From: Apostichopus japonicus
Taxonomy: Eukaryota > Echinodermata > Holothuroidea > Aspidochirotida > Stichopodidae
Length of the DNA: 64,000 nucleotides
Assembly (NCBI RefSeq): GCF_037975245.1
Contig: NC_092568.1
Span: forward strand, 10,379,501-10,443,500
Direction of reading: 5' to 3'
Below the pieces are notes generated by a model, which saw nothing but the letters and a program-made list of their open reading frames with translations, did no database searches and had not been told where the DNA came from. Below are positions 1 through 64,000 of this stretch, piece by piece. The translations under genes and the position numbers were made by a program. Within the stretch, counting starts at the first letter, position 1. Every line of letters starts with the position of its first letter.

Positions 1-189
1 GTGGATTCATAACATTGAGTACAAGATCCCTATTGTCTTTGATGGAGGTGTGTATAGCCACGTGACTGACCTGTGTTTATCATGCCATAGTGTTGTTGTA
101 ACAACGAGTTCTGGTTATACTAACAAGCACAAGTCTAGTGCATTGAAGTCATCGAAACCTCAATGCATTTTGCATTCTGGTTAACTTTA

Positions 190-570
190 TGAACCGAATT
201 TTCACCTTCATCATCTGCCCGACTCTCCAATGGCGGACGATGTGTCCTGGGGAAGGTGTCAACTGGGAGAAAGTACCCACCTCCCCTCTTAGGATTTGTA
301 TATGATTAATGGTACTTGTTGAGAAATTGTGTAAAATTTTGCAACTTTTGATGCAATTTATGTTCGAGATTTCCCCCTTTTTGATCCTCACAAATTCGGC
401 AATTTCTTATTTCTTATATTTTTACCAATTCCCCCCCCCCCTCCCAATGTTGATGTCAACCGTAATAACGTTATTTATGTTTTAGTCAGTGGCTAAATTC
501 TCGTTTCTGTAGGTCCTCATCTTTCATTGCATTCTACCGAAAATGAGAGAAAGAGAACTGGAAGTAATGA
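190..570. repeat. Dispersed repeat X, copy 1 (paired with 6598-6980)
   Basis: This stretch matches 6598-6980 in the same orientation over its whole length with scattered substitutions and small indels. Shared landmarks are CCTTCATCATCT, GGTGTCAACTGGGAG, TGATTAATGG, TACTTGTTGAGAAA, CAGTGGCTAAATTCTCGTTT and the end GAAAGAGAACTGGAAGTAATG. No conserved reading frame is visible. It may be the 3' part of a retroelement or one arm of a larger duplication. Confidence 0.8.
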
Positions 571-1199
571 AGGGAAAGTACGCGAGAAGGGAGAAGAGCA
601 AGGAGAGGTGAGGGGAATACAAATGAGAAGGAGATACTGGGGGGGGGGGGAGGAGTAAGAACGAGAAAGAAAAGTGGGGTGCGTTAGGGGTCCAACTCGG
701 GGGGAAGGAAGGTAACGGAGAGGAGTCATAACAGGAAGGGAAATGGCAGCAGGGAGAGCGAGCGGGAAATGTGGGACGTGTGTGGAACCCCAGCATGGGG
801 CGGATAATGGTTAGGGATATGAATGATATCTGGGAGAGGATAGAAGAAAGGGGGGTGGAGATGGTAAAGAGGAGGGGGAGGCGAGAAGGACGGCAAGGGA
901 ACAAGGGAGAGCTTCTGTTTTGAGTACGGATACTCGACTTCTTGATCATCGAACAGAATTGCACTGAAATATCTAACGATTTTGAACACAAATACTTATC
1001 TTGAATAGTTATATAGGAAGAGATTGTGATATTATATTATAATTCCTTTCTCGAAACAACCCACCACCGCTTCTACCAGCTAATACACATACTTGTACCA
1101 CAAAGTACGCAACTCAATGCTAAAGGTATATGCGTTAAAGATCGCTTTCAAAATGTCCAGGCTGTCGAAAAGTCCATGTCGATGTCTTCACATAATGAT
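571..1199. other. Purine-rich, low-complexity stretch without a supported gene
   Basis: From about 540 to 920 the plus strand is strongly G/A-rich, with runs of G. The Pro/Ser/Leu-rich readings on the minus strand are compositional. The remainder up to 1199 is the immediate 3' flank of the peptide gene; an AATAAA sequence overlaps that gene's stop codon on the minus strand. Confidence 0.5.
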
Positions 1200-2759
1200 T
1201 TATTTACCCCTAAAGACACCTTTGGCAGCCTGGGATGCACGGTGCAATAGGGAGCTCCACCAGCTCTTCTCTTCTGGGGTTAGTTCGTCAAATCCCTCTG
1301 GTACTGCTTCCCCTTCCTCCGCCAAATTTCTCGCCATTAAGTTACTTGCCGGATGGTGAGCAATATGTTTAAAGGCCTTCCAGCTAAACCTCTCCTCTGG
1401 AGTTAACTCAGCCATTCTCTCATCAAAGATAGCGTCGTTCCCCGGGACTTCATTTTCAAAAGGAAGCGCTGAAATAAAAAAAATTCTGGTGTTTTGAGGA
1501 GTAATTTATTTATTTAACTATTTATTTTTATTTTTTATTATTAGTATTATTATTTATTTATTTAGTTTTAGTTTTTTTTTCTTCAAATGAACAATCAATT
1601 TCACACTTTAATACGAGTTTGCTATTACATTTGAGTCATAACAAAATAAAAGTTATTTTCAATAAAAAACATTACAAACAATCAAACAGAATTAATGGAA
1701 AAGAAATTCGCATATCCCGAAAGATTGTTTAAGCTGCGTGAAGTAACTTTACTTTGATTAATACTGTAATATCGATGTTGTGAATACTCTTGTACACTTA
1801 TTGTAAATTTACTGAAATTAATAGAAAAAAATCATCTACGACAGGAATTACACTTATGAAGTTGGCATTGTAAAAATGAAATGCGTCATATATAAAAATA
1901 AGAAAATTGTATGGGTGAGCTACATCTACACCGAAACCAAGAAATTACCTTTCTTTGAGAAGAAGAATCGCTTATTTAATAACATTTACATAGAATAATT
2001 GGGACCAAAGAGCGTCTTCATACCATGGGAAAAACCGACTTTACAAACTGTAGTTTTTGTGATATTCAGATTGAAAGGATAAAGCATCTGTTCTGGGAGT
2101 GTAGTGTTTCAAATCAAATGGAAATCGTAATGAGTTGGAAAATCAAGAACAGTGAAAACACGTCCAGCCTCCATCGGGATTCGAACCAGGGCCTCCCGCA
2201 TTGTACGCGGACACCCTAACCACTAGGCTATGGACGCTAATTGTATGTCCAGAGGTTCGAAACCGGTAAGGAAGGTCGTAATTCCACTGTTGGCGTTTGT
2301 CACCTGTATCGAACAATACTAGTTCTGTTATTGGTGACATGTTTTGCCTTACTCTAGAGATCAAACATGATGCTAACCAACTCGAAATCATTTGTGATTT
2401 CGAAAGCCGTATCTCGAAAGAGATACTTTGAACAGACTTTATGTTAATGAATGGAGGTAAACGACAAAGTCAAATGAATATATATAATTGAAATCGTAAT
2501 GAGTTGGAAAATCAAGAACAGTGAAAACACTTCCAGCCTCCACCAGGATATATATAAATTTATATATATATATATATAAATACATAGATACAGACTTACA
2601 TAGCTTACAATTAATTTCAAATTCAAAGTCATTTCTATATGTGTTTATCGGTGCTCTTACTTTAGGCCTATGGAGAAGAAAACACATTTTAAAAGACTCA
2701 CCGAGGATTGCTACGGTACAAAAGATGAGTACCAAGGCAGAACACCGGATAACCGACAT
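1200..2759 (-). CDS. Secreted cationic amphipathic peptide precursor, two-exon gene (candidate antimicrobial or neuropeptide-like)
   Basis: I predict a 108-residue precursor from two exons: 2759-2702 and 1468-1200. Exon 1 starts MSVIRCSALVLIFCTVAIL, a typical signal peptide, and ends at a strong GTGAGT donor after phase 1. Exon 2 follows a T-rich tract ending TTTCAG; the phases match and make an Ala at the junction, giving an -ILA signal cleavage context. After an acidic pro-region (residues 21-46, ending ELTPEER) comes a His/Lys-rich segment starting FSWKAFKHIAHH. An acidic spacer then ends in ELTPEEK, and the C-terminal peptide starts SWWSSLLHRASQAAKG and ends RGK before the stop. The last peptide has Lys/Arg/His but no Asp/Glu, and its large residues recur every 3-4 positions, as in an amphipathic helix. 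Terminal Gly-Lys could allow amidation. The duplicated acid-motif-plus-cationic-peptide layout is typical of processed host-defence peptides and some neuropeptides. No homolog was checked. The gene model is strong; the function is inferred. Confidence 0.72.
2121..2240 (-). repeat. tRNA-derived SINE, with tRNA-like head (SINE-1 copy a)
   Basis: Read on the minus strand, 2238-2160 resembles a tRNA: AGCCTAGTGGTTAGGGTGTC matches a box A region and GGTTCGAATCCC is a box B/T-loop. The 5' and 3' acceptor ends pair poorly, so it is not a functional tRNA. The tail at 2160-2121 recurs at 2545-2490. The element lies in the single intron of the secreted peptide gene. Confidence 0.7.
2490..2549 (-). repeat. 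5'-truncated SINE-1 copy b
   Basis: About 55 bases match the tail of the SINE at 2121-2185 almost perfectly, including GTAATGAGTTGGAAAATCAA and CAGTGAAAACAC. The match stops where the tRNA head should begin and is replaced by a TA-rich simple repeat. Confidence 0.75.
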
Positions 2760-2856
2760 GATGAGGTTTTGAAATGATGAAGTTCAGTATTGTGTACAAT
2801 GTCTGCAACGATGGGCTACGACAGAGCGAATGATTAGAAAGGAGAACTTCTAACGC

Positions 2857-2865
2857 TCTTTTATG
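2857..2865 (-). promoter_or_regulatory. Candidate TATA-like box of the secreted peptide gene
   Basis: On the minus strand the sequence CATAAAAGA lies about 100 bases upstream of the start codon at 2759. That would place transcription start near 2830 and give a short 5' leader. This is position and composition only. Confidence 0.25.
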
Positions 2866-3046
2866 CAGAAGAAAACTTCTAAGGTCATCAATTTGGAATT
2901 GTTTGTCAGCACTGAGGGCAAAATAAATCACTTATTTTATGATACTTTCCTTGGCATGTGTTCTAAGCAGTAGATCAAGTAACCTACACCTTTACATTAT
3001 CAAGACATCATGACAATGATTGCACTCTGTCAATAATCAAAATATG

Positions 3047-4310
3047 ATCAATTGGCTGTACCATAAATTATTACAAAGTGTAAGGCTATACGTTAATAGA
3101 GGTTAATAGAGACAAAGGTTAAAGGTAAACAATGGATGTAGCGTATTTCCTTCCTGGTTGATGCTTCGCCGGGTATAATAAATCCTTCGTTTAGGGTAAT
3201 GATTCATGTACATAGGCGTAGGAGGCGGGGGGTGTTGGGGGGCTGCGTCCCCAACCCCCCTTTTTTTTTAAATTCGTGCAATATGCTGAGAATTTTTCGG
3301 GCACCTACTGAAAGAAAAATAATTTGCAATGTGTTTTTCAATGGTTAAACTGATATTATTATCATCATTAGTATTGTAACGACTACCCCAATAAGTTTGA
3401 ACAATATGGAAGGGTAAAAATACGGTTAATGATTGTATGTTATTGGCACGTGATGTACTAACCGATGAATGCCTATGTGATATGCACATTAACATGTTCA
3501 ACGCGCGAAAATTTTTGGTTTGTACATTTTTCGGGCAAGTCGTTATATAGCCCCCAAATCAAATTAGGCTCCTTCGCCTTTGTTCATGTAGAATTTGATA
3601 AATCTACAAACCTCAATTTGCAAATAGCAATGGAGTTGTTCGCTACACCAATTTGTTGGTTGCGATTCGTTTAGTTCATTTGCACTACTGAGGTGCCTAG
3701 CAGAAAGCTTTTCTTAATTTCAAGGAACCATGAAAATATTGCAAAACAAGCGAACATTAACCAAAAGGGCCTACTTATTCGAGGTATTATTTTGGACTAT
3801 TCTTTGAAGTTTTTCAATATTTAAGAGGGCATCTCTAACATGTGACATCTGACAATACACTATAAGTCAAACTTTCGACGTTCTATTATTGAAAGATTTA
3901 TGAAAATCTGAAAAATTCAATACCTTTTCGAAATCAATGTTCTACCGTAATTTTACAGAAAGATTCGAAACGATTTTTTTGCCAAACCTCGGTTTTTTTC
4001 TGAAATCTAAACTTTTTGGTTTAAAAAGTACGAATTGTCTACGGTATTTCGAATGCTTATACCGACATTCCGACGTAATTATTCAAAATGTTGGGATTTT
4101 TATCTCGAAAGTTTGCCTTATGTCTTAAATACTGTCAGAATATTTCGTGGCATTTTGTTTGAAATTGTAAGTTTCGTGACATAATTTTCTCATGAACCGT
4201 ACAAAGTACAGTGCTTGATCGAAATATTAGCTTCTGAAATCACAATATCGCATTTCTGTCGAGATTTCGAGTAAAAACTTGAAGGAATACTTTTGATATA
4301 ATATTAAACG
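3047..4310. repeat. Segment Y, copy 1 (duplicated at 5267-6290), with a transposon inserted
   Basis: The segment starts ATATGATCAATTGGCTGTAC and continues through CTTCGCCGGGTATAATAAAT, CTCAATTTGCAAATAGCAAT, CGAGGTATTATTTTGGACTA and CTTATGTCTTAAATA. All recur in the same order and orientation at 5267-6290. The 372-bp transposon at 3211-3582 is present here and absent from copy 2. No coding potential is evident. Confidence 0.85.
3211..3582. mobile_element. hAT-like non-autonomous element, family E copy 1 (8-bp TSD TTCATGTA)
   Basis: The element begins CATAGGCGTAGGAGGC and ends GGCTCCTTCGCCTTTG, an imperfect terminal inverted repeat. TTCATGTA flanks it exactly on both sides (3203-3210 and 3583-3590). 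It carries the internal landmarks TTTTTCGGGCACCTACTGAA and TCGGGCAAGTCGT found in the copies at 9055 and 62664. It has no transposase frame. The 8-bp duplication fits the hAT superfamily. Confidence 0.88.
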
Positions 4311-5266
4311 TAAGTATTGGTAATTCTCTCGATTTCGAATCATATGTCATCATATGTACTTCGATTTGTGATCTTTAAAAAAATATTGTTGATAGCATAT
4401 CGAAATATATGTTCTCTTGTGGCCAGTAGGCAGTTTTCTCGAAGGGAAGCTTTTGAGTAGATTAATAAATTCTCTAACTGGAGTACGCCAGTACGCTGAG
4501 AAATTGCCGCTGTTCTTAAAGAGAACGCGCAGTCTTTCTGTAAAATACACCGACGGTAACAGAGGAAAAGGAATGACCAATGAGAATTAGTACCCTTATG
4601 ACTTATCAATGTGACTTAAGCGTAGCTCTTAAGAATAAGGTAAATCATGACTCCAACCAAATTTTAATCAGCAAAATCAAAGACCGTACAAACAGGAGGA
4701 ATTTGTTTTCTCGCAATCAGAACTTTTGACGTCGGTTAGAGCAGAGATATAAGTTTTGGAACATATTTGGTGGCGATGTCTTGTACGAGATGTCGCAAGA
4801 AACAGCAACAACAATTTGCTCACTTTGAAGAACAAAATGATTAAAAATGAGCAAAAGCAAAAAATACCTGTTGCTCAAATCGGCAATTCTTATATTCAGT
4901 CTATAAGTAAATAGAGTATGGTACAATGTTTAGTTTGCGTAAGAAACGCTAAAAAGCGATATTTGGAAGTAAATATTGTTTCTGTGATTATTGTTACAAA
5001 ACTTAAAGTTGTTCAAGGTTCTAATCTTAATAATATAAGAAAAGTATGATGACGTTTTATAATAAATACTTCCCAAATGCAGCTAATACAAGATCTTGGT
5101 TGTAAACTACAATCGTTACATTTTTAAACCACAGAAAAGGGGATACATTTGGGAAAATGAAGGAATTTAGGTTCGCGTCAAAATGCAATTATATGTTGGC
5201 ATTTAATTTATTCTTGGTTAACCTAAAGCATATTCAATTAAAGATATAATACCATTACAAGACAAA

Positions 5267-6290
5267 ATATGATCAATTGGCTGTACCATAAATTATTACA
5301 AAGTGTAAGGCTATCCGTAAGTAGAGGTAAAAACATGTCCTTTCCCCATCGAGTAACTAATTTATTGTACTTCAATCAGGGAGTTGTTATCAGGGAGTTG
5401 TTATGGAACAACTCCCTGCTTCAATATATTCGGGAAATGTCCAAAGCTAATTCACTTGACATTTGACAAAGGTTAAAGGCAAACAATGGATGAAACTATT
5501 TCCTTCCTGGTCGATGCTTCGCCGGGTATAATAAATCCTTCGTTTAGGGTAATGACTCATTTCGAATTTTATTAATCTAAAAACCTCAATTTGCAAATAG
5601 CAATGGAGTTGTTCGCAACACCATTTTGTTGGTTGCGATTCTTTTATGTTCATTTGCACTGCTGAGGGTGCCTAGCAGAAAGCTTTTCTATCTTTCAATG
5701 TACTATGAAAATATTGAAAAACTAGCACAAAATAGTAAAAAGGGCCTACTTATTCGAGGTATTATTTTGGACTATTCTTTGAAGTGTTAAAATAGTTAAG
5801 AGGGCACCCCTAACATGTGACATCTGACAATACACTATAAGTCAAACTTTCGACGTTCTTTTATTGAAAGATTTTTGAAAAACTGAAAAATAAAATACCT
5901 TTTCGAAATCAAAGTTCTACCGAAATTTTACAGAAAGATTCGAAATGAATCTTTTTTCCAAACCTCGCCTTTTTCTGAAATCTAAACTTTTTGGTTTAAG
6001 TCGTACGAATTGTCTACCGGTGTTACGAAAGCTTATACCGACATTCCGACGATAGTATTCAAAATGTTGGGATCTTTATCTCGAAAGTTTGCCTTATGTC
6101 TTAAATATGGTTAGAATATTTCGTGGCATTTTGTTAGAACTTGTGAGTTTTGTGACATCATTTCACCAAGAACCATACAAAGTACAATGCTTGATCGAAA
6201 TATTAGCTTCTGAAATCACTACATCGCATTTCTGTCGAGATTTCGAATAAAAAGTCGAAGGAATAATGAGATATATTATAAAACGAAAAG
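5267..6290. repeat. Segment Y, copy 2 (duplicate of 3047-4310)
   Basis: This is colinear with 3047-4310. At the point matching the transposon in copy 1 it reads GGGTAATGACTCATTTCGAA, an uninterrupted site. It has about 130 extra bases (about 5328-5462) absent from copy 1, containing an AGGGAGTTGTTATCAGGGAG direct repeat and its inverted partner AACAACTCCCTG. Confidence 0.85.
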
Positions 6291-6597
6291 TTTAATATTT
6301 GATTTCCTAGTATTTTTTACGCTATTACAAAGAACCCAACTGAATGATATAGCACTGATGTGAAGTGCATCCCTGGGTAAGAAATGAGGGTTCAGAAACA
6401 TGCTACTTCCGGCACCTGCCTCTTTCAGAAATGGGGATGTGCCTCACCCACCCCATAACCCACCGGTCCTCTGTTGCTACGCCTATGTATTGCATTGGAT
6501 TATGGAAAATATATACAGCACTTACTCCACATCTCGAGGCCTTTTAACAAACTTCATACAATAAAGTCTTATTTAAACGGATTAACTTGATGATCGT

Positions 6598-7110
<513 letters not shown>

Positions 7111-7482
7111 ACATATAGATATACGCATACACACACTCATCCGCCTGCATTACTTCATAGGTTACGATTATCATCGAAACCAAAAACAAGCCGGAAAATT
7201 TCGGCCTCCTTAAATTTGGTCAAAACCACTTTCCTCAGAGCATTTTGAATTACGAATTTGAAAGTATTTTGTGAATGCATCTGTTAACAACACTGCAAAT
7301 GATGTCATGTGGGCAAATTTGTTGAGATGGTTTTGTTCTTCACAATATTTAACATATTCACAAAGGGTGGGAGGGAGGGGGGGGGGGGTTGCACTTCGAC
7401 GGTATTCTCAATTCAGAGAACCTTAATAGCTATGGAACGCCAAAGGGGCAATGTATTTTGTCGTCTCCGTCGAGTTTGTCCA

Positions 7483-7560
7483 CTTCGATGTTGTTGCTTC
7501 GATCGAGTTTGTTGCCTCGATCGAGCTTGTTGCCTCGATCGAGTTTGTTGCCTCGAGTTT
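7483..7560. repeat. 18-bp minisatellite, about four units
   Basis: The unit is close to TCGATCGAGTTTGTTGCC, repeated with few changes from about 7490. TCGATCGA is itself palindromic. Confidence 0.85.
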
Positions 7561-7714
7561 GGTGTACAGTCAATACATAAAAGATAACAAGGTATCACGC
7601 TGCATTACTGTCTGCATTTTGTAGCTGACAATAAGAAAATTTCACTTGCAAGAACGGAAAGTAAACTTTTTCAGAGCGCGGCATGCGGTTTGGGGCGAGT
7701 CTTCAATGCCTTTA
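7561..7714 (+). mobile_element. Truncated copy of the TTAA-type element F
   Basis: From GTGTACAGTCAATACAT to GAGTCTTCAATGCCTTTAA this matches the right part of the element at 41671-42024, with an internal deletion. It keeps GATAACAAGGTATCAC, ACTGTCTGCATTTTGTAG and the right terminus followed by TTAA. The left end is missing. Confidence 0.75.
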
Positions 7715-8274
7715 AAGGATAAAAGAACCAGATGATTATAGTTGAAAAATAAAGATTTACAGAGCATTTGCCATAATGACTTCAGAGACCACCCACTGTG
7801 ATCAAATTCCAGAGAAGAAGAAATTTAGCCAGTCAAATAAAATTTCATTCAATCAACCATATCTTGTTATGCCATAGTTAGTGACATGAAATTGAAATGG
7901 GGGTAATTAAATAATACTGTGGAATATTTTCCCTCTTTCATACAAGTGTCGCATTGTCCCCCACCTTCGGCCTGGGAAGTGTTAGACCACTGTTACACGT
8001 GTTCACCCCCTTTACAAACTCACACGACATTTACAGGTTATTATGGACCAAATTTTGTCTAAATATGCCTCAGATTAATGCACTGTTTGAATGCGAATGC
8101 AAACGTTTTCCTACCACCTCCCAAACAACCATTTGACATCCTTTATTATTTCACTGATGTGAATGTTGTGTCATGTTTTGGTAGCTAAGGAGCTTCAGTC
8201 AATATTATTGCAGGTGATGTAAAAGTGGTAATTTAATAATACCTAATTAATGATTAAAACTATATCACTCTCTA
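7715..8274. other. Intergenic stretch with no supported feature
   Basis: I see no conserved coding frame, RNA or repeat partner in this window. Short open frames here lack signal, domain or splice support. Confidence 0.5.
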
Positions 8275-8663
8275 TTTCACCGGGGATCATGAGATCCCCG
8301 GTTCGATTCCCCGCCGACAGCAAGGTGTGTCGTCTGGCAAGGGTGTTGTTCAATAACAACTTCCCGACATGGACGTTAAATGGATGTGTGCCGAGAGATT
8401 GGCTTCGGTCAGCTTGCGAGTCTATAAGCCTCCATGGCTTCTTTCGCGAGTTCCTGCTTGCGGGAAGATCACATATACATACATACATACATACATACAT
8501 ACATACATACATACATACATACATACATACATACATACATACATACATACATACATACATACATACATACATACATACATACATACATACATACATACAT
8601 ACATACATACATACATACATACATACATACATACATACATACATACATACATACATACATACA

Positions 8664-8692
<29 letters not shown>
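8275..8692 (+). repeat. tRNA-derived SINE-2 copy ending in a long (ACAT)n microsatellite
   Basis: A box B-like segment GGTTCGATTCCCCG near 8302 is followed by a body (TTGGCTTCGGTCAGCTTGCG, TTCGCGAGTTCCTGCTTGCG) that matches 61168-60946 on the opposite strand. After GGGAAGATC the element passes directly into about 220 bases of (ACAT)n, 8472-8692. Such a tail is common for SINEs that end in a short repeat and expand. Confidence 0.82.
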
Positions 8693-8694
<2 letters not shown>

Positions 8695-9054
8695 TTGCTT
8701 GCTATATCTTCCAGCGATTTGCCAAACCTACTAGGACCAACTGTAAAGTGTAGTCTCACATCGTACTTCAAAACACTCGTACTGATTGCAAGAAAATTTC
8801 CATCCTATGTATCAGGGGTTCCCTAACTGGGGTGCATGAACCCCAGGAGGTGCGTGAGTCCATCCCAGGGGATTCGTGAGACGTTTCTGAAAGTCTAAAC
8901 TAGAGTACTATTTGTTGAACTAAAATCTGATATATCATATAATTTAGTAATGTACTAAAGTCGTACCTATCGATAAACTCTTTTCGCGTTCCATACGCAT
9001 ATGTTGCCATTGTAGTACCATACCGTTGGTGTACGCATGACAGTACGTTGTGAA

Positions 9055-9444
9055 CATAGGCGCAGGAGGCGTGGGGGGGTGGGGGCTGGGATGCAGCCCC
9101 CAACCAATTTTTTTTTGACAATTCGGGCAATATGCTGAGAATTTTTCGGGCACCTACTGAAAGAAATATAAATTGCAATGTGTTTTTCTATGGTTAAACT
9201 GATATTGTTATTATCATTATTATTGTAACATTTTGCCCCAGAATGATAACTAATATGGAAGGGTATTAAGACGGCAAATGATTGTATGTATTTGGCATGC
9301 AATGTAATAACCGATGCATGCCTATATGATATGCACATTAACACGATGCACACGCGCGTAGCGCGCGAAGAATGTTGGTTATGTTTTTCGGGCTAGTCGT
9401 GACAGACCCCCCCCCCCCCAACAAAAAAGGCTCCTATGCCTATG
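9055..9444. mobile_element. hAT-like element, family E copy 2
   Basis: It begins CATAGGCGCAGGAGGC and ends GGCTCCTATGCCTATG. The flanks GTTGTGAA and GATGTGAA match at 7 of 8 bases, an aged target duplication. The interior is colinear with the copies at 3211 and 62664, including CGGGCACCTACTGAAAGAAA and a GCGCGTAGCGCGCG hairpin near 9355. Confidence 0.85.
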
Positions 9445-9452
9445 GATGTGAA

Positions 9453-10620
9453 GATAATGAAATTGATCTTTTACGAAGAAATGTTATGCGTATTATAGTA
9501 TAATAATGACCCAGACCGTGTCTCGAAAAAAATTGGGAGTTCGTGGACAACTGTGACATCCACAGGGGGTTCATAGAGAGATAAAGTAAGGGAACCGTGC
9601 TATATACCAAATAGAAACATCATATCCATACAGCTTATAACGTCTGTACTTAGTCTAGTGCTTCGAAGAGTGAGATGAAATCGCAGTATTTAAAGGTAGT
9701 CAGTATAGGCCCCAAATTATAGCACTCTTTAATTGTTTGAAGTTTCCAAAAAAAGTACTTTCCTGGAGGTCTTTAGTCTCCAAATTGTTCTCAGATATTT
9801 TTAAGATACACACAAGATGACTGAATGTCCCAGCGATGAGATGTCCTCAATGGTTGTAATAAAGACAGTTGAAGAGATTTAACCAGAGGTGACCATATTT
9901 GAATATTTAGCATATTTGGGGCCAATACAGCATACATTTAAAGACTTGTAGCAATTCGGTGCAAGCGAACGAACCGATGGTGAATTGTGTACCAACACCT
10001 CAAGTTTCTTCATCTCTCAAAACAAGCAATAATGTAGCAAGTTGCATTGCCTCAATAGGCTCAAGAAGTACGGTATTGTATGATACTACATGTGATTGCA
10101 GTATTTCTCGGGTTAGGGTTAATCCTATGGGTTAATCCTAACCATAGGGGTTTCCCGGTCCACAAGATACGTCACTCATTGGGTTGTATCATACATGATG
10201 ACATTGTTTGTAGAAATTTCAGGCTTAATCCCAGTTCATGATCGTCTGCATAAAGTATAATTGTAAAGGGTGACAACTTACAGCAAGAACTCTCTTCCAA
10301 GCATAATCTTAAGCAACCTTTTTTGAATAAGAAGATTTCACGGAACCCGTTTTTCTTTTACTGCTTGCTTCGAAGTCATCGATATATCGGGGCATAAGCC
10401 TATTGTACATTTACGTCTTGAAAGGAAACGACATTCTTACTGCTTGCTGCAATGATACCAAAGACATTGAAGCGTGAGCTTCTTGTAAATAAAGATATTC
10501 AGATCCGTTGTTCTAATGAGAGTAAAACGGGATGAATAGAGATTTCGTTGAAGGCAGTGTCGTTCACTGTTACCAATATATTGTATCCAACCAACAATAC
10601 CAATTTAAGCGCATAGAAAG
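9453..10620. other. Intergenic, no gene seen
   Basis: This is AT-rich sequence without a supported frame. Near 10107-10150 TTAGGGTTAATCCTATGG is followed by GTTAATCCTAACCATAGG, a small imperfect inverted repeat. Confidence 0.5.
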
Positions 10621-10624
10621 TTAA

Positions 10625-10700
10625 CTCGTCAAATGGTTCAGTGGGTAGAGCGGTGGACTGGAAACCTGATGAGCTGAGTTCGACCCCATCAATGATTATA
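10625..10700 (+). repeat. tRNA-like head of a SINE or tRNA pseudogene
   Basis: TGGTTCAGTGGGTAGAGCGG resembles box A and GAGTTCGACCCC resembles box B at the expected spacing. The acceptor stem does not pair, so it is probably a SINE head or a decayed tRNA. Confidence 0.55.
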
Positions 10701-10779
10701 CACGTTTAAATAATCTTTTTCTCTTTTCAGCAGTCCACGCTGAAGTCTTGATATATTAATTCAACCATATAATTTACTA

Positions 10780-11110
10780 GCTGATGTGGTGGCCGATGTT
10801 ATAGAGGGTGACGAAAGACTCATTCCTCGTCGGTCATGTAAATCGTGGCTAGGGTTCAAGACAGGCCTCTGGCGATAATACCTGAGGTTGTGGCATGGTG
10901 CTTTTTTGTGGCCTAGGATCCCGTGCCATGTCTCCCTTGTTGTCGCAAAAGAACCCGGGAGGATGCGCAGAGGGTCGGTCAAATCGACCAGAAGCGTACT
11001 AGGTGGCGTGCGTGAATCCTTGCCTTTGGCCAGAGGTGGTGACATCTCTGCGACCGGCATGCTTGCAGCCCATGTCCACTGAATACGTGGCCTGATGAGG
11101 CGCTATTCTC
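10780..11110. other. GC-richer island of unknown origin
   Basis: This block is clearly richer in G+C than its flanks. Open frames exist on both strands, but none carries a recognisable domain. It follows the tRNA-like head at 10625 and may be part of an old retroelement. Confidence 0.3.
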
Positions 11111-12276
11111 CTAAAAGTGAATCTACGGATGCCTTTAAGAGCCATATGATTATTTCATATTAAAAAACACCCTGTTTCAAACTAGCGCCATCGAATTCCT
11201 TAAAAGCCGTTTTTCTAGTCACTCTGAAGGTGGAATAGTTTGATTGTAATGGGTTATTTGCGGTAAGCCAAGCAACACATTCAAACAGTCATGCGGTTCA
11301 GAAGGGTTTGCAGGAACTTAATTAAACTCATTGTTTGACATAAACGTGTTGGTAAAGATTTACACAATATACACCAAAACAAGCATTATATTCGTTGCAA
11401 TACTAGAGACATACAAGCCGGCAAGACGATGAGATAAAATTTTAATATACATAGAATTCAATCTATATCACTTTTGCAAGAAAACCAAAGCATACCAGTG
11501 TCAATATGGTCCCATTATAAACAACAGTGTTGTAGCAAATTCTCATACCGGATAGTAGGTAGTTTCGGAAACTGAGTGATTCTTAAGAACTTTGTTTGGG
11601 ATTCACAAAAATATACCCGTATTGTGTTTTGATAACTTCAGCAACAAAATTAACTTTGATATGCCGTGGACCGTTAAAAACCACTGCTCTCGGTCTAGCT
11701 TGTATAGCATATTTACTTCTTTTTTGTTTGTTTATTGGAATGACCCTTTAAATAGTTGAGGTTCACTAGTTAAAGTGACTGGATCTTTTAGTTCCTCGGT
11801 TGCACTACAAAACTCAATAGGAGAAATAAAGATTATATGGTCTCAAATCACTGGCGGATCCAGGGCCTTTGTTTGGGAGGGGCCAGAGTGGCATTAGAGT
11901 GATATGGGGGAGGGGTGTAAGGGGAGGGGACCCCCTCCCCTTTGGAAAATTTTCTATTGCTGAATGCCCTCAGATGCAATTTGGTGCGACAAAAGTGTAC
12001 AATGGTGATGTTAATTTACTTCTAAAAAAATGTTTCCCAGGTGTAATTTTCTAAAATATTTATAAAACAAAGTTGGGATCATCTTTCTCAAGAAATTTTA
12101 TTTCTCATAGGTTCTGTAACTGCAAAATGGTGTTAAACTGTAAATCCTCATGCTCATACATTTACGTAGCTCCCAACTCTTGAGAAGGCAAATGCTGGTC
12201 CATGCCACGAATCGCCGTCCTGGGGGACAGGCGCGGCAGAACGGTGAAATTATTTGGGCGGGGGGCTAATGTATGG

Positions 12277-12332
12277 AGACTATCTAAGCGGAGCGCCACC
12301 ATCGGTTGGCGCGGAGCGTACAAGAAAATTTT
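12277..12332 (+). repeat. Hairpin core motif H, copy 1
   Basis: ACTATCTAAGCGGAGCGCCA is followed by CCATCGGTTGGCGCGGAGCG and TACAAGAAAATTTT. GCGCCACC and GGTTGGCGC can pair as a stem with one bulged base. Related copies lie near 12613, 34240 (reverse), 62032 and 63234. Confidence 0.8.
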
Positions 12333-12541
12333 GGGTTTTTTCAAACCCCCAGATGGCCGGAAACGGCACTTCCCGAGTGTTTTATGCTGCGAATACCTAT
12401 CCATAAAATATGGGTCTCAAGTCTGCAGATTGCACGTAAAAGTCTGTAAAAATATTGTAATTTTGTATATTCGATGGTGCTTTAAGAGAGTAGCTATTAC
12501 TCGTAGTGTACTCGCAAAGACGTTTTTGAGTGTAGTAAGGG

Positions 12542-12944
12542 CAGTGGCGGAGCTTGGGGTATTGGTCGGGGGGGGGGGCAAGAATGGTCTGTAGGGGCGC
12601 TTTCAACACTATCTAAGTGGAGCGCCACCATAGGTTGGCGCGGAGCGTACAGAAAAATTTTGGATAAAGATACTCCCTAGATTGCAGGAAATGACCCTTT
12701 CCGGGCCTTGCTAATTTGCAGATAAACGGAGAATAAATAGGTGTCGTCGCCATTTTGTCGGAAAATTACACCAACAGAATATGACAAATGTCAATATGTA
12801 TATGAGAGCGCAATAAAATAGTCAATAATCGCGAATAAGTAAAAAGTAGTGAAAAGCTGAAAAGGGCGCCAGCAGTCCATTTGAGTCCGTCCGGGGGGGG
12901 GGGGGCATCCGCCCCTGACTGTGTATATATACGCTCCGCCGCTA
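12542..12944. mobile_element. hAT-like MITE B nested in element A (8-bp TSD AGTAAGGG)
   Basis: Its ends are CAGTGGCGGAGC and GCTCCGCCGCTA. AGTAAGGG lies exactly on both sides (12534-12541 and 12945-12952). It is inverted relative to, and colinear with, the element at 33909-34345: both share a TTAGCAAGGCC-type segment, GACAAATGTCAATA and the hairpin core. It inserted after element A. Confidence 0.88.
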
Positions 12945-13950
12945 AGTAAGGGGATGTTGGAGAACTGGCTGAAATGAGGCAAGTCATTGGCCTAAGACGA
13001 AGTTGTGTTACGCTTACCGGTACTCACACTCACTGCTTCCACTTTTCACGGGGCGTGAAGACGCGGTTGGGGTGACAATGTGGTCTATAGCCAGGGGACG
13101 GGCCGAGGGTCCCCCAACAATTACTAAAATTATTACACCTATATAGTATACGTGTGCATCGGACAGATCGACAAGTATGCATTGAAATATGGGCAGATGC
13201 ACGTTTCGGAGCCTTGGTAAATATTGGGGGGGGGGACTTATCATGCATTTGCCCCCTCAACTTTTTCATTGGGGGGCTGAGCCCCCAAGCCCCCCCGGTT
13301 CCGCCGCCACTGCTGGGGGAGGGGTATAAGGGGAGGGGGTGTCCCCCTCCCCTTTTGAATTTTTTTGGAATCCTGGTGATACCTACATGTAAAATGGTGG
13401 CACTTAGAAAGGCTTTTGTCACCCAAAATTTTCTGAGAAATATGCATTTTTTTTGTGTGTAACATCAATAAATTGAATAGTAGGTGATAATTCATTCTTT
13501 CCCGTGGCATGAAAATGTTCGCTGCTCGCCCCAATGAAAAGAATTATAGGCTAATTTGAGGTTCAAATGATGCTGTAAAGGAGGTTTTATACTCTATTAT
13601 GCTAAATGCTAAAGAAATGATGGTTGCTAAGTCAAAATTTGATGCAAATTTTTTTATGTATACTTGACAATTACAATGCGGTTTTTTCGGACGCTTGTGC
13701 GGGGCAGCGGGTTTGGGTGTTAGAATGCGGGTCTAATTCCCGCGAATTGCGGGTCAGTTGGGAGCTCTGCATTTAATTTTAAACCAGAAAACGAAAAGGT
13801 TAAGACTAGTCTACCACTGCTATTCCTCTCGATTTTTTTAATTTCCAATTATATGATTTAGCGGATGTTCGGAAACACTTTTTGGCTCACCTTTGGGGGG
13901 GGGGCCATGGCCCCCCTTGGCCCCCCCTTGGATCCGCCAGTGTCTCAAAT

Positions 13951-16900
13951 GACATGTTTATAATTTATTACAAATTTGTCAAGGACAAATGATGTCGAAT
14001 GCCATCCAAGGGTGCTCCGTTGCTTATATGAAGATTAACGAATATATTCTGGTTGACCTCAATAACAACGGATTAACTGCAACAAAAGAATTGCAGTGAG
14101 GAGCCGACGTCACCATCAAGTTAGCCTAAATAAACGAATATTCCAGAAATTTAGTATATTTAACGATACATATCTTGAAAAATACTGAAAAGCTACAGAA
14201 ACATTATTGGACTCAAAGTTGTCTGTTTTCTTTGTATTATCACATCAAGACTAAAATTCTGCCTTACTCATTATTTAATTATTTAAGTCACAGCAAAATC
14301 TACCTGTCGATCATTCTCCTATGATTTATTACCAGGGATACTTTTTAAGAAAAGTCACCCAGGAAAGAACCTGGGCACGAAAACCAAACTACCGAACATC
14401 TGATCCGCTCTCAACCCCAGTCCTCTTGCATCGAGACTGTGTGATAATCGTCAGGTGTGTATAACCAATCCCCTCGAAAGGGAACAGATACTACACATGA
14501 TCTTCGGGGATGTCTTCAACTCTTCGGTCTATATGTTCGTTGTATACGTCTCGGGATAAAACTTCTTGGAAGAATGTTACCCAATTCTTTGTTTTTTATT
14601 CTATTTGTTTTACAAGTCAATGGACTACATTCTGATGAACAAGGAACAGATGAAGAAAACTGACATTGATGGAATACCAAGTAGTTCCCGTTATGTCCAA
14701 CACATAACACACTAATGGACTTTATCGATACTCATTGACGAACCACATCTTCCTTATTCGAAACAAGTTAATAACAATAGAGAGAGATTTAATGCCATAC
14801 AAGTGGTGCAGTTTGCTCTCACTAGATATATTAATGAAATCTGTACGACAAGATGTTTACGCTATGTGAGCAGTCCAGAATTCACATTGAACGTTTAGCG
14901 CTTTAACCCGTTTCCGTTAACACGCAATCTGGGAAATCAAACTCGACCGTTTCGAGGAAACTTAAGGTCCCTGAAAAAGCACCGTGTACTAATGGTATCC
15001 CCTCGGTAGTATCATGCAGGGACGATTATATAAGAAAACCCCTTTTATGGGTTCCAAATTAGAAAAATGGAAGACTATTAAATTAAATTCGTTGACAATT
15101 CTTTACTTGTTAGGCTAGTGGATAGATCCAGTTATGTTTTTGTAAGACATTTGTTTGGTAAAGTAACGCAAACCCGGTCACGATGTGGTTCCTAGCGGTA
15201 CCATTATCTGGCAAAAAGCAATAAAAGCCAATGATGTGCGCAAGAAGGGAGGGCTGGAATGCCCCCTGCTTCACAAGATCATCATCTGGTTACCTTTCAT
15301 TATCATAATCCACAAGTTTCACAATCTACTCAAGCATTGTTCGGTAGGAGCTCTAGCCAGCTTCTTTCCCTTTTAAAAAGGCTCAAGTAAAGTGATAATA
15401 TATCTCTACAACTAAACTGGCCAACAATGATTGAAGTCCAGATGCTCATATGCAAAGTAGTTTATGCTATGTGTCTCAACATTTAAAGTGGAGTTCATTT
15501 AGGCTAAATGGTGATTTCAAGATGTAAGGCTTCAATCAGATTTTATAATCTCTAGCGACTTTAATTCAACAAACTTGCAAGACAAGGTTCTGTTGCCTGA
15601 TCAGAAAATTATGCTATAAATGCAAGCAGCTGATTTCAGATGGTAACCACATTTCATATCTACCACTTATATAAAAGGCTCGTACTACGCATAAGTATAC
15701 TAGTATGCATCCAAGTTGTACTTCTTGAGATACAGGCCAGGGTCATACAATGGCCAGTCATGACCACACAGGCAAGCAATGGCATGGTCATTGAGACTTC
15801 CGTCTCCCATGCCCCCCCCCCCCCCGCCCCCAAATAAAAGAGAATAGAGGGAGAAATTATATACTTCTTACAGAAGTTTTATTATTCAAGCTGGTAAGCA
15901 ACCTTGTAACAGAAATCTCTACAACACTGCTATACCATGCATCTATGTAACGTAACCACATGCTATATACACACATACTATATAAATCTACTACTTCCAC
16001 AAAATACAGAACTTAAAGCACTGATTGTCCCAAATGTTCAAATGAAATTCTTTCGATCAGAAATCCTCTCAATAAATAATAATGATATTAATTATGATAA
16101 TAATAACAATAATAATATAACAGAATATAACCTCTTTATATTGCAGTGATACTATTCCCTGACAGAGACGAATAGCATTTGTTGACAACGACGATGCTGC
16201 AAAAACTGCATAATTTAAAACAATGTAGCGATATAGGTCGCAGTGTTTTGCTTCATAGCTGATTTGGCAATATAAAGTCACCCAACTTTCCATGCACTAA
16301 ATTATCAATCAGTGAAAAAAAAATTCAAGCCGCTCTCTGGGGTTAAGTTACTTATTTTTGACACTATACACCAATAATAACCCACATTCTGAAACAGAGT
16401 TCCCACACTTTCCTGAAAACAAAATTTCATGGACTTCCCATGACATACTTGTCCTGATCACCTTGTCCTGATGAAATTGTTAGGACTTTTGCCCGTGAAT
16501 TTTGGGATGAAAAAATCCCAAAACAACTTCAGTATAAATATCTCAAGACATTTTTCCATTTACTTTTGACTCTTCTACACATTACCATCTACCATGACTT
16601 TTCTTGGTCTGGAATTTGAACTTCAAATCTCTATGACTTTCCAGGTTTTCAATAATGTCTGAAATCTTTTAGAGACTACACTGGGTCAAAGTTTCTTATT
16701 CCAACTGAATGTTAAATTAGTGAATAATTTACCGATTCTATTAATCCATTCCAATGTAAATATTTTATAGAATAGACACGTTTGAAGCGACACGCATATG
16801 CTGAAAGCACATTAGAAGTTCATCAAAATTGTAAACTGCTTCAATAACTGAAATAAACATTTGAATATTCAAGGCTTTGAAATGAATTTAAATAGGATTG

Positions 16901-17880
16901 TTGTGTCTAAATGTATCACAAGCGTTACACAAAATTAACACAAAAACAGCTGCTTTGACTAAAATTGGTTTTACCGTACAGTATAACCTATTTCCATTAT
17001 AAAACATCATAATATAAGCCATTGGCCACCTTTGCATGTTTTTTTGGAATATCGATGTGAAATAACATATGACAAAGTTACTGGAGGCATGTGCATATAC
17101 TGTCAGCAAAACAAAACAACAACATGACAAACAAACAAACAAGCAACAACAGGCCCCCCCCCCTTTATCCCCTACCCTCCAGATATAAAATCTCCTTCCA
17201 AATCTCCCCTTTGAGGGTCTGACAAGAGTTGACTTGTCACAGATTTATTCAAGGCAGTTGACAAGAAGCCATGATAAAGAGATGGCTGTTTTGAAGCCAT
17301 TAAATCGTTTGTCTCTTTTTAGCCATAAAACGCAACTGTTTGATGATCTAATAGCACCTTAACAGTCATTGGTAATGTCTCCATCTTTATGGGTACGGTA
17401 CTAACTGTGGTTTAAATTTTCACGAGTGCAATCTTGGAGTCTTCATATGTCCAAATAATTCCCATACATCAAACAGCATTTTAATAGAGCAACCCAATGT
17501 TCAATTGTGGACAGGTGTTTTATGGTAACAGTAAAATTTGCAAGGAAGATTTGGATATAGGTTACTATTTTTTGATGTCATAGCATTTTTGGTAGGCGAA
17601 GTATAAATCTTAAAAAAAAATAAATCAAGAAAATAATAATAATAATAATTATAATCATAATAATTAGAATAATAATACCTATTCACTGATAACATAAACA
17701 ATCAAGCAAAGCATTACAAGTGTAGCATGCTCATCAAATTCATATTGTCTTTGACAATTTGTAGAGGTAATTCAAACAATACAAAGGTTCATGACATGAA
17801 AATATAAAATCTTTACTGTTGGTAAATAAAGAGTTTGGTAAAAGTCTTTGCAAAATTAAAAAAAAAAAAAACTTGACTCT
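13951..17880. other. Long gene-poor stretch
   Basis: I found no gene, RNA or repeat with a partner in the window. It holds a poly-C tract near 15812 and AAT/ATA-rich simple sequence near 16075-16120 and 17630-17675. Confidence 0.45.
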
Positions 17881-18439
17881 ACATTTGATTTAGCTGTTGG
17901 GGAAAAGGACATGGGGGGGGGGGGGAGGGGGGCAGAATACATATTCTACATTATACACTTCAGTTAACAAAAATGACTCAACTTTGCCTCTACCAGAAGA
18001 AAAAAAGCATAAGGATAGCACAAGTGTGTGGGTGTTTTACAAAGCTCCCAGCTCATCACCCCGACCAAATGGCTTAAACACCAACCTAAATGTATTTATG
18101 AATAGGTATGGTGTAGAGGGGCACCTTGTGTGGGCAGAGTTTATTCAGAACAAATGTTGGTCCCTCCCCCTTGTTGGAAGTTGGAGGGTTGGAAGGATAT
18201 AAAGGCATACCATGTAAATGTTAAAGCTATGGTTCACCATTCTAATTAGTTGTGTCACGTTTCAGCTGAAGAAGCACAAACGAATTAGATAACCTTCTAC
18301 AGTTAATAATGATCTATACTACAGCTAAAGCCTTCAATATAGCTCAAATACAAGATATAGAGTGAAAGAATAAGTAAAGCAAGGTTTAAAAGAAGAAGCA
18401 AGGTGATTGAAACAACATTAATTGACCTCCTACAGCTTT

Positions 18440-19200
18440 TACATTACAATTTAATGAGACCAACATGATAGTATATTAGTATCTGTACACCTGTAAGATT
18501 TGCTCAAAGCATGCATTCATATCATTTTCAAGGAATTCAATATGAACAAACTAGCCGCTGAGAACTAGAGTACTGCTTTGTATACATACATCATACAACA
18601 GGTTATTATTTTCTACAGCTACCCATCGAGCATCTAGTGTTACACAGTATGGCTAGATATGTTCACAGTATAGCTACTGCACCTCTGCGCATAGTATACA
18701 TATAGCTAGTTGAAATTACACTTTATATTAATGAAACCAACACAACAGTATCATCTGACAACTGTACCTCAAAGCAGTGATACATGTATATTATTTTTGA
18801 ATAATACAGAAATGGTCAGATTTGCTGCTGATCACTAGCTGCATGTTTGCCATTTTTCTCAGCTAGCTACTATGAATAGTATAGCTAGCTGTATACATAC
18901 AGCTAGCTACACTCAAAGTTCATAGCTATACGGGAACCTCAGTATAGCTACTCTAGCTGAACATTGCAATATATGAAACCAAAACACTAGTATACCATAG
19001 TCTGTAAACCTATCAGTGTTGCTAGAAGCAGAACAGTTGCTGCCTGCACTCAGACATATTAATTTCAAGGAATACAACATGATCAGATTTGTTGCTGATC
19101 ACTAGCTATATGCTTTGTATACATCAAATAGCTTGCCATAAAGTTTTAGTTAGTTACACACACATTATATTGCTATCTAATGAACACTTAGTATATAGCT
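18440..19200. repeat. Degenerate tandem repeat, about 250-280 bp period, three units, AGCT-rich
   Basis: Three units begin near 18455, 18730 and 18973 with variants of TTAATGARACCAACA, followed by CTGTACACCTGTAAG-like and GATCAGATTTGTTGCTGATC-like segments, then ACTAGCTATATGCTTTGTAT variants. AGCTAGCTA motifs are scattered through and just after the array. Confidence 0.65.
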
Positions 19201-19849
19201 AGTTATTCACACAGAGCAACTACTGTAGCTTTACACACTACAAGGGTAGAGCTATTTATATGTATACACACAGTATAGTTAGCTACATGTACACACTATA
19301 GCTGCTGTAGCTCTAAATTAAAACTGAATTGAGTTTGAGATGAGAGGAAATATATAAACATGGGTGAGGAATAATGTTTGTGATACATTGCATCAACACA
19401 TCCATTGAATTTAAAAGTAAACCTATACTTGACCATTACCAGTATATACAGCAATCAATGTTACTGTGCGACAGCTTAGATTTATGAAAACTTTCTCAAT
19501 AAATAATGAAAAAGATGTTTTTGTGCACAAGTTTGAGGAAAATATCAGAATGATAAAAAAAAGTATGTTTTCCGCTTTTTGGATTTCGCTTCATTTTCAT
19601 AAATTTACGGTTATTTTGATCCACTGACCTACACAAATAATTCATTCACTGCTCCAAAGGCTTATTTCATTGGTTATAGAAAGAACAGAGAAAATCACAA
19701 TATTTCTATATTACTTTGCTACTGTAAGTGAAACTACTATATCCATATAATATAAATATAACATTGCCATTTGATATGGTAAATTCTGCAAGCTTACTTT
19801 AACATGCTTGCTAGATAAACGTACGCTTTCATTTCCTCAGGAAATGAAT

Positions 19850-19982
19850 CATTTTTGAACGTTTCGTTTCACTACTGTCTGCATTTTGTAGTGACAAGAA
19901 AAAAACTTCACTTGCAAGCAACGGAAAATTAACTTTTTGCAGAGCGCTGCACGCGGTTTGGGGCGAGTCTTCAATGCTTATA
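19850..19982 (+). mobile_element. Partial copy of TTAA-type element F
   Basis: ACTACTGTCTGCATTTTGTA through GGGGCGAGTCTTCAATGCTT matches the right-hand third of the element at 41671-42024. The right terminus is worn and the left part is absent. Confidence 0.7.
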
Positions 19983-19989
19983 AGTCATA

Positions 19990-22080
19990 AAACAATCTTT
20001 CGTGGTCAAGAATAACTTTCGTGGTCAAGAAAAACTTTCGTCCTGTAACTAGAGGATTTATGACACATGTTTGAAATAAAAACAAACGGCATTAACTTCC
20101 AAAAAGTTTGCCATGACGAATACCTGATAAATTGAATGATAAAAAGTAATCAACGATAAATATTTAAATATCATTACAATTAAACCTGTCATTTTGGTAT
20201 CAAAAATTGATTTGCATCTAGAGGGTGCAAAAAAATGACAAGTTATTCTGTTTGGATCTATTAACCAAACAGATATGAAAATGATCCAGTTTCCCACTTT
20301 TAATTAGTTGCACAGTTACACAGTTAATTAGTCATAAACTAACGAACAAAGACAGTGAGCCTCTCTTTCTCGCTTGTAAGACACCTCAATTTAAACTGGG
20401 AATACTTCTCTTAATGATTAAACCTTGCCTTGTAAAGGCAAACCCATACCAAGGAGCTTTGAAACATTTTGTTTCAAAGCACTTTTTATCCTTCTTTATA
20501 GATCAAAACACACGATACTATGACATCCATGTCGTACAGTATACCATATCTAGTCAGTTTCTTTCTTCTTTGGGTACCATTACAGTATATGATTAATTAA
20601 TTAATACTACTGTATAGATTGAAATTATTATGTGACCTGCAACTTAAATTATTATTTAATTTTTGTTTTTTATTTTGTAATTTTCACACGTTGTAATTAC
20701 AGTGCTCTTCAACTTTTCATTATTTTATATTCTGTATTGATCTAGATAGTAGTTAGTGTCTGTGAGTAAATGATGCTATTAACATGATTTTTTTCTGATA
20801 TATATATTATATATATGTATATTTCAGTCAAATAAATAAAATGAAAAGCTTCCAAAATAACTAAACGAGATGGAAGACATAAATGAGTTCATATCGATCT
20901 TTGAAAGAGGGCAGTATGAAATATACTGGATTGAAAGATGACAGGTATGAACCGACACTTCTAATGTCATGAAACTGTGTCTTTGCAGTTTTTAAATAAT
21001 AATTTTTTTTTTTAAAGTATTACATAACACCTTTAACTCACTCCGTCCCTCCCTCCATCCTAAACCAACTGCACAGTTTTTTTGAGCCTCAAGTTTGTTT
21101 TCCTGTTCTGTACATACAGTAAGTTGGTAAATAATTTGAGCAAAATTTTATTTTGGTAGTTTAGGGTCAACCTGAGGTACATAACATATTTAAATCAGTC
21201 AATATCCAAATTTGTAGATTTAGTAAATACACCCTGCAAAAAGCAAACGATAAACTTATTTTTTGGCGATAAATAATATTATAATACAAAGTAAACATGA
21301 AGAATTTATCTTTGAATATATATGAATTAAAGTAACATTTTCAACATTTCTTATATATCTTAAATAATATTTATGCAAACAAAAACAGAGAAAGCAGCAG
21401 CACCTGGTTTTTATCACTGAGCTGAATAAACATACGGTCATCGTTCTGGGGCAATTTGAAAAACATTCCGACCGAGATGAATTTGTTTGTGAATCAACAT
21501 TCTGTACAGAGCAAATAAAAGCAGAATCCAGCACCTGGTTTTACCACTCAGCTGAATAAAGTTACCAACACTGCTCTATGGCATTAAGGAAAATGAATGG
21601 AAATTAAAGTCACATGATAAATGTTTTGATTTCTAGGTTCCATACAGTAATTGGCCATGATCTTCATGACCAATGAATATATATAGTACTAAACAATGTG
21701 ACTGATCATTACTCTTTGAAAACTACCAATAATCACTGGCCAGAGTGGGTGCTTCAGCAGTATGTCAGTGAATTGGTTGTGCTTTGGTTTTGGTCAGCCT
21801 CAATTGGTAGTTTTGATTCTTGAAAATAAGCACAGGTTTGTATTGGAGGACAGACAAAAAGATACAAAACTTTCACAACCTTGGGATTGTCCTTGTCCAT
21901 AGTACTGTATATTGCACACTGTTTAACTTTTTAAACTGTGTAAAGTCTCTTCTTTGGAATCTGGGGCAGAGAATGCTGCACACAAACTAGGAGTAAATGT
22001 TGCTGATGAAGCAGTTCAAATAAAATCCAACCAAAACGAGAACTCCCACATTAATATGCTTCCACATCTAACATTCAAAC
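19990..22080. other. Gene-poor stretch
   Basis: No gene is supported. A short local duplication (AGCACCTGGTTTT followed by an AGCTGAATAAA-type sequence) occurs near 21400 and 21530. A TA-rich simple repeat lies near 20795. Confidence 0.45.
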
Positions 22081-22473
22081 TGAAAATAATATGAATGCCA
22101 CGAATTTGAGAAATTTGGGAACAAATAGTGTGAACAGTAGTTTATTATATCACTTTCAAAAGTTCACAAGTTAAGGCAAATATACATGTTTAATCAATAT
22201 CTTTCATATTTTGAAATCTTGATCATTTGACCACATGACCTACGAGACTAAATATATATTAGACTTCACCCATACAAAAATCATAAGATATTTGTTTCTA
22301 TCAATACCCAAATACTTTGGTTATCCCTCTTGACACTACAAAACAAAAATAAATTTCAGATTTCCAATAGTTTTCAATTCTTTGTATGGCTCCTCTTGGT
22401 TAACACATTTGGAAGATACTAATGATATCTTTGGTGACCTTTCTGTTGTAGCTGACTTTCAAGAGCAGACTTT

Positions 22474-23376
22474 TCAGTATCCCTTGGTTGGTTTCTTCCA
22501 ATGAATTCCATCGGATGGAAGCTGCAGGGGTAACGGCAAGAAGAACGGCAAGATCCAAAATCTCCCAAAGACTTCCGATAGATTCCGGAAGACACCCTGG
22601 TCGTACGTAATCACATCACTATCAGCCTCGTGGGAAGTCTGTCCTTTCAATATGTGGATGAAGTGATATGCAAATTGGGAGGCGGATCCTAAACAGAGCA
22701 TCATATCGACGTACAGAAGAGTGACCAGCCCGAAGACGCTGCTCTTCAGGCCACCTGTGATCCACTGGAAGATGGTCACAGGGTATAAATATGACAGACC
22801 TTCATGAGACAAAACTGCACCGTGTGATTCACTGAGATACATCCACGTAAACAGAGCTATGCAAAATAATCCCACCGAGCAGTAAAACGTGAAGACTAGA
22901 AAGAAACGTAGGTTTCGGTGTCCCAGGCAGACGCCTACGACGAAACAGTGTGCATGTCTCTTGAGGATGCAACGTTTACACACGGGACAATGGTGGGCCC
23001 TGGGCGGGTAATAATGCTGACAGGGTACGCAGTATTCCCAATGTTTACTTCCGTTTGTCGGCGGCAATAGCTTCGACTGTGACGAGAAACTCTTCTCCGA
23101 CTCAAAGTAAGAGTTATTGTAGAGACAGAGGAAGTAATTGGAGAACATTTCAAGGATGATATAGCACATTAGACCGAGTGTGAAGTGCATCATGAATGCA
23201 TCGCTCTGAAATCCAGGGATGATGACAAAAAATAGCACCAGTGCCAGTAGAATAGTCATGAACCATAAATACACTGTTCCACTGATGTTTGCGATACACA
23301 TGCAGTTATACTGACTTGGCAGTATGTGTTTGATGGATTGGCAAACATACTTGACGAGAGCTTTCAGCACCATCAT
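22474..23376 (-). CDS. ZDHHC24-like palmitoyltransferase with a degenerate HAHC motif
   Basis: One exon encodes 300 residues; the family's usual length is about 280-300, so it appears complete. Hydrophobic helices lie near 34-54, 61-86, 157-182 and 198-227, flanking a cytosolic cysteine-rich domain at about 113-155. Zinc ligand positions look intact (C116, C119, C130, C133, C136, H129, H143, C150). The catalytic motif aligns to residues 141-144 and reads His-Ala-His-Cys where the family has Asp-His-His-Cys. The acyl-accepting Cys144 is kept, but the Asp and the first His of the catalytic triad are replaced. Family members transfer palmitate to cysteines of membrane proteins at Golgi or plasma membranes. 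The C-terminal SDGIHW block is ZDHHC24-like. This copy may be a weak enzyme, use another acyl route, or be a pseudoenzyme. Confidence 0.88.
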   Translation of the reverse strand: MMVLKALVKYVCQSIKHILPSQYNCMCIANISGTVYLWFMTILLALVLFFVIIPGFQSDAFMMHFTLGLMCYIILEMFSNYFLCLYNNSYFESEKSFSSQSKLLPPTNGSKHWEYCVPCQHYYPPRAHHCPVCKRCILKRHAHCFVVGVCLGHRNLRFFLVFTFYCSVGLFCIALFTWMYLSESHGAVLSHEGLSYLYPVTIFQWITGGLKSSVFGLVTLLYVDMMLCLGSASQFAYHFIHILKGQTSHEADSDVITYDQGVFRNLSEVFGRFWILPFFLPLPLQLPSDGIHWKKPTKGY

Positions 23377-23599
23377 GTCTGAAGTTGTAGAGCGTTACAC
23401 CCCTAGTGTGTACTAATTCTACCAGTGAAATAATTTATTGATGCAATTTGTACTTGCAGCTCCTTTGAATTGATGTCCTTGAAAGAATCTTCTTCCATGC
23501 CTTCACATTTTTCTGAAGGAAAAGGAGTACCAAAGATTAATGAAATACATTCACCATTGCAGGAAATATAAAGATAAGGCGTACAAGATTTCAAGTATT

Positions 23600-26470
23600 T
23601 TCACTGAGGCGCATTATTGCTGTTAGTATTTACGTGAGTTTGCTGTGTGATTTGAAGAGAGCCTCAGAGTATATTGGTAAAATAACATGTTTTTTATTCT
23701 GTAAGGAATAAGGATGCTTCAGGATTGGAAAAAAAACATTGCAAATAAATTACAGTGGTTCAACGACAAGGCTATTGGAAATACTGTATTTTTGTGGTTG
23801 GCCACTGTAGTTTCAGATTTTCAACTTGAATTTTTGTCTTGTCTGAATGGCAGTAAGTAGTAGTTACTAGGCCTAGTACTAGTAAGTAGTATACATGTGT
23901 AAGTTAAACTACTGTTGTAAAATGTATTGTTAGGCTACCAAGCTTAGCATATCAAAGGCAGTATATGAAAAGGATCTCATCTGATCCAATGGCAGAATAT
24001 TCTATGATGAATTAAACATTACAATACACACCTTCATCAAGAATTCCAAGCAAAGATGTGTAAACTTTTATTTGAATGAAGTTCCTTTGTTTGATGTTTG
24101 GGCTAGGTTTCGTTAATATTGCAACAGGTACGTAACGAACAGTCCACAGGCTTGATTCCTCTGGTGCTAGCTCAGACAAATAGCACAAACCTGATTAGGT
24201 AGTATGGTAACCCATACCCGTTTAACTTGAGACGTCACAAAGCAGGTATCACATTCACATTTAACTCTTAAACACTTTTCAACACTTTACTGCTTAATTT
24301 CTAATTTAGCATGTCTTGACTTTGTTCGATGACAGGAATAGGTATGTTTAGGGTACATTTACTAGCTTACTACTCGTGTTTATATTCTGTGACTTGTAAA
24401 TGCTCTGTTGTGTTGGCTTTACTATTGCGTAATAAATGATTTGACAATCTGACAGTCACGAGTACAGCAAAGCTACAGTACAATCTTATAACATTAGGCC
24501 TACTGTATATGTACAGTAAGTGGTTAACTTCTTAGTAAAACAGTTATGTTATTAAGTGAAAAAAAGTTTGCGTCCCGTAATAAAAGCTTGCGTCCCAATC
24601 GAAAATCAATTACGTTTATTGTATGACCTACTGTTACTAATACTAGTGTAGTATCACAGCCTATACTTTGTGAAAGTTATACACAATATAGGGCAGAAAT
24701 GCACAGTGCCTTAACTTCGCTATTTTTCAGGGGTGGCCGGGGTCGCCCCTCCTTTCGACCACTCTGCCGTTTCAACCCATTTTTACCCCAGTCCCCCCCC
24801 TCCTTCATCGGTCCTGGTACTTCCCTACTCGCCAACTCCGTAGTAAATCCGTGCTTTGACCTTGCAGCGATTCCAACAAAGAACTCTTCAAAAATTCCAG
24901 TACCTACATTGTGCATATCTCCTGCTAAATTCCAGTTCACTGTACTACTGCATGTACATGCCTGTTCGAGCTTCATTTTCAACTACACATGCGCAAATCC
25001 TTAAAATCTGATCCAACATTTATCCTGGCTCTTTGCAAGCAATCATCTATACAAAAATTACAGTAGGTCTATGTGATAGTTTTTTACGCAATGTAGATTT
25101 AAAAAAAAATTAGTTCAATGTTCTAAAGTACAGTAGTTTACACACGAATGTTGTGCCAAAATAACATTTACTGAAGCACGTGGTTAATTGGACCGCGAAA
25201 ATTTTTTGCATCGTAAACTAGTGATGGTAAGAATGCACATTTTACATTAGCAACTATTAATACAGAGAGAAGAAACATACTGTGAGCTGAAATATCCTGT
25301 TCAGGATCAGAGATGTTAGCTTCCCACAAAATTCATAGATTGTCTCCACTCATTAACATTTTCTGATCAAAACAATGATTCAAATATTACGAAGCCTCTT
25401 CGTTGTCAAAAGGTATAGGTACTGTATGTGACAAGGCCTAAAGTTATGATATTGGAGTGCACACACATGATAGCCTGTACCGCAAAAAACTTCACTATCT
25501 CTATACAGGGGAAAGTAAGTTGCAAGTTATTGTTGTTAAACAACATACTCTGTGTTCACTGAGCACTACAGGTGCAAGAATTTTCACAGACAATGGATTT
25601 ATAACCAATCAAATCACGGGAATTTTGGAAAAGCATCATTGTCTAGTTTTAGCATGAAAATCTCCGTAATGGGGTGTTGTTAACCATGTACCTTGTGGTT
25701 GATTGTTATGATATATTTATTTTCAAACAAATTCAATGATCTTTTGGAGTAGGAGAATTTTTGCTTCTTGTAAGAAGAAGTTGTGGTTTTTGAAAAGAAA
25801 TAATGTTCATTCCAAAATGTGTTTTGACAGTATTGTTATGTTTTCCGTTGACCTACTGTAGTTGTGAGTGTGTATACTTGCGGTTTGTTTCTCAAAAAAA
25901 AGTTTGCGTCCCCGGGACGCAAGCAATTTGAAGAGTTGGTGTCCCTGGCCAAAACATTGCGTCCCGGACGCAGAATCCTTCGTTCGTAACAATGCTGTAA
26001 TACTTGGTTTATTTTGGTCCGTAAAGAAACAAGTCGAAAATAATTTGCTCTAGGCTAGCTGCCTTTCGTTCTATCCATTACACAACCATTTATTTGTATG
26101 TAGTGTATTAACTATTATTGGAAGAAGGAAGAGGATTATAAAATTAACTTACAGCTAATGATAACTCAAGACTATAATTGGGAACCTTATAAATTGTGCA
26201 GCAATTTGCCCATTTTTCTTGGCATTTTGATAGATGCAATGCTGGATGTATAAATCATTCTCTTAGTGTATTGTTTCTTTTTTTGTGTGTACATCAGTTT
26301 ACAAGATCAGCAAACAACGAATGTAACACAAAGACATAGATTAGAGTGTTTGAAATCTGATTATCTCTGACTGACACAAGATGGGAACTAGGCCAAGTGT
26401 TGTTGCAAAACAAGATTTTCCATATCAATGTATACCAAAATATTTGTTTACCCCACAAATATATATATAT
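23600..26470. other. Intergenic region between two divergent genes
   Basis: The palmitoyltransferase gene reads left and the HEAT gene reads right from this interval, so both 5' ends should lie in or near it. I could not place a core promoter or the HEAT gene's non-coding first exon. A C-rich block with some CG dinucleotides at about 24720-24860 is a candidate. GCGTCC palindromes occur near 24570 and 25905. Confidence 0.4.
25900..25980. repeat. Palindromic TTGCGTCC motif cluster
   Basis: TTTGCGTCCCCGGGACGCAA is a near-perfect palindrome, followed within 60 bases by TTGCGTCCCGGACGCAG. Two unpaired TTGCGTCCC motifs occur at about 24570-24600. Confidence 0.6.
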
Positions 26471-26477
26471 ATATCAT

Positions 26478-26790
26478 AATAATAATCAGCAGTTAATTTG
26501 ATGAGGCTTAAGCGAAACACAAATGTGGGAAAAACCCGCAAGGGCTTATGGATTACAACTTACCCTGTACACATCGGGTGGAATCCATTTCAACATTTTA
26601 ACTCAAATTTGGATTTTTTTTTTTTTCAATTTAGAGATGGGAAACCATAGATTGCTCTTGGATGAAAAACCCACCTTACTATGCCGGGTATGGAACCCGA
26701 ACCTCAAATGCCACTGCCTTTATCCACTCTGCCACAAATTGGTTAATACATTCCCCACTGCACAAACTTACAGCATTGTCGCAGACTTAA
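26478..26790 (-). repeat. tRNA-derived SINE-3, full-length copy
   Basis: On the minus strand TTGTGGCAGAGTGGATAAAG (box A-like) and GGTTCGGGTTCCATACC (box B-like) begin the element. The body, including TTGGATGAAAAACCCACCTT on the plus strand and ACAAATGTGGGAAAAACCC, matches 28832-29045. Confidence 0.75.
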
Positions 26791-27525
26791 CAATTTAGCC
26801 AGAGACTCAAAAGTCATCAAACCACTTGGGTCCAGTGGATGCAACGGATAATTTTTAGGGGAATAAATTACACATGCGTAAACAAAACGTGTCAGATGAC
26901 GTAAATACGAAACTAACAATTTTAAGTGAACTATTTCACTTAAACACAGAAGATGCTTGTGTTATTTAATAGGCTTACACTTGAGTGTATTAAAAAATCA
27001 TAAAGTTAGGCCCTGTCAAATTTTGATAAAGAGGCTCTTGGTAGAAGGCTGCCAACGTATTTGTTCCAGAGAATCCCATGTAATATTTGAACCAACTTTT
27101 TCATGACAAATGCTCATTAGACTTTGGGAAGTTATATATAAACTCATATATGAGAACTTAGCACAGATGTGAGATACTTAATGAAGTCTTCACCAATTTT
27201 GTTTGCTTTCTCTGCCAATAAATGTGGAATCAAATTAGCATTGATATTAAACTGATGGTATTGGTTTTCACCATCACTGGAAATTGAGGGGAAAGCCCAC
27301 AGTTGGTGCATATGAAGCTTTATCCCAATTTGCTGTGCACAGCAAATTAGCCTTCTACACTATGCAAGCTCTAGGTCCCAGTTTATTACTTGATGTGAGT
27401 TTACTAAAGAGCTTAGCAGTCTCTCCCTTTCTCATTCAACAAAAAAGATGTCAGGAATCTCATTATCTTTCTCCCTACCAAAAGTGTTTTCATTCTTTTG
27501 GGATTAAACTTTCCTTTTCACAGAC

Positions 27526-30500
27526 ATGGATACCTTCACAACCGATGTGGTAAAACTTTTACATAGCTCCAAGAAATTGGACAGAGATAAGGGAATATCT
27601 CAACTTCAGGATAAAATGTCAAAATTGACCGAGGAAGAGTTTCAAAAGCTACAAGAGACATGTTTGACAGCATTGGCAGACAAAGCATTGCCATGGGAAG
27701 CCAAGCAAGGTAGCCTGATGGCTACAAAGCTTCTACTACAGAGTGATCACCTAACTAGTCACTCCTGGACTGGACTGAGAGACTGCTGCATCTCCTGCCT
27801 TGGAGAGGAGGAGATGAGAGTACGATCAGAAGCAGGTGAGCTTATGATATTTTGATATCGATTGGTCCTTCTTAAAGGCATTGAAGACTCGCCCCACACC
27901 GCGTTGCCGCCCTCTGAAAAAGTTAACTTTCCATTGGTTGCAAGTGAAGTTTTTTTCTTCAAATTGCAGACAGTAATGAAACGTGATACCTTGTTATCTT
28001 TTGACTAAACCTGAGTTGTCCATCGCTGCTATGTACACTGTGTTGTGGGTATTGACCGTAGCTGCATGTATTGACTGTACACTAGTGTCTAATTACCTAC
28101 AGTAGCAAGATGTGTGTGTATTTTCTGGGATCGATGGTGGTGTCTAATACGTCTGTTACACCTCATTCGAAACTAGGTCAGATTACCGGCATCAGACGTT
28201 TCTGCGCAAGTCTTCACTCCCGTTTAGCTTTGGTCGCAGTTGAATGTTGGCAACTGAATAATATCATTTTAATTAGCTGCTCAACAGTATATTGCAGGCT
28301 CTGAATTTACTGTAATCTTAAAGAGTTGTAATGGACCAATTCATTTTAGTCGTTTCGTTGGGAGGGAATTTCCTGAGTCGATTCGAGTGATCGACTTCAA
28401 ACTTGGAAGATTGGTACAACACTTGAACCATGATCATGAAACCTAGCTGAAAACAGCCTCTTATTGTTATAATCTGTTTCATGTATTACTTGTAAGTCTG
28501 TTTCTGAAAATTATCATTCGTACAGGAGAGGTTCTTGGTGAACTATGCAAGAAATCAGGAGCTGACCTTTATATGACAATAAGAAGTGTCATCTTGGATG
28601 GAGTCAAGACCAATCTTGAGCGGTTACCACTCGAAGAAGTACCTAAGGTGAAGCAGGAACAAGCTCAGCAATTGGCTGAGAAGCTAGGTGCTACAAATAA
28701 GAATTTGGTGAGGCTTGGAAACCAAAAAAAGATGGACTGATAAAAAGAAACGGGAAAGAATAATATGAATCACTAATTGCAAGATATGCAAATTCTCGAT
28801 GGTTGATAAGGCTGTTAGTGTTAATACTAATAATAATTATCAGCAGTTATTTTTACAACCCGTAAGCGACCACAAATGTGGGAGAAACCCCAAGGGCTCA
28901 TTAATTACAACTTGCACGTCGGTTGGCTTCCAATTCAACATTTTAAGCTCGAATTTGGAATCTATCCAATGTAGAAAGACATTTCAAATGGGGAATCTTT
29001 GACCATTCTTGGATGAAAAACCCACCTTTCTATAACTCGGCATCATACATATCATTAATCATACATGTCAGTGGTTTATACCTTTATATACTGAAATATG
29101 TGCTAATTACATAAAAAGATGTGAATTTTCTCAAGAAATCCCACCGGTTGTTGTAAAGTCGTGTCAGAAGGCCTTGCCGCCATACAAGACTAGTTATCCT
29201 CGAACTTTTTAACTTTCACTAGCTTTTACCAATCATCAAATTTGTGGTTTCATTCGCACACTCAACATTCCAAATTCGACTTTGAACTTGCATAGATATA
29301 TGATTTAGTGTTTGGCTTGGTGAACATACAACATACTTTTTCAGTGCTAAACAGAGCAGTTGGGGTTCTTCAAAGTGGCCTGAAAAATAATAAAGTTAAG
29401 AAAGAACACTTTTTTTGCACGTCTGCTCAGGTTCAAGTAGAAAATAGTGGACCTTTCAAGCGAGTTTTAATATTTAACTAAAGTTTAATCAAGATAACAT
29501 AAACTTTGAAAGAGCAACCCAAATCTTTGGTTTGAACGGGGTTCGAATCCGTGACCTGACAGGATTACCAGCTCTGTGCTCTGTCAACTGAGCTATGGAG
29601 TCCTTCAGTACTTGATCATGTCTTTGCTATGGGCTGCCAGTCAGAAGTCACAGTCTCTTAAACCAGCCTTCTTGAAAAGATTTAATCAGAAAATGTTAAG
29701 GTTAATCTCCTGTCTTACCCCACAGACTCCAGTCAAAGCAGAACAAATCTTTCACGACACAGCCGGGTGGAAGAATCTGGAAACATGGATGAGGTAAAGT
29801 TTTATTTAGGAATGGGCTGTCTGATCTAGCAGCTACTTTGCAAATATTTGTCGGTTATCAAAAATAATATATGTTTACTTCCTTTAACACCTCCGGTGTC
29901 ACTGGTCTTGTACAATGCATACCTTCTTGAATGCTTGGGACAGCATTAGTGGTTTTACAGGTTTACAGGTAACTGCCCAACACAGTTTGCACCATTCATC
30001 CTTAAGGTCTCAACATCCAAGAAGTGAACTATGACTGAACACCCCTCCCTCTTCCCCTTTCTCCATACATATCCCCTTCCTCACCCCCTCCTCTCTTCAT
30101 CACACATCCTGTCCATGGCCTTCTTAATTCCCCCTTTTCATTTCCCACTTCACCTACTCACTAGTTAACCCACATTGTTACAACCTTTTGCACACAGTTT
30201 TATCTTGGTTGCAATTTCATCTCCTAAGCTGTGTCATTTCCTTTGTACAGGCTATGTTTACTCTATCCATTGTTCATTGGTCCAATTTTAGTTATCAGTC
30301 TATTTGTCTAGTTTGAATGTGACCTTTATGCTGTTTTTGTTTCAGTTTGCTTGTGGAGGTAAACCTAGCTGTTAGGATAGAAAAGTCTGGCCCTCTAACT
30401 GATATGAAACATAACGAGAGACTATATATACTTGATTAATAATTAGTAAAAAAAACCAGTAAAAAAAGTATTATTGCTATAGGAAACAAATATACAGTAA

Positions 30501-33500
30501 GTAATACAAATGCTTATACTGTATAACCTTTGGAAGTCACATGACTTTAAAACATGTTGTTCTTCCAGTTTGGTAACAGGTTTGATTGATGAATTCTCTT
30601 CAGGAGAATAAAAGTAGCTTTTTGCAATTTGGTCTGCATTTTTTCCTAAAATGACAATAGAAGGTTATAGCCCAATGAAAGGGATAAAATAGCCTTGCCA
30701 TATATAATAATCATAATATTCCACTTTTATATAGCGCTTTATACCAGCAATAGGTCTCAAAGCGCTTTACAGACAATATGTTACCCATGGTCAATGATAA
30801 CCTGTCCCAGAGACAATCCCTTCAGTTATGAGAATCCAAATAATGCCTATGACTAACAGATGAACAAAGTCTTTCTGCAATAACGGCTATTTCCATATCA
30901 CTTTGAAACAGCACACAGGTGTGCAGTCATAGTAACCCCATGTGCATTATTTTATTGCGCCGTCATCACAAACTACAACTTGGTAGAAAAACTATTTTGA
31001 TTTCTTTTGCTAGGTGCTTGCAAGCTGTGGTGGAGGGGTGTGGACCAGGTTTTCTTTCTTATATAGACCAAGATCTGTTAGACCTTGTTTTTGGAACTCT
31101 AACCCACACCAACCGTTTTGTCAGGGAGACCGGATATTACGTGTGTGCTGCCATTGTCAGTTGCAATGGGCGAGAAGGTAAACATCATACGAGCGATGAC
31201 TCGAAGCTTCTATTGCTGATATTCTTTGAAACAGGATGATTGGCCCATTTTTGTTGCTTTTTGTTGTTTGAACAAATAGGTTTTCCTTTTTTTTCAAGAT
31301 TGTGTAAGAATACTACATTAAGGGCCCGTTTTCTTCATTTGCATTTTTTCTCTGAAAGTTACATTTCATCTTCCTTTCTTAGCTATTTGTCAAAAATGTG
31401 TAGGTATAAGTATAGTATCCACAGACGGGAAAACATTTTGATATTCTGAGGGTGTCTTTAAAGTCTCAACACGTGTTTGCTGATGAATTTCGGAAAACAA
31501 CTTCTGAAGCAGAGTCAATGTTTCTTATTCTAAATGCACTCTGACCTGGTGGGTTTAATGGAGAAAAGCTGTTGTAATCGAAAGAAAGAGATTTATTTTC
31601 TGTTGCCCTTATGGCGTGAACGATTTACCGTAAAATCACTGCAACCGCCCATATCAGCATGCTCATTACACAAATGTAACAAATATATGTACTCGTATCG
31701 TCCACTTTTCTTACCCAATTCCACGGAGGAAATGTCTGAAAACACCTGTTTATTCCTTGCAATGGAAGGAAATGACACAATTTCGCAAGCTGCATCGGTA
31801 AGACTGAAAGAAAGATACTATTCAAGAGAACTAACAAAGGCTAGCCACGAAATTGAAAGTAAGATACTGTAGGCCTAAAGGTGGTAAACAAAACAGAGAG
31901 ATTTGATTGGCGCATTTGTTTTTTTGAGTCTAAAGTTACTTGCTTGCTTCATAAGTGCAGCTTGAAATAGAGGAATTGTGTGTAGAAAACCCATTGTCAG
32001 TTAGTATTTAACTTTATAGCACCACTGATCAAGATCTCAATGTAAGAATCATGATTATTCACTGCTTTCGTCTTTTCTTCTTTCACCGACAAGGAGAAAA
32101 TGTTTCAGATCTTTCAGAAAACACTATTTTGAAGTACGGCCAAGATTTTTCACAACATTTTGCGAACGGTCTAGCTGACAATTGGAGTCAGGTATGTCCT
32201 ACATATTTTGCATTCAGTTTTAATAGGAGAGTTCATACTAAATTGGGAGCATAAACTAAAAACTAGTTTTTCAAATTGGAAAATAAAGTGGCTGTGGTCC
32301 CTCTGTACTCGCTCTTCCAACCTTTCTCTTCCAAATTTTCACTTCCAAGATACTTCAACACTGAACCCCCCCCCCCCCCAAAAAAAAACAACAACAACAG
32401 AAAACAGTGAAGATGCATTTGGCATAGGGTGATAATACTTTGTTTTATTCAGACTAAGGCATGTAATATACCCACATAGTTGGATACCACCTCAATCTGC
32501 CACCTATGTAATTAACAGACATTTGGTTTTTCCTACATGTAGTTAGCAAGGTGTTAAGCAATTTAGTCCAATATAGCAAAATGTGTGGCTCATTCTTTTA
32601 ACGTACTAGTTTCCCGCAGTAGCAAAGTTCGTTAATGTACAAGTTTACCATTCCTGGTGTGATTATATGGTGGAATTGATGCAGATGGTTTTGTATTTCT
32701 TTGGCAAAACTTTGCCAGGTTTCACATAAAGTAAATTTACAGTTGACCACACTGTTAGCTTCTTCATTATGTGAAGCTTAATCAGCAAATAGTGGAAAAT
32801 AATTGGATCCTCAACATTTCATAACTTGGACACTTTGCATAGCATAATAACATTAATCACATGTCAAAAACAGATTGGAAATTTTGAAGGACAAGTAGTC
32901 TTTGATTTCTGTTAAAAAAAAAACAACAAAAAAACAAAGATAATCTTCAGTAAGTAGCAGAAGTTAGAAAGAGGAGAATATCTTTCCATAGAAGCTGTAC
33001 ACAAACTCCTAAAAGAATATTTCCATTTTTCCCCTCCAGGTCCGTCTAGCAGCGTCAGTGGCTACTCGACAGTTTTTGACAAACATGCCCTCCGAGGAAT
33101 CACGACACAAGTTCTTTGGCATCTTGGTACCGAGATTGTGTCTCAACAGGTGAGCAGGTTAAATACTTTCTTAAGTTTTCCGTTCTACCTGATTTGGTTG
33201 CTTGAACTTTTTACAGGCTAACTACTCAGGTGTGACGTGTTTAAATCTGCTCTCACTTGATCTTCAAATGTAAGACTTGGATGGCACATGGGAGTTTGAA
33301 TTTTTTTAATGTATGTGGCAAATGCAGGTTAAAAAACTTAATAATGTGGCACATGCAGGTTTGAAAATTCAAGTATGTGCACATGTAGGTTGAAAACTTA
33401 AGTGTGTGGCACATGCAGGTTAAAAACCTTAATAATGTGGCACATGCAGGTTTGAAAACTTAATTATGTGGCACATGCAGGTTGAAACACTTAAATATGT

Positions 33501-36500
33501 GAATTTTCAAAAATTGTTCAGTTTTATGAAGGGCAAAATCTTTATGTGTTTTCTAACAGTTATTGAAAAAGTGTTACTAAATTCCCTGTCGTAAATATAA
33601 ATGATCACCCGTTCAGTAAAATCTCAAAGCAGCATTTGAGTTTCAAGAGTTGTAACTTTCATATGAAACCATCCAATATTTAGACAACAAATCAGGCCGT
33701 AATTGCATCACACACATATTCATTTCCAGTGACATCTTAAGGAAAATGATGGGAATAGGGTGGGATTATGCTAAGGTGCTCTTCTATCACAACTTGTAGG
33801 AAGTTAATCAATTTTGTCTGTAAATTGTATATTGTTTCTTGTCCTTAACTTAACGCTGAATCAAGCTGTATGATGACTTTTGCCATCATATCTCCCCACC
33901 ATCTTCTCCAGTGGCGGAGCGTCCATACAGTCAGGGGGGGCGGGGGGTTACTTATTCGTGATTATTGACTCTTTTTTTGCGCTCTCATCTACCTATTGAC
34001 ATTTGTCACATTTTGTTGGTGTAATTTTCTGACAAAATGCTCTAACGACGGTCTTTAATTTATCGGCACTTCCGTTGTACGAAACTATTTCCAAGCGCAT
34101 GTGCTTTCAACCCCCATATAAACATCCGAGTTGTCACAAATGGCGATGACACCTATTTATCTTCGTTTATCTGCAAATTAGCAAGGCCCGGATAGGGTCA
34201 TTTCCGGCGATCTAGGGAGTATCTTTACTCAAAAAGTGTCTGTACGCTCCGCGCCAACCTGTGATGGTGCTCCGCTTAGATAGTATCAAAGCGCCCCTAC
34301 ATGCCATTCTCGCCCCCCTGACCAATACCCCTAGCTCCGCCACTGCTCTTCTCTCCTTTTCCCAATTAGTGGTTAGTTTATTTATTATACAGTGTGCTAA
34401 GATAGTGATCTTGATTATGTGCAGCTTCCAAAAATGTTTTCAAGTGAAAACATCTTCTTAATGTTTTTCTCTTTTCAAAAGGTACTATGTCGCTGAAGGA
34501 GTAAAGATTTACTGCCAAGAGACTTGGAGACAGATTGTGGGGGAGCAAGGAAAGGCACTGGTAGAGAAATATATAGAGGAAGTGGTTAGTAGAAATAAAC
34601 CATGTTCTGATCCATAGCCTAATTTGAAGTAAAAAGGAAAACTTTCCATCAAACTGTTTGAAAAATAAAAATCTGATTTAGCTTATTGCATGTGCTTTAT
34701 CAACTGAGGGATCCAGCCATTAGTTGGTTTCAATCTCCATCAACCATTCTTTCCTTCTTTTTCTTGTTTTTGTTTTGTGGGGGGGGGGGAACGGTAGCTA
34801 GTAAGAAGATACAGTACTGTACATACCATGTAACCAGGGATCACACCCCAGTTTCATTTAATACAAGCAAAAATTTACCAGGAAAGGGAATTTGAGAGAA
34901 AAGTCATAAATCAACCATATAGGAAACTAACTATGATATCATAAACATAATTCAGCTTAACCAGCCCTTGGTTGGTGCATTCCCATGAACTTAGGGCTAG
35001 ATAGCTTAGTTGGCACTGCAAAGGGTTTCTGTCCTTTGAAGTCAATGGTCTGAAAACCCCAAAAATTTCTGTCCTCTCCTCAACAAACATCATTTTTAGA
35101 ATCCACTAGAATGTTTAATCACTCCTTTCATAACAACAAGTTTATCAGTGAAACATTCTAGGATGACATGGTCTGATGCAATTACGGTTTAGTAACCACA
35201 CAGCATGGTATAACTTCTCCTCCTCCTCCTCTTTTAGGTCAATTTTTACGTGGAACAGTCAGATGCTGATAACCACGCTGTGAGAGAAGCTGCCTGTGCC
35301 TGTATTGCTGAACTGGGAAGTAAGGTATGCGCAATAATTAAGTGCAACAGTCGCAAAGTCATCTCCTGGTTCCTTTGGGATATGACTGATCTCTTTTGGT
35401 ATTTTTGTCTGGTACTTTGAAAAAGGTTTACAGAGATACAAATCATTTTTGGTCTTATCATGTTTGGTTAAAAAATGCAATTAAGAAGGGCAAAAAATAA
35501 GAAGAGGTTATTTTTGTATACATTTTTTTTTTATTTCCTGCAAGAAAACTTATTTTTTCTTCAAAACATCTTGAGTGATTTTTTGACGAGAAACAAGGCG
35601 TAGTTTAAGCTTGGCTCACAGCAGTATGCAATTTATAGTCAACCTTAACATTTTGGGAACCACTCCAAAGTCCTGTTTTTCATTATTATTTTCTCAAGCC
35701 CAGAGAGGGTTGAAAAATGATAATGCCTGATATTTATTGATTGGAAGACATTTTGAGGAAGTTTCTTGAAGAAAATTTGGCAATTCTTTTTTTCTTCAGA
35801 TTGATAAAGAGAAAGTTCGTCCTTACGTGCAGAGGCTGTTGACAGCGCTGTTAATATGTTTCGAGGATGACAGCTGGCCAGTCAGGGATGCAGCTTGTGT
35901 TGCCTGTGGAAATTTTATCCTCTGTTTTCCAGATGAGTCAAGGTGAGCCATGCATTTCTTTCTTTGCCATTTTACAAAACTTGGTTGGGTATTTATAGTA
36001 GCTGATGGTTCTCGTTTGCTTCAAGTTCACTTTTGATGCAAAATGAACGGTTATAAAATTAAGTTTACCACAGAATTTTCCTTCAATTGGATAAAAACTC
36101 TTCCCTGTAGCATGTGTCATTACAAAAAATAAAAAATAAATAAAAAAAATATATATAAAGAAAATAATAATAATAATTCACCGGTTGGCATCAGCAGAGC
36201 CAATGACATCATTTTAACTACATTCTATTAAAATCCAAAATTGGAAGATAAAATGTTTAACGGAAACATTTTCATATTTTCATGAAACGTTGACTTCAAA
36301 GTGCTTTAATGAGGTTTAAAGGAAATATTCTTATGTGTTAGCATTCTTGAACAACTGAAACAACATTTTATGGCAAAAACGGTATTTATTGTTTAGAAAC
36401 GTTTTTACATGACTTATTAATATATAATTATATAATTATTGGGTAGCAGCTTTGATGATTGAATTTGTCTCTCCCAAAATACTATGGTTTCTGTGCACAA

Positions 36501-39500
36501 AACACTGCTATACCTCTTTGTACATTTGTATAGCAATTTGACCATTTTACGTAGCATTCTGCATTGCGAATTCCGATAAATTATTCCTTGCCTTCTCCTG
36601 GAGTAACTGAGGGTACAGTAGAAGGTAGGTCAAGGCTTGGATCAATCGTAAACTTGATAAACCACACTACAATAGGGATTATTCACACCTTGCAGTCTTG
36701 CTCATATGTTGTGTACTTTCTTCAACAGTTCCTACATGGAGAAACTTCTCCCTTTGTTTTTTGGAAACCTTGAGGATAACATTCTCTCTGTCAGGCAAGG
36801 TGCCGCCATTTCTCTCGGAAAAGTCGCTAATGTTTATGGTAATTATTTCTGCATTGGTACACAATACATACTTGAACCCTTTTATAGTAGTATGCATTTG
36901 GTAATGACACTTTCAAGTTTACATTGTGGCTTACATTAGGTCCATCTGTACCATCTTCGCGCCATCCCTCTTACTGGGGGGGGCGGGATGGTGGAGAACA
37001 CCCTTGTTATTATGAATAAATAACACCTGCATCGAATCATACTTGTAAAAACAATTTTTAATGTGATTTACTGAATGATTCACTGCATTTTATTTATTGT
37101 GTGAGCTTCATGATTGTATCCAATTAATCAATCATTTATAGTTATCAATACATCATAGTATCAGATTTTGGAATCCCATCATGCAGCTGTGTTTTTGAAA
37201 TTCCTGCTATATCCTTTGATCCTATTTGCCCCTCCTTCAATTCTTTCTCAGGGAACGAAGTGGAAAAGAAACTCTTAGAGAAGGTCCAGGAAGGTTTTGA
37301 TGGCGTAGAAAACCAAGACAGCTTTGCTAAAAACTTTGGTGGTCTCGAGAGTACGCCCGCCACGTTCGGTGTAGTGAAAAGCTTAAGAGACAATGATGTT
37401 GAGTTGCATTCAGATAAACAGGTAAACAGGTTTGAAGTGTTGAAAGTTTAAGCCTCATTATGCATCCAATCGTGATGGTCTTAACAACCATTTTGTTCAG
37501 TACTATTGTGTGGATTATAATAACACAATCATGGTACATGTACCGTTTTTGCCAAAATTTTAGTCTGTCGGCAGAGAGATTTAATAGCTATTAAAAATTC
37601 GAACAAAACCGCCTTTTTTGTTGTATTTACAAAACTGTCGAACCAAACATAAGTGGGACACTTGTGTGGGCAGATGATTATGGACCTTTTCATTCATAAC
37701 TGTGCATCATGCTATATGCTGCTATATGCATAACGAGGCTTTAACACAAGGTTTCATTGACATATATGTATTTCATTGACATATATACAAAACAATCGAC
37801 AGAAAGTCTTATAGGAGACGTTATTTCCAACATCATCTTTGACTTTATGTGAACTAGATGCCTATGATGGAATTTCCCTTGCCATCTTGTCCTCTGTTCC
37901 TATCCCCCATGTCCTCCCACCCCCCCCTTCTCCCTCTAAAGTGCTAGTTTGTTCCCAAGATATCAAATCGTCATAGTCATATCCAAAATCAACCATTTCG
38001 TCCATGAATGTGATATATAAATGCATCCAAAGAAAGTGACATCTTATTCTGTTTCCAGGCTTTTTGTTATGTATTCTTTTCATAATTTCAATTATGAACT
38101 TGGAAAGAACTCTTACTGAAGTCACTGAGAGTAGTTATAGATTTCCATTGAGCATTCATATTTTAACACTAAGTAGTAAAACATGAAGAGAAATACACAC
38201 GTACTAGTTCAACCTCATGTCATTTTCAGAATTGGTCTCTTATATGAAGACACATCAGATCTCCCTATGGGCGTGAAATGATCTTGCTCAGCTGTTTTAG
38301 AGACTTGGCCAGGGTATAATTTATCCGGTACCGCATCACAAATGCTTTGCAAAATAGTCAAATTGCTATACAAGTGTACAAAGATGTATAGCAGTTATTT
38401 GTACACAGTTGTACACAGTACTAAGGGAACGTTCAAAACTGCTATGCAAAATTTTTCGAGCACTAATTTATTACCTGTTGGCTTTCAAAAGTGTCTTTTT
38501 CACCTAGTATGATGATTGATAAATGATAATATTAATAATATTTAATATTTGCTTTATATTTAATATTTGCTTTTTTGTATAGCGCTTTATACCAGCGATA
38601 GGTCTCAAAGCACTTTACAGATGTTTTATTACCCCATGGTCAATGGTAACCTGTCCCAGAGACAATCCCTCCAGTCGGCAGCAGTTATATACTGCGCCCA
38701 ATGACAAGTTACCTCACAGGTACCCATTTAACCCCTGGGTGGAGATGTTAAATGATGTTAGAGTTATTTTGCATTAGTTAGTAATTTGCATATATCCATT
38801 GTTCTGAACATGCCATGCAAATATTCACTTATAATTTAGGTATCCGTCATTGAAATTTAAAGCTCTGTCAGATTTTAAGTGTTAAATTTATTTTGTTAAT
38901 GTGGGTCAATCGTCAATCCATTGCATTTGGAGTTTGTGACCCTAACAGTTAATGCAATGAAGTTTTCTTTGTTTACAAGCTTTGAAGTTTGTGCCATGAT
39001 TTCATCACTCCAGTTAGCATTTTGGTAGTTAGGGTGATATATATTCTTGCTCCTGCAACCAATTATGAGTGACCTTATCGTTTGGAAACAACCATAGATA
39101 TTGCAAGCACACACTCAGGTCAATATTTTTCTTCATAGATGTATTCCTGCGGTTCATTGGCTCCTAAGATGGGGAAAGGCAGGGAAGGGGGATGCATGGA
39201 CCATAAATTCAGGAAACCTTCGGAACCTTGGGAACTTGGCGATGGGTGAGTATTTTTATACAAACAGCCAGAATTAGATAACTTGATAGTAAAGTGTTAA
39301 TATTGTTAGTTCCTAAATAAATACAAGAAAGACAATCACCAGGTAGAAAATGCATTTATGTAAAGTTATTCCCAAACAGACCATTTTTTTTTAAACTCAG
39401 CACTTAAATTCTGCTCTGTCCTGATGAATATGTTATCAATTTTAATGTAATTTTGCTCAGAGAAATTAGTGACAGTGATTTCAGATAGGTAGGTGTTAAC

Positions 39501-42500
39501 TTTTCTCTCTTCTTTATCCGAAATAGATGCATCAATCTCCTGGCAGAACTTTCATCCATTCCTCGACTCTCACAGCAGGTTTCGAACCTTCTGCCGTCTC
39601 TGGCAAAAGTTTTGGAGAAGAGAAATTATCCTCAGCATTTGGTCTTACTTGAAACAGCTTGTCTTCAGGTTCGGTCATAAAACATTTAATTTTCTCTCTA
39701 TGAATTAATTGGTTAGGAGGTATTGCATGCAACTTAAGTAGGTATTGAATACATGCCGGATATGTTCTTGTACGTAAAAAGTAGTTGGCTAAATTTTGCA
39801 TCCACTTTCCACCTTTCACAATATTCACGGACATTATTTAATCGAGCAATATATCCTAAGAGAAGTATCTTTTGTCCAAACAAAGCATAGCTAGCCAGTG
39901 TTTAGCCTTCACAGTTATAAAAGGCATATAAAGTGTTTGGTGGAGAGTAGAATAGGCTAGGTATTACGTTCTGCTATATCAATGAAGTACCGCACTGTAC
40001 AAAAGGTTGGTTGGGACAGGGAAATGGGTTGCAAAATTTTTACGGTGAGTTGTGAGCCAGGTAGATCAAGGTGCCCCAAAAATTGATAGCTAAACATTGT
40101 TTCCATTGGAATCCAATGGTAAACCCAACTGTCATTGTTAAACTTTTGTTTTACGAGATTCCACTGGCAAACAAATTTTCTCAAACAGCTTAGCAAACTT
40201 TTGTCACATTTAGGGAATATTCTGGTCTTCATTTCTGTTGTGTGCAACAGATGAGAGGAAATTGCATGCTGTAACCACCTTGTAGCATCAGGTAGTGGGA
40301 AAACGGTAGCCCCCTCCCCCTCCTCCCTCCCCAACATAGCTTTGAACTTTAATACTGTGGACCAATGTTTGATTTACCTACATCTGTGGGGATGTTTGTC
40401 ACATTAAATCGTTATCATTGAAGAGAATGACATTTAGTTTTGGTCCATATCCTATATCCATTTCTTTAATTTCTACGGGTGGTCACTCGATAGCCATAGA
40501 TCAATGTTGCAAAACAATTATTTACCTAAGGAATTAAATAAATATATTATATTTCACAGAGTAATAAGGAAGGAATAATTGTTTTAAAATGACTTACAAA
40601 AGGCAATTTTGGTTCTTACATATAAAGTGATATCTTGGTGAAAGTCACTTCTTCTAAAAAGGAGTGAAATGCTAGTGCCTTACTTCAAAATCATTTCCAG
40701 TCCTTTCTCAAGAAAAATTCAAAACACATTTCTCAACAGATTCCTATCATTGGTGGTCGAATCGGTAAACGTTATTTTAAACCACAGTTGGAAGGTTTCT
40801 TTGAAGCGATTTTCTATAGTTTGGTAAGTGTTTTGTGTGCTTTCCACTTGGGTATCAAGCTTGTCGATTCATTGTCTTTTCTAATGAATATTCATTTGGT
40901 TGGTAATACTAACTAATTTGGTGGTCAGCTAGCTATTACATAACAAACATAGTATAGAACATATAGTGAACGAGTGTAAGGAATTTAACTAAAGAAGCCC
41001 TTGAGGACTTGACAATTAGATCACTCCCAGAACAAGGAAAAGAAAGTAAACAAAAGGCTTTTGCTTTAATAGATGCCACATGGGATAACCACCATTGTAA
41101 CAATAGAAATAATCACACAGTCTAACAAAGTATTACCATGCTCAGTATGTCTGTGAAAAGTGAAGACAGTGTAATAGAACAGTCTCCTTGGGACAGGTGG
41201 CCCAATTATTTGCTCTTTTATTTTTCATCATGTTGTAATTATTTTCAAAGTAATGAGAAGAAATTACTATATTTATGTTGTACGTACGGTATTGTTTGTA
41301 TTATTCAGTGTATGTATCTTAATTGTTGCTATACTGTTTGACCAATGCTAATTTTCTTGACCTGTTTTAGCAGTCGTGCGCTAATGCCTAGACAAGAACT
41401 GTCCACACTATCTAACCTTCTATTTACTTTGATTCTGTTATAAAGATGAAAATAATCATGTGGTCTTAATCTTCCAACACAGAATTACAGTGCTCAGTGT
41501 GTCCGTGTAAAACAGTGTAATTTATCTCTCTTCTTTGGGGAGGTTTCCGCATTATTTTCGTTTTTGGTTTATCAAGTTTATTCATTTAAATAATCATATC
41601 CCGTACACACAGAAATAACAGTTAGTTCTTGCCAGTGTACATTATCTGCTGGCAAATAATTTTGTATTAAAGGGTGTGAAGACGCACACGAAGAAACGTC
41701 TCATGCCGGTAATCTGACCTAGTTTCGAATGAGGTGTAACAGAAGTGTTAGACACGTGCACCACCATCGATCCCAGAAAATACACACACATCTTGCTACC
41801 GTCGGTTATTAGACACTAGTGTACAGTCAATACATACAGCTACGGTCAATACCCACAACACACTGTACATAGCAGCGTGGACATATCCGGTCTAGATCAA
41901 AGATAACAAGGTATCACGTTTCATTACTGTCTGCATTTTGTAGCGACAAGAAGAAAACGTCATTTGCAAACAACGGAAAGTTAACTTTTTCAGAGCGCGG
42001 TTTTGGGGCGAGTCTTCAATGCCTTTAACCAATATATTTTTTCTCCCTATATTTTTCTTACCAGTCATGTGATAACGCCTTGACAAGAGCCGCAGCAGAG
42101 GCCTGCCTGTCTAAACTAGCTAAATTCCTCGGGCCTAACATTCTCAAAGGAAGGGTGGAGCTCTACAATCCTCAGTGAGTTTCTTACTCCTTCTCATCGG
42201 ATCATATATAGATAGAGTCAAACAGTAGGAAATTTGATCCAGTATTTACAGGTGTAATGTTGAATTTGAAGGATAGAACTATTTATGGGCAGAGGTATTA
42301 GCCTAGTTGCCAAACTGGGCAACAGTATTACAGAGGTGTATAACAGCTTCTTTTTAAAATATTATGCGTAACAACACTCACCAATTTCACCAGCTCCACT
42401 CATATCCTTTCTGTTTTTGAGTTCATTGTCTTAACATACCATCATCAATTTGCCGGTCATGCATTTTATTGTCTATGGACCGTGTGCCAGTTTTGTAGCT

Positions 42501-43031
42501 GCACCCTATGGGAAGTCTCCATGGGGGACACATAGATGTGACACACTGTAGACGCACCGGAAGCGACTGTTTGGAGTGTGTACACTTGAGTGTGTGGGTG
42601 TGATAAGTTACCAATGACTAGGAGTTAACTGTTGTAAAGTCATGTGAAACCGCCTTGCCCTTGATACAAGACTGTAAACCTTCAACTTCAACCTCTTTTT
42701 CACTTATAATTACATATATATATAAATAATCCTTCCACTCACATAATTTTTCCCTTTCCCTCATATTCTTTTCAATTTTTTGTGTTCATTGGTAAAAAAG
42801 TATGATCATCAATTTGGATTTATGCATATATTGTTTCTGTTGAGTTGTTATGTTGAGTCATTGGTACAAATACAAGTTCACATTTGACTTTCTGCCGATC
42901 AATTTTTTTTCATTCTTAACGTCCTCGATGAAAGTCTGATCATCAATTTTGACTTCCTTATTTCGTATTATATCTTCTTTTCTTGCAGTTTTGTAAATCA
43001 GCTCATGCCTCTGTTGTCTGTCATGCCATAG
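27526..43031 (+). CDS. HEAT-repeat protein, 16 coding exons, 676 residues, family not recognised
   Basis: I assembled 16 coding exons whose phases all agree: 27526-27835, 28526-28707, 29726-29793, 31014-31177, 32094-32191, 33040-33149, 34482-34584, 35238-35324, 35800-35942, 36729-36838, 37252-37421, 39139-39245, 39527-39668, 40740-40823, 42065-42174 and 42989-43031. Every junction is GT-AG. The ATG lies three bases after an acceptor (TTTTCACAG), so the 5' leader is spliced. The protein has no signal peptide or membrane helix. Helical repeats of HEAT type are clear in the middle: NHAVREAACACIAELG, WPVRDAACVACGNFI and LSVRQGAAISLGKVA, each with the VR-x-AA pattern. A further repeat near the end reads ALTRAAAEACLSKLAKFLG. 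HEAT solenoids are binding scaffolds, so a cytosolic or nuclear adaptor role is likely; no partner can be read from sequence. Whether it is the whole protein depends on the untested first and last exons. Confidence 0.85.
27876..28222 (-). mobile_element. TTAA-type DNA element F in intron 1 of the HEAT gene
   Basis: After TTAA at 27872 the element starts AGGCATTGAAGACTCGCCCC. It ends with GTCTTCACTCCCG near 28222, followed by TTTA, a likely mutated TTAA. It is the reverse complement of 41671-42024, sharing AAAGTTAACTTTCC, GATACCTTGTTATC and ACTGTACACTAGTGTC. TTAA target sites suggest piggyBac or Kolobok-type mobilisation. Confidence 0.82.
28832..29045 (-). repeat. SINE-3, 5'-truncated copy in intron 2 of the HEAT gene
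   Basis: It is colinear with 26478-26700 (ACAAATGTGGGAGAAACCCC, CAACATTTTAAGCTCGAATT, TTGGATGAAAAACCCACCTT), but the tRNA-like head is lost after TATAACTCGG. Confidence 0.75.
29528..29603 (-). repeat. tRNA-like sequence (Thr-GGT type loop), probably a SINE head
   Basis: On the minus strand TAGCTCAGTTGACAGAGCAC, an anticodon loop CTGGTAA and GGATTCGAACCCC are in tRNA order. The 5' GGACTCC has no paired 3' acceptor strand, so I do not call a functional tRNA. Confidence 0.55.
30718..30840. repeat. Dispersed repeat R copy 1 (intron 3 of the HEAT gene)
   Basis: TATAGCGCTTTATACCAGC, ATAGGTCTCAAAGCGCTTTA and CCTGTCCCAGAGACAATCCC recur in the same order and strand at 38575-38745. Confidence 0.8.
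33305..33500. repeat. Minisatellite in intron 6 of the HEAT gene, about 36-bp unit, five to six copies
   Basis: Units follow ATGTGGCACATGCAGGTT then GAAAACTTAA, with small length changes. Confidence 0.9.
33909..34345. mobile_element. hAT-like MITE B, second copy, in intron 6 of the HEAT gene
   Basis: It has ends CAGTGGCGGAGC and GCTCCGCCACTG, exact inverted repeats. The flanks ATCTTCTC and CTCTTCTC match at 7 of 8 bases. It is the inverse orientation of 12542-12944, with hairpin core H near 34240-34290. Confidence 0.88.
38520..38745. repeat. Dispersed repeat R copy 2 (intron 11 of the HEAT gene)
   Basis: It matches 30718-30840 and extends about 100 bases further (CTGCGCCCAATGACAAGTTA, CAGGTACCCATTTAACCCCT). 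It is probably a longer, less truncated copy. Confidence 0.8.
41671..42024 (+). mobile_element. TTAA-type DNA element F, complete copy in intron 14 of the HEAT gene
   Basis: TTAA lies directly on both sides (41667-41670 and 42025-42028). The termini AGGGTGTGAAGACG and CGAGTCTTCAATGCCT are imperfect inverted repeats. It is 354 bases long without a frame for a transposase. Its right end lies 40 bases before the exon 15 boundary at 42065, so it supplies sequence in the branch-point region of that exon. Confidence 0.88.
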
Positions 43032-45079
43032 AGATGGAGATGAGGCAAATTTAATGGAAGGCTCTCACCATTATCCCTGGAGATTTGACTTGTCCGAGCA
43101 GTTTCTTTACCACCTCTGTCTGTTTAGTATTACTTAAGACTGCAATATTTTGTGTTTATAATGTAGCATAGGGACTATGTTCATTTATAGTGCTATGCAA
43201 ACGCATTGTTTCTAGCTTACTACTTTTCATCAATTTAAACCAAATATAGTAAGACTTTTTAAAAACATGTTCGCTATTGATCAATCTCTCTAAGACACCA
43301 TCTTTAATTTCTACCCTAAAATATGACTGGTTAGCAATTATTTAGTTCAGCTGCTGTTTTAGTCCCAAATTTTTAAGGACACTATCGTTACAATAAGGTG
43401 GTAAACACATACAAGTTCCAAAGCAAGTCAAATACCAACAGATTTTGTGCTTATTTTTGAAAGTGAAAAGTTTGATAAGGCTCCAGTTTTGTTATGATGA
43501 AACACAGATGCTATTATATACCAACGTACTAAAATCAATTACTTGAATTGAAATTTGAACAAATTAAAGAGTTAAACAAATCCATTGTATGGAGTTATTG
43601 TATGGTAAAATATCTTCACAGTATTAAAAGGCAGGTGCTACTTTAAAATTGATCATAATTTGGGGCAATTAATAATTGACCCTGCTGGTTAAATACATTT
43701 ATCCCAGCTATGCTACCCTATGTGGCGATGAAGACCTAAATAACTGTAATAAGTTTTCTTGCAGAGATCCTATACTTTATTTTTTCTTCTTTTTAAGGTA
43801 ATGACTACAAAGTACTTGATCAATTCATGATTTCTGATGTTAAGATTCACTCTTGCGTTTTCATGTTAGCTATGTTTCATTCATTTTCTGTCAGGCTCAT
43901 AAGGTTAAGGATTTAAAAATATCAAACTGTTCATACTCGATTCTCCAAATCTATCACTGTTTTTTGTGAAACACATATATATGTCTTATGATCGACAGCG
44001 TTATAGTTATTCTTCACATTGTGTTAGTATGTGAAGGCTATGCTTCATACTTAATTTTTCATTTATAGTTGAAAGTTATATTGTGGAAGTATGCAAAAGA
44101 GTATTGCTCATACTACGATAATTGTTCGTACCACAGTTATTCTAAGAGCTGGTACTTGAATTTGATGTTTCATTTGTCATTGTAGACTGAATTATTGGGG
44201 GTGTTGTTTTTGTGGGATAATTGTAAATAGTTGATTAGTGAAAGAAAAATAGGTTTAGATAAACTTGTGATTGCCAACCAACAAAGTAAAATAGACTGAA
44301 AAATAATACAGAAATCATTTTCACAGGTGTGAATGTCATCTAAAGCTGTAAGGAGTCGCTAGTAATGATGACATTATTAAATATGATGTTAAAACATATA
44401 GAAAGTGGAAGGAAATGTCTTCTTTTAAAAGTTCAGTCGTTTTGATGTTAGTCTAAGCATTTAGATTTAAGAACCGTGCGGTAAGAGAGGTAAAATACTG
44501 AAAATTATTTGACTGTGATAGTTTAGTCATTAATTGGGAAAGAAATATTCACCGTTGATTGTGTTGGCTTAGACATCACCGATCACCAAGAGAATGACTT
44601 TTAACTCAGTGTAGAGTTGGTTGATCGATGGGGATTGTCAATTTAGTGCCAAGCAGTCAGTCTGATATATGTGTAAGCTTTGCTAACTGGCATCATGATG
44701 AGAAGCCATTTGTGTGTGTCAGTTGTATTATATGGTGTAATTAGGTAAAGACAGCAAAAATACTAAAATAACGTTTTGAGTCTCAGAGGTGAACAATCAA
44801 AAATTGTCGAATAATGAATCACGAAAGGCTGTTGATGTTAGTCAGGCTTTAGTTTAGTCATTGTCAATTGGGATATTTGTTCTATTTTTCGTGGAACAAA
44901 AGCAGTTGATTATTGGCAAAATAAACGAAGAGGAAGACTTAATGAAATCCCATGCTGTTGGTAAAATCTTCGTTTCCTTCTTTTTTGATTTGCTTTTCCT
45001 TTGGCTGTCTTTGTTTCTTCCTTTTTTATTAAAAGAGATTAGAATTCAGTATTCAGGAATTGCTATAAGACATGACATG
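43032..45079. other. 3' flank of the HEAT gene
   Basis: No further coding exon is seen. A poly(A) signal AATAAA occurs near 44919, but the real 3' end cannot be fixed from sequence. Confidence 0.4.
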
Positions 45080-45087
45080 GTGACACC

Positions 45088-45477
45088 CAGGGGGTAGGAA
45101 GCTTCCAAACAGTGGGGGGCACAACATCAGAGGGGCACTTTCTCATTCCACAACCACCACTCGTTATGCTATAAACCGATACACACCGACCATATCACTT
45201 AAATATATTGTGTTAGTATGCTATCAATACTATTTATGGAGATTGTTTATTTTAACCATGCTACATAAAGATATAGGATGCCATTTTAAAAGTAGCATGT
45301 ACAAACTAAAAAAGAAATAATTAAAATAAAATATTAAAATTAACAAAGACTTATGATATCCAAAAGACAGTTCTTCATCAAAGGGGCACATTTTATTTGC
45401 CAGTGGTGCACATTTGCTATTTTCGAAAAAAGTGGGGGGGCATGTGCCCCCAGTGCCCCACAGCTCCTATCCCCCTG
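45088..45477. mobile_element. hAT-like element, perfect 8-bp TSD GTGACACC
   Basis: The ends CAGGGGGTAGGAAGC and GCTCCTATCCCCCTG are imperfect inverted repeats. GTGACACC flanks both sides exactly (45080-45087, 45478-45485). It is 390 bases, AT-rich inside and non-coding. Its termini differ from families A, B and E. Confidence 0.88.
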
Positions 45478-45485
45478 GTGACACC

Positions 45486-47332
45486 AATGTATTTGTTATG
45501 TAGTAAACTAGTCAAAATGAATAAACACTCTTTAAGGTGAGTCATGTGCAGAGACTTCCATCAGAGAACCATTATACCCCAATCCACTAAAAAAAATTGA
45601 TGGATACTTCTCTATTTCTGATTTTAACAACATTTTGTTCCCAGTATGATGCTCTATATCCGGCCACTTGTTTAATATCCAAAAAAAAATTGTAGATAGA
45701 TGAGGGTGGAAAGAGAGCTGGGGAGGGTGGGGTGGTGGTGGGAGGGCGGGGGAGGAAACTACCACAGAAAAGGTATCAGTGCCATATCACAAAACATTAC
45801 CTAATTTCAATTTTTGTATATTACTTTTATTGCATGCTATATTCTCATCACAATAGATCTACAATAAAATTGTTTACAGATTGTGATTGCAAGGTCACAA
45901 CGTTTCAGGAACTGAAATACAACATTTGTGATATTGTAGCAGGGCTGCGACAGGATGTGTGATGTGTCCAGGTTTTTTATACTTCATTGACAGGTAATTC
46001 CTCCTGACACGCCAACATGTTGGCGTGCACCTTTCATGAAATCGAACAAAAAAGTGCTTTCAAATTGTTTAAAAACCACGGTGGTTCCTCCCATCTTCTA
46101 TCGTCTTATTTAGCCAATGCCCCCATTTTTTTGGCAGTGAGTAACGAAAAACAATAAAATAATAATGATGATGATCAAATTAAACCCCCCGTGTAAATAT
46201 GACAATAAAGAACGAGCGTTCCCGTGTAATGATATAGTGGTAAAAGGAAGATTGAATCGTTCGACAATCCTATACCCTATGCATCCCATCCGTGCCCAGA
46301 AATCGATAAGCACGACATACAACGCAAATGAATACTGTGTTTTATCACTTTAATTTTACCTATCCGTATAACTGACTACCGTCGCGCAAGACATGCCAAC
46401 CGACGTTTGCGATTGTTTGTCATAAACATCAAACATACGACTTGTGATTTAGCAATAACATGTTTAAAAATAGTTTTACCTCATAACAATATTATGCCTA
46501 CATTGCAACCGGACGGTTGTGAGGGAGCCTATTCTGAAGACACTAACTGGGAACCTTGGCCCTCCCCTAGTCCATCGTCGGCCCCCTCCTCCTGCCAGCG
46601 AAGCAATTTGGCCCAGTGGCGTCGCCAGTCATTTTGAAGTGGAGCGGTATAGCAAAATGAGAGCACATTGGGTTGAGAGGTGGGAGGGGACACACGATGA
46701 GGGTTAAACAACCTGCCACCAGAGAAGCGCAAGGCCGGTCGGCGTGGGGTCCAATTGCCCGCCTAGTAATAAGGCCCTTATGGCCTCCTGCTTATTCTTT
46801 TTGGACATGGTCAATTTCATTTACAACCACGTCACCAAGGAGCCCCGAAAATGGGGGGGGGGGTTGGGCGGTTGGGAGGGGAAGGGCAGCCCCTTGGAGA
46901 CATCACCGATTTGTCCCCGTCTCGACTGGCCAGTCTGGTCTCCTAAAGAAAATATGTTTATTTTACAAACTTACATAATTCTGATTTATTAGCTAAAGTG
47001 GGTCAAAATTTCTCATTGTTTCATATTTCATCAGAGTATGTTTTTCTGTTTTTTGTGGAAAATCTCGAAAACTTCAACCTTCACTGACCCGGCCTCATAC
47101 ACATTGTCATATTGATACAAAATTAACGATCATTATAAAAATATAGAGCCGGATAGTAGGTAAATAAACTGCCAAATAACCGTCTATGGGATAAAATAAG
47201 GTCTACAAATTCTGCACGCTTATACATGAAGTTACGTGAGTTGAGAAGTTCTTACATTTAAAAGTACCCAAACCTGGAACATATGGCAAGCCTCAGAGAA
47301 ATGTGGAAAGTTTCTTTAGACATAAACGTGTT
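45486..47332. other. Intergenic, no supported gene
   Basis: A possible transposon end CCAGTGGCGTCGCCAGTC occurs at about 46614, but I found no matching inverted end or target duplication. A G-tract near 46855 makes several compositional open frames. Confidence 0.4.
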
Positions 47333-47340
47333 GGTATAAC

Positions 47341-47717
47341 CAAGGGCGTAGGAACCGGGGGGGCTGGGGGGCGCCAGCCCCCAGTGAAAAATGTGGGGGG
47401 CGGAAGTATCATTCCGCCCCCCCCCCGCTCCGCGAGTCAGAAAACCCCTTTTTCATTTCCAAATGAGAAAAAAAATCTCATTTGGAGCACCAAATTGCAT
47501 CTAAAAGGCCAGTTGAAAATGCAAAATTATTTACAAAATGGATTGGGTGCTGAAGTGTGCTATATTGCACCAAATTGCATCTGAGGCCACCTGGAAATGC
47601 AAAAAAATTCCAAAGGGGAGGGGGACACCCCCTCCCCTTAGACCCCTCCCCCAGGCCGGCCATCAGTCTTCAGCCCCCCCCCCCCCCCCCACTCAAAAGT
47701 ACCTTCCTACGCCACTG
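47341..47717. mobile_element. hAT-like element, perfect 8-bp TSD GGTATAAC
   Basis: The ends are CAAGGGCGTAGGAACC and CCTTCCTACGCCACTG. GGTATAAC lies exactly on both sides (47333-47340 and 47718-47725). The interior carries two GCACCAAATTGCATCT repeats and a GGGGAGGGGGACACCCCCTC block resembling those inside element A. Confidence 0.9.
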
Positions 47718-47802
47718 GGTATAACACTAGAAAGTTCTACTGGTCCTAATTTTGAAAGTTTCAACAGTAAAATGTAAATTACAAGTGACAAAAGTACATG
47801 AG

Positions 47803-47884
47803 CGACGAGGATGGGATTCGAACCCACGCGTGCAGAGCACAATGGATTAGCAGTCCATCGCCTTAACCACTCGGCCACCTCGTC
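47803..47884 (-). tRNA. tRNA-Ser(GCT)
   Basis: On the minus strand the 5' GACGAGG pairs with CCTCGTC at the 3' end. The D-arm GGCCGAGTGGTTAAGGC has the serine-type form, the anticodon stem-loop is GGACTGCTAATCC (anticodon GCT), a long variable arm follows, and the T-arm has GGTTCGAATCCC. All stems close and both internal promoter boxes are intact. It decodes AGC and AGU. Confidence 0.95.
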
Positions 47885-48591
47885 TACTGGTTACTTTGCT
47901 CTAGTCAATGCTATAATAAATCATAGCTTTTGTGTCATTCACATCAGATAAATCTACTTAATCATTTATCTTTATTTCTGTTTGACTTTATGTTCCGAAA
48001 TTTGATAATTACCAATTTCTTCATATCGTGGAACCATTTTGGACAAAATTTGGTTTATAATCATTCAACGGAGTAATTGTTGAAATGAATATTCAACAGA
48101 CCAATGTAAACAAACCTGGTTTGACGTCGAGACCTACGGTGCAATGTAGTTTGTGTGCGAGTTATGCACATGTATGTAATACATACATTCTTATAGTACG
48201 ATCTAGTTATAGTGCGATCCAGTGGTAGGACAACGAGTTGTTTTCTTAACTAACTACAAACGAGAAATCCTGATAATTCGATAGACTCACCGAGATTAAA
48301 AAAGTCAAGTTTGAAAGGTGCCACTAAAATCCTTAGTGGTAACTGAGAGGTGAGGTTGTTTGGGAAGGAAGGTCTACACGGGACCTAACGAGTAACGTTA
48401 GGTAATTATATCAAGGGCTTGCCTAACTTAGGACATACAAAATATAGGCTACAGTAGGCCAAGTTAATTTGTAACTGCAAGCTAGAAGGTGCAACCTTCA
48501 CGTAGAAATTAAGTTAAAACTTACGACATACAACATATATTTTGCCAGTTAATTGCCAATTATATTATGTGCTGAAATCCAGACAAGTAAT

Positions 48592-49783
48592 GTTCATTAT
48601 TTCATTTCATTTCATTATATATTTGATCCAATCACAAAAACAGTATACAAACAACAAAGTACGAAAACACAAAGTGGATGAGGATGTACAAAAGGAAACC
48701 AAATTCCTGTTGCCGAAGGCCTGTACACCCATAGAATAAGAGACTTAGAATTAAAATAAATATGTAATATTCACAAATAAACCATAAGAAATATAAGAAT
48801 TAAAATTGACAAATTACACATGTGATAAAGCTAAGAAATGTTCCTTAATATTGCACACAAATGACTGGTAGGAACCACACAAGAGCAACTTCCTGGTCTC
48901 AAGGGGAAGTTCATACCAAATCCTAGGAAATTGGTTCAAAAAATTTATTTTTAAAACATTTGTTCTTGCAAAAGCATGATTAAAAAGTAAATTCTCAGTG
49001 TGGCGGGAATTTACAGTGATGTTTACAATAGCAGGACAAGAAAATTTACCAAAAAGGCACCTTGTAACAAAAAGAACCAAGAGAAGTTTATAACGATAAG
49101 TAAAAGAATACCAACCAAGAATACTTAAACAAGTACTATACTCCATTTCTTGTCTCCTTTGTCCTAAAATAAAACGAGTTGCACTCCTCTGGACCCCCTC
49201 CAGTCTACCTTCATGAGTCAGATTCTGGGGTCCCCAGGCAGGTAAACCATAATCTAAAACAGGGACAACCAAGGATTTAAAAAGCATAAGGCGAACCGTG
49301 CTGCTCAGACCAGCTGAAACAGAACGAAGGAACCCAATAAGTTAACAGGCTTTAGCAGAAACATAATCGATGTGACCATTCCAATTTAGTTGACTATCAA
49401 ATATAATACCAAGATATTTGTGAGTGTGAACATTATCCAGCAGACTTCCATTAAGGACATAGTGGGGAGCCGGGTTTTTTTTCTTCTTTGTAAGCCGCAT
49501 TACTTTACTCTTTGATGCATTAATACTCATTTTGTTAAGAGTACACCAAAGCTGAATTTGATTAATATCGTGCTGGAATGCAATAGAATCAGCATTACTA
49601 TGGATGTATCTATAAATCAAAGCATCATCTGCAAACAAAGAGCAATGAGATGACAGATTATATGTAAAATCATTCATAAATCATTCCAAGGACACTCCCT
49701 TGGGGTACCCCAGATCTGACTTTAACCCATGAGGAGATATTACCATAAAAATGAACTCTTTGTAATCTATTCATATTCATTCA
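48592..49783 (-). pseudogene. 5'-truncated LINE (Jockey/CR1-like) reverse transcriptase remnant
   Basis: On the minus strand the C-terminal half of a non-LTR retrotransposon polyprotein is visible: GVPQGSVLG (49711-49685), the active-site FADDA region (about 49640-49620), KYLGIIFDSQLNW, and the thumb-side PVLDYGLPAWGP and LEGVQRSATRFILG motifs, ending at 48814. The endonuclease and the N-terminal half of the transcriptase are missing. At least two breaks exist: a frameshifting deletion between GVPQGSVLG and MNDF (about 49680), and an in-frame stop at 49342. The 3' end finishes in a short TGAAA-type repeat near 48592-48615, as in CR1-like LINEs. It is dead on arrival. Confidence 0.88.
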
Positions 49784-50081
49784 GTCTCTCAAAAGACTCA
49801 ATGTCTGCCAAGGGCCAAAATTAATGTGATGATAATGTGATTAGTTTGTAGATATTAGGGCCAATAAGACCAAGTTAAGTATGAAACTGGTCATGTTTGT
49901 GATGAAAACAATGAAAATTCATTAATTTGAGGCTAGTATCATGTGATTCACATACTTTATTGTTTTTGGTGTGCAACTATTATTTTGGTCCTTTTGTTTA
50001 TTCTTTAGTCTGTCGACATGGTTCCAATAAGGACCCTCAAGAATTTGATCCCATCGTGAAGAGCCTGCTCTAGCATTTACC

Positions 50082-53000
50082 ATGCAGGAGACAAAAGTTT
50101 ACAGAGGACCGTACTTTGCACAAACAGCAGGTTGTACCTGCTGGAAAGATGTCAAACAAAGGCTTCTCTTCAGGTACTGTAATAGATATATTCAAATTGA
50201 AATAGGGTAGTTGTTGAGAATGTTATGTTTTTTTCTTATTTGTACCCAAGTGCTACTACAGATTCAAATCTAAATAAAATGAACTATGGATCTAAATTTA
50301 AGGATGGCTCTAAGTTTGAAAACATGTCTTACAGTATAGGAAATGAACACAAGCTTATGTACTTTATATAGCAAGTGCTTGTGTTTGCTTAAAATTCTTT
50401 TAAATTGAGAACGAGTACTTCCTTAGTATTCCTTTATATGGAATATTATATTATTTCATTAGCTAAGTCTGGCAGAAAGAATATATGAAATGAAATTTTA
50501 ATATGGAAATCAATCTGTCAAATATAATTTTTAACCCAAAAAATGCAGAGTATCTTTCATCTGTTAGAGCATTTCAAACAGTTACGCTGTACAGCTAGGT
50601 CAATTAAATCATCATGGTCGTTGATATTGAGGTCATTGTTTTAATTCTTCGGCAGGTATTCTTACCTGCTGACGAGGCATTCTGTCTTCTTCTGTATTGG
50701 TACCCTCTTCCTGGTATCCTGCTTCATCACTGTGTCCTTTGTCATGTTTGACCCGCCTGATTTTACAGATCCTATCGCGGTGAGTTCATTCAACATTACT
50801 TTGGTAAGATTGGAGAACAGCAAAAGCTGCTTATTTACTGTGTTGTCTTCCCCGGACTTCTTTCCCACCAAAATTATCCACAGCTTTGCTCACAAATTAT
50901 GTCCATATGAAAATTGGTCTCCTTTGTGCAGGATAGATGTGAAGAAAATGCAACATTTTGTTCACAGAAATGTATGCATTTTTGCCTTCGAAAATGCAGT
51001 GCCCTTAAATTGATGCCTTAAACTGTGACTATGTACAGAAATCAAGTTTGTTTGCCCTAAAGTACACTGCTACAGTACTCTGTAGTAATAACATATGCAT
51101 GAGATGCAACATGAGTTGTCTGGCAACTGTTTCTTTTCAGATTCTTCTCTCATACCTCACCCCATGTCCCCCACTCCCCCCTCCCCCACTCCCCCTGTTT
51201 GAATAATTTGACTTCCTCTAATGTTTTGGATTGTGATATTGTAGTCCCACTAGTGTGAGTCTTCAGTTACAGAGAAGGGTGGGTTTCGTTTTTGATAGCT
51301 CTCAAATAGAACGAATCTGATTAAAAGTCAAGCATTGCTGTTCATATTCTAGTATTTCCAACCTGTCACTCATTCCTTGCTTGAGGTACCCTACACTGGA
51401 GTATATGCCAGTTATAGGAAAAATTGAAGTATACATGCAGTGAAATCTGACACCCTGTTCCCCTAACCATTCTTTCCCTTCGTACTGATCGTATAAAAGC
51501 ATACTTATTTATGATGTCACATCATTGCTCATCTCAAATAGGGTTTTGAGCCCAGAGGAACTGAAATCAGTCAGAGATCGATAGCATGGGCTAACCTGAT
51601 GAAGTCTACAGGTAGCGACCTGCGACTGTCAACGTATCCAGTGAACTGGAACGAGAATGTCCCAGATGAATCGTCCAGCATCCAGTTCAGTGAAGGTGAA
51701 GACTCTTGGATGCCAGTAAATAGCACCCTCGATGAATCAGAGGAGAGCGTCTCGTCATCAGAGGAGGATGGAACCACAGAATCCAACAAACATGATATTT
51801 ATCTCTGTGGTAATCCTGGTGAGTGCTATCCATTTAAGCTTTATATGAAGATTTATCTGTCTGTCAACAACCTGTCTGTTTGTGTGTCTGGCTAAGTAGG
51901 AGACAGAGATGCCAGATTGTCATCAGATATTCTCCATGAAATGGACTGGAAATGTTGGAATGGTGTGAGAGGTAAAAGAAAATTGCCTACTGAAACAAAA
52001 AATTTTCAGTTTGAAATAAAATATTTTGCAGTCTGGGAAAGGGTTATCAAAATGTATGCATAAGCTGTAGGAAGGGAGCCAAATGATCTTATCATTAGAG
52101 CCAGGCCATTGTTGGTTGCTGGCCAGACGTACAGTAAGTTATCACCTGAGATTTTAAGATTTTTTTCAAATTGATTCCCCTTTCACTTCTCAGTTTGCTG
52201 TTTAGACTGAGTGAGTGAGATTGAGTTGCCAATGGCTAAATATCATACTCATTTTATCATAGTTGATTTGGAAATTTTTTTGTGATTATTAATTTCTTCT
52301 GCTAGTGTAACATGTTCTATCACTTTTTTTTCCTCATGTCTAGATGTTTCCTATGCCAGAATGGTCTTCAAGCATGCCAAAGGACGCAGCTTGTTCACAT
52401 TGGACTCCATCACCTCCATGTGCCATTTGGAATCTCAGCACTTTACCAGCCACGTAGCGTTCCTGCGATCTTGCTACACGGGCAACCTCACATGTTGTTC
52501 CAGCTGGAATCTCGGCGTCTATGTAGCTCTCCTCACAGGCCACCAATCCTGCGACAGTGTGACTGAGGAGAGTGTCGCTCACGTTCTCAACTTGATCATG
52601 AAATGTTCTCATTACTATCGTACCAAGGAACTCAAGCCGGACTGCGCTTCATTCGGTTGTGAGACCGTGCCGGAGGAGTGCGTGGCACACAATGCAGTAT
52701 TTAACATCCTTCATTTCCTGGTGGACGTCGATTTCATGAGCGTGGAGAATCCCAACAACGACCACGTCAGCTACGCCATGGCTGTTTTCCCGGTCTACGC
52801 GGGCGTAGACATAAAGAACATCTACGAAGACAACTTCAGGGACCGGACGGTGTCGGACGGCGTGACCACTGTGTCGGGGCTCTACTTCAACATCAAGGAA
52901 GATCTGTTCAGCGAATATCTGATGTTGGATATCGTGTACCCGAGTCTGGGGATATTCTCCATTGTGATCTTGATGTGGATTTACATCGGATCGTTCTTCA

Positions 53001-55261
53001 TCACCCTGATGGCCATCATCAACATCGCGATGTCCTTAACCATTGCTTACTTCCTGTACGTGGTGGTCCTCAGGATTCCTTTCTTCCCGTTCATGAACCT
53101 CACCAGTGTCATACTGCTGGTCGGCATTGGAGCCGACGACACCTTCGTGTTCTGCGACGTCTGGAAACAGGTTAGTCGAGACAGGACCAACGTCGCTCAG
53201 GTCATCCTGATGATGCAGACATTGAACCACGCAGCGCTGTCCATGTTCGTGACCAGCCTCACAACCGCTTCGGCGTTCTTCACGAACACCGTCAGCACGA
53301 TCACCTCCATCAAGTGCTTTGGAATATTCTCAGGGTTAGCTATTCTCTCAAATTTCATTCTCAGTATCACATGGTTGCCTGCCGTCATCGCTTTCCAAGA
53401 CACTTACCTGGGCGGGCTGGAAGACCACGGCGAGTCCACGCATGGCAGTGGCAGGAAGGCGAGGTACAAACAGGTATGGGGAATGATCAGAAAGCGAATC
53501 ACGGATTGGTCGAGGGTATTCTTCGAAAAGGTCCTGCCCTTCATAGTGATCCGTCTGCGATACGCCTGGTTAGTGCTGTGCACCTTACTGATGGTAGGAG
53601 GGTTTTGTACCATATTCGTTTATCCTAAGCTCCACCTTCCCAGCGTTCCACATTTTCAACTCTTTCAATCTTCTCATCCTTTCGAACAGTATGACTTTGT
53701 CTATAGAAAACTGTTCTGGTTCGAAAAATCTCAGAACGGGGCAGAGTATTCCAATCTGCCGATCATAGTCGTCTGGGGCGTGAAGGAAAAGGACACGGGT
53801 AACCGACTCGACCCAGACAGCAAGGGCTCCTTGGTCCTCGATGGAAATCTCGATGTTAGTCATCCGGATTCTCAAGCCTGGCTCTTGCAGTTTTGCCAGA
53901 GATTACGAAACCAAACATTCCTCAAACCCCCCGACGGCTGGCAGCTGGAAAACTGTTTCATCGAGTCGCTGAAGTACTGGATGGAGTTTAGAGACTGCGA
54001 CGATGTCAACATGGCACCGTGCTGTAGAAATGCGACTTTCCCTTACGATGCCTCCCTCTTTCAGTACTGTCTGGAAATGGCTACCCATGACCTTCACCAA
54101 GAGTATCCGGCGTATTTCGATAAGAGGAAACCAGGTCCGAGGTTTTTAGCCGTCAATAATTCGATCTCGGCTCTCCTTGTGGAGTTTGACAGTAGGACTT
54201 CGTTTTCGTACGTCTACGAGGACATGAAAGAATTTGTGGATCACGTGGATGGGTGGATGAAGGACCAGTTAGAAACTGCTCCGGAGGGTATGTCGGGGGG
54301 TTGGTTCACGAGCGATCTGGATTTTTTCGACCTTCAGGATCACTTGGCCAGAGGTACACCTTTAGCTCTGGGATTATCAGTGATCATCGCGACCCTGGTA
54401 TTGCTGTTGACCACGGGTAACATAGTCATCAGCTGTTGCGCCATAGCCTCCATTGCCGGTACCTTGTTCGTCACCATCGGTACCCTGGTCCTCCTCGGCT
54501 GGCAGCTCAACATCATGGAATCGGTGATCCTGTCGGTGGCTGTGGGCCTCGCTATCGACTTCACCGTTCACTATGGTGTGGCATATTCGTTAGCGCCCGC
54601 CCAGGACCGCGAAGGCAGGGTGGTCTTCTCACTCTCCCGTATGGGATCTGCTATCGCCATGGCAGCTCTGACGACGTTTACTGCCGGGGTCCTCATGATG
54701 CCAGCTAATATTCTGTCATACACACAGATGGGGACTTTCCTGGTGCTCATCACCACCGTCAGTTGGACTTTCTCAACGTTCTTCTTCCATTCCATATGCC
54801 GGATCTGCGGACCGGAGGGTCATACGGGTAGCCTCTCTTGGCTGTGCGTGTGCTGCAGAAAAGATCACGTCCTTCTGTTGCAGAGGTACGGCAGTGGCGT
54901 GGCACCTGTCAATAGGTTTGAGGTGCACCACGTCTGCCAAGAGTATTACCAGTCATCTACCAGTTCAAGCGAGTCAGCGATGGAGGCCCCAATGCAGCCA
55001 TGCAACCTCGACCAAGACCAGGAAGTTGAAAGGACCCAACTGGAAGGCCATGAAGGGCACGGCCCCGAAGTGCAAGGCTCTGATACGCTGAGTACGTTAG
55101 TGTCACATCCACAAGAAAAAGCCGCCACCTACCAGAGTGCAGTGGAGTACCATAATGGTCATTATGTCAGCCATGTTGTACCTTCTTCGGGAGTCAATGG
55201 CAAACCTGCCCTGCTTCCAAACAAGGATCCAAGCATTCCAAATGTGTGGGTCAAAAGGTAA
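50082..55261 (+). CDS. DISP1: Dispatched homolog, Hedgehog-release transporter (RND/patched family), four coding exons
   Basis: Exons 50082-50173, 50656-50779, 51542-51818 and 52344-55261 join in phase to give 1136 residues. The ATG is the first after an in-frame stop, and an acceptor at 50009 suggests a spliced leader. Helix 1 lies near residues 41-62, followed by DFTDPI and GFEPRGTEISQR, a hallmark of Dispatched, then a cysteine-rich extracellular domain. The sterol-sensing domain spans about 365-510 with GIGADD in helix 4 (about 427-430). The second helix bundle carries GLAIDFTVHYG near 900. These GxxxD acids belong to the cation-coupling motif of the RND family. Dispatched sits in the plasma membrane of Hedgehog-producing cells and exports cholesterol-modified Hedgehog with Scube carriers. 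The length is close to fly Dispatched and shorter than the vertebrate protein. Most of the protein is in one 2.9-kb last exon of higher G+C than its surroundings. Confidence 0.95.
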
Positions 55262-55383
55262 CGGTGTTCCACATGTACTGTACTGCACTCGTCCGGTTCT
55301 CCTTCATGGTTTCAAACTAGCCTGCAGCATTTAGTTACGAAATTGCAAAATCAAGTCCAAAGCTATATATGCTATTATTGCTT

Positions 55384-55495
55384 GATATAGGACATTTAAT
55401 CAACTCCAAATTGCCACTCGTTGTATCAACTCATCAAGATACTGTATTTAGTACTTGTCTTGTACTGTAGCAGTTAAGGGTATTTCTTTAATTAA
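55384..55495 (+). repeat. 3'-flank direct repeat of DISP1, copy 1
   Basis: About 110 bases (GGACATTTAATCAACTCCAA, ATCAACTCATCAAGATACTG, TTGTACTGTAGCA) recur at 56262-56372 in the same strand with few changes. Confidence 0.88.
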
Positions 55496-56261
55496 GACAT
55501 CTCACTGAGATGATGAACTGTTTCATCAAACACTCCTAGGTGTCTGGAAATCACTAAACTGTCCGAATCTCAAACTAAAAAGAAAAGAAAACCACCCACA
55601 TTCAGTAGTGCATTATATACTGTGTATACTGACTGTGTGAAAGTATCAGAGTAATTTAGACGGGTTCTTATCAAGAGGTTTGTGTGTTCATGCTAGCATT
55701 ATTACAAGAAGCAGTCATTGCAGGGATAAAAAGAAAGGTATATTTCTTCCTAGTGAAATGTCTTCTCTGGTCATCTTCGTCTGTCAAAGTGTGTCGGAAA
55801 CGGCAAGTTAATTAATATTCTGCCAAATTGCCAATGTATTCTTCATTTTCTTTGTTTCATTCAGGTTGCTCTGAACTTCAGTTTTGATTTTTGACCGTTC
55901 GTAATTTTGGTTCCCCCATTCTGTCTCAATTTCTTACTTTGAGTCCCGTAACCGTCCAGAATTCCTACCCTTATTCATCTTATGGGTCCACCCACATCTA
56001 ACGGGCACATTTCAACCCTTTTGTTTTACAATGTTAGATAGCATTGTTGATTAGACAATGTATTCATGGTGCTTATTGTATTTACTTTTAATCTGAGGTT
56101 AGTAGTTGCCTAAGATAAAAAAAAAAGCGAGGGGGGTGTTATAAATTTAAGGAGTAAGACAACGGTTTTGTTTCTTATAAATGGTCATGAAACATTGGTC
56201 ACATGTGTGACATTACTATTCTGTCAAAATGAAGTTAATTTTCTATGGTATCAACCGATAT

Positions 56262-56372
56262 TGGACATTTAATCAACTCCAAACTGCCACTGGCAATATC
56301 AACTCATTAAGATACTGTATTTAATACTCGTCTTTGTACTGTAGCATTTAAGGGTATTCATTTCAGACATAT
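56262..56372 (+). repeat. 3'-flank direct repeat of DISP1, copy 2
   Basis: Colinear with 55384-55495 about 880 bases downstream. Both may lie in the 3' untranslated region, whose end I cannot place. Confidence 0.88.
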
Positions 56373-56379
56373 TTTAGCC

Positions 56380-59320
56380 TTTTTTTTTTTTACAATGTTA
56401 TATAGCATTATAGCAAGTAATGCATATGTAGCCAGCAGACTTCAAAGTCTTGTTATATGAATTTCATCCATTTCCATGGGCAGTGTCCGTCAGTCACGAT
56501 GGTACTTTTTATTCCTCATGTTCCACATTAATTATTGGCTGCTTTTAATAAATTCTTTGCTGTCTGTCAGACATGGACATTTACAGGCACGGGGGAGTCT
56601 TACTCCCTGCTTTTCATACAAAGAAATGTCTTCTCCCACCCCTTCACCACCTCATACCTCTTTCCCTGCCTTTGTGGTATCATAGTCTCTTTTACTGACA
56701 ATTGCTATACAAGTGAGCTCAGTATTTTCATAAATTGATATAAAAAAGTGAATTGAATCACAGGTTTTTCTAAGCTGTATATTGCATCATTTTTCCCCCT
56801 ATGCAGGTTTAACTATAGCTTGTCAATAGAAGTAGTTCCACAAACTGCCATTTATATTCATGCTAAATTAAATACTGTGACAGAAGTCACCTAACATGCA
56901 TTTACAAACAAAAATTAATTCCATATTTTGAATTGTTTTTTTATTGAATTTTTTATTGAATTTTTTTTTAAACTTTTTTATTGATATGTTTTTTACATTG
57001 TTTTTTATGGTGAAATATGTCAAACTAGAAGAAATATTACATTTTCTTTTTTGTTTGAGTCACATATTATCCGTAAAAAAGTGGATCCAGTCTAACTTTT
57101 TGAATATTGAGTGATAATCAGATAAACATTAGTCGACATTTTTATTAAAGAACATTTTATACCTTGGGTTATTGTTAGTAAAATAACTCTACCTTCAATC
57201 TAACACTTGAACTGTGCTGGTGCTGTTTTGTTTTGAAAAAAAAAAATTAAAAGACTGTGTGTGTGAATTTTTTCAAGTACAAATTTGTTGTAATTTTCTA
57301 TCATATAAACTTTTTCTTATTTCATCAATCCCACCTACCATATACTATCTTCTCTTTTTATTTATTTTGTATTTATAATATTTTTGACCATCCCACCTAT
57401 ATTTAATCACCTTCCAAATTTAGCTTTGCCAAAGTAAAAATTAGCTTTCTTGTTTGTAAACAAATATTTCATGCGAAATTCTCCATCATCTTAGTTTGTA
57501 AATATTATATGAGGAGTTAAATCCTTCTGTGTTTATTATTGAAGGAAAAAAAGGGGGGTGGGGTGGGCATCGGAGGTGCATTTTAAAATAATCTGACATA
57601 GGAAATTTTGTGTCTTTTGGGAAATTAATTGAAAGGGAATTTGGTAAAGTTTCGTAGAATTATGACAATTATCTTTTTACAAAAGTTGGCTTGGCAAAGA
57701 ATGTCAAGTTAATTTATTTGAATTGATTTCACAGCTCTTTCACCTATGCTATAAAACTTTTTTGAGTGACAAGTTAATGAGGTAATTACCGTAAAACTTG
57801 TTTTATTTAAACACAAGGGTACTAAATTGTCTTGTGGTTGTTGAGGATGAAGGGGGGGGGGGGGGGTGGTGGGTTAGGTGGCGGAGCTGGATTGCACGGG
57901 AATACATATGGAGAAGGAGACATTTTTCCCTAATTCCTGTCAAATGTATTGTTGTCATGTGTGTTATGTATATTCCTGTACAGTTTCATTTCATATTGAC
58001 TTTTTATCATTTACGATTTTTGTTAATTTATAAGATTTATTTTTATTTAGCAAAGGTGCTCTAAACGTTTGCACTTGCCTATTCAAGCAATGTTGACATA
58101 GTACAACTCAGATGAAGATAAGTGAATCTCAATATTTGGATTTATCTTTTTATACCCAATGTGTGAAACTTGTACAACAGGCTACTATTGACAAGTATTC
58201 AAGTATATCACTTAGTTGCTATCAACATCACACATTTGTGAAGCAGCATTTTTTAATATGAGGAAATTATTCAAACAGACACCACCCAGTCGGGAAACTC
58301 ATGATATGGGAGGACAGTTCAGAGTGGTATTATCACGGGGAAATTGTCCCAATTGTCTGTAAAGCATATCACATCTCATTATACACTGCAACTCGGAAAT
58401 TTTAAAGAAAAGTAAACCCATATTTTTAAATTATATGGTGTAGATCTTTGCAATGATCAACTCTCCCAACATAACCATTACCATAACGTTCCATACTTAA
58501 TTTAACAGTAAAGACATGATTATATTTTGTCCATCGACACTTATTGCTGGGCTTATGGCTGGTTTGGGTCCGTTTTGCTCTTTCAAAACAGTTTTCTTTT
58601 GATTAGAATGTACTTTTCTCAAAGTAGTGAATGAATTATAAGAAGGAACGTAGAAGCTGAAACGTTGTTTTGTGTTAATAATTTCTGTCTTTTGTTCTTA
58701 CACAAAATTACGGGAAGTACGCATAGAATCCACTTTGTCGGGAACTTTTGAAGCTTCTTCCACACAAATATATATGGCGTGTGCTGCAGAAGTTTTATCT
58801 GTGTGTTGGTACAACAAAAAAAAACCCTTAGGAAAAGAGCAAGGTGCCGAATACCTCTCGGGCACCTCACTCCTTAGTATAGTTAGCTTTCCCATTCCTC
58901 TGTCTGGCACTGGTTATATTTGTTTATGATTCCAAGCTGAAAAAAAAATGTGCTTGTATAGCCTACTTTACTCCTATACTAAATTCCCTTCATTAGGCTG
59001 CATTCATAATTATTTTCCTAACCTGCAGGAACTCCATCAGTCTACCCCCACCCCTACACCTCCCGTCACTAGTCTCTTCCCTATTCTCCCAATTTAAATA
59101 AATTCTCTCAGTCATCGGATAGTGGTTTGTGAATACGCACAATTAGTCAGAATTATTAAGATTCCTTCAAGACACGAAGGATTTTACATTGCAAATAATA
59201 TCAAGAACACTGTAGATTGCTCCTCAACTTCAACCAAAGAGCATGTGTAGTATGTCAACTGACGCTGTGATCAGATGGTTACAGTCAATGGACTTGTTGG
59301 ATCGCACCGATGCCTTTCAT
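56380..59320. other. AT-rich 3' flank and intergenic sequence
   Basis: No gene, RNA or paired repeat is seen. It contains T-rich runs (56930-57010), a poly-G tract near 57850 and several AATAAA-like signals. Confidence 0.45.
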
Positions 59321-59326
59321 ATTTAG

Positions 59327-59737
59327 CAGGAGCGGCGGAGATTTTGGCCGGGGTGGGTGGGGGACGGGGGCAGGCTCCCTCCATATATGATTTGTTAAAA
59401 ATTTCAAACTTGCCCCAATAGTAATTGTTTTTTATTTATATTTGTAATGAGAAAGTTCTCTTTTGTTAATTCTCAAACCAAAGTATATACCTTTGTTGAG
59501 AATTTAAGAAAGGTGTAACAAGAAAGGGCCGTTTTAATGTAAAATTGAAATACAAAGCAAGGAGATAAAAAATTTCGTTTTGTCGAAAAACATTGAAATA
59601 TTCCAATTTGTGCTTCACATTGCACAGAGGACTCATTTTGCCAGCCTGCGTTTTCAGTTAATCTTGAAGTTTGCACCCGACCCCTCCCCCCCCCACCCTC
59701 CCCAAACCTCCGATGAAACCCTCTTCCACCGCTTCTG
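59327..59737. mobile_element. Probable aged hAT-like element
   Basis: CAGGAGCGGCGGAG at the left and CTTCCACCGCTTCTG at the right are imperfect inverted repeats. The flanks ATATTTAG and ATGCCTAG agree at 5 of 8 bases. G-rich and C-rich tracts lie just inside the ends, as in the other families here. Confidence 0.55.
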
Positions 59738-59744
59738 ATGCCTA

Positions 59745-60940
59745 GGCTCTTTATTGGGCTGCTTTTCTTACAAAGTACTTCATATCAAACTTTTCATGGC
59801 AGGGAAACACAAATGATATTTTGTGATGTGTGCATTTTATTCAATCGTATAGATTTCATCTTCTGTGCAAAACTCAGAGATGACAACCACTGCCCCTTCC
59901 CGTGTTTATGTACGCGTACCTCGCGTGTTATGGAATGTGGTCTCTGTACTCAATAAACCTTTAGAACAATGTCCCTCCCCAATCCCCGTCACCCCCACTC
60001 CCGTACTATTAGAGCATTCGGTGTATGACAACGTTAATCATTTCGAATGACCCTAAAAGTTGCTAAACCCAAACAGAGAACCTGTTTATCAACATCTTAG
60101 CTCGCAAATATTCAAAGGACATGTTCTGGTTAGTGAAGGATACATGCGAAGGAAGTGCGTTCTTTTGCTCATGGAAGTGAATTTTCCTTCGGTTATATCC
60201 TTTCTCTGTGTTACTATGGCGACCGGATAACCTATAACTTTGCAGGGTGATGATTAACCATCTGATAATCTATGTCAATAGGTGGAAGAGAATGGTGCAG
60301 GGTTTTGTTTCGATTGTTGTATTTCTTCTGTATTTTCTGAAGAAAAAAAGCCGGTTGCGGGTAGGGGAGGGAGGAGAGGAAGAAGGGCTGGTAGAAGGGG
60401 AAGGGGATCCGTGCCTATGCCTGGCATAAAAGCACGTGCAGAAATAATGTATGATTGCAATAGTGTGTCACGAAGTCGTGATGTTTATTTCGGTGTTAGT
60501 TAGATACCAAGTAGGGTGACTTTATTCACAGGAGGCATAATATATAACTGGGCAGCCAACACAATATTGCACTCAATGCTCATGGTTTGATCCTTTTGTC
60601 CTGTGCATAAGAGACAACCGTCAATCAGTATATACTGAAGTGTGTTATAACACCGTAACACATGTTAGACCTGTCAGCAGATACCAATTGTGGAAAAAAC
60701 AGACGAATTATTCATAACTCAAAGGCTATTTCAACTAATGACTGGTAAGGAGTCTAAACTACTGTCCCCATGTTTGACTAGTAAGTATACCTTGTAAAGA
60801 TGGTTCAAATCGCAGGTTTTAAGTGTTTTACAGTAAAGTGTCATGCACTTTCTGTTAAAATGTGGTTAGTCCAATCAATAATTATGCATAGGATTGTGTG
60901 TTTAGTATTTTCTGTTTGTAAGTCTTTCTCAGTAGTATGT
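59745..60940. other. Intergenic, no supported gene
   Basis: The Arg/Gly-rich open frame near 60282-60503 comes from a purine-rich tract. I see no other structure. Confidence 0.45.
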
Positions 60941-60945
60941 ATTTT

Positions 60946-61168
60946 AGATCCTCCTGCAAGCAGGAACTCGCGAAGAAGCCTCATTGGCTTATCAAAGCCG
61001 CAAGCTGGCCGAAGTCAGTCTCTTACATTCATATCTAACGTCCATGATTATGAATTGGCAATTGTCAACAACTCTGTAACTGGACGACATATATACATTG
61101 ATCTTGGAGTGACTCGAACCGGGAACATAATGATTGGAAGACACCGGCGTTAACCACTGAACTATAGT
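60946..61168 (-). repeat. tRNA-derived SINE-2, copy with intact head
   Basis: On the minus strand TAGTTCAGTGGTTAACGCCG (box A) and CGGTTCGAGTC (box B) lead into the body shared with 8275-8471, ending TTCGCGAGTTCCTGCTTGCA. Both copies accidentally leave a similar open frame on the strand opposite to SINE transcription. Confidence 0.85.
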
Positions 61169-62663
61169 ATGAACTATATATAGTAATATAATAATAATAT
61201 GAACTATAGTAATATATGTAACACATGTTAAGAAATGATAACATACATCAGTTTTAACTGATTGTCATGCAGGTATTCACTTTTACCAGGTTTTACTAAT
61301 CAAGTCATGAGAAATCGGGTGGATGTTATTATTATAAACTAAAGTTCTTCATGTTTCTCTCAGTTTGAAGAAGTTCAGATTCCACGGTAGCCGAATAGGC
61401 TTTTAAAATCCTAGTGGTTTTTGTGGTAAATTAACAGTTTAAAATTCCTTTAAAATACAAATATACGGTAAAATGATATTGTTAATACTTCCATGGATGA
61501 TAAGTTATTGTCATAACATATAGGTTCCTCCTATTATTATTGTTAGAAAAATAGTAATCCGACTGTTTCTCTCAGTTTGAAGGATTTTAGACTCCACCGT
61601 AGCCGTAGAAGTCGATGATAAAACGTAAGACGTATTTGTAATCTGGAACGAGTTGGTAAAACTGAATGTTTTGTCTCAAATTAACACTTATAAAAGGCTA
61701 TAGCCTTGTGGTTTCATTAATTTTCGATTGGAAGTAACAAAAATTTCAAATTTCTTGAAACATACAAATCTATGGCAAAGTGATGTTGTAAATACATCCA
61801 TGAATATGTTATTGTCATAAAACAAGCTATTAGTACTAGTAGTAGAATATAATGTCTGATTGTTTTTCTCACATCGAAGGATTAGACTCCACAGTAGCCG
61901 GTTATAAGTCAGAGATGAACGTGTGAATATTTTCGTAAAACTTCATTTTTTGCCTCATGCATGCATGTTAACCCTTTTGTAGGGCTATATCAGGCGCGTA
62001 TCCAGGATTTTCTAACCCGGGGGGCGCGAATTACTATCTAAGCGGAGCGCCACCATCGGTTGGCGCGGAGCGTACAAGAACATTTTTGGTTTTGATACCC
62101 CCAGATCACCGGAAATGGCACTTCTCGGGCTTGAAAATGAGCAACCAGATGTACACTTTTGCCTGAGAAGCAAGTATTTCCCAAAAGTTTTTTCCATCCA
62201 TAACCTTTTTGAAGATTGTCACCAGTCACACATCATGTTCGACCTGATTGCATGTCCTATGGATCATTGCTTTTGTAGGTTATTCTACGTCACGGCCCAC
62301 AATATCCGAAAGCCCCACCTTTCAAGGTTTTAAGCCCATTACTTGTTGAGAATTTGAAAATTGACTTTTCTCGTGAATAAAATCACTTGAAAACATACCC
62401 ATAATGTTGCACAAAATTCAATCTATAGACAACCAATATAGAAAAACCTCCTTGAGCCCCTAACAGACAGGTCCAAATTGAACGAGTAGAGGAAAGTATG
62501 ATGACGAATGTTGGTGAGGAAATTTTCGAAAATTCCGACACAGTTAATTTATTGGTGTAGAAATATTAAACCTCTTATAATGGCTTTTACAAAACTTGGT
62601 TGAAGGAACAGAAAAATAGCAGATATTTCCGATATCAGGTATATCGAAACCGAACACTTCACT

Positions 62664-63083
62664 CATAGGCGTCGGTCCCGTAGGAGGCGGGGGCTGCAGC
62701 CCCCCCCCCATTTTTTTCGGGCACCTACTGAAAGTAAAATAAATAGCAATGAATAGCTTAAAATGATCTCCTTGGTAATTGAAATAAAGTTGTAAGCTTG
62801 GCCGACATTACTACTGTAAAAGAGAGTTTTGACATTGCATGGATCTGTATGGTTTTACTCCATCTACATAAGACATTTGGTTGTTTAGATGGGCATCCGG
62901 CGGTATACTGTGCAACTTTGACGGACCGTGCGGTACACGATGCCATACAATGTAATGAGCGATCTTGCCTATATGATATTGGCATCGACATGTTGAATGC
63001 GCGCTTTGCGCGCGAAAAATTTTGGCTTTTTTTTCGGGCAAGTCATTACAGCCCCCAAATCCAATCTGGCTCCTACGCCTTTG
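62664..63083. mobile_element. hAT-like element, family E copy 3, nested in element D
   Basis: The ends are CATAGGCGTCGG and GGCTCCTACGCCTTTG. The flanks ACTTCACT and ACTACACA agree at 6 of 8 bases. Family landmarks TTTTTTCGGGCACCTACTGA and TTCGGGCAAGTCATTACAGC are present, and the GCGCGCTTTGCGCGCG hairpin lies near 63000. Confidence 0.8.
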
Positions 63084-63589
63084 ACTACACACATTGACAG
63101 TTTTTGAGGCTGTTCATTGTGGAACATGCATTTCAATGCTCATTTGATATGATGTTATATCTGCTCCTTGCTTTACAAATTCGAACAGGCGTGTAGCGAG
63201 TAATTGCCAAGGGAGGGCGAAGCCTGTAGGCAAACTATCTAAGCGAAGCGCCACCACGAGTTGGCGCGAAGCGTACAAGAAAAATTTTGGCCGAAAATGC
63301 CTCCCAGATCGCTGGAAATGACACTTCCCAGGCCTTGTAAGTTGAATCTAAGCATTGTCTATTTTGAAATTACTAGCGATGTCATAAAGAAAATTTGCTC
63401 GGGGGGGGGGGCGCTCGCCCCCTTCCCGAAATGCGTTATGTTCCCCGACGACTCGGTCGAGTTCAAGTACATTAGTGAGAGAGGAAAAACGGAAACGTCA
63501 AAAATGGAGTTGTCGGGGTAAGGGGTAGGGTGAGGCGCACACCCCCTCCGTAATCCTTGATCTGTCACTGGCTACCCTGTGTATCTAAT

Positions 63590-63750
63590 AGGGATCTTTC
63601 TCTTCCCGAGGTCTTGGCTATCTTCTACTCCCTCCTTTTCTCCTTTTTCTCTCTTTTTTCTTTTTCTTTTCCCTTCCTTCCTCTCCTCCTTTTCTTTTTC
63701 CCCTCCTTTTCCCTTTTTTCTTCTCTTTTTTTCTCTCCTCTTTTCCTTAC
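63590..63750. repeat. Homopyrimidine (C/T) tract of about 150 bases
   Basis: From about 63628 to 63748 the plus strand is almost only C and T, next to a GGGGGGCGCGCGCCCCC palindrome at the right end of element D. Such tracts can form triplex DNA. Confidence 0.85.
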
Positions 63751-64000
63751 CCGGGGGGCGCGCGCCCCCAACGCCCCCCTGGATACGCACCTGTATATAG
63801 CGTTTTGCTTTTATTCATTAAACCTCTCTAAACTTACGAATTTATGGTAAAGTGATGTTGTTAATACATCCACGGATATGTTATTGTCATAACATAGGTT
63901 CCACCTTAAAACATGCTATTATCATTTATTGTTGTAAACTTAATTTCTGACTGTTTATCTCAGTTTTGAAGGATTTTAGACTCCACCTTAGCCGTGTAGA

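Follow-up and report, generated by a model that had tools for sequence, protein, structure and literature searches.

A Candidate Clustered and Modular Family of Host-Defence Peptide Precursors in a Sea Cucumber Genome

A gene in a 64,000-nucleotide stretch of the Apostichopus japonicus genome (C8:10379501-10443500, the whole of which is termed the window here) and its relatives on another contig probably belong to one modular family of host-defence peptide precursors with a clustered arrangement. Its sequence suggests that the window gene is a genuine gene of two exons and that it codes for a small precursor, which would be secreted and most likely release a short cationic defence peptide, its expression, its processing, and the killing of microbes being predicted. 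A single C-terminal amidated product is a well-supported prediction for the window gene, and a second released peptide is possible.

Two-exon structure and recurrence in paralogues

The exons 2759-2702 and 1468-1200 on the minus strand join in phase 1 to encode a secreted precursor of 108 residues, arranged as MSVIRCSALVLIFCTVAIL-A-LPFENEVPGNDAIFDERMAELTPEER-FSWKAFKHIAHHPASNLMAR-NLAEEGEAVPEGFDELTPEEK-SWWSSLLHRASQAAKGVFR-GK. The gene and its parts are as follows.

2860..2865, minus strand: CATAAA, a TATA-like box 106 nt upstream of the ATG
2702..2759, minus strand: exon 1, 58 nt, encoding the signal peptide MSVIRCSALVLIFCTVAIL and the first base of a split Ala codon; donor GTGAGT
1469..2701, minus strand: intron of 1233 nt in phase 1, GTGAGT...TTTATTTCAG; phase and split codon are shared by paralogues
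1200..1468, minus strand: exon 2, 88 codons plus stop, encoding the pro-part, spacers, and peptide segments
1389..1424, minus strand: acidic spacer 1, DERMAELTPEER, net charge -3, conserved in paralogues
1329..1388, minus strand: possible peptide 2, FSWKAFKHIAHHPASNLMAR, net charge +3 with 3 His, absent from several paralogues
1266..1328, minus strand: acidic spacer 2, NLAEEGEAVPEGFDELTPEEK, net charge -7, its last residue being the presumed cleavage residue
1203..1265, minus strand: C-terminal peptide (peptide 3), SWWSSLLHRASQAAKGVFR-GK, predicted product SWWSSLLHRASQAAKGVFR-amide

Exon 2 is coding over 1468..1203 and closes with the stop codon at 1202..1200 (minus strand). The split codon at the splice is Ala, with G before the junction and CG after it, and moving the donor by one base brings stops into the joined frame. 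The two-exon join with matching phase put forward in the original prediction proved right in its coordinates. The signal peptide was called from hydropathy together with conservation in the family. Acidic and cationic parts alternate along the precursor, as computed from its charges, and there are 0 Cys residues after the signal peptide. Both ELTPEER and ELTPEEK occur in the chain (6/7 residues identical, 16/21 bases common at the DNA level), and when the exon-2 protein was shuffled 1000 times, no shuffle produced a 7-residue internal match of this kind. The chain ends in FRGK, so that the repeat and the RGK end that had been read from the DNA are both present.

Searching the precursor against the whole genome (671,581,487 bases in 35 contigs) yielded exon-2 matches at 17 places on contig C6, between 15.21 and 15.38 Mb (E 7.5e-21 to 4.3e-5, 54-69% identity). 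The second exon is uninterrupted at 14 of the 17 places in this main cluster and broken at three (L010, L015, and L016). A second cluster, at C6 18.15-18.18 Mb, contains four weak matches to the window precursor (E 0.01 to 1.8), and a query taken from it retrieved eight second-exon places in the same cluster along with two signal exons, and it also reached the window gene (E 0.013). Six of these eight second exons were read, and one gene of the cluster, L022, is broken by a TGA. The tie between the second cluster and the window family is moderate (E 0.01; hhalign 92%, E 6e-7 over 47 columns). Three of its members (L019, L046, and L047) carry strongly cationic helices after RRR or RR and a terminal Gly. 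The window gene was the only copy on C8 in the genome search and stands nearest to the type-B copies, with a dS of 0.23 from L002 as opposed to 0.78-1.03 from L004, L008, and L009. By these matches, the window gene belongs, as a dispersed copy, to a clustered multigene family of about two dozen copies, some of them broken. All copy counts are lower bounds, as 35 kb of the 200-kb cluster sequence was unreadable.

The splice junction recurs with the exons. Signal exons with an ATG were read in ten genes, namely the window gene, L017, six type-A genes, and two second-cluster genes (L019 and L022), and all ten end in a GT donor in phase 1; the five that were measured are 58 or 61 nt long. An acceptor AG is present in 22/22 second exons in which the acceptor could be placed, and two second-cluster copies (L046 and L047) would have Val in place of Ala at the split codon. 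Neither an acceptor nor a signal exon was found for L021 and L023, which may therefore be truncated. Thus followed through paralogues of the same genome, the junction was free of the frame-breaking changes by which the original prediction had proposed to judge the join, L021 and L023 offering no junction to read. Exon 1 of the window gene shares 43/58 nt with its counterpart in L017, 39/58 with that in L009, and 32/58 with that in L019, with codon-shuffle P values of 0, 0, and 0.0007, respectively (20000 shuffles). Conservation also extends upstream, where window positions 2930-2681, comprising upstream DNA, exon 1, and the donor, align with L017 (E 7e-22; 66% identity in 260 columns). In an uncontrolled count, all ten genes examined have TATAAA, CATAAA, or TATATA as a TATA-like hexamer 94-106 nt upstream of the ATG, and simple patterns for kB-like sites found none upstream of the same ten genes (1000 nt scanned for eight genes, 434 nt for L019, and 430 nt for L022).

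Stop-free runs of at least 100 codons are not rare in the window (52/7108 runs over six frames), and the gene could in principle be two unrelated open frames paired by chance. Both exons, however, recur in paralogues in the same order, strand, and phase. With this recurrence and the 17 exon-2 matches elsewhere in the genome, chance pairing was set aside as very improbable.

Counting against the spliced reading, an ATG-bearing signal exon was found for only one (L017) of the eight uninterrupted type-B copies within readable sequence. Elsewhere, parts of type-B signal exons look broken near the start of the coding part. Only the 3′ part is seen at C6:15253377, 15225235, and 15275199, and only the 5′ part at C6:15219051, 15293329, and 15343560, while at a further place, 15245000, the signal exon runs to the edge of readable sequence.

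The intron of the window gene holds a repeat, and the window contains further features, listed below.

2117..2300, minus strand: repeat in the intron, with a tRNA-Cys-like head (2165-2238) recognized by ARAGORN
22474-23394, minus strand: open frame with a DHHC palmitoyltransferase domain
47802-47884, minus strand: tRNA-Ser (gct), ARAGORN prediction
52286-55261, plus strand: open frame of 991 codons that matches sterol-sensing, Patched, and MMPL domains

The intron repeat looks like a tRNA-derived SINE. A first look gave 1128 candidates, and the 39 further copies that were scored, spread over many contigs, are 93-95% identical to it; its tRNA-Cys-like head might inflate the tRNA counts of this genome. 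A 64-base stretch also occurs twice in the intron (2117-2180 and 2486-2549, 94% identity), and the first occurrence overlaps the tRNA-like repeat.

Modular organization and predicted peptides

In type-A and type-B relatives, exon 2 is arranged in the order peptide 1, acidic spacer 1, peptide 2, spacer 2, and peptide 3, with the spacers of the family exemplified by DERMAELTPEER and LAEEG..PEGxDELTPEE[K/R]. The peptide-1 stretch of these relatives follows RR (GGWFHRLFHHHHH..., GFLKHLFHRFH...), is absent from the window gene, and is mostly gone in L005 and L006. The type-A copy L009 (C6:15378752-15379243) has a very His-rich peptide-1 region (17 His) with NP repeats. Peptide 2, in turn, is missing in 6/8 uninterrupted type-B copies (L011, L012, L013, L014, L017, and L018). 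When L011 and L013 are compared with L002, their junction matches the remnant expected from a loss between two CCAGAGG direct repeats. These short forms, apparently without one peptide module lost at a direct repeat, make the evolution of the precursor directly readable.

K or R precedes peptide 3, and G, GK, or GR ends it before the stop, in 24/24 copies read, where the count takes in the window copy as well as broken copies through their last segments. In the second cluster, the preceding site is RR or RRR (6/6 copies read), and in the window gene and the 15-Mb copies it is a single K or R after EE with no classic dibasic site. The G, GK, and GR ends resemble those of amidated peptides, and amidation is predicted from them, in keeping with the possible C-terminal amidation suggested in the original prediction. 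The genome also has matches over the cut-off to PF03712, a copper monooxygenase domain of a type that peptide-amidating enzymes carry.

Two cationic amphipathic peptides, giving two products, had been expected from the window precursor. In charge and amphipathicity, the expectation is borne out for the C-terminal peptide, which in the window gene has 19 residues, a charge of +3, and a hydrophobic moment of 0.55 (shuffle P 0.0024), and which contains Trp and follows acidic parts, as had also been described. The first peptide fared less well, since FSWKAFKHIAHH is weakly amphipathic (P 0.10 for the 12-mer and 0.75 for the 20-residue form), the segment is missing in most uninterrupted type-B copies, and this region in the window copy has a 5-codon gap relative to its relatives. 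The computed masses are 2185.17 Da for SWWSSLLHRASQAAKGVFR-amide and 2348.21 Da for FSWKAFKHIAHHPASNLMAR. Across the family, amphipathicity reached P<0.05 in 5/15 segments with ends chosen by the analyst, namely peptide 3 of the window gene and the C-terminal peptides of L017, L008, L019, and L046. Charge varies as well: the two second-cluster C-terminal peptides tested carry +6 and +5 (amphipathic P 0.012 and 0.017), and some type-B C-terminal peptides are near neutral if His is uncharged (e.g., L002, -1 with 5 His). For antimicrobial activity, L019, L046, and L047 may be stronger candidates than the window gene.

An AlphaFold model on the exon-2 alignment places helices over both peptide regions at low confidence (mean pLDDT 57), which was too low for a fold search of the model. 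The low confidence of these helices, together with the His-rich stretches of type A, such as the 17 His in the peptide-1 region of L009, would suit an uncut secreted His-rich protein of metal-binding, adhesive, or structural function, in which acidic and basic stretches pair within one chain. Such a protein leaves unexplained the G, GK, or GR end in all copies read, the basic residue before the last segment, and the gap in rate between spacers and peptides, and the window gene itself has no His-rich character, making this an improbable account of the family.

Rates of change and the proposed mechanism

Between the window gene and L002, omega is 0.56 for the spacers, 0.85 for peptide 2, and 1.6 for peptide 3, and against three type-A copies it is 0.16-0.22 for the spacers and 0.45-0.87 for the two peptides together, all being estimates over short stretches with few sites in which omega >1 is no test of positive selection. 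The amino-acid differences follow the same pattern in two pairs, picked for their non-overlapping paths from 12 pairs computed: window-L002 differs at 7/33 spacer and 21/41 peptide residues (Fisher P 0.009) and L004-L009 at 0/33 and 14/37 (Fisher P 4e-5). Among the eight type-B copies, the last spacer (11 codons) shows 0 nucleotide differences, as against a pooled pN of 0.16 and pS of 0.19 in peptide 3. Peptide-3 omega is low in some pairs (0.34 for window-L004 and 0.25 for L002-L003), and, unlike peptide 3, peptide 1 is conserved at its start among type-B copies (pN/pS 0.32 over the first 10 codons). On these estimates, the acidic spacers are kept while peptides 2 and 3 change faster. A pattern general to host-defence precursors, in which a tandem multigene family keeps its pro-parts while the mature parts change quickly, is thus found for peptides 2 and 3 and not for the type-B peptide-1 start.

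Neuropeptide families usually conserve the mature peptide while their spacers drift. A secreted precursor that is cleaved at basic residues into amidated neuropeptides or peptide hormones acting on a receptor would likewise have a signal peptide, basic residues, and amidation-type ends, and the RR before peptide 1 in the C6 relatives, with the conserved start of that peptide within type B, is consistent with one. In peptides 2 and 3, however, the conservation is the opposite of the usual neuropeptide pattern, as the spacers are kept and the peptides drift, and this reading was set aside. The family also forms a tandem cluster with broken copies, which is unusual for hormones. Taken together, a neuropeptide or hormone precursor is quite improbable.

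Over the whole region, the omega of the window copy is 0.96 against L002 and 0.87 against L003, compared with 0.29-0.50 against three type-A copies; since the value is near 1 against L002, constraint on the window copy alone is weakly shown. The family could be one of host defence whose copy on C8, the window gene, is decaying or survives as an unexpressed relic, as its solitary position on that contig, the omega near 1 against its nearest relatives, the repeat inserted in its intron, and the three broken copies among 17 in the main cluster would suggest. Against this, the 88 codons of exon 2 are uninterrupted, the splice sites are intact, the upstream DNA and TATA-like box are kept, and the window copy, too, has spacers more conserved than its peptides (P 0.009). 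A relic is thus the unlikely reading of this copy, albeit one that carries some weight.

In the favoured account, that of a host-defence peptide precursor, exon 1 would supply the signal peptide and exon 2 the acidic spacers, alternating with Trp/His-containing, mostly cationic segments. First, the acidic spacers would hold the cationic segments inactive along the secretory path. A protease would then cleave after the basic residue or residues closing each spacer, and an amidating enzyme would convert the C-terminal G, GK, or GR to an amide. The freed peptide would presumably act on microbes in the body fluid or at epithelia. The window gene carries a secretion signal and an acidic pro-part before a cationic peptide, as host-defence precursors do. 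The likeness to host-defence peptides noted in the original prediction extends to layout and evolutionary pattern, and from these two an antimicrobial activity is predicted.

A broader proposal is favoured only slightly over its negation: that the genomes of sea cucumbers encode a clustered family, particular to these animals, of host-defence precursors built from modules. Conserved acidic cassettes would form a fixed scaffold between fast-evolving, short, amidated Trp/His peptides, whole peptide modules would be lost by recombination at repeated PEE codons, and the peptides would reach other chromosomes. No earlier antimicrobial peptide family of Holothuroidea would then have been known to be precursor-encoded.

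Comparison with known peptide families

The original prediction had recognized no named family, and the searches agree with it. In Pfam, neither the window precursor nor four relatives matched over the cut-off; the best hit of the window precursor, to LutB_C (19.5 bits, E 0.0013, cut-off 26.8 bits), was set aside as below its cut-off. No match over the cut-off was found in NCBIfam, which covers prokaryote families, for two proteins. In the PDB, phmmer returned 0 matches and the best hit of a profile search had E 0.62 (threshold E 0.001). Six sequence strings of the family had no occurrence in the literature searched, and no title naming the family of the window gene was among the matches listed for echinoderm and sea-cucumber antimicrobial peptides. 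In the main text of the Holothuria glaberrima genome preprint, the terms antimicrobial peptide, centrocin, and histidine-rich are all absent.

The clavanins and styelins of tunicates are rich in His and Phe and are amidated. They are linear helical peptides of marine invertebrates, to which the window peptides can be likened by description (PMC10608444, in its available part). The holothuroidins of Holothuria tubulosa are likewise short cationic peptides of a sea cucumber, again by description, with 12 and 14 residues, and no signal-peptide precursor is described for them in the available part of that source (PMC10608444). In the portion available, a review of January 2025 gives holothuroidins as the sole antimicrobial peptides characterised from sea cucumbers (PMC11767717). 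In Apostichopus japonicus itself, the PSP94-like family also forms a tandem gene cluster and is described, in the accessible part of the source, as having no homologues in other species (PMC5638244). Conserved cysteines define that family, however, whereas the window precursor is free of Cys beyond its signal peptide.

The closest likeness in layout is to the centrocins. SdCentrocins and EeCentrocins have a signal peptide of 20 amino acids, a pro-part, a cationic Trp-containing chain, an interchain spacer, and a second chain with an amidation signal, and their prepro and interchain regions are conserved while the mature chains are diverse, according to the available text (PMC4805251); their propeptides are described as short and anionic (PMC10608444, available part). 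As read from its sequence, the window precursor shares this layout, with a signal, an acidic pro-part, a cationic chain, a spacer, and a second chain with an amidation signal, and the relative rates of its spacers and peptides resemble, by description, those reported for centrocins (PMC4805251, available part). The heavy and light chains of centrocins are joined by one disulphide, in contrast to the window precursor, in which no Cys follows the signal peptide. What is new is the family, not the kind of precursor. A clustered family with synthesis-ready candidate peptides would give sea-cucumber immunity a concrete set of effectors, and such a peptide family would matter for disease in aquaculture. 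It would also allow a test of whether sea-urchin centrocins and these sea-cucumber precursors belong to one old echinoderm system.
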